Shown piece by piece: positions 1 to 37,983 of a DNA stretch of 37,983 nt; within the stretch, counting starts at the first letter, position 1, and the number at the start of each line of letters is the position of its first letter. The DNA lies in NCBI GenBank assembly GCA_902780565.1, contig CACZGD010000069.1, positions 1 to 37,983 on the forward strand, written 5' to 3'. This DNA is from Oscillospiraceae bacterium (GTDB lineage Bacteria > Bacillota > Clostridia > Oscillospirales > Acutalibacteraceae). The notes under the pieces are model-generated. The model saw only the letters and a list, made by a program, of their open reading frames with translations. It had not been told where the DNA came from and searched no databases. Made by a program: the position numbers and the translations under genes.

Positions 1-134
1 CTGGGACCTCCTTTTCCCAGACTAAAGTCTACCACTTTTTTCTTCCCACACTAACGTCCACGGTTATTTCCACTGTGGAACTTACTTTGGGAATTTACTC
101 CGCAAAATCCATCGAAATTTTTCGTCAAAAGGGC
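1..134 (-). promoter_or_regulatory. Possible leader of a divergent gene beyond the left edge
   Basis: Read on the minus strand this AT-rich stretch carries four GTGG-type boxes (complement CCAC at 32, 46, 58 and 70, spaced 14, 12 and 12 bases) and ends with a perfect AAGGAGG ribosome site (7-13), so a start codon probably lies just outside the window. The ribosome site sits in the loop of a small inverted repeat, CTGGGA (1-6) with TCCCAG (15-20). There is also a 13-base palindrome at 68-80. Repeated GTGG or TGGG boxes recall MraZ sites before mraZ/dcw operons, but the spacing is irregular, so that identity is only a guess. Confidence 0.3.
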
Positions 135-164
135 TTGCAATCCCCGGCGGCAGTATTGTATAAT
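135..164 (+). promoter_or_regulatory. Sigma-A-type promoter for rlmB
   Basis: TTGCAA (135-140) and TATAAT (159-164) are separated by 18 bases. The -10 is perfect and the -35 matches TTGACA at four of six positions. Transcription would start near 171, giving a leader of about 27 bases with AAAGGA before the rlmB start. Confidence 0.7.
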
Positions 165-197
165 GTAGGTTGAATTATTATAGAAAAAGGATATTTT

Positions 198-1079
198 ATG
201 AGTTTTAAAGAGGATAGATCCGGCTCCGCGGCCGCCGTTCGGCGCGGGGACCGGCAAAGGGACCCCGATCGGCGCGAAAAACCGCGTCGGCAGAGCACGG
301 AAACGCGCGGGGCGGACCGGGAGCGGGAAGACCCCCGGCGAGAGGAACGGGACGAGGAGCTGATCGTGGGCAGAAACGCCGCGACAGAAGCGCTGAGGTC
401 CGGGCGGCCGCTGCACGTGCTTTACGTCAAAAAAGGCGAAAAGACCGGTCCGCTGCTGCCGATCATCGCCGCCTGCCGGGAACGGGGGATCCCCGTGAAG
501 GAGGCGGACGGCAAAAAGCTGGACTTCATGTGCGGGCACCAGAACCACCAGGGCGTGATCCTGATCGCTGCCGTGAAGGACTACGCGACCGTGGAGGAGA
601 TGTTCGCCGCTGCGGCAGAAAAAGGCGAGGCGCCGTTCTTCGTGATCTGCGACGGCGTGGAGGACCCGCATAACCTCGGCGCCATCATCCGCAGCGCGGA
701 GGCCGGCGGGGCGCACGGCGTGATCGTGCCGGAGCGCAGAAGCGCCGGGCTTTCCGGCATCGTGGGCAAGACGAGCGCGGGCGCGCTGGAATACCTGCCC
801 GTGGCGCGGGTGACGAACCTGACGCAGACGATCCGGGACCTGCAGCAAAGGGGCGTGTGGGTCTACGCCGCCGATATGGACGGGCAGTCCTACCTCGAAA
901 CGGATTTTTCCGGTCCCGTCGCCGTGGTGATCGGCAGCGAGGGGTCGGGCGTGTCCCGGCTCGTGCGCGAAACGGCGGACGCCGTGGTCTCCATTCCCAT
1001 GAAGGGGCAGATCAACTCCCTGAACGCCTCCGTCGCGGCGGGGATCCTGATCTTCCGCATTGCGGGCGCCAGAGCATAA
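198..1079 (+). CDS. rlmB: 23S rRNA (guanosine-2'-O-)-methyltransferase, TrmH/SpoU family (RlmB-like)
   Basis: This 293-residue SPOUT-class methyltransferase should use S-adenosylmethionine to methylate a ribose 2'-hydroxyl in 23S rRNA. All three SpoU motifs are visible: DPHNLGAIIRSA (about residues 156-167), VIGSEGSGV near 246, and IPMKGQINSLNASVA near the C-terminus, which form the trefoil-knot cofactor site. Before the substrate-binding domain (starting near ELIVGRN, residue 54) there is an unusual 50-residue N-terminal extension made almost wholly of Arg, Glu and Asp, probably disordered and RNA-binding. The start follows AAAGGA at normal spacing. The next gene begins 25 bases downstream and is probably co-transcribed. 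RlmB is the best family fit, but a related tRNA or rRNA target cannot be excluded. Confidence 0.9.
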   Translation: MSFKEDRSGSAAAVRRGDRQRDPDRREKPRRQSTETRGADREREDPRREERDEELIVGRNAATEALRSGRPLHVLYVKKGEKTGPLLPIIAACRERGIPVKEADGKKLDFMCGHQNHQGVILIAAVKDYATVEEMFAAAAEKGEAPFFVICDGVEDPHNLGAIIRSAEAGGAHGVIVPERRSAGLSGIVGKTSAGALEYLPVARVTNLTQTIRDLQQRGVWVYAADMDGQSYLETDFSGPVAVVIGSEGSGVSRLVRETADAVVSIPMKGQINSLNASVAAGILIFRIAGARA

Positions 1080-1104
1080 CGGATAAAATGAAGGGTGAGA
1101 GCAA

Positions 1105-4100
1105 ATGAGCAAGAAGAAAAAGAACCGTCCCGCCGCCACCGGCGCGCATGAGGACATTATCATAGAGAGATCGCTGAAGGCCGAAGAGGAGGTCCACACC
1201 GCGGAGGAGCCGTCGCCCGTGTATATCCCGGACGAGACCAAGACCGACGAAAACCGCGAGATCCCGGGGGACCGCACCCGCCGCTTCATCCGCACCGGGG
1301 AAACGCCCTTTGTAAGCGTGCGCGGCGAGACCGCCAAAAACGAGACGAAGACCGCCGTTTCCAAATTCACCGACCGCTTCGTGACCCCCAAGGGGGAGGA
1401 GCAGGTGCACACCGGCTTCACCGGCAAAATGGGGACCTATGACGAGGTACACGCGGTGCAGGAGACCGACGGCAGAATGATCGACCCCGGCGCCTTCCAG
1501 ATGCGTTTTGACGTGCCGGAGGAGGAAGAGGCCGAGAAAACGCCCGAAAAGCCGAACGACCGCGGCAGCCTGCTGCGCGAGATCGCGGGCACGGCCGACG
1601 AGGACGTGCGCCGCAACCCCGACCAAATGATGATGGAGGGGTTCGAGGTCATCGGCATGAAGACCGCCGAGGAGCTGGAGCAGGAGGAGGCGCTGAAGGA
1701 AGAGCTGGACCGCAACCGCGAGAAGAAGATCGGCGACTTCCGCTTCTGGAACAAAAAAGAAAACGAAAGCACCGGCGAGACCGAGGACGGCAAATTCGAG
1801 AAGCAGCCCGTCGGCAAGGCGCTGCCGCTGGCGCTGGACAAGATCTCCAGAAAATTCGCGCATCTCGAAACGCCCTTTACGCCCGTGAAGGGCGCGGAAT
1901 ACGAGGACCACAACGCCCGGCGCGAGGGCTTTGCCGCCATTAAAGGCGCGCGCAACCTCACGCTGCTGCGCGCCGGGACGCTGGCGCTGCTGGGGCTTGT
2001 GCTGCTGATCATGGACGCCGTTGCCGCAGGGAACGTGGCCAATAACGGCGGCAAGATGACCGCCTTCGGCGGGTCCTCCGCCGTGCTGGCGATCATCAAT
2101 CTGGTCTTCGCGGCGCTGGGGGCGCTTGCGGTGCTGCCGGAGCTGAAAAACGCGGTGTTCTCCATCCTGAAGCTCCATCCGCGCACGGACGCCGTGCTGC
2201 TGGCGCTGACCCTGACGAGCGTGCTGCAGAACGCCCTTGCGATCAAAACGGACCTTGTGCCGCAGGCGGACTTCCGTCTGCTCACGCCGGCGCTTCTGCT
2301 GCTGGCGGCGCCTTACCTTGTCAGCAAGCTGTTCTATTACGATTCCCAGCACCACTGCTTCAAGACCGTGTCCACAAAGAGCGACAAGTCTTATCTCCGG
2401 CAGGTCTCCGATCCCGTGCTGGCGGCGCGCCTGAACAACACCGACGACCCCGAGAAAAAGGCGCTTTATATCGGCAAGACCCGCTTTATCAGCAATTTCT
2501 TCGCCCGCTGGACCAATCCCCAGAAGGGCGCCGAGCCCTATGGGCGCGCGGTGGCGCTGTGCCTGGCGCTGACGGGCGTGACCGCGGTCGCCGCGTGGAT
2601 CATCAGCAAGAGCTTTCTGTCCGGCGTGTCCGCCGCCTCGCTCTGCCTGAGCTTTTCGTTCCCGGTGTGCAGCCTGCTTTCCACCGGCTTCTATCTCTCC
2701 CGCCGCAACCGGGCGCTGTCCGTGAAGTCCTCCTTCCTCGGCAGCTGCGCCGACGCCGCGGCCTTTACCAAGGTCGAGAATATCGCCGCGGACGCGACCG
2801 ACCTGTTCAACGGCGCCGTCACCTCGTGCCTGACCGCCAAGGGCGTGACCGAGCGGCAGGTCCGCTTTGTGGCAGCCTCCATCGCCAAGGGCGCGGGCGG
2901 CATGATGAAAAAGATCTTTGAATCGGATATCGAGACCTTTGACGAGAAGATCCCGCCGAGCGAAAGCCTGCATTACGAAGAAAAGCTGGGCCTTTCCGCC
3001 TGGGTCGGCGGCTGCAAGATCCTGCTCGGCACGCACGACCTGCTGACGAACCATTCCGTGGAGGTCCCGGACGAGAACGTGGTCACGAACGCGATCGGCG
3101 ACGGGGAAAAATCCCTGTACCTTGCGATCGAGGGCCGCTTCACCGCCGTGTTCTCCGTGAAATATACCTGCCGTCCCGGCGTGTCCGCCGGCGTGAAGGA
3201 GCTGGTCGAGAACGGCACCGTGCTCACCCTTTCCACCACCGACGCGAACGTGACGGACGGCTTTGCCGAAACGCTGCTGGGCCTGCCCGCCGAAAGCGTG
3301 CGCATCATGAGCGCCGCGGCAGCCGAGGGCCTGACCGCCGCCGCAGCCGTGGTGACGGAGCGCGAGGATCTGGGCGCCGCCTTCGGCGAGGGCTTCACCG
3401 GTCTTTGCCGCACGGCCGAAGCCGCCGTGATGCTGGATAAGGTGAGCAGGACCTCCAGAATGATCTGCACCGCAGGCGCGTTCGTTTCGCTCCTGCTCGG
3501 CATGATCCTGGTTTTCACCGGCGCCTATAAGGGCACCGGCGTGTGGAGCGTGCTGCTGATGCAGGCGCTGCTGACCGCCCTTTGCTTCGCCACGCCCTTC
3601 TTCGGCGGCGGCCTTGAAAATATCAGACTCCCGAAGCTGAAGCTCCTGAAGAAAGAAGAACCGCAGAAGGAAGAAACCGCCGAGGAAAACGACTTCGTGG
3701 ATCTTTCCGACGTGCCCGATACCTCCAGGGTCTTCGACGAAGCAGCGCCCGCCGAAAAGGCGGACGACGGCGCCCGCGTGCAGATCGTTTCCGACGCAGC
3801 GCCCGCCCTGTCCGCCGAGGAGCGCGCGGACCGCAGCCGCCTGAACCGCGAGGCCCCCGCGCCCGTGCTGCGCGACAAGCCCGCCGGAAAGGCGATCCCG
3901 GACCCGGATCTGATCCCGGAGCCCGAAACCGTGGTGCCCGACGACGTGACCGACGCGACCGACGACCGCGCGTTCTCCCTGTTCATGAAAAAGGAGGACC
4001 GCAAGCCGAAGCCCAAGCCCGCGGAGGAAAAGCGCGGCATGATCGTTTCCGATTCCATGAAGAAGACCTTCTCCGGCATCGGCAGCTTTTTCAGCTCCCT

Positions 4101-4470
4101 GACGGATAAGGAGGAGCGCGCGCCCGAGCGGGAGGAACAGCGCTTTACCCTGTTCGGCGACGAAAAGAGCCGCCGCGGCCCCAGCCCCGAGGAGATCGAG
4201 CAGGCGTATGAGGACAGAAAGCGCGAGGAACGCGACCTGCGCTCCCGCTTTACCGCGCCCGAAGCGCCCGAAGCGCCGATGTTTGACCTGAGCCGCAAGC
4301 CCGAGCCCGAGCCGCAGCAGGAGGATACGGCCTTTGCGCCCCCGACGGACGAGGGCGGCGTGGACCTGTTTGATGAGGACCTGTGGAGCCGCTTTGAGGA
4401 CGACAAGGTCTTTGCCGGGCTGCACGAACGGGACGAGGATGAGGACGACGGCAGCCTGTTCGACTTCTGA
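1105..4470 (+). CDS. Large membrane protein, apparent P-type ATPase pseudoenzyme
   Basis: This 1121-residue protein has a charged soluble N-terminus (1-280), eight predicted membrane helices (about 285-308, 325-348, 362-380, 392-413, 482-503, 504-533, 786-808, 814-836) and a long acidic, Lys/Pro-rich C-terminal tail (about 845-1121). The helix pattern of four, a cytosolic loop, two, a large cytosolic domain, then two is that of P1B ATPases. Family landmarks align in order: FPVCS at 519-523 where the CPC motif belongs, then about 40 residues later IAADATDLF (D563) where the phosphorylated DKTGT belongs, ILLGTHDLL near 640 resembling the end of the nucleotide domain, and a later IEGRFTAVFSVKYTCRP. 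The DKTGT lysine and glycine are gone, and no TGES or GDGxND motif is visible, so it should not hydrolyse ATP in the normal way. I infer a scaffold or sensor role; true function unknown. It lies 25 bases after rlmB. Confidence 0.75.
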   Translation: MSKKKKNRPAATGAHEDIIIERSLKAEEEVHTAEEPSPVYIPDETKTDENREIPGDRTRRFIRTGETPFVSVRGETAKNETKTAVSKFTDRFVTPKGEEQVHTGFTGKMGTYDEVHAVQETDGRMIDPGAFQMRFDVPEEEEAEKTPEKPNDRGSLLREIAGTADEDVRRNPDQMMMEGFEVIGMKTAEELEQEEALKEELDRNREKKIGDFRFWNKKENESTGETEDGKFEKQPVGKALPLALDKISRKFAHLETPFTPVKGAEYEDHNARREGFAAIKGARNLTLLRAGTLALLGLVLLIMDAVAAGNVANNGGKMTAFGGSSAVLAIINLVFAALGALAVLPELKNAVFSILKLHPRTDAVLLALTLTSVLQNALAIKTDLVPQADFRLLTPALLLLAAPYLVSKLFYYDSQHHCFKTVSTKSDKSYLRQVSDPVLAARLNNTDDPEKKALYIGKTRFISNFFARWTNPQKGAEPYGRAVALCLALTGVTAVAAWIISKSFLSGVSAASLCLSFSFPVCSLLSTGFYLSRRNRALSVKSSFLGSCADAAAFTKVENIAADATDLFNGAVTSCLTAKGVTERQVRFVAASIAKGAGGMMKKIFESDIETFDEKIPPSESLHYEEKLGLSAWVGGCKILLGTHDLLTNHSVEVPDENVVTNAIGDGEKSLYLAIEGRFTAVFSVKYTCRPGVSAGVKELVENGTVLTLSTTDANVTDGFAETLLGLPAESVRIMSAAAAEGLTAAAAVVTEREDLGAAFGEGFTGLCRTAEAAVMLDKVSRTSRMICTAGAFVSLLLGMILVFTGAYKGTGVWSVLLMQALLTALCFATPFFGGGLENIRLPKLKLLKKEEPQKEETAEENDFVDLSDVPDTSRVFDEAAPAEKADDGARVQIVSDAAPALSAEERADRSRLNREAPAPVLRDKPAGKAIPDPDLIPEPETVVPDDVTDATDDRAFSLFMKKEDRKPKPKPAEEKRGMIVSDSMKKTFSGIGSFFSSLTDKEERAPEREEQRFTLFGDEKSRRGPSPEEIEQAYEDRKREERDLRSRFTAPEAPEAPMFDLSRKPEPEPQQEDTAFAPPTDEGGVDLFDEDLWSRFEDDKVFAGLHERDEDEDDGSLFDF

Positions 4471-4510
4471 CAACCCGATATTCCGCATCCGACCCTGAAA
4501 GAAAAAAACC

Positions 4511-5827
4511 ATGAAAGCATCCGATCTCTATAAAAAAACACCCGCCGTCCACGCGGCGAAAACGCCCCCGATGGGCTTCAACACCTGGGACTGCTACGGC
4601 GCCGCCGTGAACGAGGAGCAGTTCCTTGCGAACGCGAAGGTGCTTGCCGAAAGGCTGCTGCCCCACGGCTGGCAGTACGCCGTGGTGGACATCCAGTGGT
4701 ACGAGCCCACCGCCGACAGCTACGCCTATCACAACTTCGCGGACCTGTGCATGGACGAGTATTCCCGCCTGCTCCCGGCGGAAAACCGCTTTCCCAGCGC
4801 GAAAAACGGCTGGGGCTTCCAGAAGCTGGCGGAGAAAATCCACGCCATGGGGCTGAAGTTCGGCATCCACATGATGCGCGGCGTGCCGCGGCAGGCCGTG
4901 CACGGAAACACCCCCACCGTCACGCCCGGCGTTACGGCGCGGGATATTGCGGCGCAGTATTCCGTCTGCCCCTGGAACACCGATATGTACGGCGTGGACC
5001 CGAATAAGCCCGGCGCCGCCGCGTATTACGATTCCCTGTTCCGGCTTTACGCCGAATGGGGCGTGGACTTCGTGAAGGTGGACGACATCGCCAACACCGA
5101 ATATAAGCCCGGCGACCCCTATTCCGCGAAGCGCGAGATCGAGCTGATCCGCGACGCGATCCGGAAATGCGGACGCGAGATGGTGCTCAGCCTCTCCCCC
5201 GGCCCCGCGCCCCTGTCCGCCGCCGCGCACCTGTGCGAATACGCCGATATGTGGCGCATGAGCGGCGACTTCTGGGACCGGTCCGACGCGCTGGACAAAA
5301 TGTTCGACCTGTGCGAAAGCTGGTACCCCTTCGTCGGGGAGGGCCACTGGCCCGACTGCGATATGCTGCCGCTCGGCACCCTGCAGCTCACGGAGCAGCT
5401 CCCGCAGTACCGCGCGCGCCGCACCCGCTTCACCCCGAACGAGCAGAAGTCCCTGATCACGCTCTGGTGCATGTTCCGCTCGCCCCTGATGTTCGGCGGG
5501 GAGCTGACCATGGCGGACGAGGAGACCTTCCGCCTTATCACGAACGACGACCTGATCGCCATCGATCAGGCCTCCACCGAAAACCGCCCGGTCGTCAGCA
5601 ACCGTCGCCACGCGGTGTGGACCTGCCTGGACAGGGACGGCAAGCGCGTGGTCGCCCTGTTCAACCGCCTTGCCGAACGGCAGAACGTGCCCCTCGGCGT
5701 CGCCCTGCCCGAGCCCGTCACCGTGACGGACCTGTGGACCGGCGAAGCCCGCACCCTCGCCCCCGACACCACCGTGCCGCTCGACGCGAAGGACTGCTTC
5801 GTCTTCCGCATCGAGGAAACAGAATAA
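4511..5827 (+). CDS. Alpha-galactosidase, GH27-type
   Basis: This 438-residue cytosolic glycosidase has no signal peptide. It should cleave terminal alpha-galactosides, for example from raffinose-type sugars or galactomannan fragments. The N-terminal MGFNTWDCYG and VDIQWYEP segments are typical of clan GH-D barrels. The predicted nucleophile is Asp191 in FVKVDD, and the acid/base is Asp253 in RMSGDFWD. A C-terminal beta-sandwich follows from about 345. The ribosome site is weak (GAAAGAAAAAAACC before the ATG), suggesting some translational coupling to the membrane protein 40 bases upstream. A strong terminator follows. A GPH-type sugar symporter at 31896-33473 could supply substrate, but it is not linked. 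GH27 members can also be alpha-N-acetylgalactosaminidases or isomalto-dextranases, so substrate is inferred. Confidence 0.88.
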   Translation: MKASDLYKKTPAVHAAKTPPMGFNTWDCYGAAVNEEQFLANAKVLAERLLPHGWQYAVVDIQWYEPTADSYAYHNFADLCMDEYSRLLPAENRFPSAKNGWGFQKLAEKIHAMGLKFGIHMMRGVPRQAVHGNTPTVTPGVTARDIAAQYSVCPWNTDMYGVDPNKPGAAAYYDSLFRLYAEWGVDFVKVDDIANTEYKPGDPYSAKREIELIRDAIRKCGREMVLSLSPGPAPLSAAAHLCEYADMWRMSGDFWDRSDALDKMFDLCESWYPFVGEGHWPDCDMLPLGTLQLTEQLPQYRARRTRFTPNEQKSLITLWCMFRSPLMFGGELTMADEETFRLITNDDLIAIDQASTENRPVVSNRRHAVWTCLDRDGKRVVALFNRLAERQNVPLGVALPEPVTVTDLWTGEARTLAPDTTVPLDAKDCFVFRIEETE

Positions 5828-5842
5828 ACCGTCAATCATCAA

Positions 5843-5880
5843 ACCGGGCAGCTCACTCAGTGAACTGCCCGGTCGTTTGT
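5843..5880 (+). terminator. Intrinsic terminator between convergent genes
   Basis: ACCGGGCAG (5843-5851) pairs with CTGCCCGGT (5865-5873), with an inner TCACT/AGTGA stem, followed by CGTTTGTTTTG. It ends the alpha-galactosidase transcript and may also slow the convergent GH43 transcript. Confidence 0.85.
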
Positions 5881-5915
5881 TTTGATATCGAGTATGACCC
5901 TTTAAGCCGTGCGCT

Positions 5916-6935
5916 TCAGCGAAGCGTGACCGTGCTGCCGGCGGGCAGGGGTTTGCCGAAGACCGGGAAGCCGCAGCGCCAGATGAAGGGCTGCACGCGG
6001 ACGGTCCTGCCGTTCCAGCCCGTGCCGGAGACGAGGTTCGCGTGATAGACAATATAATCCGTGCCGTCCGCGCCCCGAAGAAAGCTCGGGTGCCCGGGGC
6101 CGTAGGCGGTATCGGTCTTTTTCAGGACCGGGACTGGGCATTTGGCCCAGGCGGCGGGGTCCGTGGGATCGCCGGTCAGGGTGAGCAGCCCGAGACAGTA
6201 GTCGTCCGTCCAGCTCCCGGACGCGGAATAGACCACGAAGGTTTTGCCGTCCCTTTGCAGCACGGCGGGGCCCTCGTTGATCGGCGCGCCGTTTTTCTCC
6301 CACTTTTTCGTGGGGACGCTGATCTTCACGCGCGCGCCGTCGATGCGCGTCGGGTCCGCCATGTGGGCGATATAGAGGTTCTGCCCCTCGTCGGTCTCCC
6401 CTTCCCACCCGGACCAGATGAAATACCGCTCGCCGCCGAGCGTGAGCACCGTGCCGTCGATGGCCCAGAAGTCCGCCTCCGGCGCGATCTTGCCGAGCAT
6501 TTCATAGGGTCCCGTGGGGGACTCGCTTTTCAGCACGAACATGCGGTGCGTCTCGTTCCTGCCGTCGCAGGCTGCGACGTAAATATACCACGCGCCGTCA
6601 AGGTAGTGCATTTCCGGCGCCCAGTAGCCCCAGGAGTGGTCCGTGCCGGGGTCGGCGTGATAGGCGATATATTCCGTGCCGGTCCCAAGCGTGGAGACCC
6701 GGTCGCTGACGCGCACGCCCACGCCCTCGCCGATGGAATAGCAGTAATAATACCTGCCCTCGTGCTCCACATACCACGGATCGGAGCCGCCCTCCAGCGG
6801 CAGGGTCAGGGTATCGACCGGCGCGCCTTCGCCGCTGCCCGCGAACAGGGACCGTGCGGGGACGGCGGGGATCCACCCCGTGAGGGCGGCGAACAGAGAA
6901 CAAAGGGACACCAGAACGGAAACGATCGCAGTCAT
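5916..6935 (-). CDS. Secreted GH43-family glycosidase (arabinanase/xylosidase-like)
   Basis: With the start chosen here the protein is 339 residues. The in-frame ATG at 6986 is rejected because the ATG at 6935 has GGAGG eight bases before it and begins directly with a signal peptide (about residues 1-29, ending PARS). The five-bladed propeller signature and catalytic triad are visible: Asp52 in GGSDPWYVEHEGRYYY (base), Asp160 in FWAIDGT (pKa modulator) and Glu221 in INEGPA (acid). It should remove arabinose or xylose from plant polysaccharides outside the cell. GH43 covers arabinofuranosidases, xylosidases and arabinanases, so the substrate is open. It is monocistronic with its own promoter, which overlaps the terminator of the opp operon upstream. 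Confidence 0.85.
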   Translation of the reverse strand: MTAIVSVLVSLCSLFAALTGWIPAVPARSLFAGSGEGAPVDTLTLPLEGGSDPWYVEHEGRYYYCYSIGEGVGVRVSDRVSTLGTGTEYIAYHADPGTDHSWGYWAPEMHYLDGAWYIYVAACDGRNETHRMFVLKSESPTGPYEMLGKIAPEADFWAIDGTVLTLGGERYFIWSGWEGETDEGQNLYIAHMADPTRIDGARVKISVPTKKWEKNGAPINEGPAVLQRDGKTFVVYSASGSWTDDYCLGLLTLTGDPTDPAAWAKCPVPVLKKTDTAYGPGHPSFLRGADGTDYIVYHANLVSGTGWNGRTVRVQPFIWRCGFPVFGKPLPAGSTVTLR

Positions 6936-6976
6936 AGGCTTTTCCTCCGCTGTCGGCCGGAGCCGTATTCGTTTTG

Positions 6977-7005
6977 AGTATAGCATGTGAAAAACGCGCC
7001 GTCAA
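6977..7005 (-). promoter_or_regulatory. Promoter of the GH43 gene
   Basis: On the minus strand TTGACG (7000-7005) and TATACT (6977-6982) are exactly 17 bases apart. The -35 box lies in the downstream arm of the opp operon terminator hairpin, so the two signals share DNA. Confidence 0.8.
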
Positions 7006-7020
7006 GCAAAACGGCGCGTT
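6988..7020 (-). terminator. Terminator of the opp operon
   Basis: On the minus strand AACGCGCCGT and ACGGCGCGTT (7011-7020 and 6993-7002) form a 10-bp stem with an 8-base loop, ending in five T. It lies 24 bases after the oppF stop. Confidence 0.85.
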
Positions 7021-7043
7021 TCTTGTATAAATATCAGACAAAT

Positions 7044-7766
7044 TCACAGCACGCTGTCCAGCAGCCGCCGGGTATAGGGATGCGAGGGGGATGTGAACAC
7101 GGTTTTCACGTCGCCCTGCTCCACCAGCGCGCCGTCCTTCATGACCAGCACGCGGTCGCAGAGGGACGCGATCACGTTCAGGTCGTGCGAAATGAACAGG
7201 AACGCCGTGCCGGTCTCCGCCCGCAGCCGGCGGATGAGCTCCAGGATCCCCGCCGCCACGGTCACGTCCAGCGCCGAAACGGGCTCGTCCGCCACCACCA
7301 GCGCCGGGCGCGTGATCAGCGCCGCGGCAATGGCGACCCGCTGCTGCTGCCCGCCCGAAAGCGTGCCGGGCCTGACAGCAAGCAGGGATTTTTCCAGCCC
7401 GCACTGCGCCGCGATCTCCTCTACCCGCGGGGCAAGCTCCGCCCTCGGGACGCCGGAAACGCGCAGCGGCTCCTCCAGAATCCGCCGCACGGTGAACGAG
7501 GGGTTCAGGGACGCGCCGGGGTTCTGGAACACCATGCGCGCCTGCCCCGCCAGCGCAACGGCGCCGGAGGCTGGCATGACGACGCCGAGGATCATTTTGG
7601 CAAGCGTGGACTTGCCGGTGCCGGACTCGCCGACCAGCCCCACGATCTCCCCTTTGCCCACGGTGAAGCTGACGTCCCGCAGCACGGGACGCCCCTGTTT
7701 GCCGAAGAGGGTCTTTTTTTCATAACCGCCGCACAGCGACGAAACGGTAAGGATCGGGTCTGACAT
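7044..7766 (-). CDS. oppF: Oligopeptide/dipeptide ABC transporter ATP-binding protein, OppF type
   Basis: This 240-residue ATPase powers peptide import as partner of OppD. Walker A is GESGTGKST, the Q-loop follows, the signature is LSGGQQQRVAIA, Walker B is ALVVADEP, and the switch His is in FISHDLNV. The start at 7766 follows AAGGAG at normal spacing; an in-frame ATG 75 bases upstream has no such site. It is shorter than usual OppF proteins (about 300 residues or more) because the C-terminal extension, which often carries an Fe-S-type or oligopeptide-specific region, is missing. It is separated from oppD by 195 bases, unlike the other genes of this operon, which overlap. Confidence 0.88.
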   Translation of the reverse strand: MSDPILTVSSLCGGYEKKTLFGKQGRPVLRDVSFTVGKGEIVGLVGESGTGKSTLAKMILGVVMPASGAVALAGQARMVFQNPGASLNPSFTVRRILEEPLRVSGVPRAELAPRVEEIAAQCGLEKSLLAVRPGTLSGGQQQRVAIAAALITRPALVVADEPVSALDVTVAAGILELIRRLRAETGTAFLFISHDLNVIASLCDRVLVMKDGALVEQGDVKTVFTSPSHPYTRRLLDSVL

Positions 7767-7961
7767 GGGAAGGGCTCCTTTCGGGGTGGGAGTGTTGGAT
7801 GAAGGGGTCAGGGGCCGGGGACCGGGACCTGCGGTCGGCATTTTAAAACGGGGGATGGCGTGAAACCCTATCCGAGATTCCGCATTCAGAATTTGTATTT
7901 TTCATTTGAAAAAATGGGGGGGGCGGCAAAGCCCCGTCCGAAACTTTTCTTTTCTCGTTTT
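7767..7961 (-). other. Gap inside the opp operon with G-rich hairpin
   Basis: This is the only real gap in an otherwise overlapping operon. On the minus strand a hairpin of GGGGC and GCCCC (about 7919-7936) is followed by ATTTTTTC, so it may act as a weak attenuator between oppD and oppF. Near 7803-7830 there is a run of repeated GGGG and GGGAC motifs of the type also seen at 29.1 and 37.1-38.0 kb. I see no promoter and no gene. Confidence 0.45.
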
Positions 7962-8780
7962 TCATTCCGATCCCGCGTCCCCGCGCATCCGGACACCCGC
8001 AGCCCCGCCGAACGGCTTCGGCGCGGCGGCGATGAGCCTTTTTGTATAGTCCTGCCGCGGGGCGCGGAAGAGCGCTTCGGTCTCGCCGGTCTCGACGAGC
8101 TTGCCGCCCTGCATGACGGCGACGCGCTTGGCGACGTGCCGCACGACGTTCAGATCGTGGGAGATCAGCAGCATCGAGATCCCCTTTTCGGCATTGAGGC
8201 GCTTGAGCAGCGCCAGGATCTCCGCCTGCACGGTCACGTCCAGCGCGGTGGTGGGTTCGTCGAGCAGCAGCAGGGAGGGGGACGAGACCAGGGCGGAGGC
8301 GATCATCACGCGCTGCTGCATGCCGCCCGAAAGCTCACGCGGGTAAGCGTTGTAGACCCGTTCGGGGTCCGGCAGCTCCACGTCCCGGAACGCCTGCAGC
8401 ACGGCGGCTTTACGTTCGCTTTTCGGAAGCTTCGTGTGCAGGGCAAGCGCCTCCCCCGCCTGTTTGCCCGCCCGCATCAGGGGGTCCAGCGCGGCGGCGG
8501 GGTCCTGAAAGACCATGCCGACGGCCCGCCCGCGCAGGGCGGTCAGCCTGCGCGCCGGAAGGGTGAGCAGATCCTCGCCGTTCAGCAGGATCCGCCCCGA
8601 GACCTCGCACGCGCCGCGGTCCAGCAGCCCCGCGGCCGCCGTTGCCGTGACGGTCTTGCCGGAGCCGGATTCGCCCACCAGCCCCACGATTTCGCCGTCC
8701 GGCACCGTAAGGTCGATCCCGTCCACCGCAGGGACGGGTCTTGTATAAAAATGCACCCGCAGGTTACGGATCTCAAGCAT
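7962..8780 (-). CDS. oppD: Oligopeptide/dipeptide ABC transporter ATP-binding protein, OppD type
   Basis: This 272-residue ATPase pairs with OppF under the OppB/OppC channel. Visible motifs are Walker A GESGSGKTV (note Thr then Val after the Lys), signature LSGGMQQRVMIA, Walker B SLLLLDEP and the switch LISHDLNV. A short C-terminal oligopeptide-transporter tail follows (LIAAAPKPFGG). The ATG at 8780 overlaps the end of oppC by 8 bases, indicating coupled translation. Confidence 0.9.
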   Translation of the reverse strand: MLEIRNLRVHFYTRPVPAVDGIDLTVPDGEIVGLVGESGSGKTVTATAAAGLLDRGACEVSGRILLNGEDLLTLPARRLTALRGRAVGMVFQDPAAALDPLMRAGKQAGEALALHTKLPKSERKAAVLQAFRDVELPDPERVYNAYPRELSGGMQQRVMIASALVSSPSLLLLDEPTTALDVTVQAEILALLKRLNAEKGISMLLISHDLNVVRHVAKRVAVMQGGKLVETGETEALFRAPRQDYTKRLIAAAPKPFGGAAGVRMRGDAGSE

Positions 8781-9594
8781 GCTTCAGTCCCTCCCCAAGC
8801 AGGCCCACGCCGAGCACCGCGACCAGCAGCACACCGCCGCAGGCGAGGGCGTACCACGGCGCGGCGGACAGCAGGCCCTGCGCTTCGCTCAACATATAGC
8901 CGAGGGAGGCGTCCGGCGGCGTGACCCCGATGCCGAGGTAGCTCATGCCCGCCTCCGCCAGCACGGCGTTTGAGAAGCCGATCGTGACCGCGGGCAGCAG
9001 CACGCGGCGTGTGTTCGGCAGCATATGCAGCAGCAGGACCCGCGGATCGGACGCGCCCTGCAGCCTTGCCGCCGTGACGTAGGGCTTTTGCCGCTCCCCC
9101 GCGAAGGCCGCGCGGCTGACGCGGGTGAAACTCGGCACGAACGCCAGCGAGAGCGCCAGCACGACGTGATACTTACCCGGTCCCAGCAGGCTGATGATCA
9201 GCAGCGCCGGCAGCATCGCCGGAAACGCCGTGAGCGTATCCGACAGCCGCATCAGGATCGCGTCCGCAGCGCCGCCGTAATACCCCGCGACCGCGCCGAG
9301 CAGGCTGCCCGCCGCGCCGCCGAGCGCCACGGTGAACAGGGCGACTGAAACGGTGGTCAGCGTCCCCTTCATCACACGGCTGAAGATATCCCGCCCGAAT
9401 TTATCCGTGCCGAAGAGATGCGAAAGCGACGGCGGCGAGAGCTTTTCGAGCCCGTTCATTTCGGTGGGGTCATAGGGGGTATAGAACGCGCCGATCAGCG
9501 TGAACAGCAGGACCGAAAGCGTGAGGACGAGCCCGAGGATCAGCAGGACTCTCCCGGCCCGGCCGCCGGAGCGCACGGCAATACGGTTACGCAT
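8773..9594 (-). CDS. oppC: Oligopeptide/dipeptide ABC transporter permease, OppC/DppC type
   Basis: This 273-residue inner-membrane permease begins with one helix (LLILGLVLTLSVLLFTLIGAF in two parts), followed by the LFGTDKFGRDIFSRVMKG segment that is diagnostic of OppC/DppC. About five more helices follow. The coupling-helix EAA-type region is VSRAAFAGERQKPYVTAARL. It forms the channel with OppB. It overlaps oppB by 8 bases and oppD by 8 bases. Confidence 0.9.
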   Translation of the reverse strand: MRNRIAVRSGGRAGRVLLILGLVLTLSVLLFTLIGAFYTPYDPTEMNGLEKLSPPSLSHLFGTDKFGRDIFSRVMKGTLTTVSVALFTVALGGAAGSLLGAVAGYYGGAADAILMRLSDTLTAFPAMLPALLIISLLGPGKYHVVLALSLAFVPSFTRVSRAAFAGERQKPYVTAARLQGASDPRVLLLHMLPNTRRVLLPAVTIGFSNAVLAEAGMSYLGIGVTPPDASLGYMLSEAQGLLSAAPWYALACGGVLLVAVLGVGLLGEGLKHA

Positions 9595-10540
9595 GGGACT
9601 TGCCTCCTCTCCTGCCCGGGTCGATCATGAGGTTCACTGCGTCCGCGAGCGCGCCGGAGACCAGCACGAAAAACGCGAGCATGACGATGACGGTGCACAC
9701 GACCGGATAATCCCGGTTGCCGATGGAGGCGACCAGCAGCCGCCCCACGCCCGGCACGCCGAAGACCTGCTCCACGATCACGCCGCTGCCGACCAGCTCC
9801 GCCATGGTCTGCGCCAGAAACGCCACGGTGGCGGGCAGGGCGTTTTTCAGCACGTGGCGCGTGAGCGCCTGCCGCCGGGTCGCGCCCCGCGCCATGGAAG
9901 CGCGCACGTAATCGCGCCCCAACTCCCCGGAAACGCTCATGCGCAGCATACGGGCGGTCATGGCGATGCGCGGCACAGCCAGCGCCAGCGCCGCGAAAAA
10001 CAGATAACGCACCGCGCCCAGCGGGTCCTCCGACAGCGCGGGGAAATCCCCGGGCGTGAAGGCGTGCAGCACGACGCCGAAGCCCCACGACAGCCCGATG
10101 CCCAGCACGAAGGGCGGGACCGCCATGATGAGCTGCTCAAAAAACGTGCGCACGGCAAGGACCGCCGGATGCTTCCAATGCGCGGAAAAAAGCCCCAAGG
10201 GGAGGCCGCAGACCGTGATAAGCAAAAACGCAAGCGCGCCTGTCACAGCCGTCGGCCCCAGCTTTGGGGCAAGAATCTCCCAGACCGGCTGGCGGTAGGA
10301 GAAGGAGACGCCGAAGTCCCCGGTCACGAAGCCGCCGAGCCAGCCGATATATCTTGTAAAAAACGGTTTGTCGAGTCCCAGCTCCGCCTGCAGCGCCTGC
10401 ACGCGCTGCTCCGTCGCCTGATCGCCGAGCATCGTCCTTGCGGGGTCGCCGTCGATCAGCTCGAAGGCGAGAAACACCAGGAAGGAAGTGAGCAGCAGGG
10501 TGAGCAGCAGCGAAGCCGTCTTTTTCAGGAGCGTTTTCAC
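9587..10540 (-). CDS. oppB: Oligopeptide/dipeptide ABC transporter permease, OppB/DppB type
   Basis: This 317-residue permease has an N-terminal helix, the family segment DGDPARTMLGDQATEQRVQ, and about five further helices. The EAA-type coupling loop is RDYVRASMARGATRRQALTRH, and the SGVIVEQVFGVPGVGRLLV region is typical of DppB. The start is GTG (10540), overlapping the oppA stop as GTGA, so translation is likely to be re-initiated from oppA. Confidence 0.9.
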   Translation of the reverse strand: MKTLLKKTASLLLTLLLTSFLVFLAFELIDGDPARTMLGDQATEQRVQALQAELGLDKPFFTRYIGWLGGFVTGDFGVSFSYRQPVWEILAPKLGPTAVTGALAFLLITVCGLPLGLFSAHWKHPAVLAVRTFFEQLIMAVPPFVLGIGLSWGFGVVLHAFTPGDFPALSEDPLGAVRYLFFAALALAVPRIAMTARMLRMSVSGELGRDYVRASMARGATRRQALTRHVLKNALPATVAFLAQTMAELVGSGVIVEQVFGVPGVGRLLVASIGNRDYPVVCTVIVMLAFFVLVSGALADAVNLMIDPGRRGGKSHA

Positions 10541-12090
10541 TGTCCGCTCCAGGACAGGGCGGCAACGTCCAGCACGTAAACGGGATAGAACGTCAGGCCC
10601 GTAAGCCCCTTGCGCACCGCCACCATATCCGCGAGATCCTGAATATACACCGACGCGGCGTTCTGGGCAAGGTTCTTTTCCATCTGTTTATAGAGGGCGA
10701 CCTGCTTTCCGTCGTCGAAGGTCTTCTGCGCCTCGGCGAACAGCCGGTCGTAGTCGGGATCGTTATAGTTGATGAAATTCTTGCCGTAATCGGAGACGAA
10801 GCGCTCCAGCATGGCGCGCGCCGTCATGGACGAAGCGTCCACGCCGATGACGGTGGACATGAATTTCCGCTCCGTATACACGTCGTCCACCCACACGCCC
10901 CATTCCACGGGGTCGATCTTCGCCTTCACGCCGATCTTGCCGAGCTGATCGACCAGCACCTCTGCCGTATCCATGTGCGGCTGATAGTTCGAGGGCACGG
11001 TGACGGTCATTTCAAAGCCGTCCGGATAACCGGCCTCGGCAAGCAGGGACTTCGCCTTCGCGGGGTCGTAGGAATAGGTATCCGTGAGCGAAGCGTCGAA
11101 ATATTTCGTGAACGCCGGATACATGGAGGAGCCGAGCAGCGTGCCGTGCCCGTCGAACGCAAGGTCCAGCAGCTTTTGCCGGTCCACGCCGTAGCACAGC
11201 GCCTGCCGCACGCGCAGGTCGTCGAAGGGCTTGACGGCGTTGTTGAGATACAGCGCCTGCACCAGATTCATGGTGCCCTCCCGGATCTCGAAATCCTCGG
11301 ACTTGACGGACGCCGCCTGCGTGACGGTCAGGTGGTTCACGAGATCCAGCGCGCCGGACTGCAGCCCGAGCAGCAGCCCCTCGGCGTTTTCGATGATCTT
11401 ATACGTCACCTTTTGAATATGCGCCTTTTCGCCCCAATAGTCGTCAAAGCGCTCCAGCACGATGTTGTCCAGCGCCTTGCGGGAGATGAATTTATAGGGA
11501 CCGGTGCCGACGGGCGCGGTCGCCTGTTCGGTATAATCCGCCGGGATGATCGCGAACGTGAGATAGGACAAAAACTCCGGGTTCGCCTCCGACAGCGTAA
11601 GGGTCAGTTCGTTTTCGCCGGTCGTTTCGGCGGTTTCGATCGCGGTCAGCGCCGGGATCAGCGCCTCGCCTCCGGTCTCGTCGCGGTTGCGGTCCAGCGA
11701 GTACAGCACGTCCCGCAGCGTCACGGCCGCGCCGTTATGGAATTTCACGTTTTCACGCAGGGTGATCCTCACCGTGGTCCCGTCGTTTTCCACGTCCACG
11801 GCCTTTGCGACGGCGGGAATGAGATTGCCGTCCGGATCGGGCTTCAGAAGCCCCTCGAATACGTTGAACATCACTTCTCTGGTCCCCGCCGCCACGGCGT
11901 AATGGGGGTCCAGACTCTCGTCGAGGTCCTGCGCGATGCCGACCGCGAGTTCGTTTGCGCTGCGCCGCGCGGCGGCGCCGTTTGCGTCCGTTCCGTCGTT
12001 CGTCCCGTTGTTTCCCTTGCTGCCGCAGGCGGTCAGCGTGAGAAGAAGGACGCACAGCGCCAGAACGATCGCCGTAAATTTCCTTTGCAT
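10537..12090 (-). CDS. oppA: Peptide-binding lipoprotein, family 5 solute-binding protein
   Basis: This 517-residue extracellular receptor delivers peptides to OppBC. The ATG at 12090 follows AAAGGAG by eight bases and starts a lipoprotein signal (LALCVLLLTLTACGS), with Cys at the lipobox. A Gly/Asn/Asp linker then leads into an SBP_bac_5 fold: GLLKPDPDGNLIPAVAKAV, LRENVKFHNGAAVTLRDVLYSLDR, GTGPYKF and RVRQALCYGVDRQ are all typical. It is the first gene of the operon, with its own promoter. Family 5 proteins bind di- or oligopeptides, nickel chelates or sugars, so peptide as ligand is inferred from family and operon type. Confidence 0.88.
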   Translation of the reverse strand: MQRKFTAIVLALCVLLLTLTACGSKGNNGTNDGTDANGAAARRSANELAVGIAQDLDESLDPHYAVAAGTREVMFNVFEGLLKPDPDGNLIPAVAKAVDVENDGTTVRITLRENVKFHNGAAVTLRDVLYSLDRNRDETGGEALIPALTAIETAETTGENELTLTLSEANPEFLSYLTFAIIPADYTEQATAPVGTGPYKFISRKALDNIVLERFDDYWGEKAHIQKVTYKIIENAEGLLLGLQSGALDLVNHLTVTQAASVKSEDFEIREGTMNLVQALYLNNAVKPFDDLRVRQALCYGVDRQKLLDLAFDGHGTLLGSSMYPAFTKYFDASLTDTYSYDPAKAKSLLAEAGYPDGFEMTVTVPSNYQPHMDTAEVLVDQLGKIGVKAKIDPVEWGVWVDDVYTERKFMSTVIGVDASSMTARAMLERFVSDYGKNFINYNDPDYDRLFAEAQKTFDDGKQVALYKQMEKNLAQNAASVYIQDLADMVAVRKGLTGLTFYPVYVLDVAALSWSGQ

Positions 12091-12186
12091 AAAGCATGCT
12101 CCTTTCATCATAGCCCAAATGGGTCCATGTGCGGCGGTCGCCCGCCAAAATCGGAAATGGGGATCTTCGGTCATTGACCGCGGTAT

Positions 12187-12224
12187 AGTATAAAGGAAAA
12201 TTCCCCCTTTTGCAAGAGGGAATT
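12187..12224 (-). promoter_or_regulatory. opp promoter with overlapping operator-like palindrome
   Basis: On the minus strand TTGCAA (12210-12215) and TATACT (12187-12192) are 17 bases apart. Across the -35 lies the inverted repeat AATTCCC (12199-12205) and GGGAATT (12218-12224). The same kind of site, sharing TTTTGCAAGRGGGAA, overlaps the -35 of the GPH symporter promoter at 33514-33533, which suggests one common regulator. Confidence 0.75.
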
Positions 12225-12259
12225 TACCGGATCGCCGATTTTGCGGCGGAAAAGCGGGG

Positions 12260-12569
12260 TCATTCGAGGGGGAAGCGCAGGGACGAGGGGATCGGCAGCC
12301 CGTACGTTTCGCCGTTTTCATCATGATCCCGGAAGCAGCAGAGCTGATAGGCCGACTGCCGGATCTCTATCGTTCTTTCCACGGCTTCGGAATACCCTTC
12401 GTCTGAACGGGTCGGCAGCGCACACCAGCGCGCGCTTCTTGTTGACCTGTTTTCGGGGCTTTGCCCGCCGAACGTCGTCCCATTCCGGCGGCGCGTTGAA
12501 CGAGCCGCCGCAGACCGGGCAAAACGCCTGCCCGTCCGCGACTTCGGCTCCGCAATAGGGACAATTCAT
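12260..12569 (-). pseudogene. Zinc-ribbon protein gene with a frameshift
   Basis: The gene starts at 12569 after AAGGAG and encodes a zinc ribbon (CPYCGAEV then FCPVCGGSF, two CxxC pairs). The open frame continues to a stop at 12321, but from about residue 55 its text becomes Arg-rich and unlike a protein. Shifting frame by one base near 12403-12440 gives a natural-looking ending, SDEGYSEAVERTIEIRQSA onwards through DHDENGETYGLPIPSSL, and a stop at 12260-12262. Joined, the product would be about 102 residues. This is either a true one-base indel or a sequencing error. Function unknown; such proteins are small metal-binding adaptors. Confidence 0.7.
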
Positions 12570-12611
12570 GCAAATCGACTCCTTTTCTGCGCCTGAGCGC
12601 CTGATAGCTTT

Positions 12612-12640
12612 ATTTTACAAAAGTTTGCGGTGCGATGCAA
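12612..12640 (-). promoter_or_regulatory. Promoter of the zinc-ribbon gene
   Basis: On the minus strand TTGCAT (12635-12640) and TAAAAT (12612-12617) are separated by 17 bases, about 43 bases before the start codon. Confidence 0.65.
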
Positions 12641-12678
12641 GCGATCCGGCATGAACGGTCGGATTTCGGTATAACCGG

Positions 12679-12713
12679 CAAAAGACGGCGCCCTCGCACG
12701 GAGAGCGCCGTCT
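12679..12713 (-). terminator. Terminator after the flavin reductase-like gene
   Basis: AGACGGCGC (12683-12691) pairs with GCGCCGTCT (12705-12713). On the minus strand the hairpin is followed by a run of T. It lies 15 bases after the stop of the gene at 12728. Confidence 0.85.
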
Positions 12714-12727
12714 GTTTGATCTTCTGC

Positions 12728-13306
12728 TTATTCTTCGCCCTTGTAAAGGCCTGCGCCTGCGTTCCACGCCTTGCCGACGCGTTCGCCGATCGTGTAATAG
12801 CCGTTGCGGAACTGGTCGAACAGGATGGCGTTCAGCTTGGAGGGGCGCACCTTGCCGGTTTCGTCCAGCACCGCCTCGTCCGCGAGGACATTGACGATCT
12901 TGCCGACGTAGCAGTGCAGGGTCTCGGAATTGACCTCCTCCACGAACTCGCACTCCATCGTGAGCGGGAATTCCTCGATCACGGGGGCGTTCACGCGCTC
13001 GCTCTTCACGGCGGTCAGGCCCGTGCGCTCGAACTTGTCTTCCATCTTGTTGCCGGAGGCGATGCCGAAGAAATCCGCTTCCTTCATGTGGGCGTGGTCC
13101 GCCAGCGCCACGGTGAAGGCCCCGGTCTTGTGCATATTCGAGACCGTCTTTCTGTCCCCGCCGAGGAACAGGGTGATCTGATCCATGTCGCTGATCATGC
13201 CCCAGGCGGCGTTCATCACGTCCACCTTGCCGTTCTCGTCGTAGGTGCCGATCATCAGCACCGGCATCGGGAACACGGCGGGCAGCGCGCCGAGAGATTT
13301 TTTCAT
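12728..13306 (-). CDS. Flavin reductase-like FMN-binding protein
   Basis: This 192-residue protein has the flavin reductase-like split-barrel fold (DIM6/NTAB type): an N-terminal PMPVLMIGTYDENGKVDVMNAAW segment in two parts, the DRKTVSNMHKTGAFTVAL strand-turn that contacts FMN phosphate, and a conserved ending near LLYK-type GAGLYKGEE. It probably binds FMN and passes electrons to another protein or small molecule. The ATG at 13306 follows AAGGAG; the longer open frame to 13477 is rejected because it would run back through the promoter. It is transcribed away from the fumC-hdr-frd operon from a divergent promoter. Confidence 0.82.
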   Translation of the reverse strand: MKKSLGALPAVFPMPVLMIGTYDENGKVDVMNAAWGMISDMDQITLFLGGDRKTVSNMHKTGAFTVALADHAHMKEADFFGIASGNKMEDKFERTGLTAVKSERVNAPVIEEFPLTMECEFVEEVNSETLHCYVGKIVNVLADEAVLDETGKVRPSKLNAILFDQFRNGYYTIGERVGKAWNAGAGLYKGEE

Positions 13307-13340
13307 GGTGATGTTCTCCTTTTCGTTTGTTCTCAAAATC

Positions 13341-13369
13341 AGTTTAACAGAAAACGCTGAAAAAAGCAA
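13341..13369 (-). promoter_or_regulatory. Promoter of the flavin reductase-like gene
   Basis: On the minus strand TTGCTT (13364-13369) and TAAACT (13341-13346) are separated by 17 bases. It is divergent from the operon promoter at 13472. Confidence 0.6.
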
Positions 13370-13471
13370 TAAAAAAGGCGGGACAAAAACACGCCCTGCC
13401 GCGCTTTTCCGCAAAATATCGCCGTTTGCGTCATTTTTCCGCAAACCGTTAAAAAAATAACAAATTTCCTG

Positions 13472-13500
13472 TTGCACTCATATAAATAATATATTATAAT
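13472..13500 (+). promoter_or_regulatory. Promoter of the fumC-hdr-flx-frd operon
   Basis: TTGCAC (13472-13477), a 17-base very AT-rich spacer and a perfect TATAAT (13495-13500). The only other strong signal before the terminator at 24967 is absent, so this promoter probably drives all eleven genes. The leader is about 63 bases and ends with GGAGG nine bases before the fumC start. Confidence 0.8.
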
Positions 13501-13569
13501 AATTGTGTATGTGTGCAAGCGCCCCTCGGCGCGTCCACGACAAATAATATACCTTGGAGGTACAAGCAT

Positions 13570-14827
13570 ATGGACTACAGAATCGAACACGACTCGATGG
13601 GTGAAGTCAAAGTCCCCGCCGACAAATACTGGGCGGCGCAGACCGAGAGAAGCCACGAGAACTTCAAGATCGGCGTCGGCATTGAGACCATGCCCCGCGA
13701 GATCACCCACGCCTTCGGCGTGCTGAAAAAGGCCGCCGCCATCGCGAACCACGCCCTGAAGCCCGAAAAGATGACCGACGAAAAGCTTGCCGCCATTTCG
13801 CAGGCCTGCGACGAGGTCATGAGCGGAAGCCTGAACGACCACTTCCCGCTCGTGGTCTGGCAGACCGGCTCCGGCACGCAGTCCAACATGAACGCCAACG
13901 AAGTCATTGCCAACCGCGGCAACGAGATCGCCGGCAAAAAGCTGCTGCACCCCAACGACGATATCAACATGAGCCAGTCCTCCAACGATACCTTCCCGAC
14001 CGCCATCTCCATCGCGGCGGTGCTGGGCATCGAGGATAAGCTCTTCCCGGCGCTCGATAAGCTGATCGGCACCTTCCTGCGCCTTGAAAAAGAGAACGAG
14101 GGCATTGTGAAGTCCGGCCGTACCCACCTGCAGGACGCGACCCCTATCACCTTCTCGCAGGAGATCAGCGGCTGGCGCACCTCTCTGGAAAAGGACAGAA
14201 GGCTGCTCGAGATCGCCCTGCCCGAGCTCAAGGAGCTGGCGCTGGGCGGCACGGCTGTGGGCACCGGCCTCAACGCCCCCAAGGGCTTTGACGTCAAGGT
14301 TGCCGAAGCGGTTTCCGAGATCACCGGAAAGGACTTCATCACCGCGCCCAACAAGTTCCACGCCCTCACCTCCAAGGATGAGATCGTGTTCGCGCACGGC
14401 GCGCTGAAGGCGCTGGCCGCGGACCTGATGAAGATCGCGAACGACATCCGCTGGCTTGCCTCCGGTCCCCGTCGACGTGGCCGTCGGCATGGCAGCAAGC
14501 CAGGGCAACTTCGAGCTGAACGTCTTTATGCCCGTGCTCATCTATAATTTCACCCAGTCCGTGCGCCTGCTGAGCGAGGCCATGGTCTCCTTCAACGACA
14601 ACTGCGTGGTCGGGATCGTCGCCGACAGGGAAAAGATGCACGATAACCTCCATCACTCCCTGATGCTGGTCACGGCGCTCAACCCCTACATCGGCTATGA
14701 AAACGCCGCCAAGACCGCGAAAAAGGCCTTCAAGGACAACATCTCCCTGAAAGAGGCCTGCGTGGAGCTCGGCTTCCTGACCGCGGAGCGCTTTGACGAG
14801 GTCTTCCATCCGGAGCAGATGGTTTAA
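13570..14827 (+). pseudogene. fumC: Class II fumarate hydratase (fumC) with internal out-of-frame deletion
   Basis: The start (13570, after GGAGG) opens a clear fumarase: QTGSGTQSNMNANEVIANR, MSQSSNDTFPTA, SGRTHLQDATPIT. Residues 1-301 end at LASGPR; then the frame shifts, and the true continuation (DVAVGMAASQGNFELNVFM) appears in another frame from 14474 to the stop at 14827, 117 codons. Comparison with the family shows about 40 codons missing between them (roughly 119 bases, not a multiple of three). The lost part holds the signature GSSxMPxKxN loop with the catalytic serine. The reading frame from the start ends early at 14547. The gene is therefore inactive as written, or the assembly collapsed here. 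The intact total, 418 plus about 40 residues, fits the family length. It is the first gene of the fumarate-reductase operon and would make fumarate from malate. Confidence 0.9.
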
Positions 14828-14902
14828 GCCGCGCTCCCCGCGGCTGACATCCCGTGCATCCGTCGCCGCGGGCGACCGATGCTTTCCCGCCGCGAAAGCG
14901 GC
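14828..14902 (+). other. Three consecutive intercistronic hairpins
   Basis: Between fumC and hdrB, the widest gap of the operon (101 bases), three small stems follow each other: GCCGCG with CGCGGC (14828-14844), GTCGC with GCGAC (14862-14876), and GCCGC-GAAA-GCGGC (14889-14902) with a GNRA-type tetraloop. No T-run follows, so they are not a normal terminator. They could be RNA-processing or stability elements separating fumC from the hdr genes on the message. Confidence 0.5.
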
Positions 14903-14928
14903 CAGACAACGAAAGGTTGAAAGAAAAC

Positions 14929-15711
14929 ATGGAGTTTTTATACTATCCGGGCTGTACGCTGAAAAATAAAGCCAAGGACCTGGACCTTTACGCCCGCCGC
15001 ACGGCCGAGGCCCTCGGCGTGACGCTGACGGAGCTTCCGGAATGGCAGTGCTGCGGCGGCGTGTATCCCCTGGGGCGGGACGAGATCGCGACGAAGCTTT
15101 CAAGCGTGCGTAATCTGATCGCCGCCCGGGACGCCGGACGGGATCTTGTGACCGTGTGCGCCGCCTGTCACAACGTGGTCAAGCAAGTGAACCACGACAT
15201 GGCGACGGACGATTACATCCGCACCCGCGTGAACAACTACCTGCAGCCCGAAACGCCTTACGAGGGTGAAACGCAGGTGCTGCACCTGCTGGAGGTGCTG
15301 CGGGACAAGGTGGGCTTTGACGCGATCCGGGAAAAGGTCGTGAAGCCCCTGACCGGCAGAAAGATCGGCGCCTATTACGGCTGCCTGCTGCTGCGTCCCT
15401 CGAAGGTGCTCGCCTTCGACGACCCCGAGAACCCCACGATCATCGAGGACTTTCTCCGCGCCCTCGGCGCAGAGCCCGTGATCTACGCCCAGCGCAACGA
15501 GTGCTGCGGCGCCTATGCGGCGATCGAAAACGAAAACGTCCCCAAAAAGCGCGCGGGCGCGGTGCTCTCGAACGCGAAAGCGAACGGCGCCGAGGAGCTG
15601 GTGACGGCCTGCCCGCTGTGTATGTACAATCTGAAAAAACAGGCCGACGGCACGGGCGTCAAGGTGACGTATTTCACCGAGCTGCTCGCCGAAGCGCTGG
15701 ACATTCGGTAA
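14929..15711 (+). CDS. hdrB: Heterodisulfide reductase subunit B-like protein, two CCG domains
   Basis: This 260-residue protein has two complete cysteine-rich CCG domains: Cys9, Cys41-Cys42, Cys77, Cys80 and Cys152, Cys192-Cys193, Cys228, Cys231. In methanogen HdrB these bind two non-cubane [4Fe-4S] clusters that reduce a disulfide. All ten cysteines are kept, so clusters should form. Bacteria of this kind are not known to have the methanogen heterodisulfide, so the acceptor is either another disulfide or, as the operon suggests, the FrdAB pair. The ATG at 14929 is chosen because the family begins MEFLYYPGCT; the upstream purine-rich ribosome site is weak. hdrC follows after 10 bases. Confidence 0.9.
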   Translation: MEFLYYPGCTLKNKAKDLDLYARRTAEALGVTLTELPEWQCCGGVYPLGRDEIATKLSSVRNLIAARDAGRDLVTVCAACHNVVKQVNHDMATDDYIRTRVNNYLQPETPYEGETQVLHLLEVLRDKVGFDAIREKVVKPLTGRKIGAYYGCLLLRPSKVLAFDDPENPTIIEDFLRALGAEPVIYAQRNECCGAYAAIENENVPKKRAGAVLSNAKANGAEELVTACPLCMYNLKKQADGTGVKVTYFTELLAEALDIR

Positions 15712-15721
15712 GGAGGACGGC

Positions 15722-16108
15722 ATGGAAAACAACAATTTGCGCGAACAGATCCTTTTTACCGCGAACGCGGACCCCAAAAAGTGCATGAAGTGCGGCAAGT
15801 GCTCCGGCGCCTGCCCAAACTATGACGAGATGGAATACCATCCGCATCAGTTCGTCTCCATGGTGCAGAACGGCGATATCGAGCCGCTGCTGAAAAGCGA
15901 GTCCCTGTATCTGTGCCTGACCTGCATGGTGTGCGTGGAGCGCTGCCCCCGCAACGTGCAGCCCGCCCGCTTTATCGAAGCGGTGCGCCTTGCGAAGATC
16001 CGGCAGCAGGGCGAAAACCGCCTGACCCCGCAACAGATCCCCGCAAAGATCGAAGAAGACACGCCCCAGCAGCTGCTGGTCAGCGCCTTCCGCAAATATA
16101 CGAAGTAA
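15722..16108 (+). CDS. hdrC: Heterodisulfide reductase subunit C-like ferredoxin protein
   Basis: This 128-residue protein carries two 4Fe-4S motifs, Cys21/24/27/31 (CMKCGKCSGACP) and Cys65/68/71/75 (CLTCMVCVERCP). As in HdrC it should wire the HdrA flavin centre to the HdrB clusters. Length is slightly below archaeal HdrC (about 180 residues). AAGGAGG precedes it, it lies 10 bases after hdrB and 15 before hdrA. Confidence 0.92.
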   Translation: MENNNLREQILFTANADPKKCMKCGKCSGACPNYDEMEYHPHQFVSMVQNGDIEPLLKSESLYLCLTCMVCVERCPRNVQPARFIEAVRLAKIRQQGENRLTPQQIPAKIEEDTPQQLLVSAFRKYTK

Positions 16109-16123
16109 AGGAGGAAACTGAAC

Positions 16124-18118
16124 GTGCAAAGAATCGGCGTATTCGTATGCTGGTGCGGCTCGAACATCGCAGGCACCGTGGACGTGAAAAAGGTCGCGGA
16201 GACTCTGGGTCACGAGCCCGGCGTGGTTTTCTCCACCGACTACCAGTATATGTGCTCCCAGTCCGGTCAGGATCTGGTCAAGGATTCGATCCGGACCTAC
16301 AACCTCACGGGCGTGGTGATCTGCTCCTGCTCCCCCAGAATGCACGAAAACACCTTCCGCAAGGCGGCGGCGAGCGTGGGGCTGAACCCCTATATGGTCG
16401 AGATCGCGAACATCCGCGAGCAGGTCTCGTGGATCCACAAGGATATGGAGACCGCCACCGAAAAGGCGATCATTCTGGGCCGCGCCGCGATCGCAAAGGT
16501 CCATCTCAACGCCCCGCTGATTGCGGGCGAGACCCCCGTGACCAAGCGCGCGCTGGTCATCGGCGGCGGCATCGCGGGCATTCAGACCGCCCTGGATATC
16601 GCGGAGGCCGGCTTTGAGGTCGACATCGTGGAAAAAAGCCCCACGATCGGCGGCAAAATGGCGCAGATCGACAAGACCTTCCCCACCCTCGACTGCGCGG
16701 CCTGCATCCTGACCCCCAAAATGGTGGAGGCCAGCCAGCAGGAGAACATCAACATCTACGCCTTCTCCGAGGTGGACGAGGTGAAGGGCTTTGTGGGCAA
16801 CTTCACCGTGAAGATCCGCAGAAAGGCGCGCTACGTGAAGGAGGAGCTTTGCACCGGCTGCGGCCTGTGCACCGAAAAATGCCCCCAGAAGAAGGTCCCG
16901 GATGAATTCAACCTCGGGCTTTCCAACCGCCGCGCCATTTATATCCCCTTCGCGCAGGCGGTGCCGAAGGTCGCCACCATCGACCCGAACTACTGCACGA
17001 TGCTGAAGACCGGCAAGTGCGGCGTGTGCAGCAAGGTGTGCGGCGTGAAGGCCATCGACTACACGCAGAAGGACGAGATCGTGGAGCGCAAATACGGCGC
17101 GATCGTGGTCGCCACCGGCTTTGAGCCCATCAAGGTGGATAAATTCGAGGAGTTCGCCTACGCCCAGAGCCCGGACGTGGTCACGTCCCTGGAATACGAG
17201 CGGCTGATGAACGCGGCCGGCCCCACCGGCGGCACGCTGCTCAGACCCTCCGACAAAACGCACCCGCACACCATCGTGTTCGTGCAGTGCGTGGGCTCCC
17301 GCTGCGACGAAAAGAGCGAAAAGGGCAAGCCCTACTGCTCCAAGGTCTGCTGCATGTATACCGCGAAGCACGCGATGCTGACGCGGGAGAAATATCCCGA
17401 TACCGAGGTCTACGTCTTCTATATCGACGTCAGGACCCCCGGCAAGAACTTCGACGAGTTCTACCGCCGCGCGGTGGAGCATTACGGCGTCCACTACGTC
17501 AAGGGCATGGTGGGCAAGGTGACGCCCGAAAACGGCAAGCTGAAGGTGCAGGCCAGCGACCTGCTGGATAACCGCCAGCTCCACATCGACGCGGACATGG
17601 TGGTGCTCGCCGCCGCCATTGAACCGGACAAATCCGCCCGCCCGCTCGCCACGATGCTGACCGCCAGCATGGACACCAACGACTTCTTCACCGAGGCGCA
17701 CCCGAAGCTGCGTCCCGTGGAAAGCCCGACCGCCGGCGTGTTCCTCTCCGGCATGTGCCAGGGCCCCAAGGACATCCCCGAAACGGTCTCACAGGCCTCC
17801 GCCTGCGCCGCCAAGGTCATCGGCCTGCTGGTCAAGGATAAGCTGGTAGGCAACCCCTGCGTGGCGCATTCGGACGAAATGATGTGCAACGGCTGCTCCC
17901 AGTGCCAGAACGTGTGCCCCTACGGCGCGATCACCTATACCGAAAAGGAATTCCGTATGCCGGACCGCACCACGGCCGTGCGCCGCGTGGCGCAGGTGAA
18001 CCCCGCCGTCTGCCAGGGCTGCGGCGCCTGCACCGTGACCTGTCCCTCCGGCGCGATGGACCTGTTCGGCTTCAGCAATAATCAGATCATGGCGGAGGTA
18101 GACGCGATATGCAAGTAA
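16124..18118 (+). CDS. hdrA: Heterodisulfide reductase subunit A, electron-bifurcating flavoprotein
   Basis: This 664-residue protein has the full HdrA layout. A Cys-rich N-terminal part (FVCWCGSNIAGTVD, CSCSPRMHE) leads to an FAD Rossmann site ALVIGGGIAGIQTA (Gly147-Gly152), and the HdrA-typical LDCAACILTPKM follows (Cys191, Cys194). An inserted 4Fe-4S site is at Cys243-Cys253 (CTGCGLCTEKCP). Two C-terminal ferredoxin motifs are near 588 (CNGCSQCQNVCP) and 630 (CQGCGACTVTCP). In known complexes its FAD splits electron pairs, sending one to ferredoxin through the low-potential branch and one to HdrBC. The start is GTG at 16124 after AAAGGAGG. Its end overlaps the MvhD-like gene by 10 bases. 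Confidence 0.95.
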   Translation: MQRIGVFVCWCGSNIAGTVDVKKVAETLGHEPGVVFSTDYQYMCSQSGQDLVKDSIRTYNLTGVVICSCSPRMHENTFRKAAASVGLNPYMVEIANIREQVSWIHKDMETATEKAIILGRAAIAKVHLNAPLIAGETPVTKRALVIGGGIAGIQTALDIAEAGFEVDIVEKSPTIGGKMAQIDKTFPTLDCAACILTPKMVEASQQENINIYAFSEVDEVKGFVGNFTVKIRRKARYVKEELCTGCGLCTEKCPQKKVPDEFNLGLSNRRAIYIPFAQAVPKVATIDPNYCTMLKTGKCGVCSKVCGVKAIDYTQKDEIVERKYGAIVVATGFEPIKVDKFEEFAYAQSPDVVTSLEYERLMNAAGPTGGTLLRPSDKTHPHTIVFVQCVGSRCDEKSEKGKPYCSKVCCMYTAKHAMLTREKYPDTEVYVFYIDVRTPGKNFDEFYRRAVEHYGVHYVKGMVGKVTPENGKLKVQASDLLDNRQLHIDADMVVLAAAIEPDKSARPLATMLTASMDTNDFFTEAHPKLRPVESPTAGVFLSGMCQGPKDIPETVSQASACAAKVIGLLVKDKLVGNPCVAHSDEMMCNGCSQCQNVCPYGAITYTEKEFRMPDRTTAVRRVAQVNPAVCQGCGACTVTCPSGAMDLFGFSNNQIMAEVDAICK

Positions 18119-18552
18119 AGAACGAAAACTGGAAGCCCCTGATCGTGGCGTTCTGCTGCAACTGGTGCTCCTACGCCGGCGCGGACCTTGCGGGCACGAA
18201 CCGCCTGAACTACCCCGCCGACGTCAAGATCATCCGGGTGCCCTGCTCCTGCCGGGTGAACCCCATGTTCATCCTGCGCGCGTTCCAACGCGGCGCGGAC
18301 GGCGTGATCGTGTGCGGCTGCCACCCCGGCGACTGCCACTACACCTCCGGCAACTACTACGCCAGAAGAAGAATGACCCTGCTGTTCTCGATGCTCGACT
18401 ACCTCGGCATCGAAAAGGGACGCACCCGCGTGGAGTGGGTCTCCGCCGCGGAGGGCCAGAAATTCGCCGAGACCATGAATTCCTTTGTGGAGACGATCAC
18501 GTCCCTCGGCGAGAATAAGAGATTGGAGGACCTGAGATGCAAGACAGAATGA
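18109..18552 (+). CDS. flxD: MvhD/FlxD-like iron-sulfur protein
   Basis: This 147-residue protein belongs to the MvhD family, whose [2Fe-2S] cluster links an electron-input module to HdrA. Conserved cysteines are Cys16-Cys17, Cys20 (FCCNWC), Cys46, Cys48 (PCSCRV) and Cys69, Cys71, Cys76 (VCGCHPGDCHY). The RVPCSCRVNP and CGCHPGDCHY stretches are family hallmarks. In methanogens the partner is a hydrogenase; no hydrogenase lies here, and the neighbours instead match FlxA, FlxB and FlxC, so this is best called FlxD. It overlaps hdrA by 10 bases and the next gene by 16. Confidence 0.9.
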   Translation: MQVKNENWKPLIVAFCCNWCSYAGADLAGTNRLNYPADVKIIRVPCSCRVNPMFILRAFQRGADGVIVCGCHPGDCHYTSGNYYARRRMTLLFSMLDYLGIEKGRTRVEWVSAAEGQKFAETMNSFVETITSLGENKRLEDLRCKTE

Positions 18553-19520
18553 TCGCGCGCGCGAAGGAACTCCTCGCGGACGGCACCGTCGACCGCGTGA
18601 TGGGCTGGAAGAAGGGCGAATTCCTGTATGACGCGACCCCCGCGGTGTTCTATTCCGCCGAGGAGCTGGACGCGGGCTTCGTGATGAACGCCTTCACCGC
18701 CGCAAACGTCTCGAAATACCTGATCAAAGAAACCAAAAAGGAAGGAAAAATCCTTGCCTTCCTGAAGCCCTGCGACTCCTTCTCCTTCCGTCAGCTCATG
18801 AACGAGCACCGCGTGGACCGCGATAAGGTCTATATCGTGGGCATCCCCTCCTGGGGCAAGGCGGACATGGAAAAGATCCGTCAGAAGGGAATCACCGGCA
18901 TCACCTCCATCGAGGAGCGCGAGGGCGACTTCGTGGTGAACACGATCCTGCGCGAGACGCACGTCATAAAAAAGTACGACGTGTATCTTGAAAAGTGCAA
19001 AAACTGCAAATCCAAGGAGATCGTGGTCTATGACGAGCTGCTGGACGGCGAGAACGGCGCGGCGGTGACGAACAGCCGCTTCGACGAGGTGGCAAAGCTG
19101 GAGGCGATGACCCCGGACGAGCGCTTCGCCTTCTGGCAGAACGAGCTGTCCCGCTGCATCCGCTGCAACGCCTGCCGCAACGTCTGCCCCGCCTGCACCT
19201 GCGAAAAATGCGTGTTCGACAACCCCAAATCCGGGCTCGAGAACAAGGCGGCGGCGACCTCCTTCGAGGAGAATATGTTCCACATCATCCGCGCCTTCCA
19301 CGTGGCGGGCCGCTGCACGGACTGCGGCGAATGCTCCCGCGTGTGCCCGCAGCACATTCCGCTGCACCTGCTGAACCGCAAGTTCATCAAGGATATGAAC
19401 GAGCTGTACGGCGACTTCCAGGCCGGGGAAGCGGAGCAGCAGCGTCACCCCGTGACGAGCTACCGGACCGACGACGCCGAGCCCGGCGTGATCTATACGA
19501 GAGGAGGGACCGGCAAATGA
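18537..19520 (+). CDS. flxB: FlxB-like dicluster 4Fe-4S protein
   Basis: This 327-residue protein has an N-terminal alpha/beta part with conserved LKPCDSFSFRQL, a CKNCKS pair (Cys154, Cys157), then two 4Fe-4S motifs, Cys207/210/213/217 with extra Cys220/222/225, and Cys260/263/266/270. It resembles the FlxB and hydrogenase/formate-dehydrogenase beta-type subunits that pass electrons from the NADH flavoprotein towards HdrA. Its start overlaps flxD by 16 bases and it ends in an ATGA overlap with the next gene. The name rests on operon order and on the family, not on a search. Confidence 0.78.
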   Translation: MQDRMIARAKELLADGTVDRVMGWKKGEFLYDATPAVFYSAEELDAGFVMNAFTAANVSKYLIKETKKEGKILAFLKPCDSFSFRQLMNEHRVDRDKVYIVGIPSWGKADMEKIRQKGITGITSIEEREGDFVVNTILRETHVIKKYDVYLEKCKNCKSKEIVVYDELLDGENGAAVTNSRFDEVAKLEAMTPDERFAFWQNELSRCIRCNACRNVCPACTCEKCVFDNPKSGLENKAAATSFEENMFHIIRAFHVAGRCTDCGECSRVCPQHIPLHLLNRKFIKDMNELYGDFQAGEAEQQRHPVTSYRTDDAEPGVIYTRGGTGK

Positions 19521-20542
19521 AGCGCATCGCACTGACTTCCCTGGACGCGCTGCTTGCCCGCATCGCCGAAACGCAGGCGCTTTACGTCCCCGTGGACGCC
19601 AAAGGCGGCGCGCGGTTCGAGCAGTGGGAGGCCGGCAAGGTCCTGTCCGACGCCACGAACACCGCCCGCAGCGCGAAGGACTTTTTCTTCCCCCAGACCG
19701 AAAGCCTGTATGACGTGAAGATGACCGGCAAAAAGCTCGAGATCGTGGACACGCGGGAGGACGGCGAGGACTTTGTGATCTTCGGCGCCCGCGCCTGCGA
19801 CGTGAGAAGCTTTTCGATCCTGGATTCCGTGTTCCTTGCGGACCCCGTGGATACCTATTACAAGAGCCGCCGCGACCGCGCCACGGTCGTGTCCCTTGCC
19901 TGCACGAAGCCGGAGGAGACCTGCTTCTGCCAGGCGTTCGGCATTGACGCCGCCGCCCCCGAGGGGGACGTTGCCGCCTGGAAGGAGGAGGGCTACCTCT
20001 ACCTGAAGGCGCAGTCCGAAAAGGGCGAACGGCTGCTGGAAGCGCTTTCGGACCTGCTGGAGGACGCCGACGAAAAGGCGGTGGAAACGCAGCAGATGCG
20101 GACCCGCTGGTTCCTTTCCGCCCTGCCGCTGGGCAAGGTGAGCTTTGAGGGCATGAAGCAAACGGACCTGATGGATCACTTTAAAAATGAAAAGTGGAAG
20201 TCCCTGTCCGAGGCCTGCATCGGCTGCGGGACCTGCACCTTCGTCTGCCCCACCTGCCAGTGCTACGACGTGCGGGAATTCGACGACGGCAAAAAGGTCC
20301 GCAAGTTCCGCTGCTGGGACTCCTGTATGTATTCCGACTTCACCCTGATGGCGCACGGCAATTCCAGAAACAGCCAGCTCGAGCGCTTCCGCCAGCGCTT
20401 CATGCACAAGCTGGTGTATCACCCCAACAATCACGACGGCGAGTTCGGGTGCGTGGGCTGCGGGCGCTGCCTGCAGAAATGCCCCATCGGCATGAACATC
20501 GTGAAGGTAGAAAAAGCATTGGAGGCGCCGCATGAAGAATGA
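19517..20542 (+). CDS. flxC: FlxC-like 4Fe-4S protein, anaerobic sulfite reductase A/hydrogenase beta type
   Basis: The 341-residue product starts at the ATG of an ATGA overlap with flxB. Its N-terminal half (FVIFGARACDVRSFSILDS, TVVSLACTKP) and C-terminal half (CIGCGTCTFVCPTCQC, then RCWDSCMYSDFTLMAHG and RFMHKLVYHPNN, then CVGCGRCLQKCPIGM) are characteristic of the AsrA/HydB-type family. Two 4Fe-4S clusters are expected at Cys234/237/240/244 and Cys312/315/318/322. It should sit between FlxA and FlxB in electron flow from NADH. It overlaps the next gene by 11 bases. Confidence 0.82.
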   Translation: MKRIALTSLDALLARIAETQALYVPVDAKGGARFEQWEAGKVLSDATNTARSAKDFFFPQTESLYDVKMTGKKLEIVDTREDGEDFVIFGARACDVRSFSILDSVFLADPVDTYYKSRRDRATVVSLACTKPEETCFCQAFGIDAAAPEGDVAAWKEEGYLYLKAQSEKGERLLEALSDLLEDADEKAVETQQMRTRWFLSALPLGKVSFEGMKQTDLMDHFKNEKWKSLSEACIGCGTCTFVCPTCQCYDVREFDDGKKVRKFRCWDSCMYSDFTLMAHGNSRNSQLERFRQRFMHKLVYHPNNHDGEFGCVGCGRCLQKCPIGMNIVKVEKALEAPHEE

Positions 20543-21359
20543 CGTTTTAATGCCCCTTGTCGGCGTTGTGACCGACATCCGGCAGGATACCCCCGACGTG
20601 AAGACCTTCCGCGTCAACGCCCCCGGCGGCGGCAAGGTCTTCGAGCACATCCCCGGCCAGTGCGCCATGCTGTCCGTTCCCGGCGCGGGCGAGGGCATGT
20701 TTTCCATCACCTCCTCCCCCACGAACAAGGCGTTCATGGAGTTTTCCATCAAAAAATGCGGCTGCCTGACAAGCTGGCTCCACCAGATGGAGGTCGGGCA
20801 GGAGATCGGCATCCGCGGGCCCTACGGCAACGGCTTCCCGGTGGATACCGCGTTCAAGGGCAAGGATATGCTCTTCATCGCGGGCGGCATCGGCCTTGCG
20901 CCCCTGCGCAGCGTGATCAACTACTGCCGCGACAAGCGCGCCGACTACGGCGAGATCGACATCGTGTACGGCGCGAGAAGCATGGACGACCTTGTGGACT
21001 ACAGGGAGATCATTGACGAATGGATGGCGGACGAGGGCATTCACGTCCACCTGACCATCGACCGCCCGCAGGAGGGCTGGGACGGCCACGTCGGCTTCGT
21101 GCCGAACTACGTGAAGGAGCTGGGCTTCGACACGAACAAGACCGCCATCATCTGCGGACCGCCCATCATGATCAAATTTACCCTTGCGGGGCTGACAGAG
21201 CTCGGCTTTGACAAAACGCAGGTCTACACCACCATGGAGCTGCGCATGAAATGCGGCGTCGGCAAGTGCGGCCGCTGCAACATCGGCGACAAATACGTCT
21301 GCAAGGACGGCCCCGTGTTCCGCTGTGATCAGCTCGATCACATGCCGGACGAATACTGA
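20532..21359 (+). CDS. flxA: FlxA-like FAD/NAD(P)H oxidoreductase, AsrB/FNR family
   Basis: This 275-residue flavoprotein is the likely electron entry point. An FAD-binding barrel (MFSITSSPTNK near 56-66) is followed by an NAD(P) domain with the GGIGLAP loop (118-124) and the family end CGP (208-210). A [2Fe-2S] site lies at the C-terminus (Cys241, Cys246, Cys249, Cys257). FlxA proteins oxidise NADH and feed electrons via FlxBCD to HdrA. Whether NADH or NADPH is used cannot be told by eye. frdB follows 15 bases later with its own GGAGG. Confidence 0.88.
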   Translation: MKNDVLMPLVGVVTDIRQDTPDVKTFRVNAPGGGKVFEHIPGQCAMLSVPGAGEGMFSITSSPTNKAFMEFSIKKCGCLTSWLHQMEVGQEIGIRGPYGNGFPVDTAFKGKDMLFIAGGIGLAPLRSVINYCRDKRADYGEIDIVYGARSMDDLVDYREIIDEWMADEGIHVHLTIDRPQEGWDGHVGFVPNYVKELGFDTNKTAIICGPPIMIKFTLAGLTELGFDKTQVYTTMELRMKCGVGKCGRCNIGDKYVCKDGPVFRCDQLDHMPDEY

Positions 21360-21374
21360 GTTGGAGGAGTTTTT

Positions 21375-22052
21375 ATGAACGAGAATTTCGTGAGTATTTA
21401 TCTGTTCGGCAAAAAATACGACGTGCCGGGCAACCTGACCATCATGGGCGCGATGGAATACGCGGGCTATCAGCTCAAGCGCGGCTGCGGCTGCCGGAAC
21501 GGCTTCTGCGGCGCGTGCGCGACCATCTACCGCGTGAAGGGCGACCGGGAGCTGAAGGTCTGCCTCGCCTGCCAGACGAAGGTGGAAAACGATATGTATA
21601 TCGCCACGCTCCCCTTCTTCCCGCTCGTCAAGGCGGTCTACGATATCAATAAGATCCCGGTCAACGAGCAGGTCATGATGCAGCTCTATCCCGAGATCTA
21701 TGCGTGCGTCGGCTGCAACGCCTGCACCAAGGCCTGCACGCAGGGCCTGAACGTGATGCAGTATATCGCCTACGCCCAGCGCGGCGAGTTCGAGAAATGC
21801 GCCGAGGAGAGCTTTGACTGCGTCATGTGCGGCGTATGCTCCTCCCGCTGCCCCGCCGGCATCTCCCATCCGCAGGTGGCGCTCCTGGCCAGACGCATCA
21901 ACGGCAAATACCTCGCCCCCGCCTGCGGCCACCTGGAGGACCGCGTGAAGGAGATCGAGAACGGGACCTACGAGGACCTGCTGCACGATCTGATGGGCAA
22001 GCCCGTCAGCGAGCTCAAAGAGCTTTATAACAACCGTGAGATCGAGAAATAA
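21375..22052 (+). CDS. frdB: Fumarate reductase iron-sulfur subunit, soluble variant
   Basis: This 225-residue protein begins with a plant-type [2Fe-2S] domain (Cys40, Cys45, Cys48, Cys63; GFCGACA) as in FrdB/SdhB, then two four-cysteine motifs, Cys111/114/117/121 and Cys149/152/155/159. Ordinary FrdB has one 4Fe-4S and one 3Fe-4S cluster, the latter next to the quinone. Here the last site has all four cysteines, so a 4Fe-4S is expected. No anchor subunit (FrdC/FrdD) is encoded nearby. The protein therefore looks adapted to take electrons from a soluble partner such as HdrBC rather than from menaquinol. It lies 14 bases before frdA. Confidence 0.88.
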   Translation: MNENFVSIYLFGKKYDVPGNLTIMGAMEYAGYQLKRGCGCRNGFCGACATIYRVKGDRELKVCLACQTKVENDMYIATLPFFPLVKAVYDINKIPVNEQVMMQLYPEIYACVGCNACTKACTQGLNVMQYIAYAQRGEFEKCAEESFDCVMCGVCSSRCPAGISHPQVALLARRINGKYLAPACGHLEDRVKEIENGTYEDLLHDLMGKPVSELKELYNNREIEK

Positions 22053-22066
22053 GGAGGCGGGACAAG

Positions 22067-23680
22067 ATGTATAACAAAGAAATGCTGGAATCCATGGCAA
22101 AGGTGGCGGCGAACCGCGCCGCGAACACCGACTTTGAACCCCGCCGCATGACCGCAGAGGAAAAAGAGACCCTGCTTGCGACCTACCACCCCGACTACAA
22201 GGAGCACGAGTTCCGCATCCTTTCCGTCGGTCCCAACAAAGGCGGCAAGGTGCCGACCGAGCTGTCGGCGCTCCTGCAGGCGCATTCCCGCATCCGGGAC
22301 GTAAAGCTGGACCTGAACGACCCCGCCTACGACGTGGACGTGCTGATCATCGGCGGCGGCGGCGCAGGCGCGGCGGCCGCGATCGAGGCGAACGAGGCGG
22401 GCGCAAACGTGCTGGTCGTGACGAAGCTGCGCATGGGCGACGCGAACACCATGATGGCGGAGGGCGGTATTCAGGCCGCCGACAAGCCGAACGACTCCCC
22501 CGCGATCCACTACGTGGACGCGTTCGGCGGCGGTCACTTCGCGGCGATCCCGGAGCTGCTGTATAAGCTCGTCAACGAGGCCCCCGGCGCGATCAAGTGG
22601 CTTTCCGACCTCGGCGTGGAGTTCGACAAAACGCCGGACGGCACCATGGTCACGACCCACGGCGGCGGCACCTCCCGCAAGCGTATGCACGCGGCGAAGG
22701 ACTACTCCGGCGCGGAGATCATGCGCACCCTGCGCGACGAGGTCCTGAACCGTCAGATCCCCGTGGCGGATTTCACCGCCGCCATTGAGCTCATCAAGGA
22801 CGAAAACGGCAGAGCCTCGGGCGCCGTGCTGATGAATATGGAAACCGGGGAGCTGCTGGTCGCGAAGGCGAAGACCGTGATCATCGCCACCGGCGGCGCG
22901 GGCCGCCTGCACTATCAGGGCTTCCCGACCTCCAACCACTACGGCGCGACCGCCGACGGCCTGATCCTCGGCTACCGCGCGGGCGCGGAGCTGCTGTATG
23001 CCGACACGCTGCAGTACCATCCCACCGGCGCCGCCTATCCGGAGCAGATCTTCGGCGCGCTGGTGACCGAAAAGGTCCGCTCCCTCGGCGCGAAGCTCGT
23101 GAACGTCAACGGCGAGGTCTTCATGCATCCGCTGGAGACGCGCGACGTGTCCGCCGCTTCCATCATCCGGGAGTGCTCAGACCGCGGCAACGGCGTGCAC
23201 ACCGACGACGGCGTGGGCGTGTGGCTCGATACCCCCATGATCGAACGAAAGGGGGGCGAGGGCACCATCGAAAAGCGCATCCCCGCCATGCTCAGAATGT
23301 TCGCGAAATACGGCATCGATATCCGCAAGGAGCCCATCCTCGTCTACCCGACGCTCCACTACCAGAACGGCGGCCTGAAGATCCGCGCGGACGGACAGAC
23401 CAACGTGGAAAATCTGTACGTCGCGGGCGAAGCCGTCGGCGGCATCCACGGCAGAAACCGCCTGATGGGCAATTCCCTGCTCGATATCATCGTCTTCGGC
23501 AGAAACGCGGGCGTGAACGCCGCGGCAAAGGCGAAGGAGACTACGGTCGGCGCGCTGAACCTCGACCATGTGGCAGCCTTCGAGAAGGAGCTGGCGGACG
23601 CCGGGATCGAGACCGACCTCGTCTCCCCGAAGCTTCTGCCCACCTACACACACGGAAACCCCAAGTTTGAGGCAAAATAA
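22067..23680 (+). CDS. frdA: Fumarate reductase flavoprotein subunit, no covalent FAD histidine
   Basis: This 537-residue flavoprotein matches FrdA/SdhA. The FAD Rossmann motif is at 93-101 (LIIGGGGAG), after an unusual N-terminal extension of about 85 residues. Catalytic positions are all present: His318 (HPTG), Arg338 (TEKVR, proton-donor position), His431 (LHYQNGG) and Arg465 (NRLMGNS). The histidine that normally binds FAD covalently (SHT..A.GG) is Asn127 here (GDANTMMAEGG). In E. coli FrdA, replacing this His leaves fumarate reduction but abolishes succinate oxidation, so a one-way reductase is expected. Substrate is inferred as fumarate; another enoate is possible. There is no signal peptide, so it is cytosolic. 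Confidence 0.9.
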   Translation: MYNKEMLESMAKVAANRAANTDFEPRRMTAEEKETLLATYHPDYKEHEFRILSVGPNKGGKVPTELSALLQAHSRIRDVKLDLNDPAYDVDVLIIGGGGAGAAAAIEANEAGANVLVVTKLRMGDANTMMAEGGIQAADKPNDSPAIHYVDAFGGGHFAAIPELLYKLVNEAPGAIKWLSDLGVEFDKTPDGTMVTTHGGGTSRKRMHAAKDYSGAEIMRTLRDEVLNRQIPVADFTAAIELIKDENGRASGAVLMNMETGELLVAKAKTVIIATGGAGRLHYQGFPTSNHYGATADGLILGYRAGAELLYADTLQYHPTGAAYPEQIFGALVTEKVRSLGAKLVNVNGEVFMHPLETRDVSAASIIRECSDRGNGVHTDDGVGVWLDTPMIERKGGEGTIEKRIPAMLRMFAKYGIDIRKEPILVYPTLHYQNGGLKIRADGQTNVENLYVAGEAVGGIHGRNRLMGNSLLDIIVFGRNAGVNAAAKAKETTVGALNLDHVAAFEKELADAGIETDLVSPKLLPTYTHGNPKFEAK

Positions 23681-23689
23681 GGAGACATC

Positions 23690-24946
23690 ATGAACGTATC
23701 CATTGCGATCAACATTCAGGCTATCACATTCCTGACCTTTTCCGCCTTTGCCATCGCGGCGCTGGGGTATCTGCTCGGCAAGATCACGATCAAGGGCGTG
23801 AACCTCGGCACGGCGGGCGTGTTTATCCTCGCGCTCGTTTACGGCTGTTTCCTGTATTCCAGACTCGGCGAGCAGCTCATGCTGGGCGAGCAGACCTATG
23901 TTTCAAACGCCTTGAAAATCGTGGAGAACATCGGGCTCGTGCTGTTCGTCACGTCCGTCGGCTTCATCGCGGGGCCGAGCTTCTTCAAGAATCTGAAGGC
24001 AAACTTCAAATCCTACGCCCTGCTGGGCGTGATCATCATCGGCTCCGCCGTGGCGGTCACGCTGGCGATCTACTACATCGGCAGAGGCAGCTCCGGCATC
24101 ACGCTGGAAAACGGCGGGACGTCCGCCGAGGGCTTCAAGAGCATGCTGGTCGGCATTCTGTCCGGCGCGCTGACCTCCACCCCCTCCTTCTCCGCCGCCA
24201 AGGAAGCGGTCGCGGAGCTGGCCGCGGGCAACGAGGCGCTCGCGGTGGAATACGAGAACCTTGTCGCGGTCGGTCATGGCATCGCCTATCTCTTCGGCGT
24301 GATCGGCGTGGTGCTGTTCGTGCAGCTCACGCCCCGGATCGTCAAGGCGAATATGGAGGTCGAGCGGCAGAAGATCTATCACCATCCCGGTGAAAAGAAG
24401 CAGAAGGAGACCAAGCTCATCGAGCTGGACGAATTCGGCATCTGCGACTTTTCCATCGCCGCGATCTTCGGCATCGCGATCGGCTCCATCAACCTCTACG
24501 GCTTCTCGCTGACCACCACCGGCGGCTGCCTGCTGGTCGCCCTGATCCTCGGGCATTTCAACCACATCGGGCGCATCAACCTGCTGCCGCACGAATCGAC
24601 CCTCAAGGTCTTCCGGGAGCTCGGCCTCATGCTGTTCCTGATCGGCGCGGGCGTCGCGGGCGGCTCCAGCTTCGTGAAGTATTTCAACGGCATCTACTTC
24701 GTCTACGGCGTGCTGATGACGATCGTGCCGATGTTCGTCGGCTTCTTCTTCGCAAAATACGTACTCAAAATGCCCCTGCTCAATAACCTGGGCTCCATCA
24801 CCGGCGGCATGACCTCCACCCCCGCGCTCGGCACGCTGATCTCCACGGCCGGGACCGAGGACGTGGCGTCCGCCTACGCCGCCACCTACCCGATCGCCCT
24901 GATCGCGATCGTGCTGGCAAGCAAGCTGATCATCAGCCTTTGCTGA
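23690..24946 (+). CDS. AspT/SucE-type (AAEx family) dicarboxylate transporter, compact form
   Basis: This 418-residue membrane protein has two homologous halves of about five helices each, with the repeated family motif GALTSTPSFSAA (about residue 160) and GGMTSTPALGTL (about 370). It belongs to the aspartate:alanine exchanger family, which includes aspartate/alanine antiporters and the succinate exporter SucE. The linker between the halves (about residues 225-245, charged) is short: the paired TrkA_C domains of most members are missing, which explains the length below the usual 530 or more. Nine bases after frdA and last in the operon, it probably exports succinate or exchanges it for fumarate or aspartate. 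Direction is inferred. Confidence 0.85.
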   Translation: MNVSIAINIQAITFLTFSAFAIAALGYLLGKITIKGVNLGTAGVFILALVYGCFLYSRLGEQLMLGEQTYVSNALKIVENIGLVLFVTSVGFIAGPSFFKNLKANFKSYALLGVIIIGSAVAVTLAIYYIGRGSSGITLENGGTSAEGFKSMLVGILSGALTSTPSFSAAKEAVAELAAGNEALAVEYENLVAVGHGIAYLFGVIGVVLFVQLTPRIVKANMEVERQKIYHHPGEKKQKETKLIELDEFGICDFSIAAIFGIAIGSINLYGFSLTTTGGCLLVALILGHFNHIGRINLLPHESTLKVFRELGLMLFLIGAGVAGGSSFVKYFNGIYFVYGVLMTIVPMFVGFFFAKYVLKMPLLNNLGSITGGMTSTPALGTLISTAGTEDVASAYAATYPIALIAIVLASKLIISLC

Positions 24947-24966
24947 GATCCGCACAATACAAGCTC

Positions 24967-25003
24967 CGCCCCGCGCCGGGAACCCGACGCGGGGCGTTTT
25001 TTT
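24967..25003 (+). terminator. Terminator of the fumarate reductase operon
   Basis: CGCCCCGCG (24967-24975) pairs with CGCGGGGCG (24988-24996), followed by seven T. It is a textbook intrinsic terminator 20 bases after the last gene. Confidence 0.95.
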
Positions 25004-25004
25004 G

Positions 25005-25487
25005 CATTCAGGAAAACAATGCAATATTTAGGGTCTTCACGGATAATTGTGGGATTGGGGAAATGGTGCTTCGCACTGGGGGACCCCCGGCGTCCTCCCC
25101 CTCTGTCGGCGTTGCCGACATCTCTCCCTCGCCGAGGGGGAGTCTTCCCACACGCAAAAACAGTCACGCAGGACTGTTTGTCTCCCCTCCTGCGCTGCTG
25201 ACGCGTTGTTTGATGCTCCGCAGGCAAGGGGCTCTGACCCAGTCAGAAACATTGTCGCCTGCCTTCGCTTGGAGCGCTCGGCACGCTCTGTGTTTCTTCC
25301 AGGCTGCGGTTCGCCTTCATCCGCCCCCGGCGGTTCGCCTTCATCCGCCCCCGGCGACGGCGAATCCTCGCCCCCCTTGACCCCCGCAAGCCTTTCGAGA
25401 AAGGCCCCCGCGAAAGCTTTCATCCCCCAACTTTTCGTGAAGAACCAGTATTTTTATTCATTCAACATTGTTTTCCGACAGGTCGAT
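25005..25487. repeat. Non-coding spacer with interspersed hairpin element
   Basis: No credible gene. At 25095-25142 there is a nested hairpin, CTCCCCCTC with GAGGGGGAG, holding TCGGC-GTT-GCCGA (25106-25118). This arrangement is familiar to me as a recurrent intergenic repeat of gut Clostridia, though copy number here cannot be seen. Open frames on both strands in this region are low-complexity artefacts. The region ends in the AT-richer tail just before the spoIIE stop. Confidence 0.6.
25306..25353. repeat. Perfect 24-bp tandem duplication
   Basis: Two identical adjacent 24-base units (25306-25329 and 25330-25353), beginning GCGGTTCGCC and ending ATCCGCCCCCG. A third partial unit may begin at 25354 (GCGACGG). 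It is a simple slippage-type repeat inside the spacer. Confidence 0.9.
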
Positions 25488-27602
25488 TCAGGCGTCCGGA
25501 CGCGCGGCGTCCGGTTCCTGCGGCGCGGGACGCTTGCGCCTTCCGGCGGACGAAAAGCGGATCGCGACGACGGAGATATCGTCCCGGTGCCCGACGGGGG
25601 ACCTTGCGACCGCCTCCGCCATGACCCGGTCGGCGAGGGCGTCGGGCGGCGCGTCCCGGGCGGCGTCCAGGATCCCGCGCAGCACAGCGGGCTTCACGCG
25701 GTCCGCGCCGTCGGTCGTCATCAGGACCAGATCGCCGGGGGCGAGCGAGAACGCGGTCTCCTCAAACTTCACCTCCGGCAGGATGCCGAGCGGCAGGCTG
25801 GATTTTTCCACCTGCAGGGTCTTCTCGCCCATCCGCACCGCGCTTGCCGCCGCGCCCGCTTTCAGCAGCCGCGCCTCCCCGGTAAACAGATCCGCCTGCA
25901 GCACGTCCAGCGTGGCGAGGGTCTCCTCCGTCGCCTTCTGCATAAGCGCGAGGTTCACGCACGAGAGCGCGGTTTCGGGCGAGACGCCGCTTTTCAGCAG
26001 CCGCGTCATCAGGGAGACCGCCAGCATCGCGTCCAGCGCTGCGGACCTGCCGGTGCCCATGCCGTCCGAAATAACGCAGTAGAAGCGCCCGCGCCCGTCA
26101 TAGAAGCGGGAGACCGCGTCGCCGCAGATCCCCTGCCCGGAGGCCGCCTGTACGCGCTTCGCGCTTTCCGCCGTCAACGCGCCCGTCTCGCAGAACAGCA
26201 GCAGCGCACCCTCCTTTCTGAGCCCCTGCACGGCGGGCGGCGCGAAGTCAAGCCCCGTTTTCAGGCGCAGGGCGGCGACCATGGCGTCCGCGTCCAGCGT
26301 TTCGGGCAGGACCGGGCACAGCGCTGTCAGGGTGCGCCGCCCGTCCGCAAGCGTTTCGGCGGCGACGTCCCGCACGGCGACCCCGGCGGCGGCAAGCGCG
26401 TCCGCGCAAAGGGCGGCAAGATAGGGCTCCGGCGCGCCGGAATCCGGCACGCGCCCGGCGGCCTCCTCCAACACCGCCCCGGCTTTGCCGAAGGCGGCGG
26501 CACTCAAACGGCGGAGCTCCGCAGACCCGCTCGCGGTCTCCTGCAGCGCCCCGGCCTTCGTCACGGCGGCGGCAACGTCCCGGACCGCGGCGGCGGCGTT
26601 TTTCAAATCCAGCGTCAGCTTCGTGCGGATCGCGGCGGCGGGCTGCTCCCGCGTCAGGGGCGTAAGCGCCGTCTCCAGCCGGGAGAGGAGCCCCACGGGC
26701 AGCAGCAACAGAAGAAGAGACCCGGCAAGGACCACGAGCGCGGGCGGGAGGAACGGACCTTCCCCCTTCAAAAACAGAAACACGAGCTGCGTGAGGGCAT
26801 TTGTGGCGGCGGCGGAGGCCCTGCCGAACGGCGCGGCGGCGCACACCAGAAAGCCCGCCAGCGGCAGCGCGAAAACCAGATAGCCGCTGCCCGCCCGAAA
26901 GCCCAGCACCGCCCCGAGCGTGACGCCCACCGCCCCGGCGGCGTAGGGCCCGGCCGTAAACGCGAACACCGGCAGCAGCGCCTCGGCAAGCAGAAACGCG
27001 AGGTCCAGCGAGCCGATGCGCACCCGGCTGAAAAAGACCAGCTCGATCCCCAGCGCCAGCAGCACGCTGACCGCGTCCGGCGGGGCGGTCAGCACGGGCT
27101 TTGCCTTGCCCGCCAGCACCACGCCCGCGCGGCGAAGCAGCACCGTAAGGCAGCCCGTGAGCAGCGCCTCCCCGAAAAAGGTGAGCAGGAGCGTGGGCGT
27201 GAGGGGCGTGAAGAAGCCTGCGGCGGCGGAGGCGACCAGCACCGAGCAGAACGCCAGCAGCGGGTCCCACAGCGCGGACCTTGCCCCGCCGCCGAGCTTT
27301 TCCACCGCCTGCCGCGAGACGAACAGCAGCAGCGCCGCGCCCACGTTTTTGACCGCCGTGACCGGCTGCGTGAATACCGCCGCGCCTGCCGCCGCCCCGA
27401 GGACGGACGGCAGCAGAAGCCTGTCCGGCGACCCCGCCGCAAACGCCGTGCCGAAGGGAGAGACCGTCCCCTGCAGCGGCACGCCCGCCGCGAAAAACGC
27501 CATCCCGCCCGCCGCCGCGCGCCGCAAAATCCGTTTCACCTGCGCCTGTCGCCGGGAGACCGCCTGTTTTTCCGTTTTCTGTGTTTTCACCGTCACCGCC
27601 AT
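25488..27602 (-). CDS. spoIIE: Stage II sporulation protein E (serine phosphatase)
   Basis: This 704-residue protein has about ten N-terminal membrane helices (up to about residue 310), a central regulatory region and a C-terminal PP2C phosphatase domain. The domain shows CVISDGMGTGRSA and later LVLMTTDGADR, which hold metal-binding aspartates. In endospore formers SpoIIE dephosphorylates the anti-anti-sigma factor SpoIIAA to activate sigma-F in the forespore and also acts at the polar septum. It is shorter than the Bacillus protein (about 827 residues). The ATG at 27602 follows AAGGAAAGGG; the in-frame ATG at 27632 has no ribosome site. This gene is the best evidence that the organism can or once could sporulate. 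No Spo0A box was recognised upstream. Confidence 0.92.
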   Translation of the reverse strand: MAVTVKTQKTEKQAVSRRQAQVKRILRRAAAGGMAFFAAGVPLQGTVSPFGTAFAAGSPDRLLLPSVLGAAAGAAVFTQPVTAVKNVGAALLLFVSRQAVEKLGGGARSALWDPLLAFCSVLVASAAAGFFTPLTPTLLLTFFGEALLTGCLTVLLRRAGVVLAGKAKPVLTAPPDAVSVLLALGIELVFFSRVRIGSLDLAFLLAEALLPVFAFTAGPYAAGAVGVTLGAVLGFRAGSGYLVFALPLAGFLVCAAAPFGRASAAATNALTQLVFLFLKGEGPFLPPALVVLAGSLLLLLLPVGLLSRLETALTPLTREQPAAAIRTKLTLDLKNAAAAVRDVAAAVTKAGALQETASGSAELRRLSAAAFGKAGAVLEEAAGRVPDSGAPEPYLAALCADALAAAGVAVRDVAAETLADGRRTLTALCPVLPETLDADAMVAALRLKTGLDFAPPAVQGLRKEGALLLFCETGALTAESAKRVQAASGQGICGDAVSRFYDGRGRFYCVISDGMGTGRSAALDAMLAVSLMTRLLKSGVSPETALSCVNLALMQKATEETLATLDVLQADLFTGEARLLKAGAAASAVRMGEKTLQVEKSSLPLGILPEVKFEETAFSLAPGDLVLMTTDGADRVKPAVLRGILDAARDAPPDALADRVMAEAVARSPVGHRDDISVVAIRFSSAGRRKRPAPQEPDAARPDA

Positions 27603-27779
27603 GGGATCACGCCCTTTCCTTGGATAAGCCATATTTTACCATATTCCAAACGCGAAACGCGTCGCACCGTGGCGGGAAGCATGAAACGCGCGAGCAACGG
27701 CGGCGCGCTTCGTCTGTCCGGCGTTTTAAGAAGACCCGCATATTTCGTTACGGGAAACCGTCATTTCGCGTCCGAAGGG
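27603..27779. other. Divergent spacer between spoIIE and the cohesin-dockerin gene
   Basis: No gene is seen. On the minus strand TAAAAT occurs just before spoIIE (about 27636-27641), but no matching -35 is visible at 16-18 bases, so I do not call a promoter there. Confidence 0.4.
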
Positions 27780-27808
27780 TTGCTATTTTCTCTTTTATTT
27801 GATACAAT
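27780..27808 (+). promoter_or_regulatory. Promoter of the cohesin-dockerin gene
   Basis: TTGCTA (27780-27785), a T-rich 17-base spacer and TACAAT (27803-27808). The leader is about 66 bases. Confidence 0.7.
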
Positions 27809-27880
27809 GAAATCAACAGACCGCGTGCGGACCTTCATATACACGCCCTGCGAACATCAATTTGAAAGGACGATCCACCC

Positions 27881-28999
27881 ATGAAAAAACGCTCCCTTCA
27901 TTACCGTTCCTGCCGGACCGCCGTGTCGATCCTGCTGACCTGTCTGCTTTTGTTCGCGCTGCTGCCGACGGCGATCGCGGCGCAGGAGCCGACCGCCCGT
28001 TTGGAGCAGCTTTCCTCCGAGGACGACTTGCTGGTCTTCGGTCTGTATCTGGACGACGCGATCGGGCTGGAGGCCTGGAACCTGCAGCTCGGCTACGACC
28101 CCGCCGTGCTGGAATTGCGCGGCAATATTCCCGGAAAAGATGCCGCAGCGGCCGCAAACCTCAAAGAGAACTACTTAACAAGTGAGATCTATGAAATGGA
28201 AACCGGCAAGCTGCTCATTGGCGGCTATTTTGTCAACGCGCTTGGTGCCGCCGCGAACCCGGGGGAAACCGTTGAGATCGACGCCGGGCATTTCGAGCTG
28301 CTCCGCCTGACGTTCCGCCCTGTGAACGCCGCCGCGATCGACACGCCCCTGACGGTCAGGGTCACGTATGCGCAGGGGCTGAGGCTGCAGGGGGAAACGC
28401 TGCAGGTGCGCTGGCACAGCGCGCACACCTTCGGCGACTGGACCGTGACGAAGGAGCCGACCTGCGAGGAAAAGGGGACCGAGACCCGGACCTGTACCTT
28501 CTGCGGCGCGACCGAGACCCGCGAGGTCGACGCGACCGGTCACAGCTTCGGCGAATGGAAGATCAGCAGGGAGCCGACCTGCGCGGACGGCGTGATGGTC
28601 CGCCTTTGCGGCGTTTGCGGCGCGACGGAAACGAAGCCCATCCCCGCCGTGAGCGACCACAGCTTCGGCGCGTGGACCGAAACGAAGGCAGCGACCGCGA
28701 CCGAAGAGGGCGAGGAGACCCGCTCATGTACCGTCTGCGGGGCGACCGAGACCCGCGCTGTCCCGAAAAAGCCCGCCGTGACCGCCGATAACATCGGCGA
28801 CGTGGACCGTGACGGGAAGATCACCGCCTCCGACGCGAGACTTGCGCTCAGAGCCGCCGTGGGGCTCGAGACCTTCGACGAGGAGACGACCGACGTCGCC
28901 GACGCGGACCGCGACGAAAAGATCACCGCCTCCGACGCGAGACTCATTCTCCGCGCCGCCGTAGGGCTGGAGGACCGCACGACGTGGTTCGCCGCGTAA
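27881..28999 (+). CDS. Secreted protein with cohesin-like domain, Cys-rich repeats and dockerin
   Basis: The 372-residue protein has a signal peptide (1-35, ending AIAAQE). Residues about 40-175 look like a cohesin-type beta-sandwich (LEAWNLQLGYDPAVLELRG; FELLRLTFRPV). Three 39-residue repeats start at His182, His221 and His260, each H-x-FGxW followed by a CxxC pair (CTFCGATETR) in a pattern common in surface proteins of gut Clostridia. A type I dockerin closes the protein from about 304: two Ca-binding loops, DVDRDGKITASD and DADRDEKITASD, each followed by ARL-LRAAVG. The second loop has Glu in place of Gly. It should take part in surface or cellulosome-like assembly. Having both cohesin-like and dockerin modules makes it a possible adaptor scaffoldin. 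The dockerin is almost the same as that of the gene at 34720-36951. Confidence 0.82.
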   Translation: MKKRSLHYRSCRTAVSILLTCLLLFALLPTAIAAQEPTARLEQLSSEDDLLVFGLYLDDAIGLEAWNLQLGYDPAVLELRGNIPGKDAAAAANLKENYLTSEIYEMETGKLLIGGYFVNALGAAANPGETVEIDAGHFELLRLTFRPVNAAAIDTPLTVRVTYAQGLRLQGETLQVRWHSAHTFGDWTVTKEPTCEEKGTETRTCTFCGATETREVDATGHSFGEWKISREPTCADGVMVRLCGVCGATETKPIPAVSDHSFGAWTETKAATATEEGEETRSCTVCGATETRAVPKKPAVTADNIGDVDRDGKITASDARLALRAAVGLETFDEETTDVADADRDEKITASDARLILRAAVGLEDRTTWFAA

Positions 29000-29034
29000 A
29001 CGGCGTCTATCAAAACAAATCCATACCATGCAAA

Positions 29035-29069
29035 CAGCGCCGAGGAAAAACCTTCGGCGCTGCTGTTTT
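29035..29069 (+). terminator. Terminator of the cohesin-dockerin gene
   Basis: CAGCGCCGA (29035-29043) with TCGGCGCTG (29054-29062), loop rich in A, then CTGTTTTA. It is similar in sequence to the terminator at 34611-34647. Confidence 0.8.
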
Positions 29070-29085
29070 ATGCGGATTCAACATA

Positions 29086-29221
29086 TGCATCGAACGGGGC
29101 GTCGAGGACGCCGCACCGTCCCCGTCCCCGACCGGATTTCCACCGCAACAGCACATTTCGCTCCCGAAATCCGCGATTTCGTTCCCAAGGGGTTGATTTC
29201 TGTTTGACGGTCCGATACAAT
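29086..29221 (+). repeat. Duplicated upstream element with promoter, copy 1
   Basis: This stretch is homologous to the complement of 37031-37190, the region upstream of the leucine-rich dockerin gene. Shared blocks are ATGCATCGAACGG, GCACCGTCCCC, TCCCGAAATCCG and a promoter. Here the promoter is TTGATT (29193-29198) and TACAAT (29216-29221), 17 bases apart; the two promoter copies agree at 23 of 29 positions. Upstream of the -35 is a perfect inverted repeat, CGAAATC-CGC-GATTTCG (29165-29181), imperfect in the other copy, which looks like an operator. No protein gene follows, only the RNA candidate below. Confidence 0.75.
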
Positions 29222-29227
29222 AGGCAT

Positions 29228-29412
29228 ACGCCGTCCGTTGCCGCAACCGCGCACGGACGCGGGAGCCTCGCCGACAAAGGGCGACGGTCCGCGATAACCG
29301 GTTCGCGCCGCGTCACGCTGCGGCGCGTTATCCTTTGCGGCGTCATACCTATGCGCTCTCCATCCGATCCAACAGACGGCACGGGACGTTTTCGCGTCCC
29401 GTGCCGCCCTTT
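29228..29412 (+). ncRNA. Candidate structured small RNA of about 185 nt
   Basis: A promoter (29193-29221) and a strong terminator (29377-29412) frame about 185 bases with no plausible gene. Inside is a stable hairpin, CGCGCCGC with GCGGCGCG (about 29306-29330). The 71-residue open frame across the region would start before the predicted transcription start and looks random. It may be a regulatory RNA or the decayed remains of a gene lost after the promoter was duplicated. I do not recognise a known RNA family. Confidence 0.4.
29377..29412 (+). terminator. Strong intrinsic terminator
   Basis: CGGCACGGGACG (29377-29388) pairs perfectly with CGTCCCGTGCCG (29395-29406), followed by CCCTTTT. There is no coding gene just upstream on this strand, so it supports the small RNA call. 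Confidence 0.85.
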
Positions 29413-29417
29413 TACGT

Positions 29418-29448
29418 AAAAAAACCGGGCCGGGAATGCCCGGTCCGG
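29418..29448 (-). terminator. Terminator of the SDR gene
   Basis: On the minus strand two ten-base arms (29439-29448 and 29425-29434) form a GC stem with a four-base loop, followed by seven T (29418-29424). It lies 22 bases after the SDR stop. Confidence 0.85.
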
Positions 29449-29470
29449 TCTGATCGTGTGCCGATCTCTC

Positions 29471-30244
29471 TTACATGCAGGTATAGCCGCCGTCGACGGG
29501 GAGGTTGACGCCGGTGACGTAGGCGGAGGCGGGGGACGCCAGGAACAGAGCGGCGGTATCCAGCTCGCCCTCCTCGCCGTAGCGCTCCTCGGGGATCATG
29601 GTTTTCGCGTTCTGCTGGAAGAAGTCGGAATTCAGCGTGTCGCGGGTCAGATCCGTATAGAAATAGCCGGGGCAGATGGCGTTGACGGTGATGTTATACT
29701 TGCCCCACTCGGCGGCGAGGGCTCTGGTCATGTTGACCACGCCGCCCTTTGCGGCATGATAAGGCGCGGAGCCGGCGATCTTGTTGCCGACAAGACCGTA
29801 CATGGAGGCGATGTTGATGACGCGGCCGTACTTTGCCGGGATCATTGCCTTTTTGGCGACGGCTCTTGCCACGCGGAAGGAGCCGAACAGGTCGATGTTC
29901 ATTTCGTTATAGAACTGCTCGTCCGTGATATCCTCGGCGGGGGCGACCGCGCCGGTACCGGCGTTGTTGACAAGGATATCGATGCGGCCCATTTCGGCGA
30001 TCACGGTATCCACCATGGCGTTCACGGCGTCCGTATCCGTAATGTCGCAGCGCACGGCAAGGGTCTTGACGCCGAATTCCGCGGCGATCTCCGCCGCAAC
30101 GGCGTCGATCATGTTCTGGCGTCTGGCGACGGCCACGATGTTCGCGCCCTGGCTGGCAAGCGCCTTCGCCATCTGCACGCCGAGTCCGGTGGAGCAGCCG
30201 GTCACAAGGGCGACCTGCCCGTGAAGATCAAAATAGTTTTTCAT
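29471..30244 (-). CDS. Short-chain dehydrogenase/reductase, gluconate 5-dehydrogenase-like
   Basis: This 257-residue classical SDR shows TGCSTGLG (cofactor loop), NNAGTG, catalytic Ser in NIASMYG, and Tyr/Lys in YHAAKGG. The opening FDLHGQVALVTGCSTGLG and the NIASMYGLVGNK segment resemble gluconate 5-dehydrogenases and related sugar-acid SDRs, although a 3-oxoacyl-ACP reductase is possible. Arg residues after the second strand (VARRQN) hint at NADPH. It is monocistronic, with a consensus promoter and its own terminator. GGAA precedes the ATG. Confidence 0.85.
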   Translation of the reverse strand: MKNYFDLHGQVALVTGCSTGLGVQMAKALASQGANIVAVARRQNMIDAVAAEIAAEFGVKTLAVRCDITDTDAVNAMVDTVIAEMGRIDILVNNAGTGAVAPAEDITDEQFYNEMNIDLFGSFRVARAVAKKAMIPAKYGRVINIASMYGLVGNKIAGSAPYHAAKGGVVNMTRALAAEWGKYNITVNAICPGYFYTDLTRDTLNSDFFQQNAKTMIPEERYGEEGELDTAALFLASPASAYVTGVNLPVDGGYTCM

Positions 30245-30281
30245 AAAAGAGTTCCTTTCCCTTCTTTATATTTCGTTTTCT

Positions 30282-30319
30282 ATCATAACGAATATTGACT
30301 GTTCTGTCAAGAAACAGTC
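30282..30319 (-). promoter_or_regulatory. SDR promoter with palindrome over the -35
   Basis: On the minus strand a perfect TTGACA (30305-30310) and TATGAT (30282-30287) are 17 bases apart. An inverted repeat GACTGTT (30297-30303) with AACAGTC (30313-30319) is centred on the -35, so a repressor could block it. It also lies directly behind the stop of the PNPOx-like gene and might double as a weak terminator, but no T-run follows. Confidence 0.75.
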
Positions 30320-30329
30320 TGTGAACTTT

Positions 30330-30800
30330 TCAGTTTTCCCGCACGGCCTTGCCGGTCATGTGCCGGACCGTCAGCCGCAGCACCGTGACGCGCGCGCCGT
30401 CCTTGCGGATCTCCGCCTGCGTGTGCGCGGGCGTTGGGAAATACTTGTTCCCGAGGGCGGTCAGCGCCGCCAGCTTTTCGTCCGGGTCCGTCACCTCGGC
30501 AAGCGCGCCGAAGACCACCGCGCTGCTGACGTGATACCACCATTCGCCCGGCTCCTGCCGTTCGTTCCCATACACCGTGAAGCAGGCCTTTTCGTCCCGC
30601 CGCAGGGCGTCGAGCTTGTGCCCTTCCCCTGCCGAATGGAAATAGATCGCGCCGTCGAGCAGCACAAAATCCATCGGCACGGCGTAAGGGTAGCCGTCGT
30701 CCCCGTGCAGCGCCAGCACGCCGCGTTTTTCCGTTTGCAGAAGGGAGAGCGTCTCCTCCCGCGTCAATTCCTGTTTGAACCGGCGCATCCGCCGAAACAT
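30330..30800 (-). CDS. Pyridoxamine 5'-phosphate oxidase-family protein (NimA-like)
   Basis: This 156-residue FMN-binding split-barrel protein has the opening REETLSLLQTEKRGVLALHGDDGYPYAVPMDF in separate strands, then IYFHSAGEGHKLDALRRDEKACFTV, which is typical of the NimA-like branch linked to nitroimidazole tolerance and general flavin- or haem-dependent reductases. It is not the B6 biosynthetic enzyme. AAGGAGG precedes the ATG at 30800. Its promoter is back to back with that of the phosphodiesterase gene. Confidence 0.85.
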   Translation of the reverse strand: MFRRMRRFKQELTREETLSLLQTEKRGVLALHGDDGYPYAVPMDFVLLDGAIYFHSAGEGHKLDALRRDEKACFTVYGNERQEPGEWWYHVSSAVVFGALAEVTDPDEKLAALTALGNKYFPTPAHTQAEIRKDGARVTVLRLTVRHMTGKAVREN

Positions 30801-30821
30801 AAGACCGCCTCCTTTTCGCTT

Positions 30822-30850
30822 ATTCTATCACATCCGCGCAAAAAAGGCAA
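30822..30850 (-). promoter_or_regulatory. Promoter of the PNPOx-like gene
   Basis: On the minus strand TTGCCT (30845-30850) and TAGAAT (30822-30827) are 17 bases apart. The -35 is only 18 bases from the divergent -35 at 30869. Confidence 0.65.
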
Positions 30851-30868
30851 GCCCCCGCCGACTCCCTC

Positions 30869-30897
30869 TTGACGGCGGCGCAGGGCTTCGCTATAAT
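30869..30897 (+). promoter_or_regulatory. Promoter of the glycerophosphodiesterase gene
   Basis: TTGACG (30869-30874), a 17-base spacer and a perfect TATAAT (30892-30897), followed by a leader of about 22 bases with AGGAGG. Confidence 0.85.
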
Positions 30898-30924
30898 AAA
30901 AGCATTACGACAGGAGGGGTCCCT

Positions 30925-31839
30925 ATGAAAAAACGCGCGTTTTCTCTGCTGCTCGCACTCCTATTGCTTGTATCCTGCTGCGTTCCCGCCTTCGCCGCCT
31001 CCGGCAGGGGGACGGATGCGAGCGCCGGGCTGACCATGGTCGGGCACCGCGGCTATTCCGCGATCGCCCCTGAAAACACCCTCGCCGCGTTCCGGCTTGC
31101 CGGGGAAGCGGGCTTCCGGGGCGCGGAATGCGACGTTTCCAGAACCGTTGACGGGCGCTGGGTCGTGATCCATGACGACACGGTGGACCGCACCACAAAC
31201 GGAACCGGCAAGGTGCGCGACCTCACCTTCGAGGAGATCCGCGCGCTGAAGATCGACGGCGGGAACGGGCTGGACCGCTATCCCGACGAGCAAATCCCGA
31301 CGCTGGAGGAATTCCTGACCGTCTGCCGCGCGTACGGGATGCGCCCCTTTGTGGAGGTGAAGGAAGCGAATCCCGTCGCCGAAATGGACGACCTTGCCCG
31401 TGTGCTGCGCGAAAGCGGCGACGACTGCGTGCTGATCTCCTTCGGGCGGGAGCACATCGCCGCGCTGCACGCGCTGCTGCCCGAAAATGAAACCTATCTG
31501 CTGACCCGCTTCCCGTCCGCGGACGACGTCCGCTTCTGCAAAGCGACGGGCCTGACGGGCGTGGACCTCCGCTACCCCGCCCCGTTCGCGGAGGGGGTCC
31601 TCCGCCGCGCGCAGGCCGCCGGGCTCCGCGTTGCCGCGTGGACCGTGGACGAACCGATTTACGTCAGGGAGCTGCGGCAAAAGGGCGTGGGGCTGATCAC
31701 GACGAACGCCCTGTCCCCCGCGGACGTGGCGGACCTTTCCGGCGTCTCCGCCACCCCGGTCGACCGGCTGGTCATCCGTGTCCGGACGCTGCTGTCGGCG
31801 CTGCTCGGCGCCTTGCGGGAGGCCGGCATTCTGAAATAA
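30925..31839 (+). CDS. Exported glycerophosphodiester phosphodiesterase
   Basis: This 304-residue protein has a signal sequence (1-24). It may be cut at AFA-A or, because LVSC fits a lipobox, be lipidated at Cys18. The GDPD barrel follows: VGHRGYSAIAPENTLAAF (catalytic His), ECDVSRTVDG and VVIHDDTVDRTTNGTG (second His and metal ligands), then FVEVKE and the late VAAWTVDEP. It should split glycerophosphodiesters from lipids or teichoic acids outside the cell. The C-terminal 30 residues (RLVIRVRTLLSALLGALREA) are amphipathic and may touch the membrane. The start at 30925 is fixed by AGGAGGGG; the open frame further upstream crosses the promoter. Confidence 0.9.
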   Translation: MKKRAFSLLLALLLLVSCCVPAFAASGRGTDASAGLTMVGHRGYSAIAPENTLAAFRLAGEAGFRGAECDVSRTVDGRWVVIHDDTVDRTTNGTGKVRDLTFEEIRALKIDGGNGLDRYPDEQIPTLEEFLTVCRAYGMRPFVEVKEANPVAEMDDLARVLRESGDDCVLISFGREHIAALHALLPENETYLLTRFPSADDVRFCKATGLTGVDLRYPAPFAEGVLRRAQAAGLRVAAWTVDEPIYVRELRQKGVGLITTNALSPADVADLSGVSATPVDRLVIRVRTLLSALLGALREAGILK

Positions 31840-31842
31840 CAT

Positions 31843-31880
31843 CAAAAAAAACGATCCCCCGAGGCCGTAAGCTTCGGGGG
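31843..31880. terminator. Bidirectional terminator between convergent genes
   Basis: CCCCCGAGGC (31856-31865) pairs with GCTTCGGGGG (31871-31880). On the minus strand the stem is followed after four bases by eight T, on the plus strand by AATTTG, so it mainly serves the symporter gene. Confidence 0.75.
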
Positions 31881-31895
31881 AATTTGTATGTCCGT

Positions 31896-33473
31896 TTATT
31901 TCTGGAGCTGCTCCTGCGCGAACGCGTGGATGGCTTCGCTGTCGCCGGAGGAGGCGATATTCGCGGCCTGTCTGCGGCGCTCCAAGAGCTCGGCGTACAT
32001 TTTTTCCTTCTTCTTGCCGTGCAGATCGTAGAACAGCATGGGGATGATGCCAAGCGCGCCGGTAACGGACGGCACGATGGTGAACATGGCGAACAGATAG
32101 AATTTGACGTAGTCGGGCTGCTCGGTACCGCGCGTGTAGGCGTTCTGGTCGTAGCCGACCATTTTCATCAGCGCGGTGGAGATGATGCCGGACACGGAGC
32201 CGGAGACCTTTTTCGCAAGTCCCTTGGCGACGCTGGTCATGGCCTCGGTGCGGTAGCCGTTCTTCCATTCGCAGTAGTCCATGGCCTCGTTATACAGCTC
32301 GGTGCCGATGACGTTGCGCAGGCCGTAGAACAGGTTCCAGATGACCTCCCACAGCGCCATTGCGCCGAACATGGGCCAAACCTTTTGGTACATACCGCCC
32401 TTAAAGGTCTTGAAGTCCATGCCGATACAGCCGAAGGCGAACACGCCCGTGAGCAGGATGTTGGAGATATAGTGCGAAACGATATACAGCAGGCGGCTGG
32501 AGAACCGACGCCGCAGCCACGGCACGTAGGCATAGGACAAAGGCGAGAGCGGCGCGCCGGGAATGCCCGCAAGCATGGTCATGGAGGCGAAATGCAGCAC
32601 GTCGATATAGTAGTCGCTCTTGCTGCCGCCGATGCCGAAGTCGGACAGGAACTCGGACAGCGTGATCAGCAGGATCGGCTTGTTGTTCACGATACTGCGG
32701 ATGGAATCCGTCAGCTTCGGCGTTTCGATGCTCTGCATGATGCGCTCCTTGGAGTTCATGAAGAACCACATGCTGAAGCCCGAGGCAAGCACGGTGCAGA
32801 ACGTTCCCATGCCGACGAACGCGCCGGTGAGCTGCTGCTCCACGGTCCGGGCGGAATTCTTGAACGCCTTGTTATCGATCAGGTCCAGGATCACGGTCAT
32901 GACCTGCTCCGGCAGCTTTTCGCCGAACTGCCCGGAGGCGAAGGTGGCGATCGTGATCAGCCGCGTGCGGTCGTTCGGGTGCGGCGTGATGGTGGACAGC
33001 AGTCCCGTTCTTGCGATATCCTGGAAGGTGCCGACGCCCTCGCGGATGACCTCCAGCGCCAGATAGATCGCGAACTTGAAACCGGACGTTGCGGGCTGCC
33101 CGCCGAACAGCAGCGGCATGAACCAGTACAGCAGCGTGAAGATCGCGCCGGGGACCGCAAGCCCCAGCAGGTAGGGACGGAATTTGCCCCACCGGGTGCG
33201 GGTCTTTTCGACGATCGCCGCGGTGAAAATATCGTTGACGATATCCCAGACGCTGTTGACGGTCCTTGCGACCGTGAGGTAGCCGAGGTCGATCTTGACG
33301 ATGTTCCGGATGAACCGGCTGGAGTAAGTGTTGATGTTCAGGCTCTGGGCGGCGTCCCACAGCACGAAGCCGACCGTCTCTTTCGTGCCGACGTACCGTC
33401 GGTTTTCATAGACGTATTGCAGGTCTTCCGGCTTGGGCGCGGGTTCTTTTTTCTCGGTTTCCACAGTTTTCAC
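31896..33473 (-). CDS. GPH-family sugar:cation symporter (MFS, MelB-like)
   Basis: This 525-residue transporter has about 11-12 helices. Family traits are an N-terminal segment with NDIFTAAIVEKTRTRWGKFRPYLL in adjoining pieces, where the Asp and the R-x-G-K-F-R-P-x-L loop mark the glycoside-pentoside-hexuronide group, and a long charged tail (about 60 residues, ending EQLQK). It should import a sugar or glycoside with Na+ or H+. The start is GTG at 33473 with a weak ribosome site (CTTCTTCAGCGGG), so expression may be limited. Its promoter shares an operator-like site with the opp operon. Substrate is unknown; galactosides or pentosides are plausible given the GH27 and GH43 genes. Confidence 0.87.
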   Translation of the reverse strand: MKTVETEKKEPAPKPEDLQYVYENRRYVGTKETVGFVLWDAAQSLNINTYSSRFIRNIVKIDLGYLTVARTVNSVWDIVNDIFTAAIVEKTRTRWGKFRPYLLGLAVPGAIFTLLYWFMPLLFGGQPATSGFKFAIYLALEVIREGVGTFQDIARTGLLSTITPHPNDRTRLITIATFASGQFGEKLPEQVMTVILDLIDNKAFKNSARTVEQQLTGAFVGMGTFCTVLASGFSMWFFMNSKERIMQSIETPKLTDSIRSIVNNKPILLITLSEFLSDFGIGGSKSDYYIDVLHFASMTMLAGIPGAPLSPLSYAYVPWLRRRFSSRLLYIVSHYISNILLTGVFAFGCIGMDFKTFKGGMYQKVWPMFGAMALWEVIWNLFYGLRNVIGTELYNEAMDYCEWKNGYRTEAMTSVAKGLAKKVSGSVSGIISTALMKMVGYDQNAYTRGTEQPDYVKFYLFAMFTIVPSVTGALGIIPMLFYDLHGKKKEKMYAELLERRRQAANIASSGDSEAIHAFAQEQLQK

Positions 33474-33497
33474 CCCGCTGAAGAAGAATATATGGTT

Positions 33498-33533
33498 ATT
33501 TTAACATATACCGTTCCCTTTTGCAAGGGGGAA
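33498..33533 (-). promoter_or_regulatory. GPH symporter promoter with operator-like site
   Basis: On the minus strand TTGCAA (33521-33526) and TAAAAT (33498-33503) are 17 bases apart. TTCCC (33514-33518) and GGGAA (33529-33533) form an inverted repeat over the -35. From TTTTGCAAG to GGGAA it matches the opp site at 12208-12222 except for one base. Confidence 0.75.
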
Positions 33534-33590
33534 ACGGAATTCCGCGCAAGTTTTCGGGAACGGAAATCCGGCGGATTTTGCCGCCGCCTA

Positions 33591-33619
33591 TTGACCCGAC
33601 CGGCGCTTTGGGCTATAAT
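33591..33619 (+). promoter_or_regulatory. Promoter of the thioredoxin reductase gene
   Basis: TTGACC (33591-33596) and a perfect TATAAT (33614-33619), 17 bases apart. The predicted start near 33626 rules out the first in-frame ATG (33628) as the main start. Confidence 0.85.
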
Positions 33620-33651
33620 AGATTGGAATGAGTCAAATCGGAGGAAGCAAC

Positions 33652-34554
33652 ATGCGAGATATTATCATCATCGGCGCGGGCCCCGCGGGGCTGACCGCCG
33701 CCATTTACGCCCGCCGCGCGGGCAAGGACGTGCTGATCATCGAAAAGGCCGCCATGGGCGGTCAGATGACCTTTTCCCCGCTGATCGAGAACTACCCCGG
33801 CATGCCGGCGCTTTCGGGCAACGAGCTGGCGGACAAAATGGTGGAGCACGCGCTCTCCCTCGGCGCGGACGTGGAGCTGGACGAGGTGACAGGCGTAGAG
33901 GACCTCGGCGACGTGAAGCGCGTGCACGCCCTCGGCGGCAGCTTCGACGCAAAGGCCGTGATCGTGGCGACCGGGGCGAAGCACCGTCACCTTGGGGTCG
34001 AAAACGAGGAGCGGCTTACGGGCGCGGGGGTCTCCTACTGCGCGGTGTGCGACGGCGCGTTTTTCGCGGGCGAGGACGTAGTCCTTGCGGGCGGGGGCAA
34101 TTCCGCCATGCAGGAGGCGCTGCTGCTCAGCGAGACCTGCAAAACCGTGACCATGGTGCAGAACCTCGCCTTTCTGACGGGCGAGGAGACCCTGCGGCAA
34201 AAGCTCGCCGCGCGGGAGAACGTGCGCGTGATCTATCACAGCGTTGTGACCGGGCTCGAGGGGACGGATACCCTGACCGGCGTGCGTATCCGAAATACCG
34301 AGAGCGGAGAGGAATCCACCCTGCCCGCGGCGGGGCTGTTCGTGGCGATCGGGCTGCTGCCGGATACCGCAGCCTTCAAAAACGCCCTGACCCTGAACGA
34401 ATACGGCTACGTGCAGGCGGACGAATCCTGCCGCACGAATCTGCCCGGCGTGTTCACCGCCGGGGACTGCCGCACCAAGGCGATCCGGCAGGTCTCCACC
34501 GCAGCCGCCGACGGCGCCGTCGCCGCCCTCGCGGCAGTACGGTATATCGGGTGA
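33652..34554 (+). CDS. trxB: Thioredoxin reductase (TrxB-like)
   Basis: This 300-residue flavoprotein starts at 33652 (eight bases after GGAGG) with the FAD motif IIIIGAGPAGLTAAIYARRAG. The redox-active pair Cys130/Cys133 lies in YCAVCDGAFF, the NAD(P) domain has GGGNSAMQEALLL, and the closing FAD motif is GVFTAGDCRTKAIRQVSTAAADG. It should reduce thioredoxin from NADPH or, in some clostridial forms, from ferredoxin. In this protein the NADPH-binding HRRxxxR motif is absent: the matching region reads VTMVQNLAFLTGEE. That suggests a different cofactor or donor. It is monocistronic with its own terminator. Confidence 0.88.
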   Translation: MRDIIIIGAGPAGLTAAIYARRAGKDVLIIEKAAMGGQMTFSPLIENYPGMPALSGNELADKMVEHALSLGADVELDEVTGVEDLGDVKRVHALGGSFDAKAVIVATGAKHRHLGVENEERLTGAGVSYCAVCDGAFFAGEDVVLAGGGNSAMQEALLLSETCKTVTMVQNLAFLTGEETLRQKLAARENVRVIYHSVVTGLEGTDTLTGVRIRNTESGEESTLPAAGLFVAIGLLPDTAAFKNALTLNEYGYVQADESCRTNLPGVFTAGDCRTKAIRQVSTAAADGAVAALAAVRYIG

Positions 34555-34610
34555 GTCAGCGCGGGGATGCGGACCGTGTCCTGTGGCTACCCGCGCCTTC
34601 CAAAGAAGAC

Positions 34611-34647
34611 ACAGCGCCGAAGGGCTTTCCCTCGGCGCTGTTTTTAT
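34611..34647 (+). terminator. Terminator of trxB
   Basis: ACAGCGCCGA (34611-34620) with CGGCGCTGT (34633-34641), inner AGGG/CCCT, then TTTTTATTT. It nearly repeats the terminator at 29035. Confidence 0.9.
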
Positions 34648-34719
34648 TTCTATGGAGGATCGTTTCTTTGGATGCTCTGCCGCTTTTGACGAAATCACCG
34701 ACGGCATGCGGTCGTCGCG

Positions 34720-36951
34720 TTACGCGGCGAGCCAGTTTTTGCGGTCCTCCAGCCCCACGGCGGCGCGGAGAATGAGTCTCGCGTCGGAGGCGGTGATCTT
34801 CCCGTCGCGGTCCGCGTCGGCGATGTCGGTCGTCTCGTCGTCAAAGGTCTCCAGCCCCACGGCGGCGCGAAGGGCAAGTCTGGCGTCCGAGGCAGTCACC
34901 TTGCCATCGCGGTCCGCGTCGCCGATGGTCTCTGCTGTCAAAGGGAATGAGGAAAACACAATAACAGCCCGCTGCAACGGTTGGTTTCCGGTCTCCTGCT
35001 TCACAGTTATCCACTTTTCCTGCGTATCGCCGTAATAAACCGTTTTCAGAGAATTACACCCGTCAAAAGCGTAACGTCCGATCACAGTTACTGTTTCGGG
35101 AATTGCGATCCATTCCAAAGAATTACAATAAGCAAAGGTTCCGCGTCCAATCACGGTGATCCCTCTCGGAATGACGACCTCATGAATCAAAGAGCAGCCT
35201 TCAAAGGCGGATTCCCCGATTTGTGTAAGTCCGGCCGGAAGAGTAATCCTGTTTAGTCCCGTGCAATAAGCGAACGCCTGTGAGCCGATTTCCCGAACAC
35301 TGTTCGGGAACGTGACTTCCATCAGTATCCGACATTCATAAAAAGCGCCGTTGGCAATTGTCGTGACGCTGTCCGGGATTTCGACTTCCTGCAGGAAACC
35401 CGGAAGAAATACGGTCTGGATGACGGTTTTTGACGGATTGTAAACGATATTGTCCTCCAACAGACAATCGTAATAGGTAGGGTTCTTTTCGCTCAAATTC
35501 TTTACTTTAGCCCATTTTTCTTTTGATCCGAAATAAAAAATACGCACAAGCCTGCCCTGATTCTCAAAAGCGCCTGCTCCTATTTGCGTAATCTGATCGG
35601 GAATCGTCACGTTTTTCAGGCGGGCGCACGATGTAAACGCGTATGCTCCGATCGTTTTTGTGCTTTCCGGGAGCATGACGACCTCCAGATCCGTACCGGA
35701 AAAAGCGGCGTCTCCGATTTTTGTCAAGCGATCCGGGAGATTTACGGTTTGCAGGTTCCGACATCCCGAAAAAGCATTGTTCCCGATCTCCGTTACCGTA
35801 TCCGGGAAGGTCGCCGATTCCAATTCTATGCAGTTATAAAATGTGTAATCGCCGATCTTTGTAACGCCCTCCGGAATCGAAAGATTATGCACCTTCTCTC
35901 CATTCAGAAACAAATTTTTTGCTCTGCCGAGAGGGTTGGCGGTTTCGTCCTCAAATTCAGAATCGCACCAGGAGGAAAGGTCGGAAATGTTGATCCGGTT
36001 CATCCCGTTACAGGACGAAAAAGCTTTGCTTTCGATCGTCTTTTTTCCCGATCCGAATGAGATCGTCTGCAGCCCGTTGCAGTACGAAAAAGCAGAAGTG
36101 CGAATGCAGAGTTCTCCGTCTCCGAATGAAACGGCTTGCAGCGCATAGCAATTGGAAAAAGCAAACCAATCAATTTCAGCCATACTATCCGGCAATTCGA
36201 CGGAAGTCAGGTTTGTGCAGTACTCGAATGCTTCCCGCCCGATTGTTGTTACTCCTTCAGGGATGGAAATCGATGTCAACCCGTTTTCACCTTGAAAAGC
36301 AGAAGGGGAAATCCCGACAGTTCCGGGTTTTATCTCGATGTGGGAATCGGACGGAACATTCCCTTTGTATTCATATGCAACACGTCCTGCATATACAACG
36401 CCTTCCGGTTGGTTATTATACCACAACGTCCCATTCAATGCATACTTTCCGATGTATGATACACTGTCCGGAATGCTGATGAAAGGCAATTGGCAGCAAC
36501 CGTAAAACGCGTATTCGTCTATTCGTTCCAATCCTTCCGGGAGGGATAATTCTGCAAGTCGAATACAACTATCAAATGCGGAATACCGGATCGCGTAAAG
36601 ACTCTCCGGCAGAAAAACGGAAGCAAGCTGCGCACATTTTATAAATGCATTTGCTCCGATTTTTGTAACGCCTTCCTGAATCGTCACCGCAGTAATTTCC
36701 TGTCTTTCAGAATGCCACGGCGCATCGGAATCAATTTGAAAATCCCTCATTTCTCCCGTGCCGCTGATGGTGAGCAGCCCCTCGTCGTCCAGCGTCCACG
36801 TGAGGTTTTTGCCGTCGCCCTCGCCGCCGCAGGTGCCGGAAGCAATGATTGTCGCGGCCCTCGCGGGCAGCGTGCGGGCAAGGAGCAGCCCCGCCGCGCA
36901 GCACATAACCAGCGCGAGGGCAAGGAGACCAAGTCGTTTGAGATGTTTCAT
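34720..36951 (-). CDS. Secreted BspA-type leucine-rich repeat protein with dockerin
   Basis: This 743-residue protein starts after AAGGAGG with a signal peptide (1-33, ending ARAAT). Next comes a GEGDGKNLTWTLDDEGLLTI segment in two parts, which is a common leader of LRR_5 proteins, then about 20 repeats of 22-23 residues of the form ITSIxIPEGVTxIGxxAFxxC (BspA/TpLRR). Two divergent gaps hold extra segments near 180-215 and 500-545. A type I dockerin closes the protein (two loops, DADRDGKVTASD and DADRDGKITASD). It probably binds surfaces or host or plant glycans and is docked onto a cohesin partner. The repeat-coding DNA is visibly lower in GC than its ends: for example 28 of 60 bases at 35041-35100 against 42 of 60 at 34321-34380 in trxB. 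A mosaic origin is likely. Confidence 0.9.
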   Translation of the reverse strand: MKHLKRLGLLALALVMCCAAGLLLARTLPARAATIIASGTCGGEGDGKNLTWTLDDEGLLTISGTGEMRDFQIDSDAPWHSERQEITAVTIQEGVTKIGANAFIKCAQLASVFLPESLYAIRYSAFDSCIRLAELSLPEGLERIDEYAFYGCCQLPFISIPDSVSYIGKYALNGTLWYNNQPEGVVYAGRVAYEYKGNVPSDSHIEIKPGTVGISPSAFQGENGLTSISIPEGVTTIGREAFEYCTNLTSVELPDSMAEIDWFAFSNCYALQAVSFGDGELCIRTSAFSYCNGLQTISFGSGKKTIESKAFSSCNGMNRINISDLSSWCDSEFEDETANPLGRAKNLFLNGEKVHNLSIPEGVTKIGDYTFYNCIELESATFPDTVTEIGNNAFSGCRNLQTVNLPDRLTKIGDAAFSGTDLEVVMLPESTKTIGAYAFTSCARLKNVTIPDQITQIGAGAFENQGRLVRIFYFGSKEKWAKVKNLSEKNPTYYDCLLEDNIVYNPSKTVIQTVFLPGFLQEVEIPDSVTTIANGAFYECRILMEVTFPNSVREIGSQAFAYCTGLNRITLPAGLTQIGESAFEGCSLIHEVVIPRGITVIGRGTFAYCNSLEWIAIPETVTVIGRYAFDGCNSLKTVYYGDTQEKWITVKQETGNQPLQRAVIVFSSFPLTAETIGDADRDGKVTASDARLALRAAVGLETFDDETTDIADADRDGKITASDARLILRAAVGLEDRKNWLAA

Positions 36952-37030
36952 GGCGTCCTCCTTTTGCGGCGTCAGCCGCGGGGAAGGTCCCGGCGTCCGT
37001 GCGCGGACGCGACAAAGGACCGTTTTTTAT

Positions 37031-37059
37031 ATTTTATCGGATTGCCGAACCGAAATCAA
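37031..37059 (-). promoter_or_regulatory. Promoter of the leucine-rich dockerin gene (element copy 2)
   Basis: On the minus strand TTGATT (37054-37059) and TAAAAT (37031-37036) are 17 bases apart, with the near-palindrome CAAAATC-ACG-GATTTCG (37071-37087, plus strand) upstream. It is the second copy of the element at 29086-29221. Confidence 0.75.
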
Positions 37060-37164
37060 GCTCTTGCGGGCAAAATCACGGATTTCGGGAACGAAATATC
37101 GACGTTCCCGCGCGGATCGCCCGGGTCGTACCGGGTCGGGGGATGGGGACGGTGCGCCGTCTTC

Positions 37165-37358
37165 GTAGCACGGCACCTCAGTGCCGTTCGATGCATGGTT
37201 ATTTTATAAAAACCGGAAGCCCGGAATCAGGTTGGGGGATGGGGACGGCGCCCCTGCCGGCGGAATTGGGACCGTTCCCGTTGATCCCGAACGCGTCCTG
37301 ACCGAAAGCACCTGAAAAAGATAGAAATGTTCCGAACGGCACTAAGGTGCCGTGCTAC
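37165..37358. repeat. 26-bp inverted repeats bounding a 194-bp segment
   Basis: The 26 bases at 37165-37190 and the complement of 37333-37358 agree at 25 positions. Each arm is itself a hairpin, CGGCAC-(4)-GTGCCG. A related shorter hairpin is at 37411-37433 (GCGGCAC, GTGCCGC, then GTTACCGGGG). The structure recalls REP-type or MITE-like elements. I saw no target-site duplication. Confidence 0.7.
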
Positions 37359-37611
37359 CGGGATGGATCGTCGATTCGCCGATCCCTGTCATATATACGC
37401 TGTTCCGCGGGCGGCACAGGTGTGCCGCGTTACCGGGGTGATTTTGTACCCGGCTCCGTTTCCGGTACCTTTCCCTGTCCCCCGGCCCCTGTCCTCTTAT
37501 TTCAATCGCGGCGCAGCCGCAACCGAAGCTTTTATTTTTTCTTTTTTTAACTTTTATTTCCGTACCCCGTCCCCGTCTCCCGCCGGGCTTTGCCCGGCTT
37601 TAAAACGAAAC

Positions 37612-37631
37612 AAGGACCCTTGCGGGTCCTT
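37612..37631 (-). terminator. Terminator of the ferredoxin gene
   Basis: AAGGACCC (37612-37619) and GGGTCCTT (37624-37631) with a four-base loop. On the minus strand GTTTCGTTTT follows. It lies 17 bases after the stop. Confidence 0.8.
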
Positions 37632-37647
37632 TCTCGTGAGGTTTTTC

Positions 37648-37818
37648 TTATTCCGCCGAGGGAGCGCCCACGGGGCAGGTGTCGGCGCAGGCGCCGCACT
37701 CGATGCAGGTATCGGGGTCGATCACATACTTATCAGCGCCCTCAGAGATCGCCTCAACGGGGCATTCCGCTGCGCAAGCGCCGCAGGAGATGCATTCATC
37801 AGAAATTTTGTATGCCAT
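37648..37818 (-). CDS. 2[4Fe-4S] clostridial-type ferredoxin
   Basis: This short gene encodes 56 residues (MAYKISDECISCGACAAECP and so on). It holds two CxxCxxCxxxCP motifs: ISCGACAAECPVEAIS in the first half and CIECGACADTCPVGA in the second, separated by ADKYVIDPDT. This is a typical low-potential clostridial ferredoxin carrying one electron per cluster between cytosolic enzymes. AAGGAGG precedes the ATG at 37818, and promoter and terminator are both visible, so it is a single-gene unit. It could be the ferredoxin partner of the HdrA/Flx system at 14.9-21.4 kb, but other ferredoxins are surely present in the genome. Confidence 0.93.
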   Translation of the reverse strand: MAYKISDECISCGACAAECPVEAISEGADKYVIDPDTCIECGACADTCPVGAPSAE

Positions 37819-37850
37819 GAATAGTTCCTCCTTTTCTGTTATTTGCCCCT

Positions 37851-37878
37851 ATTGTATCATGAATTTCAGAAAAATCAA
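37851..37878 (-). promoter_or_regulatory. Promoter of the ferredoxin gene
   Basis: On the minus strand TTGATT (37873-37878) and TACAAT (37851-37856) are separated by 16 bases. Confidence 0.65.
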
Positions 37879-37921
37879 GAGGTTTTTCCGTAATTTTTCA
37901 CAAAATACCGTCCGTTTTGTT

Positions 37922-37937
37922 GTTAGCATTTGCTAAC
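37922..37937. promoter_or_regulatory. Operator-like palindrome
   Basis: GTTAGCA-TT-TGCTAAC is a perfect 16-base palindrome, about 44 bases upstream of the ferredoxin -35. The TTAG/CTAA halves weakly recall DtxR/IdeR-type iron regulator sites, which would suit an iron-sulfur gene or a divergent gene off the right edge. Confidence 0.45.
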
Positions 37938-37954
37938 CGGCTGAAAGATAGGAC

Positions 37955-37976
37955 GGGGACGCCGCGCGGCGTCCCC
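37955..37976. repeat. Perfect 22-bp GC palindrome
   Basis: GGGGACGCCGC is followed at once by its exact complement GCGGCGTCCCC. It belongs to the GGGGAC-rich intergenic motifs of this genome. The window ends 7 bases later. Confidence 0.85.
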
Positions 37977-37983
37977 GAGGGGG

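Follow-up and report, generated by a model that had tools for sequence, protein, structure and literature searches.

The nine adjacent genes hdrBCA-flxDBCA-frdBA of an Oscillospiraceae bacterium are likely to encode a soluble NADH:ferredoxin/fumarate oxidoreductase in which electrons pass directly from HdrB to FrdB. Judged from the sequence, this gene set of a gut-type anaerobe probably makes one soluble succinate-forming complex that conserves some of the energy in the form of reduced ferredoxin. The genes were found in a window of 37,983 nucleotides, which is the whole stretch of DNA analyzed (contig CACZGD010000069.1).

Organization of the Gene Cluster

All nine genes are on the + strand at positions 14929–23680. 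As a preliminary description of this DNA had claimed, and as the ORF coordinates and family matches bear out, they overlap or are separated by no more than 15 bases. The spacings from hdrB to frdA were, in order, +10, +15, -10, -16, -4, -11, +15, and +14. The first gene, hdrB (14929–15711), encodes a protein with two CCG domains and all ten cluster cysteines. It is followed by hdrC (15722–16108) for an HdrC-like 4Fe-4S dicluster protein and by a full-length hdrA (16124–18118). The product of flxD (18109–18552) belongs to the MvhD/FlpD family (PF02662, E 2.2e-56). Those of flxB (18537–19520) and flxC (19517–20542) are 4Fe-4S proteins, the former assigned by its family match and its place in the conserved order and the latter of the sulfhydrogenase beta/AsrA kind. 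The labels FlxB and FlxC for these two middle genes are those of the preliminary description and were adopted as given. FlxA (20532–21359) is an FAD/NAD(P)H oxidoreductase with a DHODB-type Fe-S domain. By ORFs and family matches, all seven FlxABCD-HdrABC subunits are present and adjacent. Finally, frdB (21375–22052) encodes a protein with one [2Fe-2S] and two [4Fe-4S] motifs and without a CCG domain, and frdA (22067–23680) encodes a fumarate reductase flavoprotein with an FAD_binding_2 domain. FrdAB had been described as cytosolic and without a membrane anchor, and no anchor gene was present among the nine operon genes.

The longest ORF of hdrB begins with GTG at 14854, and the ATG at 14929 was adopted as the start. 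This position was M in 9 of 10 aligned relatives, and the matched piece of the tenth started 4 residues later; the comparison is weak proof, as the relatives' pieces had been cut by similarity. Promoter-like sites (4 vs. 2.5 in shuffles) and terminator-like sites (13 vs. 13.4) in the sequence were about as frequent as in shuffled sequences.

Upstream of hdrB is fumC (13513–14827, + strand), which encodes a class II fumarase and is split into two frames in the assembly, where about 40 codons are absent near 14473. In all 62 loci that have both halves, a single ORF covered them, with 40 intervening residues. The broken fumC was the only fumarase found in a search of the genome, and its state in the assembled copy counts against our explanation. 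Downstream of frdA, after a gap of +9, is a gene for an AspT/YidE/YbjL-type permease (23690–24946, + strand; PF06826, E 4e-55), a candidate C4-dicarboxylate exporter or exchanger.

Conserved Order and Co-occurrence

Among the best 80 loci from named genomes, 58 contained all nine genes in this order, 22 were cut upstream by contig ends, and none had another order. One of these 80 loci (L184) is from Ruminococcus flavefaciens FD-1. In the same 80 loci, a fumarase was found upstream of the operon in 51 and a permease homolog near frdA in 48, in one case on the opposite strand (L167). Of 12 close relatives with the same FrdA, the nine genes were in order in 10, among which 8 also had fumC, and the other 2 were cut by contig ends. 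Given that the order recurs in every examined relative of the same type without a contig-end cut, it is more than chance. Thus, the search for the conserved order in other genomes, proposed in the preliminary description, gave a positive answer, and an order peculiar to one genome was rejected.

FrdB was found in 54 and FlxD in 59 of 391 sampled genomes of the class. Both were found in 53 genomes, FrdB alone in 1 and FlxD alone in 6. In 50 of the 53, both were on one contig at distances ranging from 3.2 to 5.3 kb. Similarly, in a set of 59 relatives, FlxD and a FrdA match of at least 74% identity over nearly the full length were present in the same 13 genomes. Of the 6 genomes with FlxD alone, one had a contig cut inside flxA, and four had another kind of Flx-Hdr, which comprised three HdrA-matching ORFs and was next to an apparent MetF/MetV, a reading made by eye from ORF starts. 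The co-occurrence of FrdB and FlxD is partly due to shared descent, which the Fisher test ignores.

Other Arrangements of frdBA

Among 35 fetched loci, a permuted frdBA-hdrBCA-flxDBCA operon was found in 5 and an hdrCB-frdBA cluster in 4, both in other lineages. Each of the two formed its own clade in a FrdA tree of 52 of the 128 FrdA rows; from the HdrA tree, two HdrA ORFs of more than 760 residues (L234 and L235) were left out. The two genomes inspected with an hdrCB-frdBA cluster both possessed a separate Flx-HdrABC. Moreover, no clear hdr genes were near frdBA in 15 of the 35 loci, three of which were close to a contig start. The only annotated locus of this kind (L193) was beside genes for fumarase and malic enzyme. 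Of the 19 genomes whose frdBA is without an adjacent hdrA, 18 were searched (G518 was left out). HdrA was encoded elsewhere in 16, and none was found at E ≤ 1e-30 in the other 2. Inspection of 8 of the 16 revealed a Flx-Hdr operon in all 8, one of them without flxA at a contig end. Given the unlinked frdBA genes and the 2 of 18 genomes in which HdrA was not found, FrdBA can use another donor somewhere, which counts against the proposed complex.

Conserved Residues and Protein Families

The residues E356 and K409 of M. thermolithotrophicus HdrA, which PMC12054007 proposes as the mark of bifurcating HdrA, correspond in the alignment to E359 and K415 of the HdrA encoded here, and these were conserved in 92 of 92 rows. 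The ten cysteines of both non-cubane CCG cluster sites of HdrB were conserved in 89 of 89 rows, the fumarate site of FrdA (H318, E335, R338, R359, H431, and R465) in 128 of 128 rows, and the twelve cluster cysteines of FrdB in 124–125 of 125 rows. FrdA possesses an N-terminal extension of 85 residues, which matched no Pfam family, and stops close to the point at which SdhA/FrdA proteins continue into their C-terminal domain. Its AlphaFold2 model (47 rows, mean pLDDT 77.3, several active-site loops below 50) was closest in fold to E. coli fumarate reductase, and that of FrdB (43 rows) was poor, with a mean pLDDT of 52.6.

The best family for FrdA was the TfrA model (346.3 bits vs. a cut-off of 718). 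FrdB, of 225 amino acid residues, matched the curated FrdB models weakly (26.8 bits vs. a cut-off of 88) and TfrB at profile positions 19–94 only; the weak FrdB match counts against our explanation. In TfrB, an HdrB-like CCG domain is fused to the protein and oxidizes thiols, taking their electrons. The two halves of the TfrB profile were matched by FrdB and HdrB, respectively. FrdB is without the C-terminal CCG domain of TfrB; therefore, HdrB of the operon would fill that place. The reading of FrdB as a Tfr-type subunit was rejected on this ground. HdrB scored 152.5 bits with the SdhE model, below the curated cut-off of 500.

Genome Context and Proposed Electron Path

Rnf is encoded in the genome, and two matches to FeFe hydrogenase were found. 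UbiA was not found in the genome by a search whose controls were positive in 14 of 14 cases, and dependence of the module on quinone was rejected on this ground. With no anchor gene among the nine genes and no UbiA in the genome, the module differs from a quinol:fumarate reductase in both respects.

In the complex that we propose, FlxA would accept hydride specifically from NADH, and FlxC, FlxB, and FlxD would relay the electrons to the flavin of HdrA. This flavin would split the electron pairs, one branch leading to ferredoxin and the other through HdrC, HdrB, and FrdB to FrdA, where fumarate would be reduced to succinate. HdrB would be a direct electron bridge to FrdB rather than a reductase of a free disulfide. 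The net reaction would be 2 NADH + fumarate + Fd(ox) → 2 NAD+ + succinate + Fd(red, 2 e-), for which we calculated about -33 to -48 kJ/mol under standard conditions, in agreement with the earlier claim that it is favorable in principle. The reduced ferredoxin would then supply Rnf or hydrogenase, and the permease may export succinate. Coupled, quinone-free, NADH-driven fumarate reduction, as first outlined for this DNA, is the reading best supported by the gene order, the co-occurrence, the permuted operons, the conserved residues of HdrA, HdrB, and FrdA, the presence of Rnf and the absence of UbiA, but it had been proposed before.

Alternative Explanations

Both disulfide-active clusters of HdrB are conserved, which counts against the proposed complex, as a mere bridge might not need them. 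Their conservation (89 of 89 rows) would suit an arrangement in which the acceptor for Flx-Hdr is a disulfide, free or in a protein, FrdAB uses the thiol pool or another carrier, and clustering reflects co-expression only. According to PMC10084766, NADH is coupled by the Flx-Hdr of Desulfovibrio vulgaris to both ferredoxin and the DsrC disulfide. In addition, frdBA is unlinked from hdr in some lineages. We consider this arrangement unlikely. FrdB has no CCG domain, and a genome search for a second CCG protein gave PF02754 matches only within hdrB; therefore, FrdAB is without a known route for thiol electrons. In addition, hdrCB adjoin frdBA in 4 of the 35 fetched loci, with a separate Flx-HdrABC in both genomes inspected. 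It is somewhat less likely again that FrdAB stands alone, with NADH, ferredoxin, or flavin as its donor and no bifurcation, and that Flx-Hdr is an ordinary electron relay. The 15 of 35 loci without nearby hdr would agree with it, as would the lack of an HdrA match in 2 of the 18 genomes searched. However, Pfam NAD-binding matches in FrdA and FrdB were limited to Rossmann families of the FAD/NAD type at positions that overlap the FAD site, the equivalents of E356 and K409 in HdrA are kept in all 92 rows, and, as an argument only, a seven-subunit relay across 350 mV would waste energy.

The least probable of the alternatives makes FrdA an L-aspartate oxidase or a dicarboxylate enzyme of another kind. 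Much of the active site of aspartate oxidase is common to FrdA-type flavoproteins, and the nadB model gave FrdA 267.5 bits. A separate protein at C7 of the genome, however, reached 430.8 bits with this model, just below the cut-off of 452.75, and FrdA as the NadB of this genome was rejected. FrdA itself scored higher with TfrA, although also below that cut-off, and a fumarase is upstream in 51 of the 80 best named loci. Reverse operation, in which succinate is oxidized with ferredoxin and NAD+ by confurcation, is very improbable. The D. vulgaris Flx-Hdr runs backwards in pyruvate fermentation according to PMC10084766, but here the reverse reaction would be uphill by 33–48 kJ/mol at standard conditions, and Pseudoclostridium thermosuccinogenes, with the same gene content, forms succinate as a fermentation product (PMC7282089).

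Implications

If the proposed coupling is true, many gut and rumen anaerobes conserve the energy of fumarate reduction through ferredoxin, for Rnf or H2, and need neither quinones nor a membrane reductase for it. The energy yields assumed for succinate formation in gut and rumen would change, succinate output would be tied to the H2 level, and Flx-Hdr would be a plug-in module for different electron acceptors. We lean towards the view that a nine-subunit soluble complex with HdrB-to-FrdB transfer is widespread among Clostridia of the gut and rumen, R. flavefaciens among them, where it forms succinate and reduces ferredoxin as a quinone-free counterpart of fumarate respiration. It was perhaps assembled repeatedly, with Flx-Hdr as the exchangeable module; in acetogens, this module is paired with methylenetetrahydrofolate reductase. 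The coupling is directly testable in cultivated carriers, and CRISPRi is available for P. thermosuccinogenes (PMC9044749). In the literature searched, no measured activity of such a bifurcating fumarate reductase was recognized.

Comparison with Known Systems

The cluster resembles TfrAB of methanogens in that FrdB and a neighboring HdrB-type unit accompany an FrdA-like flavoprotein. In TfrAB, the HdrB-like part is fused in TfrB, whereas HdrB is separate here and would be fed by HdrC and HdrA. In the 8-methylmenaquinol:fumarate reductase (MFR, SdhABE) of Wolinella, SdhE is the membrane anchor and quinol is the donor, without Flx or HdrA. Similar to the cluster in this study, MFR has an FrdAB-like pair together with SdhE, which is related to heterodisulfide reductase, and two [4Fe-4S] clusters were inferred for its SdhB (PMC2680327). 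FlxABCD-HdrABC of D. vulgaris is the same NADH/Hdr bifurcation module, but its partners there are alcohol dehydrogenase and a DsrC disulfide (PMC10084766), whereas here it is joined to frdBA and fumarase. In tubeworm symbionts, flxABCD-hdrABC is interspersed with a putative thiol:fumarate reductase, tfrAB, and a direct complex was proposed (PMC6315080, PMC11636981). According to the same reports, that cluster is also linked to korABCD, encoding 2-oxoglutarate:ferredoxin oxidoreductase, and to the reverse TCA cycle, and expression of tfrAB diverged from that of the rest of the cluster.

The closest likeness is to the "succinate operon" of P. thermosuccinogenes, for which ferredoxin-coupled fumarate reduction was proposed (PMC7282089, citing the 2019 preprint 10.20944/preprints201912.0288.v1). 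The operon is described there as containing a fumarate hydratase, seven Flx-Hdr locus tags, two fumarate reductase genes, and a possible succinate transporter. The same set is found here in one run, with the fumarase broken in the assembly. The coupling is an assumption in PMC7282089, where the redox evidence is termed confusing: H2 abolished succinate formation and Na2S had the opposite effect. This evidence counts against our explanation as well. Apart from the organism, and with the likeness resting on listed gene content, no difference of principle was seen. Thus, the coupled make-up, presented in the preliminary description as uncharacterized, was already in print with the same gene content and the same coupling. 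What this study adds to the published idea is its breadth, the co-occurrence, the permuted operons, and the residue tests.

Operon organization

The gene positions and identities given in the preliminary description were borne out. hdrB, hdrC, hdrA, flxD, flxB, flxC, flxA, frdB and frdA lie on the forward strand at positions 14929–23680, with gaps of 10–15 bases or overlaps of 4–16 bases, and each matches its family (FlxB and FlxC as Fe-S proteins). As also claimed there, no membrane anchor is encoded among the nine genes. A class II fumarase gene (fumC) ends 101 bases upstream of hdrB, and an AspT-type permease gene starts 9 bases downstream of frdA. Farther along, the reverse strand encodes a 743-residue BspA-type leucine-rich repeat protein (PF13306) at 34720–36951. 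The window is one of the 240 contigs of the source assembly (3.29 Mb, 97% complete).

In the assembly, fumC (13513–14827) is broken near 14473, where about 40 codons are missing and the frame changes. In all 62 homologous loci with both halves, a single ORF spans the two, which are separated by 40 residues. The break may reflect an error of assembly or a genuine loss. This fumC was the only fumarase found in the source genome; no class I fumarase was found there, and the sole further Lyase_1 match was on another contig (C32).

Gene order and co-occurrence

The FrdA alignment contained at least 560 confirmed relatives in named genomes. Among the best 80 of these, all nine genes were in the window order in 58 loci, a contig end truncated the upstream side in 22, and no locus had a different order. 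The arrangement is thus not one genome's accident; as these loci are from the closest relatives, they say little about distant ones. fumC was also present in 51 and the permease gene in 48 of the 80. Most of the 80 come from MAGs titled Clostridia or Oscillospiraceae, often of animal gut origin; one is from Ruminococcus flavefaciens FD-1 (L184). Two loci whose records are titled Treponema (L147) and Bacteroidaceae (L175) hold the Clostridia-type operon; misbinning, a mistitled record or gene transfer could explain this. Of 12 close relatives with window-type FrdA, 10 held the nine genes in order (8 with fumC) and 2 were cut by contig ends; two further loci fetched beside them had a distant FrdA-like gene without hdr or flx.

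FrdB (E ≤ 1e-30) was found in 54 and FlxD (PF02662) in 59 of 391 genomes sampled from the class. Both were found in 53 genomes, FrdB alone in one (G128, 75% complete) and FlxD alone in six (Fisher p = 1.7e-57, a test that ignores kinship). The two were 3.2–5.3 kb apart on one contig in 50 of the 53 genomes and on two contigs in three; in the one of these three inspected (G310), both contigs end inside flxA. Among the genomes with FlxD alone, the contig of G090 ends inside flxA of a window-like operon, and G080 has hdrA and flxD, plus HdrC-like pieces in two ORFs. G094, G122, G127 and G210 have another kind of Flx-Hdr, in which three ORFs match HdrA; the ORFs beside it resemble MetF and MetV, as judged by eye from their first residues. 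In loci L232–L235, such a Flx-Hdr with three HdrA matches adjoins MetF/MetV-like and formate-THF ligase-like ORFs (by eye); these neighbors suggest that the Flx-Hdr module swaps its partner between lineages. Among 59 relatives, the identical 13 genomes held FlxD and nearly full-length FrdA (at least 74% identity), and G003 (69% complete) had no FlxD and, where a contig ends, a 125-residue fragment of FrdA. The gene set is carried by part of the genus only.

Other arrangements

FrdB was also found in 39 of 398 genomes sampled from the phylum. From the 92 distinct FrdB genomes of both samples, 35 loci were fetched. Seven had the window order, one had hdrC before hdrB but otherwise the window order, and five had frdBA first, followed by hdrBCA and then flxDBCA. 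Three loci (L202, L203 and L206) had frdBA downstream of arrays with flxD and at least two HdrA-type units (ORFs of more than 1000 residues), which would link a further type of HdrA architecture to fumarate reduction. Four (L189, L199, L200 and L201) had hdrC-hdrB-frdB-frdA without hdrA, a possible minimal Hdr-Frd unit; L199 adjoins TRAP transporter and fumarase-type genes. The other 15 had no clear hdr genes near frdBA, three of them lying less than 2.5 kb from the contig start. In the sole annotated one (L193), the neighbors encode class I fumarase subunits and malic enzyme, and clusters of these neighbor genes recur in 12, 9 and 8 of 28 loci compared.

In 19 genomes frdBA had no neighboring hdrA. 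HdrA was encoded elsewhere in 16 of the 18 searched and was not found at E ≤ 1e-30 in G812 and G511. A Flx-Hdr operon was at the HdrA site in all eight of the 16 inspected, with flxA missing at a contig end in one.

A tree built from 52 of the 128 FrdA rows placed the permuted loci in one clade and the hdrCB-frdBA loci in another (98 and 99% SH-aLRT). Unlinked FrdA fell between the linked groups, with two long-branch rows inside the window group. The HdrA tree (34 rows, two long ORFs dropped) had matching clades. Both are quick trees without bootstrap and do not separate several gains from several losses of linkage.

Conserved residues

HdrA is alignable with solved HdrA (5odc) along its entire length. 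E356 and K409 were proposed to set bifurcating HdrA apart from other HdrA (PMC12054007); their equivalents, E359 and K415, occur in all 92 rows. Both CX31-39CCX34CXXC sites are present in HdrB, and all 89 rows retain their ten cysteines. FrdB carries motifs for one 2Fe-2S and two 4Fe-4S clusters, whose 12 cysteines are found in 124–125 of 125 rows. FrdA H318, E335, R338, R359, H431 and R465 were found in 128 of 128 rows and T334 in 127; the roles of these residues were transferred from SdhA, through an alignment, and from fumarate reductase. Close kinship among many of the rows means that these counts are not independent. N127 (N in 127 rows, H in one) is at the position of the FAD-binding histidine of SdhA/FrdA, which makes non-covalent binding of FAD probable. 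FrdA residues 1–85 (22067–22321) are an N-terminal extension without a Pfam match, conserved in this FrdA family and predicted to be folded (block pLDDT 81–95), which may be a docking part.

Energetics and comparison with known systems

The proposed oxidation of 2 NADH with reduction of fumarate and ferredoxin would yield 48 to 33 kJ per mol fumarate, as computed for standard conditions from potentials of −320 mV (NADH), +30 mV (fumarate/succinate) and −420 to −500 mV (ferredoxin). The source genome has Rnf and two FeFe hydrogenase matches. UbiA prenyltransferase was not found in it by a search whose control was positive in 14 of 14 genomes, which makes quinones unlikely.

Ferredoxin coupling was already proposed for an operon of the same gene content in P. 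thermosuccinogenes, in a BMC Microbiology paper of 2020 (PMC7282089). As reported there, the operon was up roughly 4-fold when CO2 was limiting, with some subunits short of significance; headspace H2 abolished succinate, which its authors judge fitting, and Na2S had the opposite effect, which they judge confusing. A related idea was published for tubeworm symbionts (PMC6315080; PMC11636981). The window operon is therefore a member of an already proposed kind, not yet proven. What this study adds is breadth, co-occurrence, permuted and reduced clusters, residue tests and an argument against a thiol shuttle.

In the proposed mechanism, HdrB would pass electrons directly to FrdB. In methanogen thiol:fumarate reductase, TfrB is FrdB fused to an HdrB-like part. 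Different from TfrB, the window FrdB is without the part carrying the HdrB-type cluster site (CCG), and HdrB was the only CCG protein found in the source genome; therefore, no known thiol-pool route leads into FrdAB. Moreover, hdrCB directly precede frdBA in four loci, with Flx-HdrABC encoded elsewhere in both genomes inspected (G488 and G690). HdrB-FrdB contact is supported, short of proof. The window HdrB and FrdB match the two halves of TfrB as separate proteins and, in MFR, the SdhABE fumarate reductase of Wolinella, the related SdhE is found beside an FrdAB-like pair (PMC2680327).
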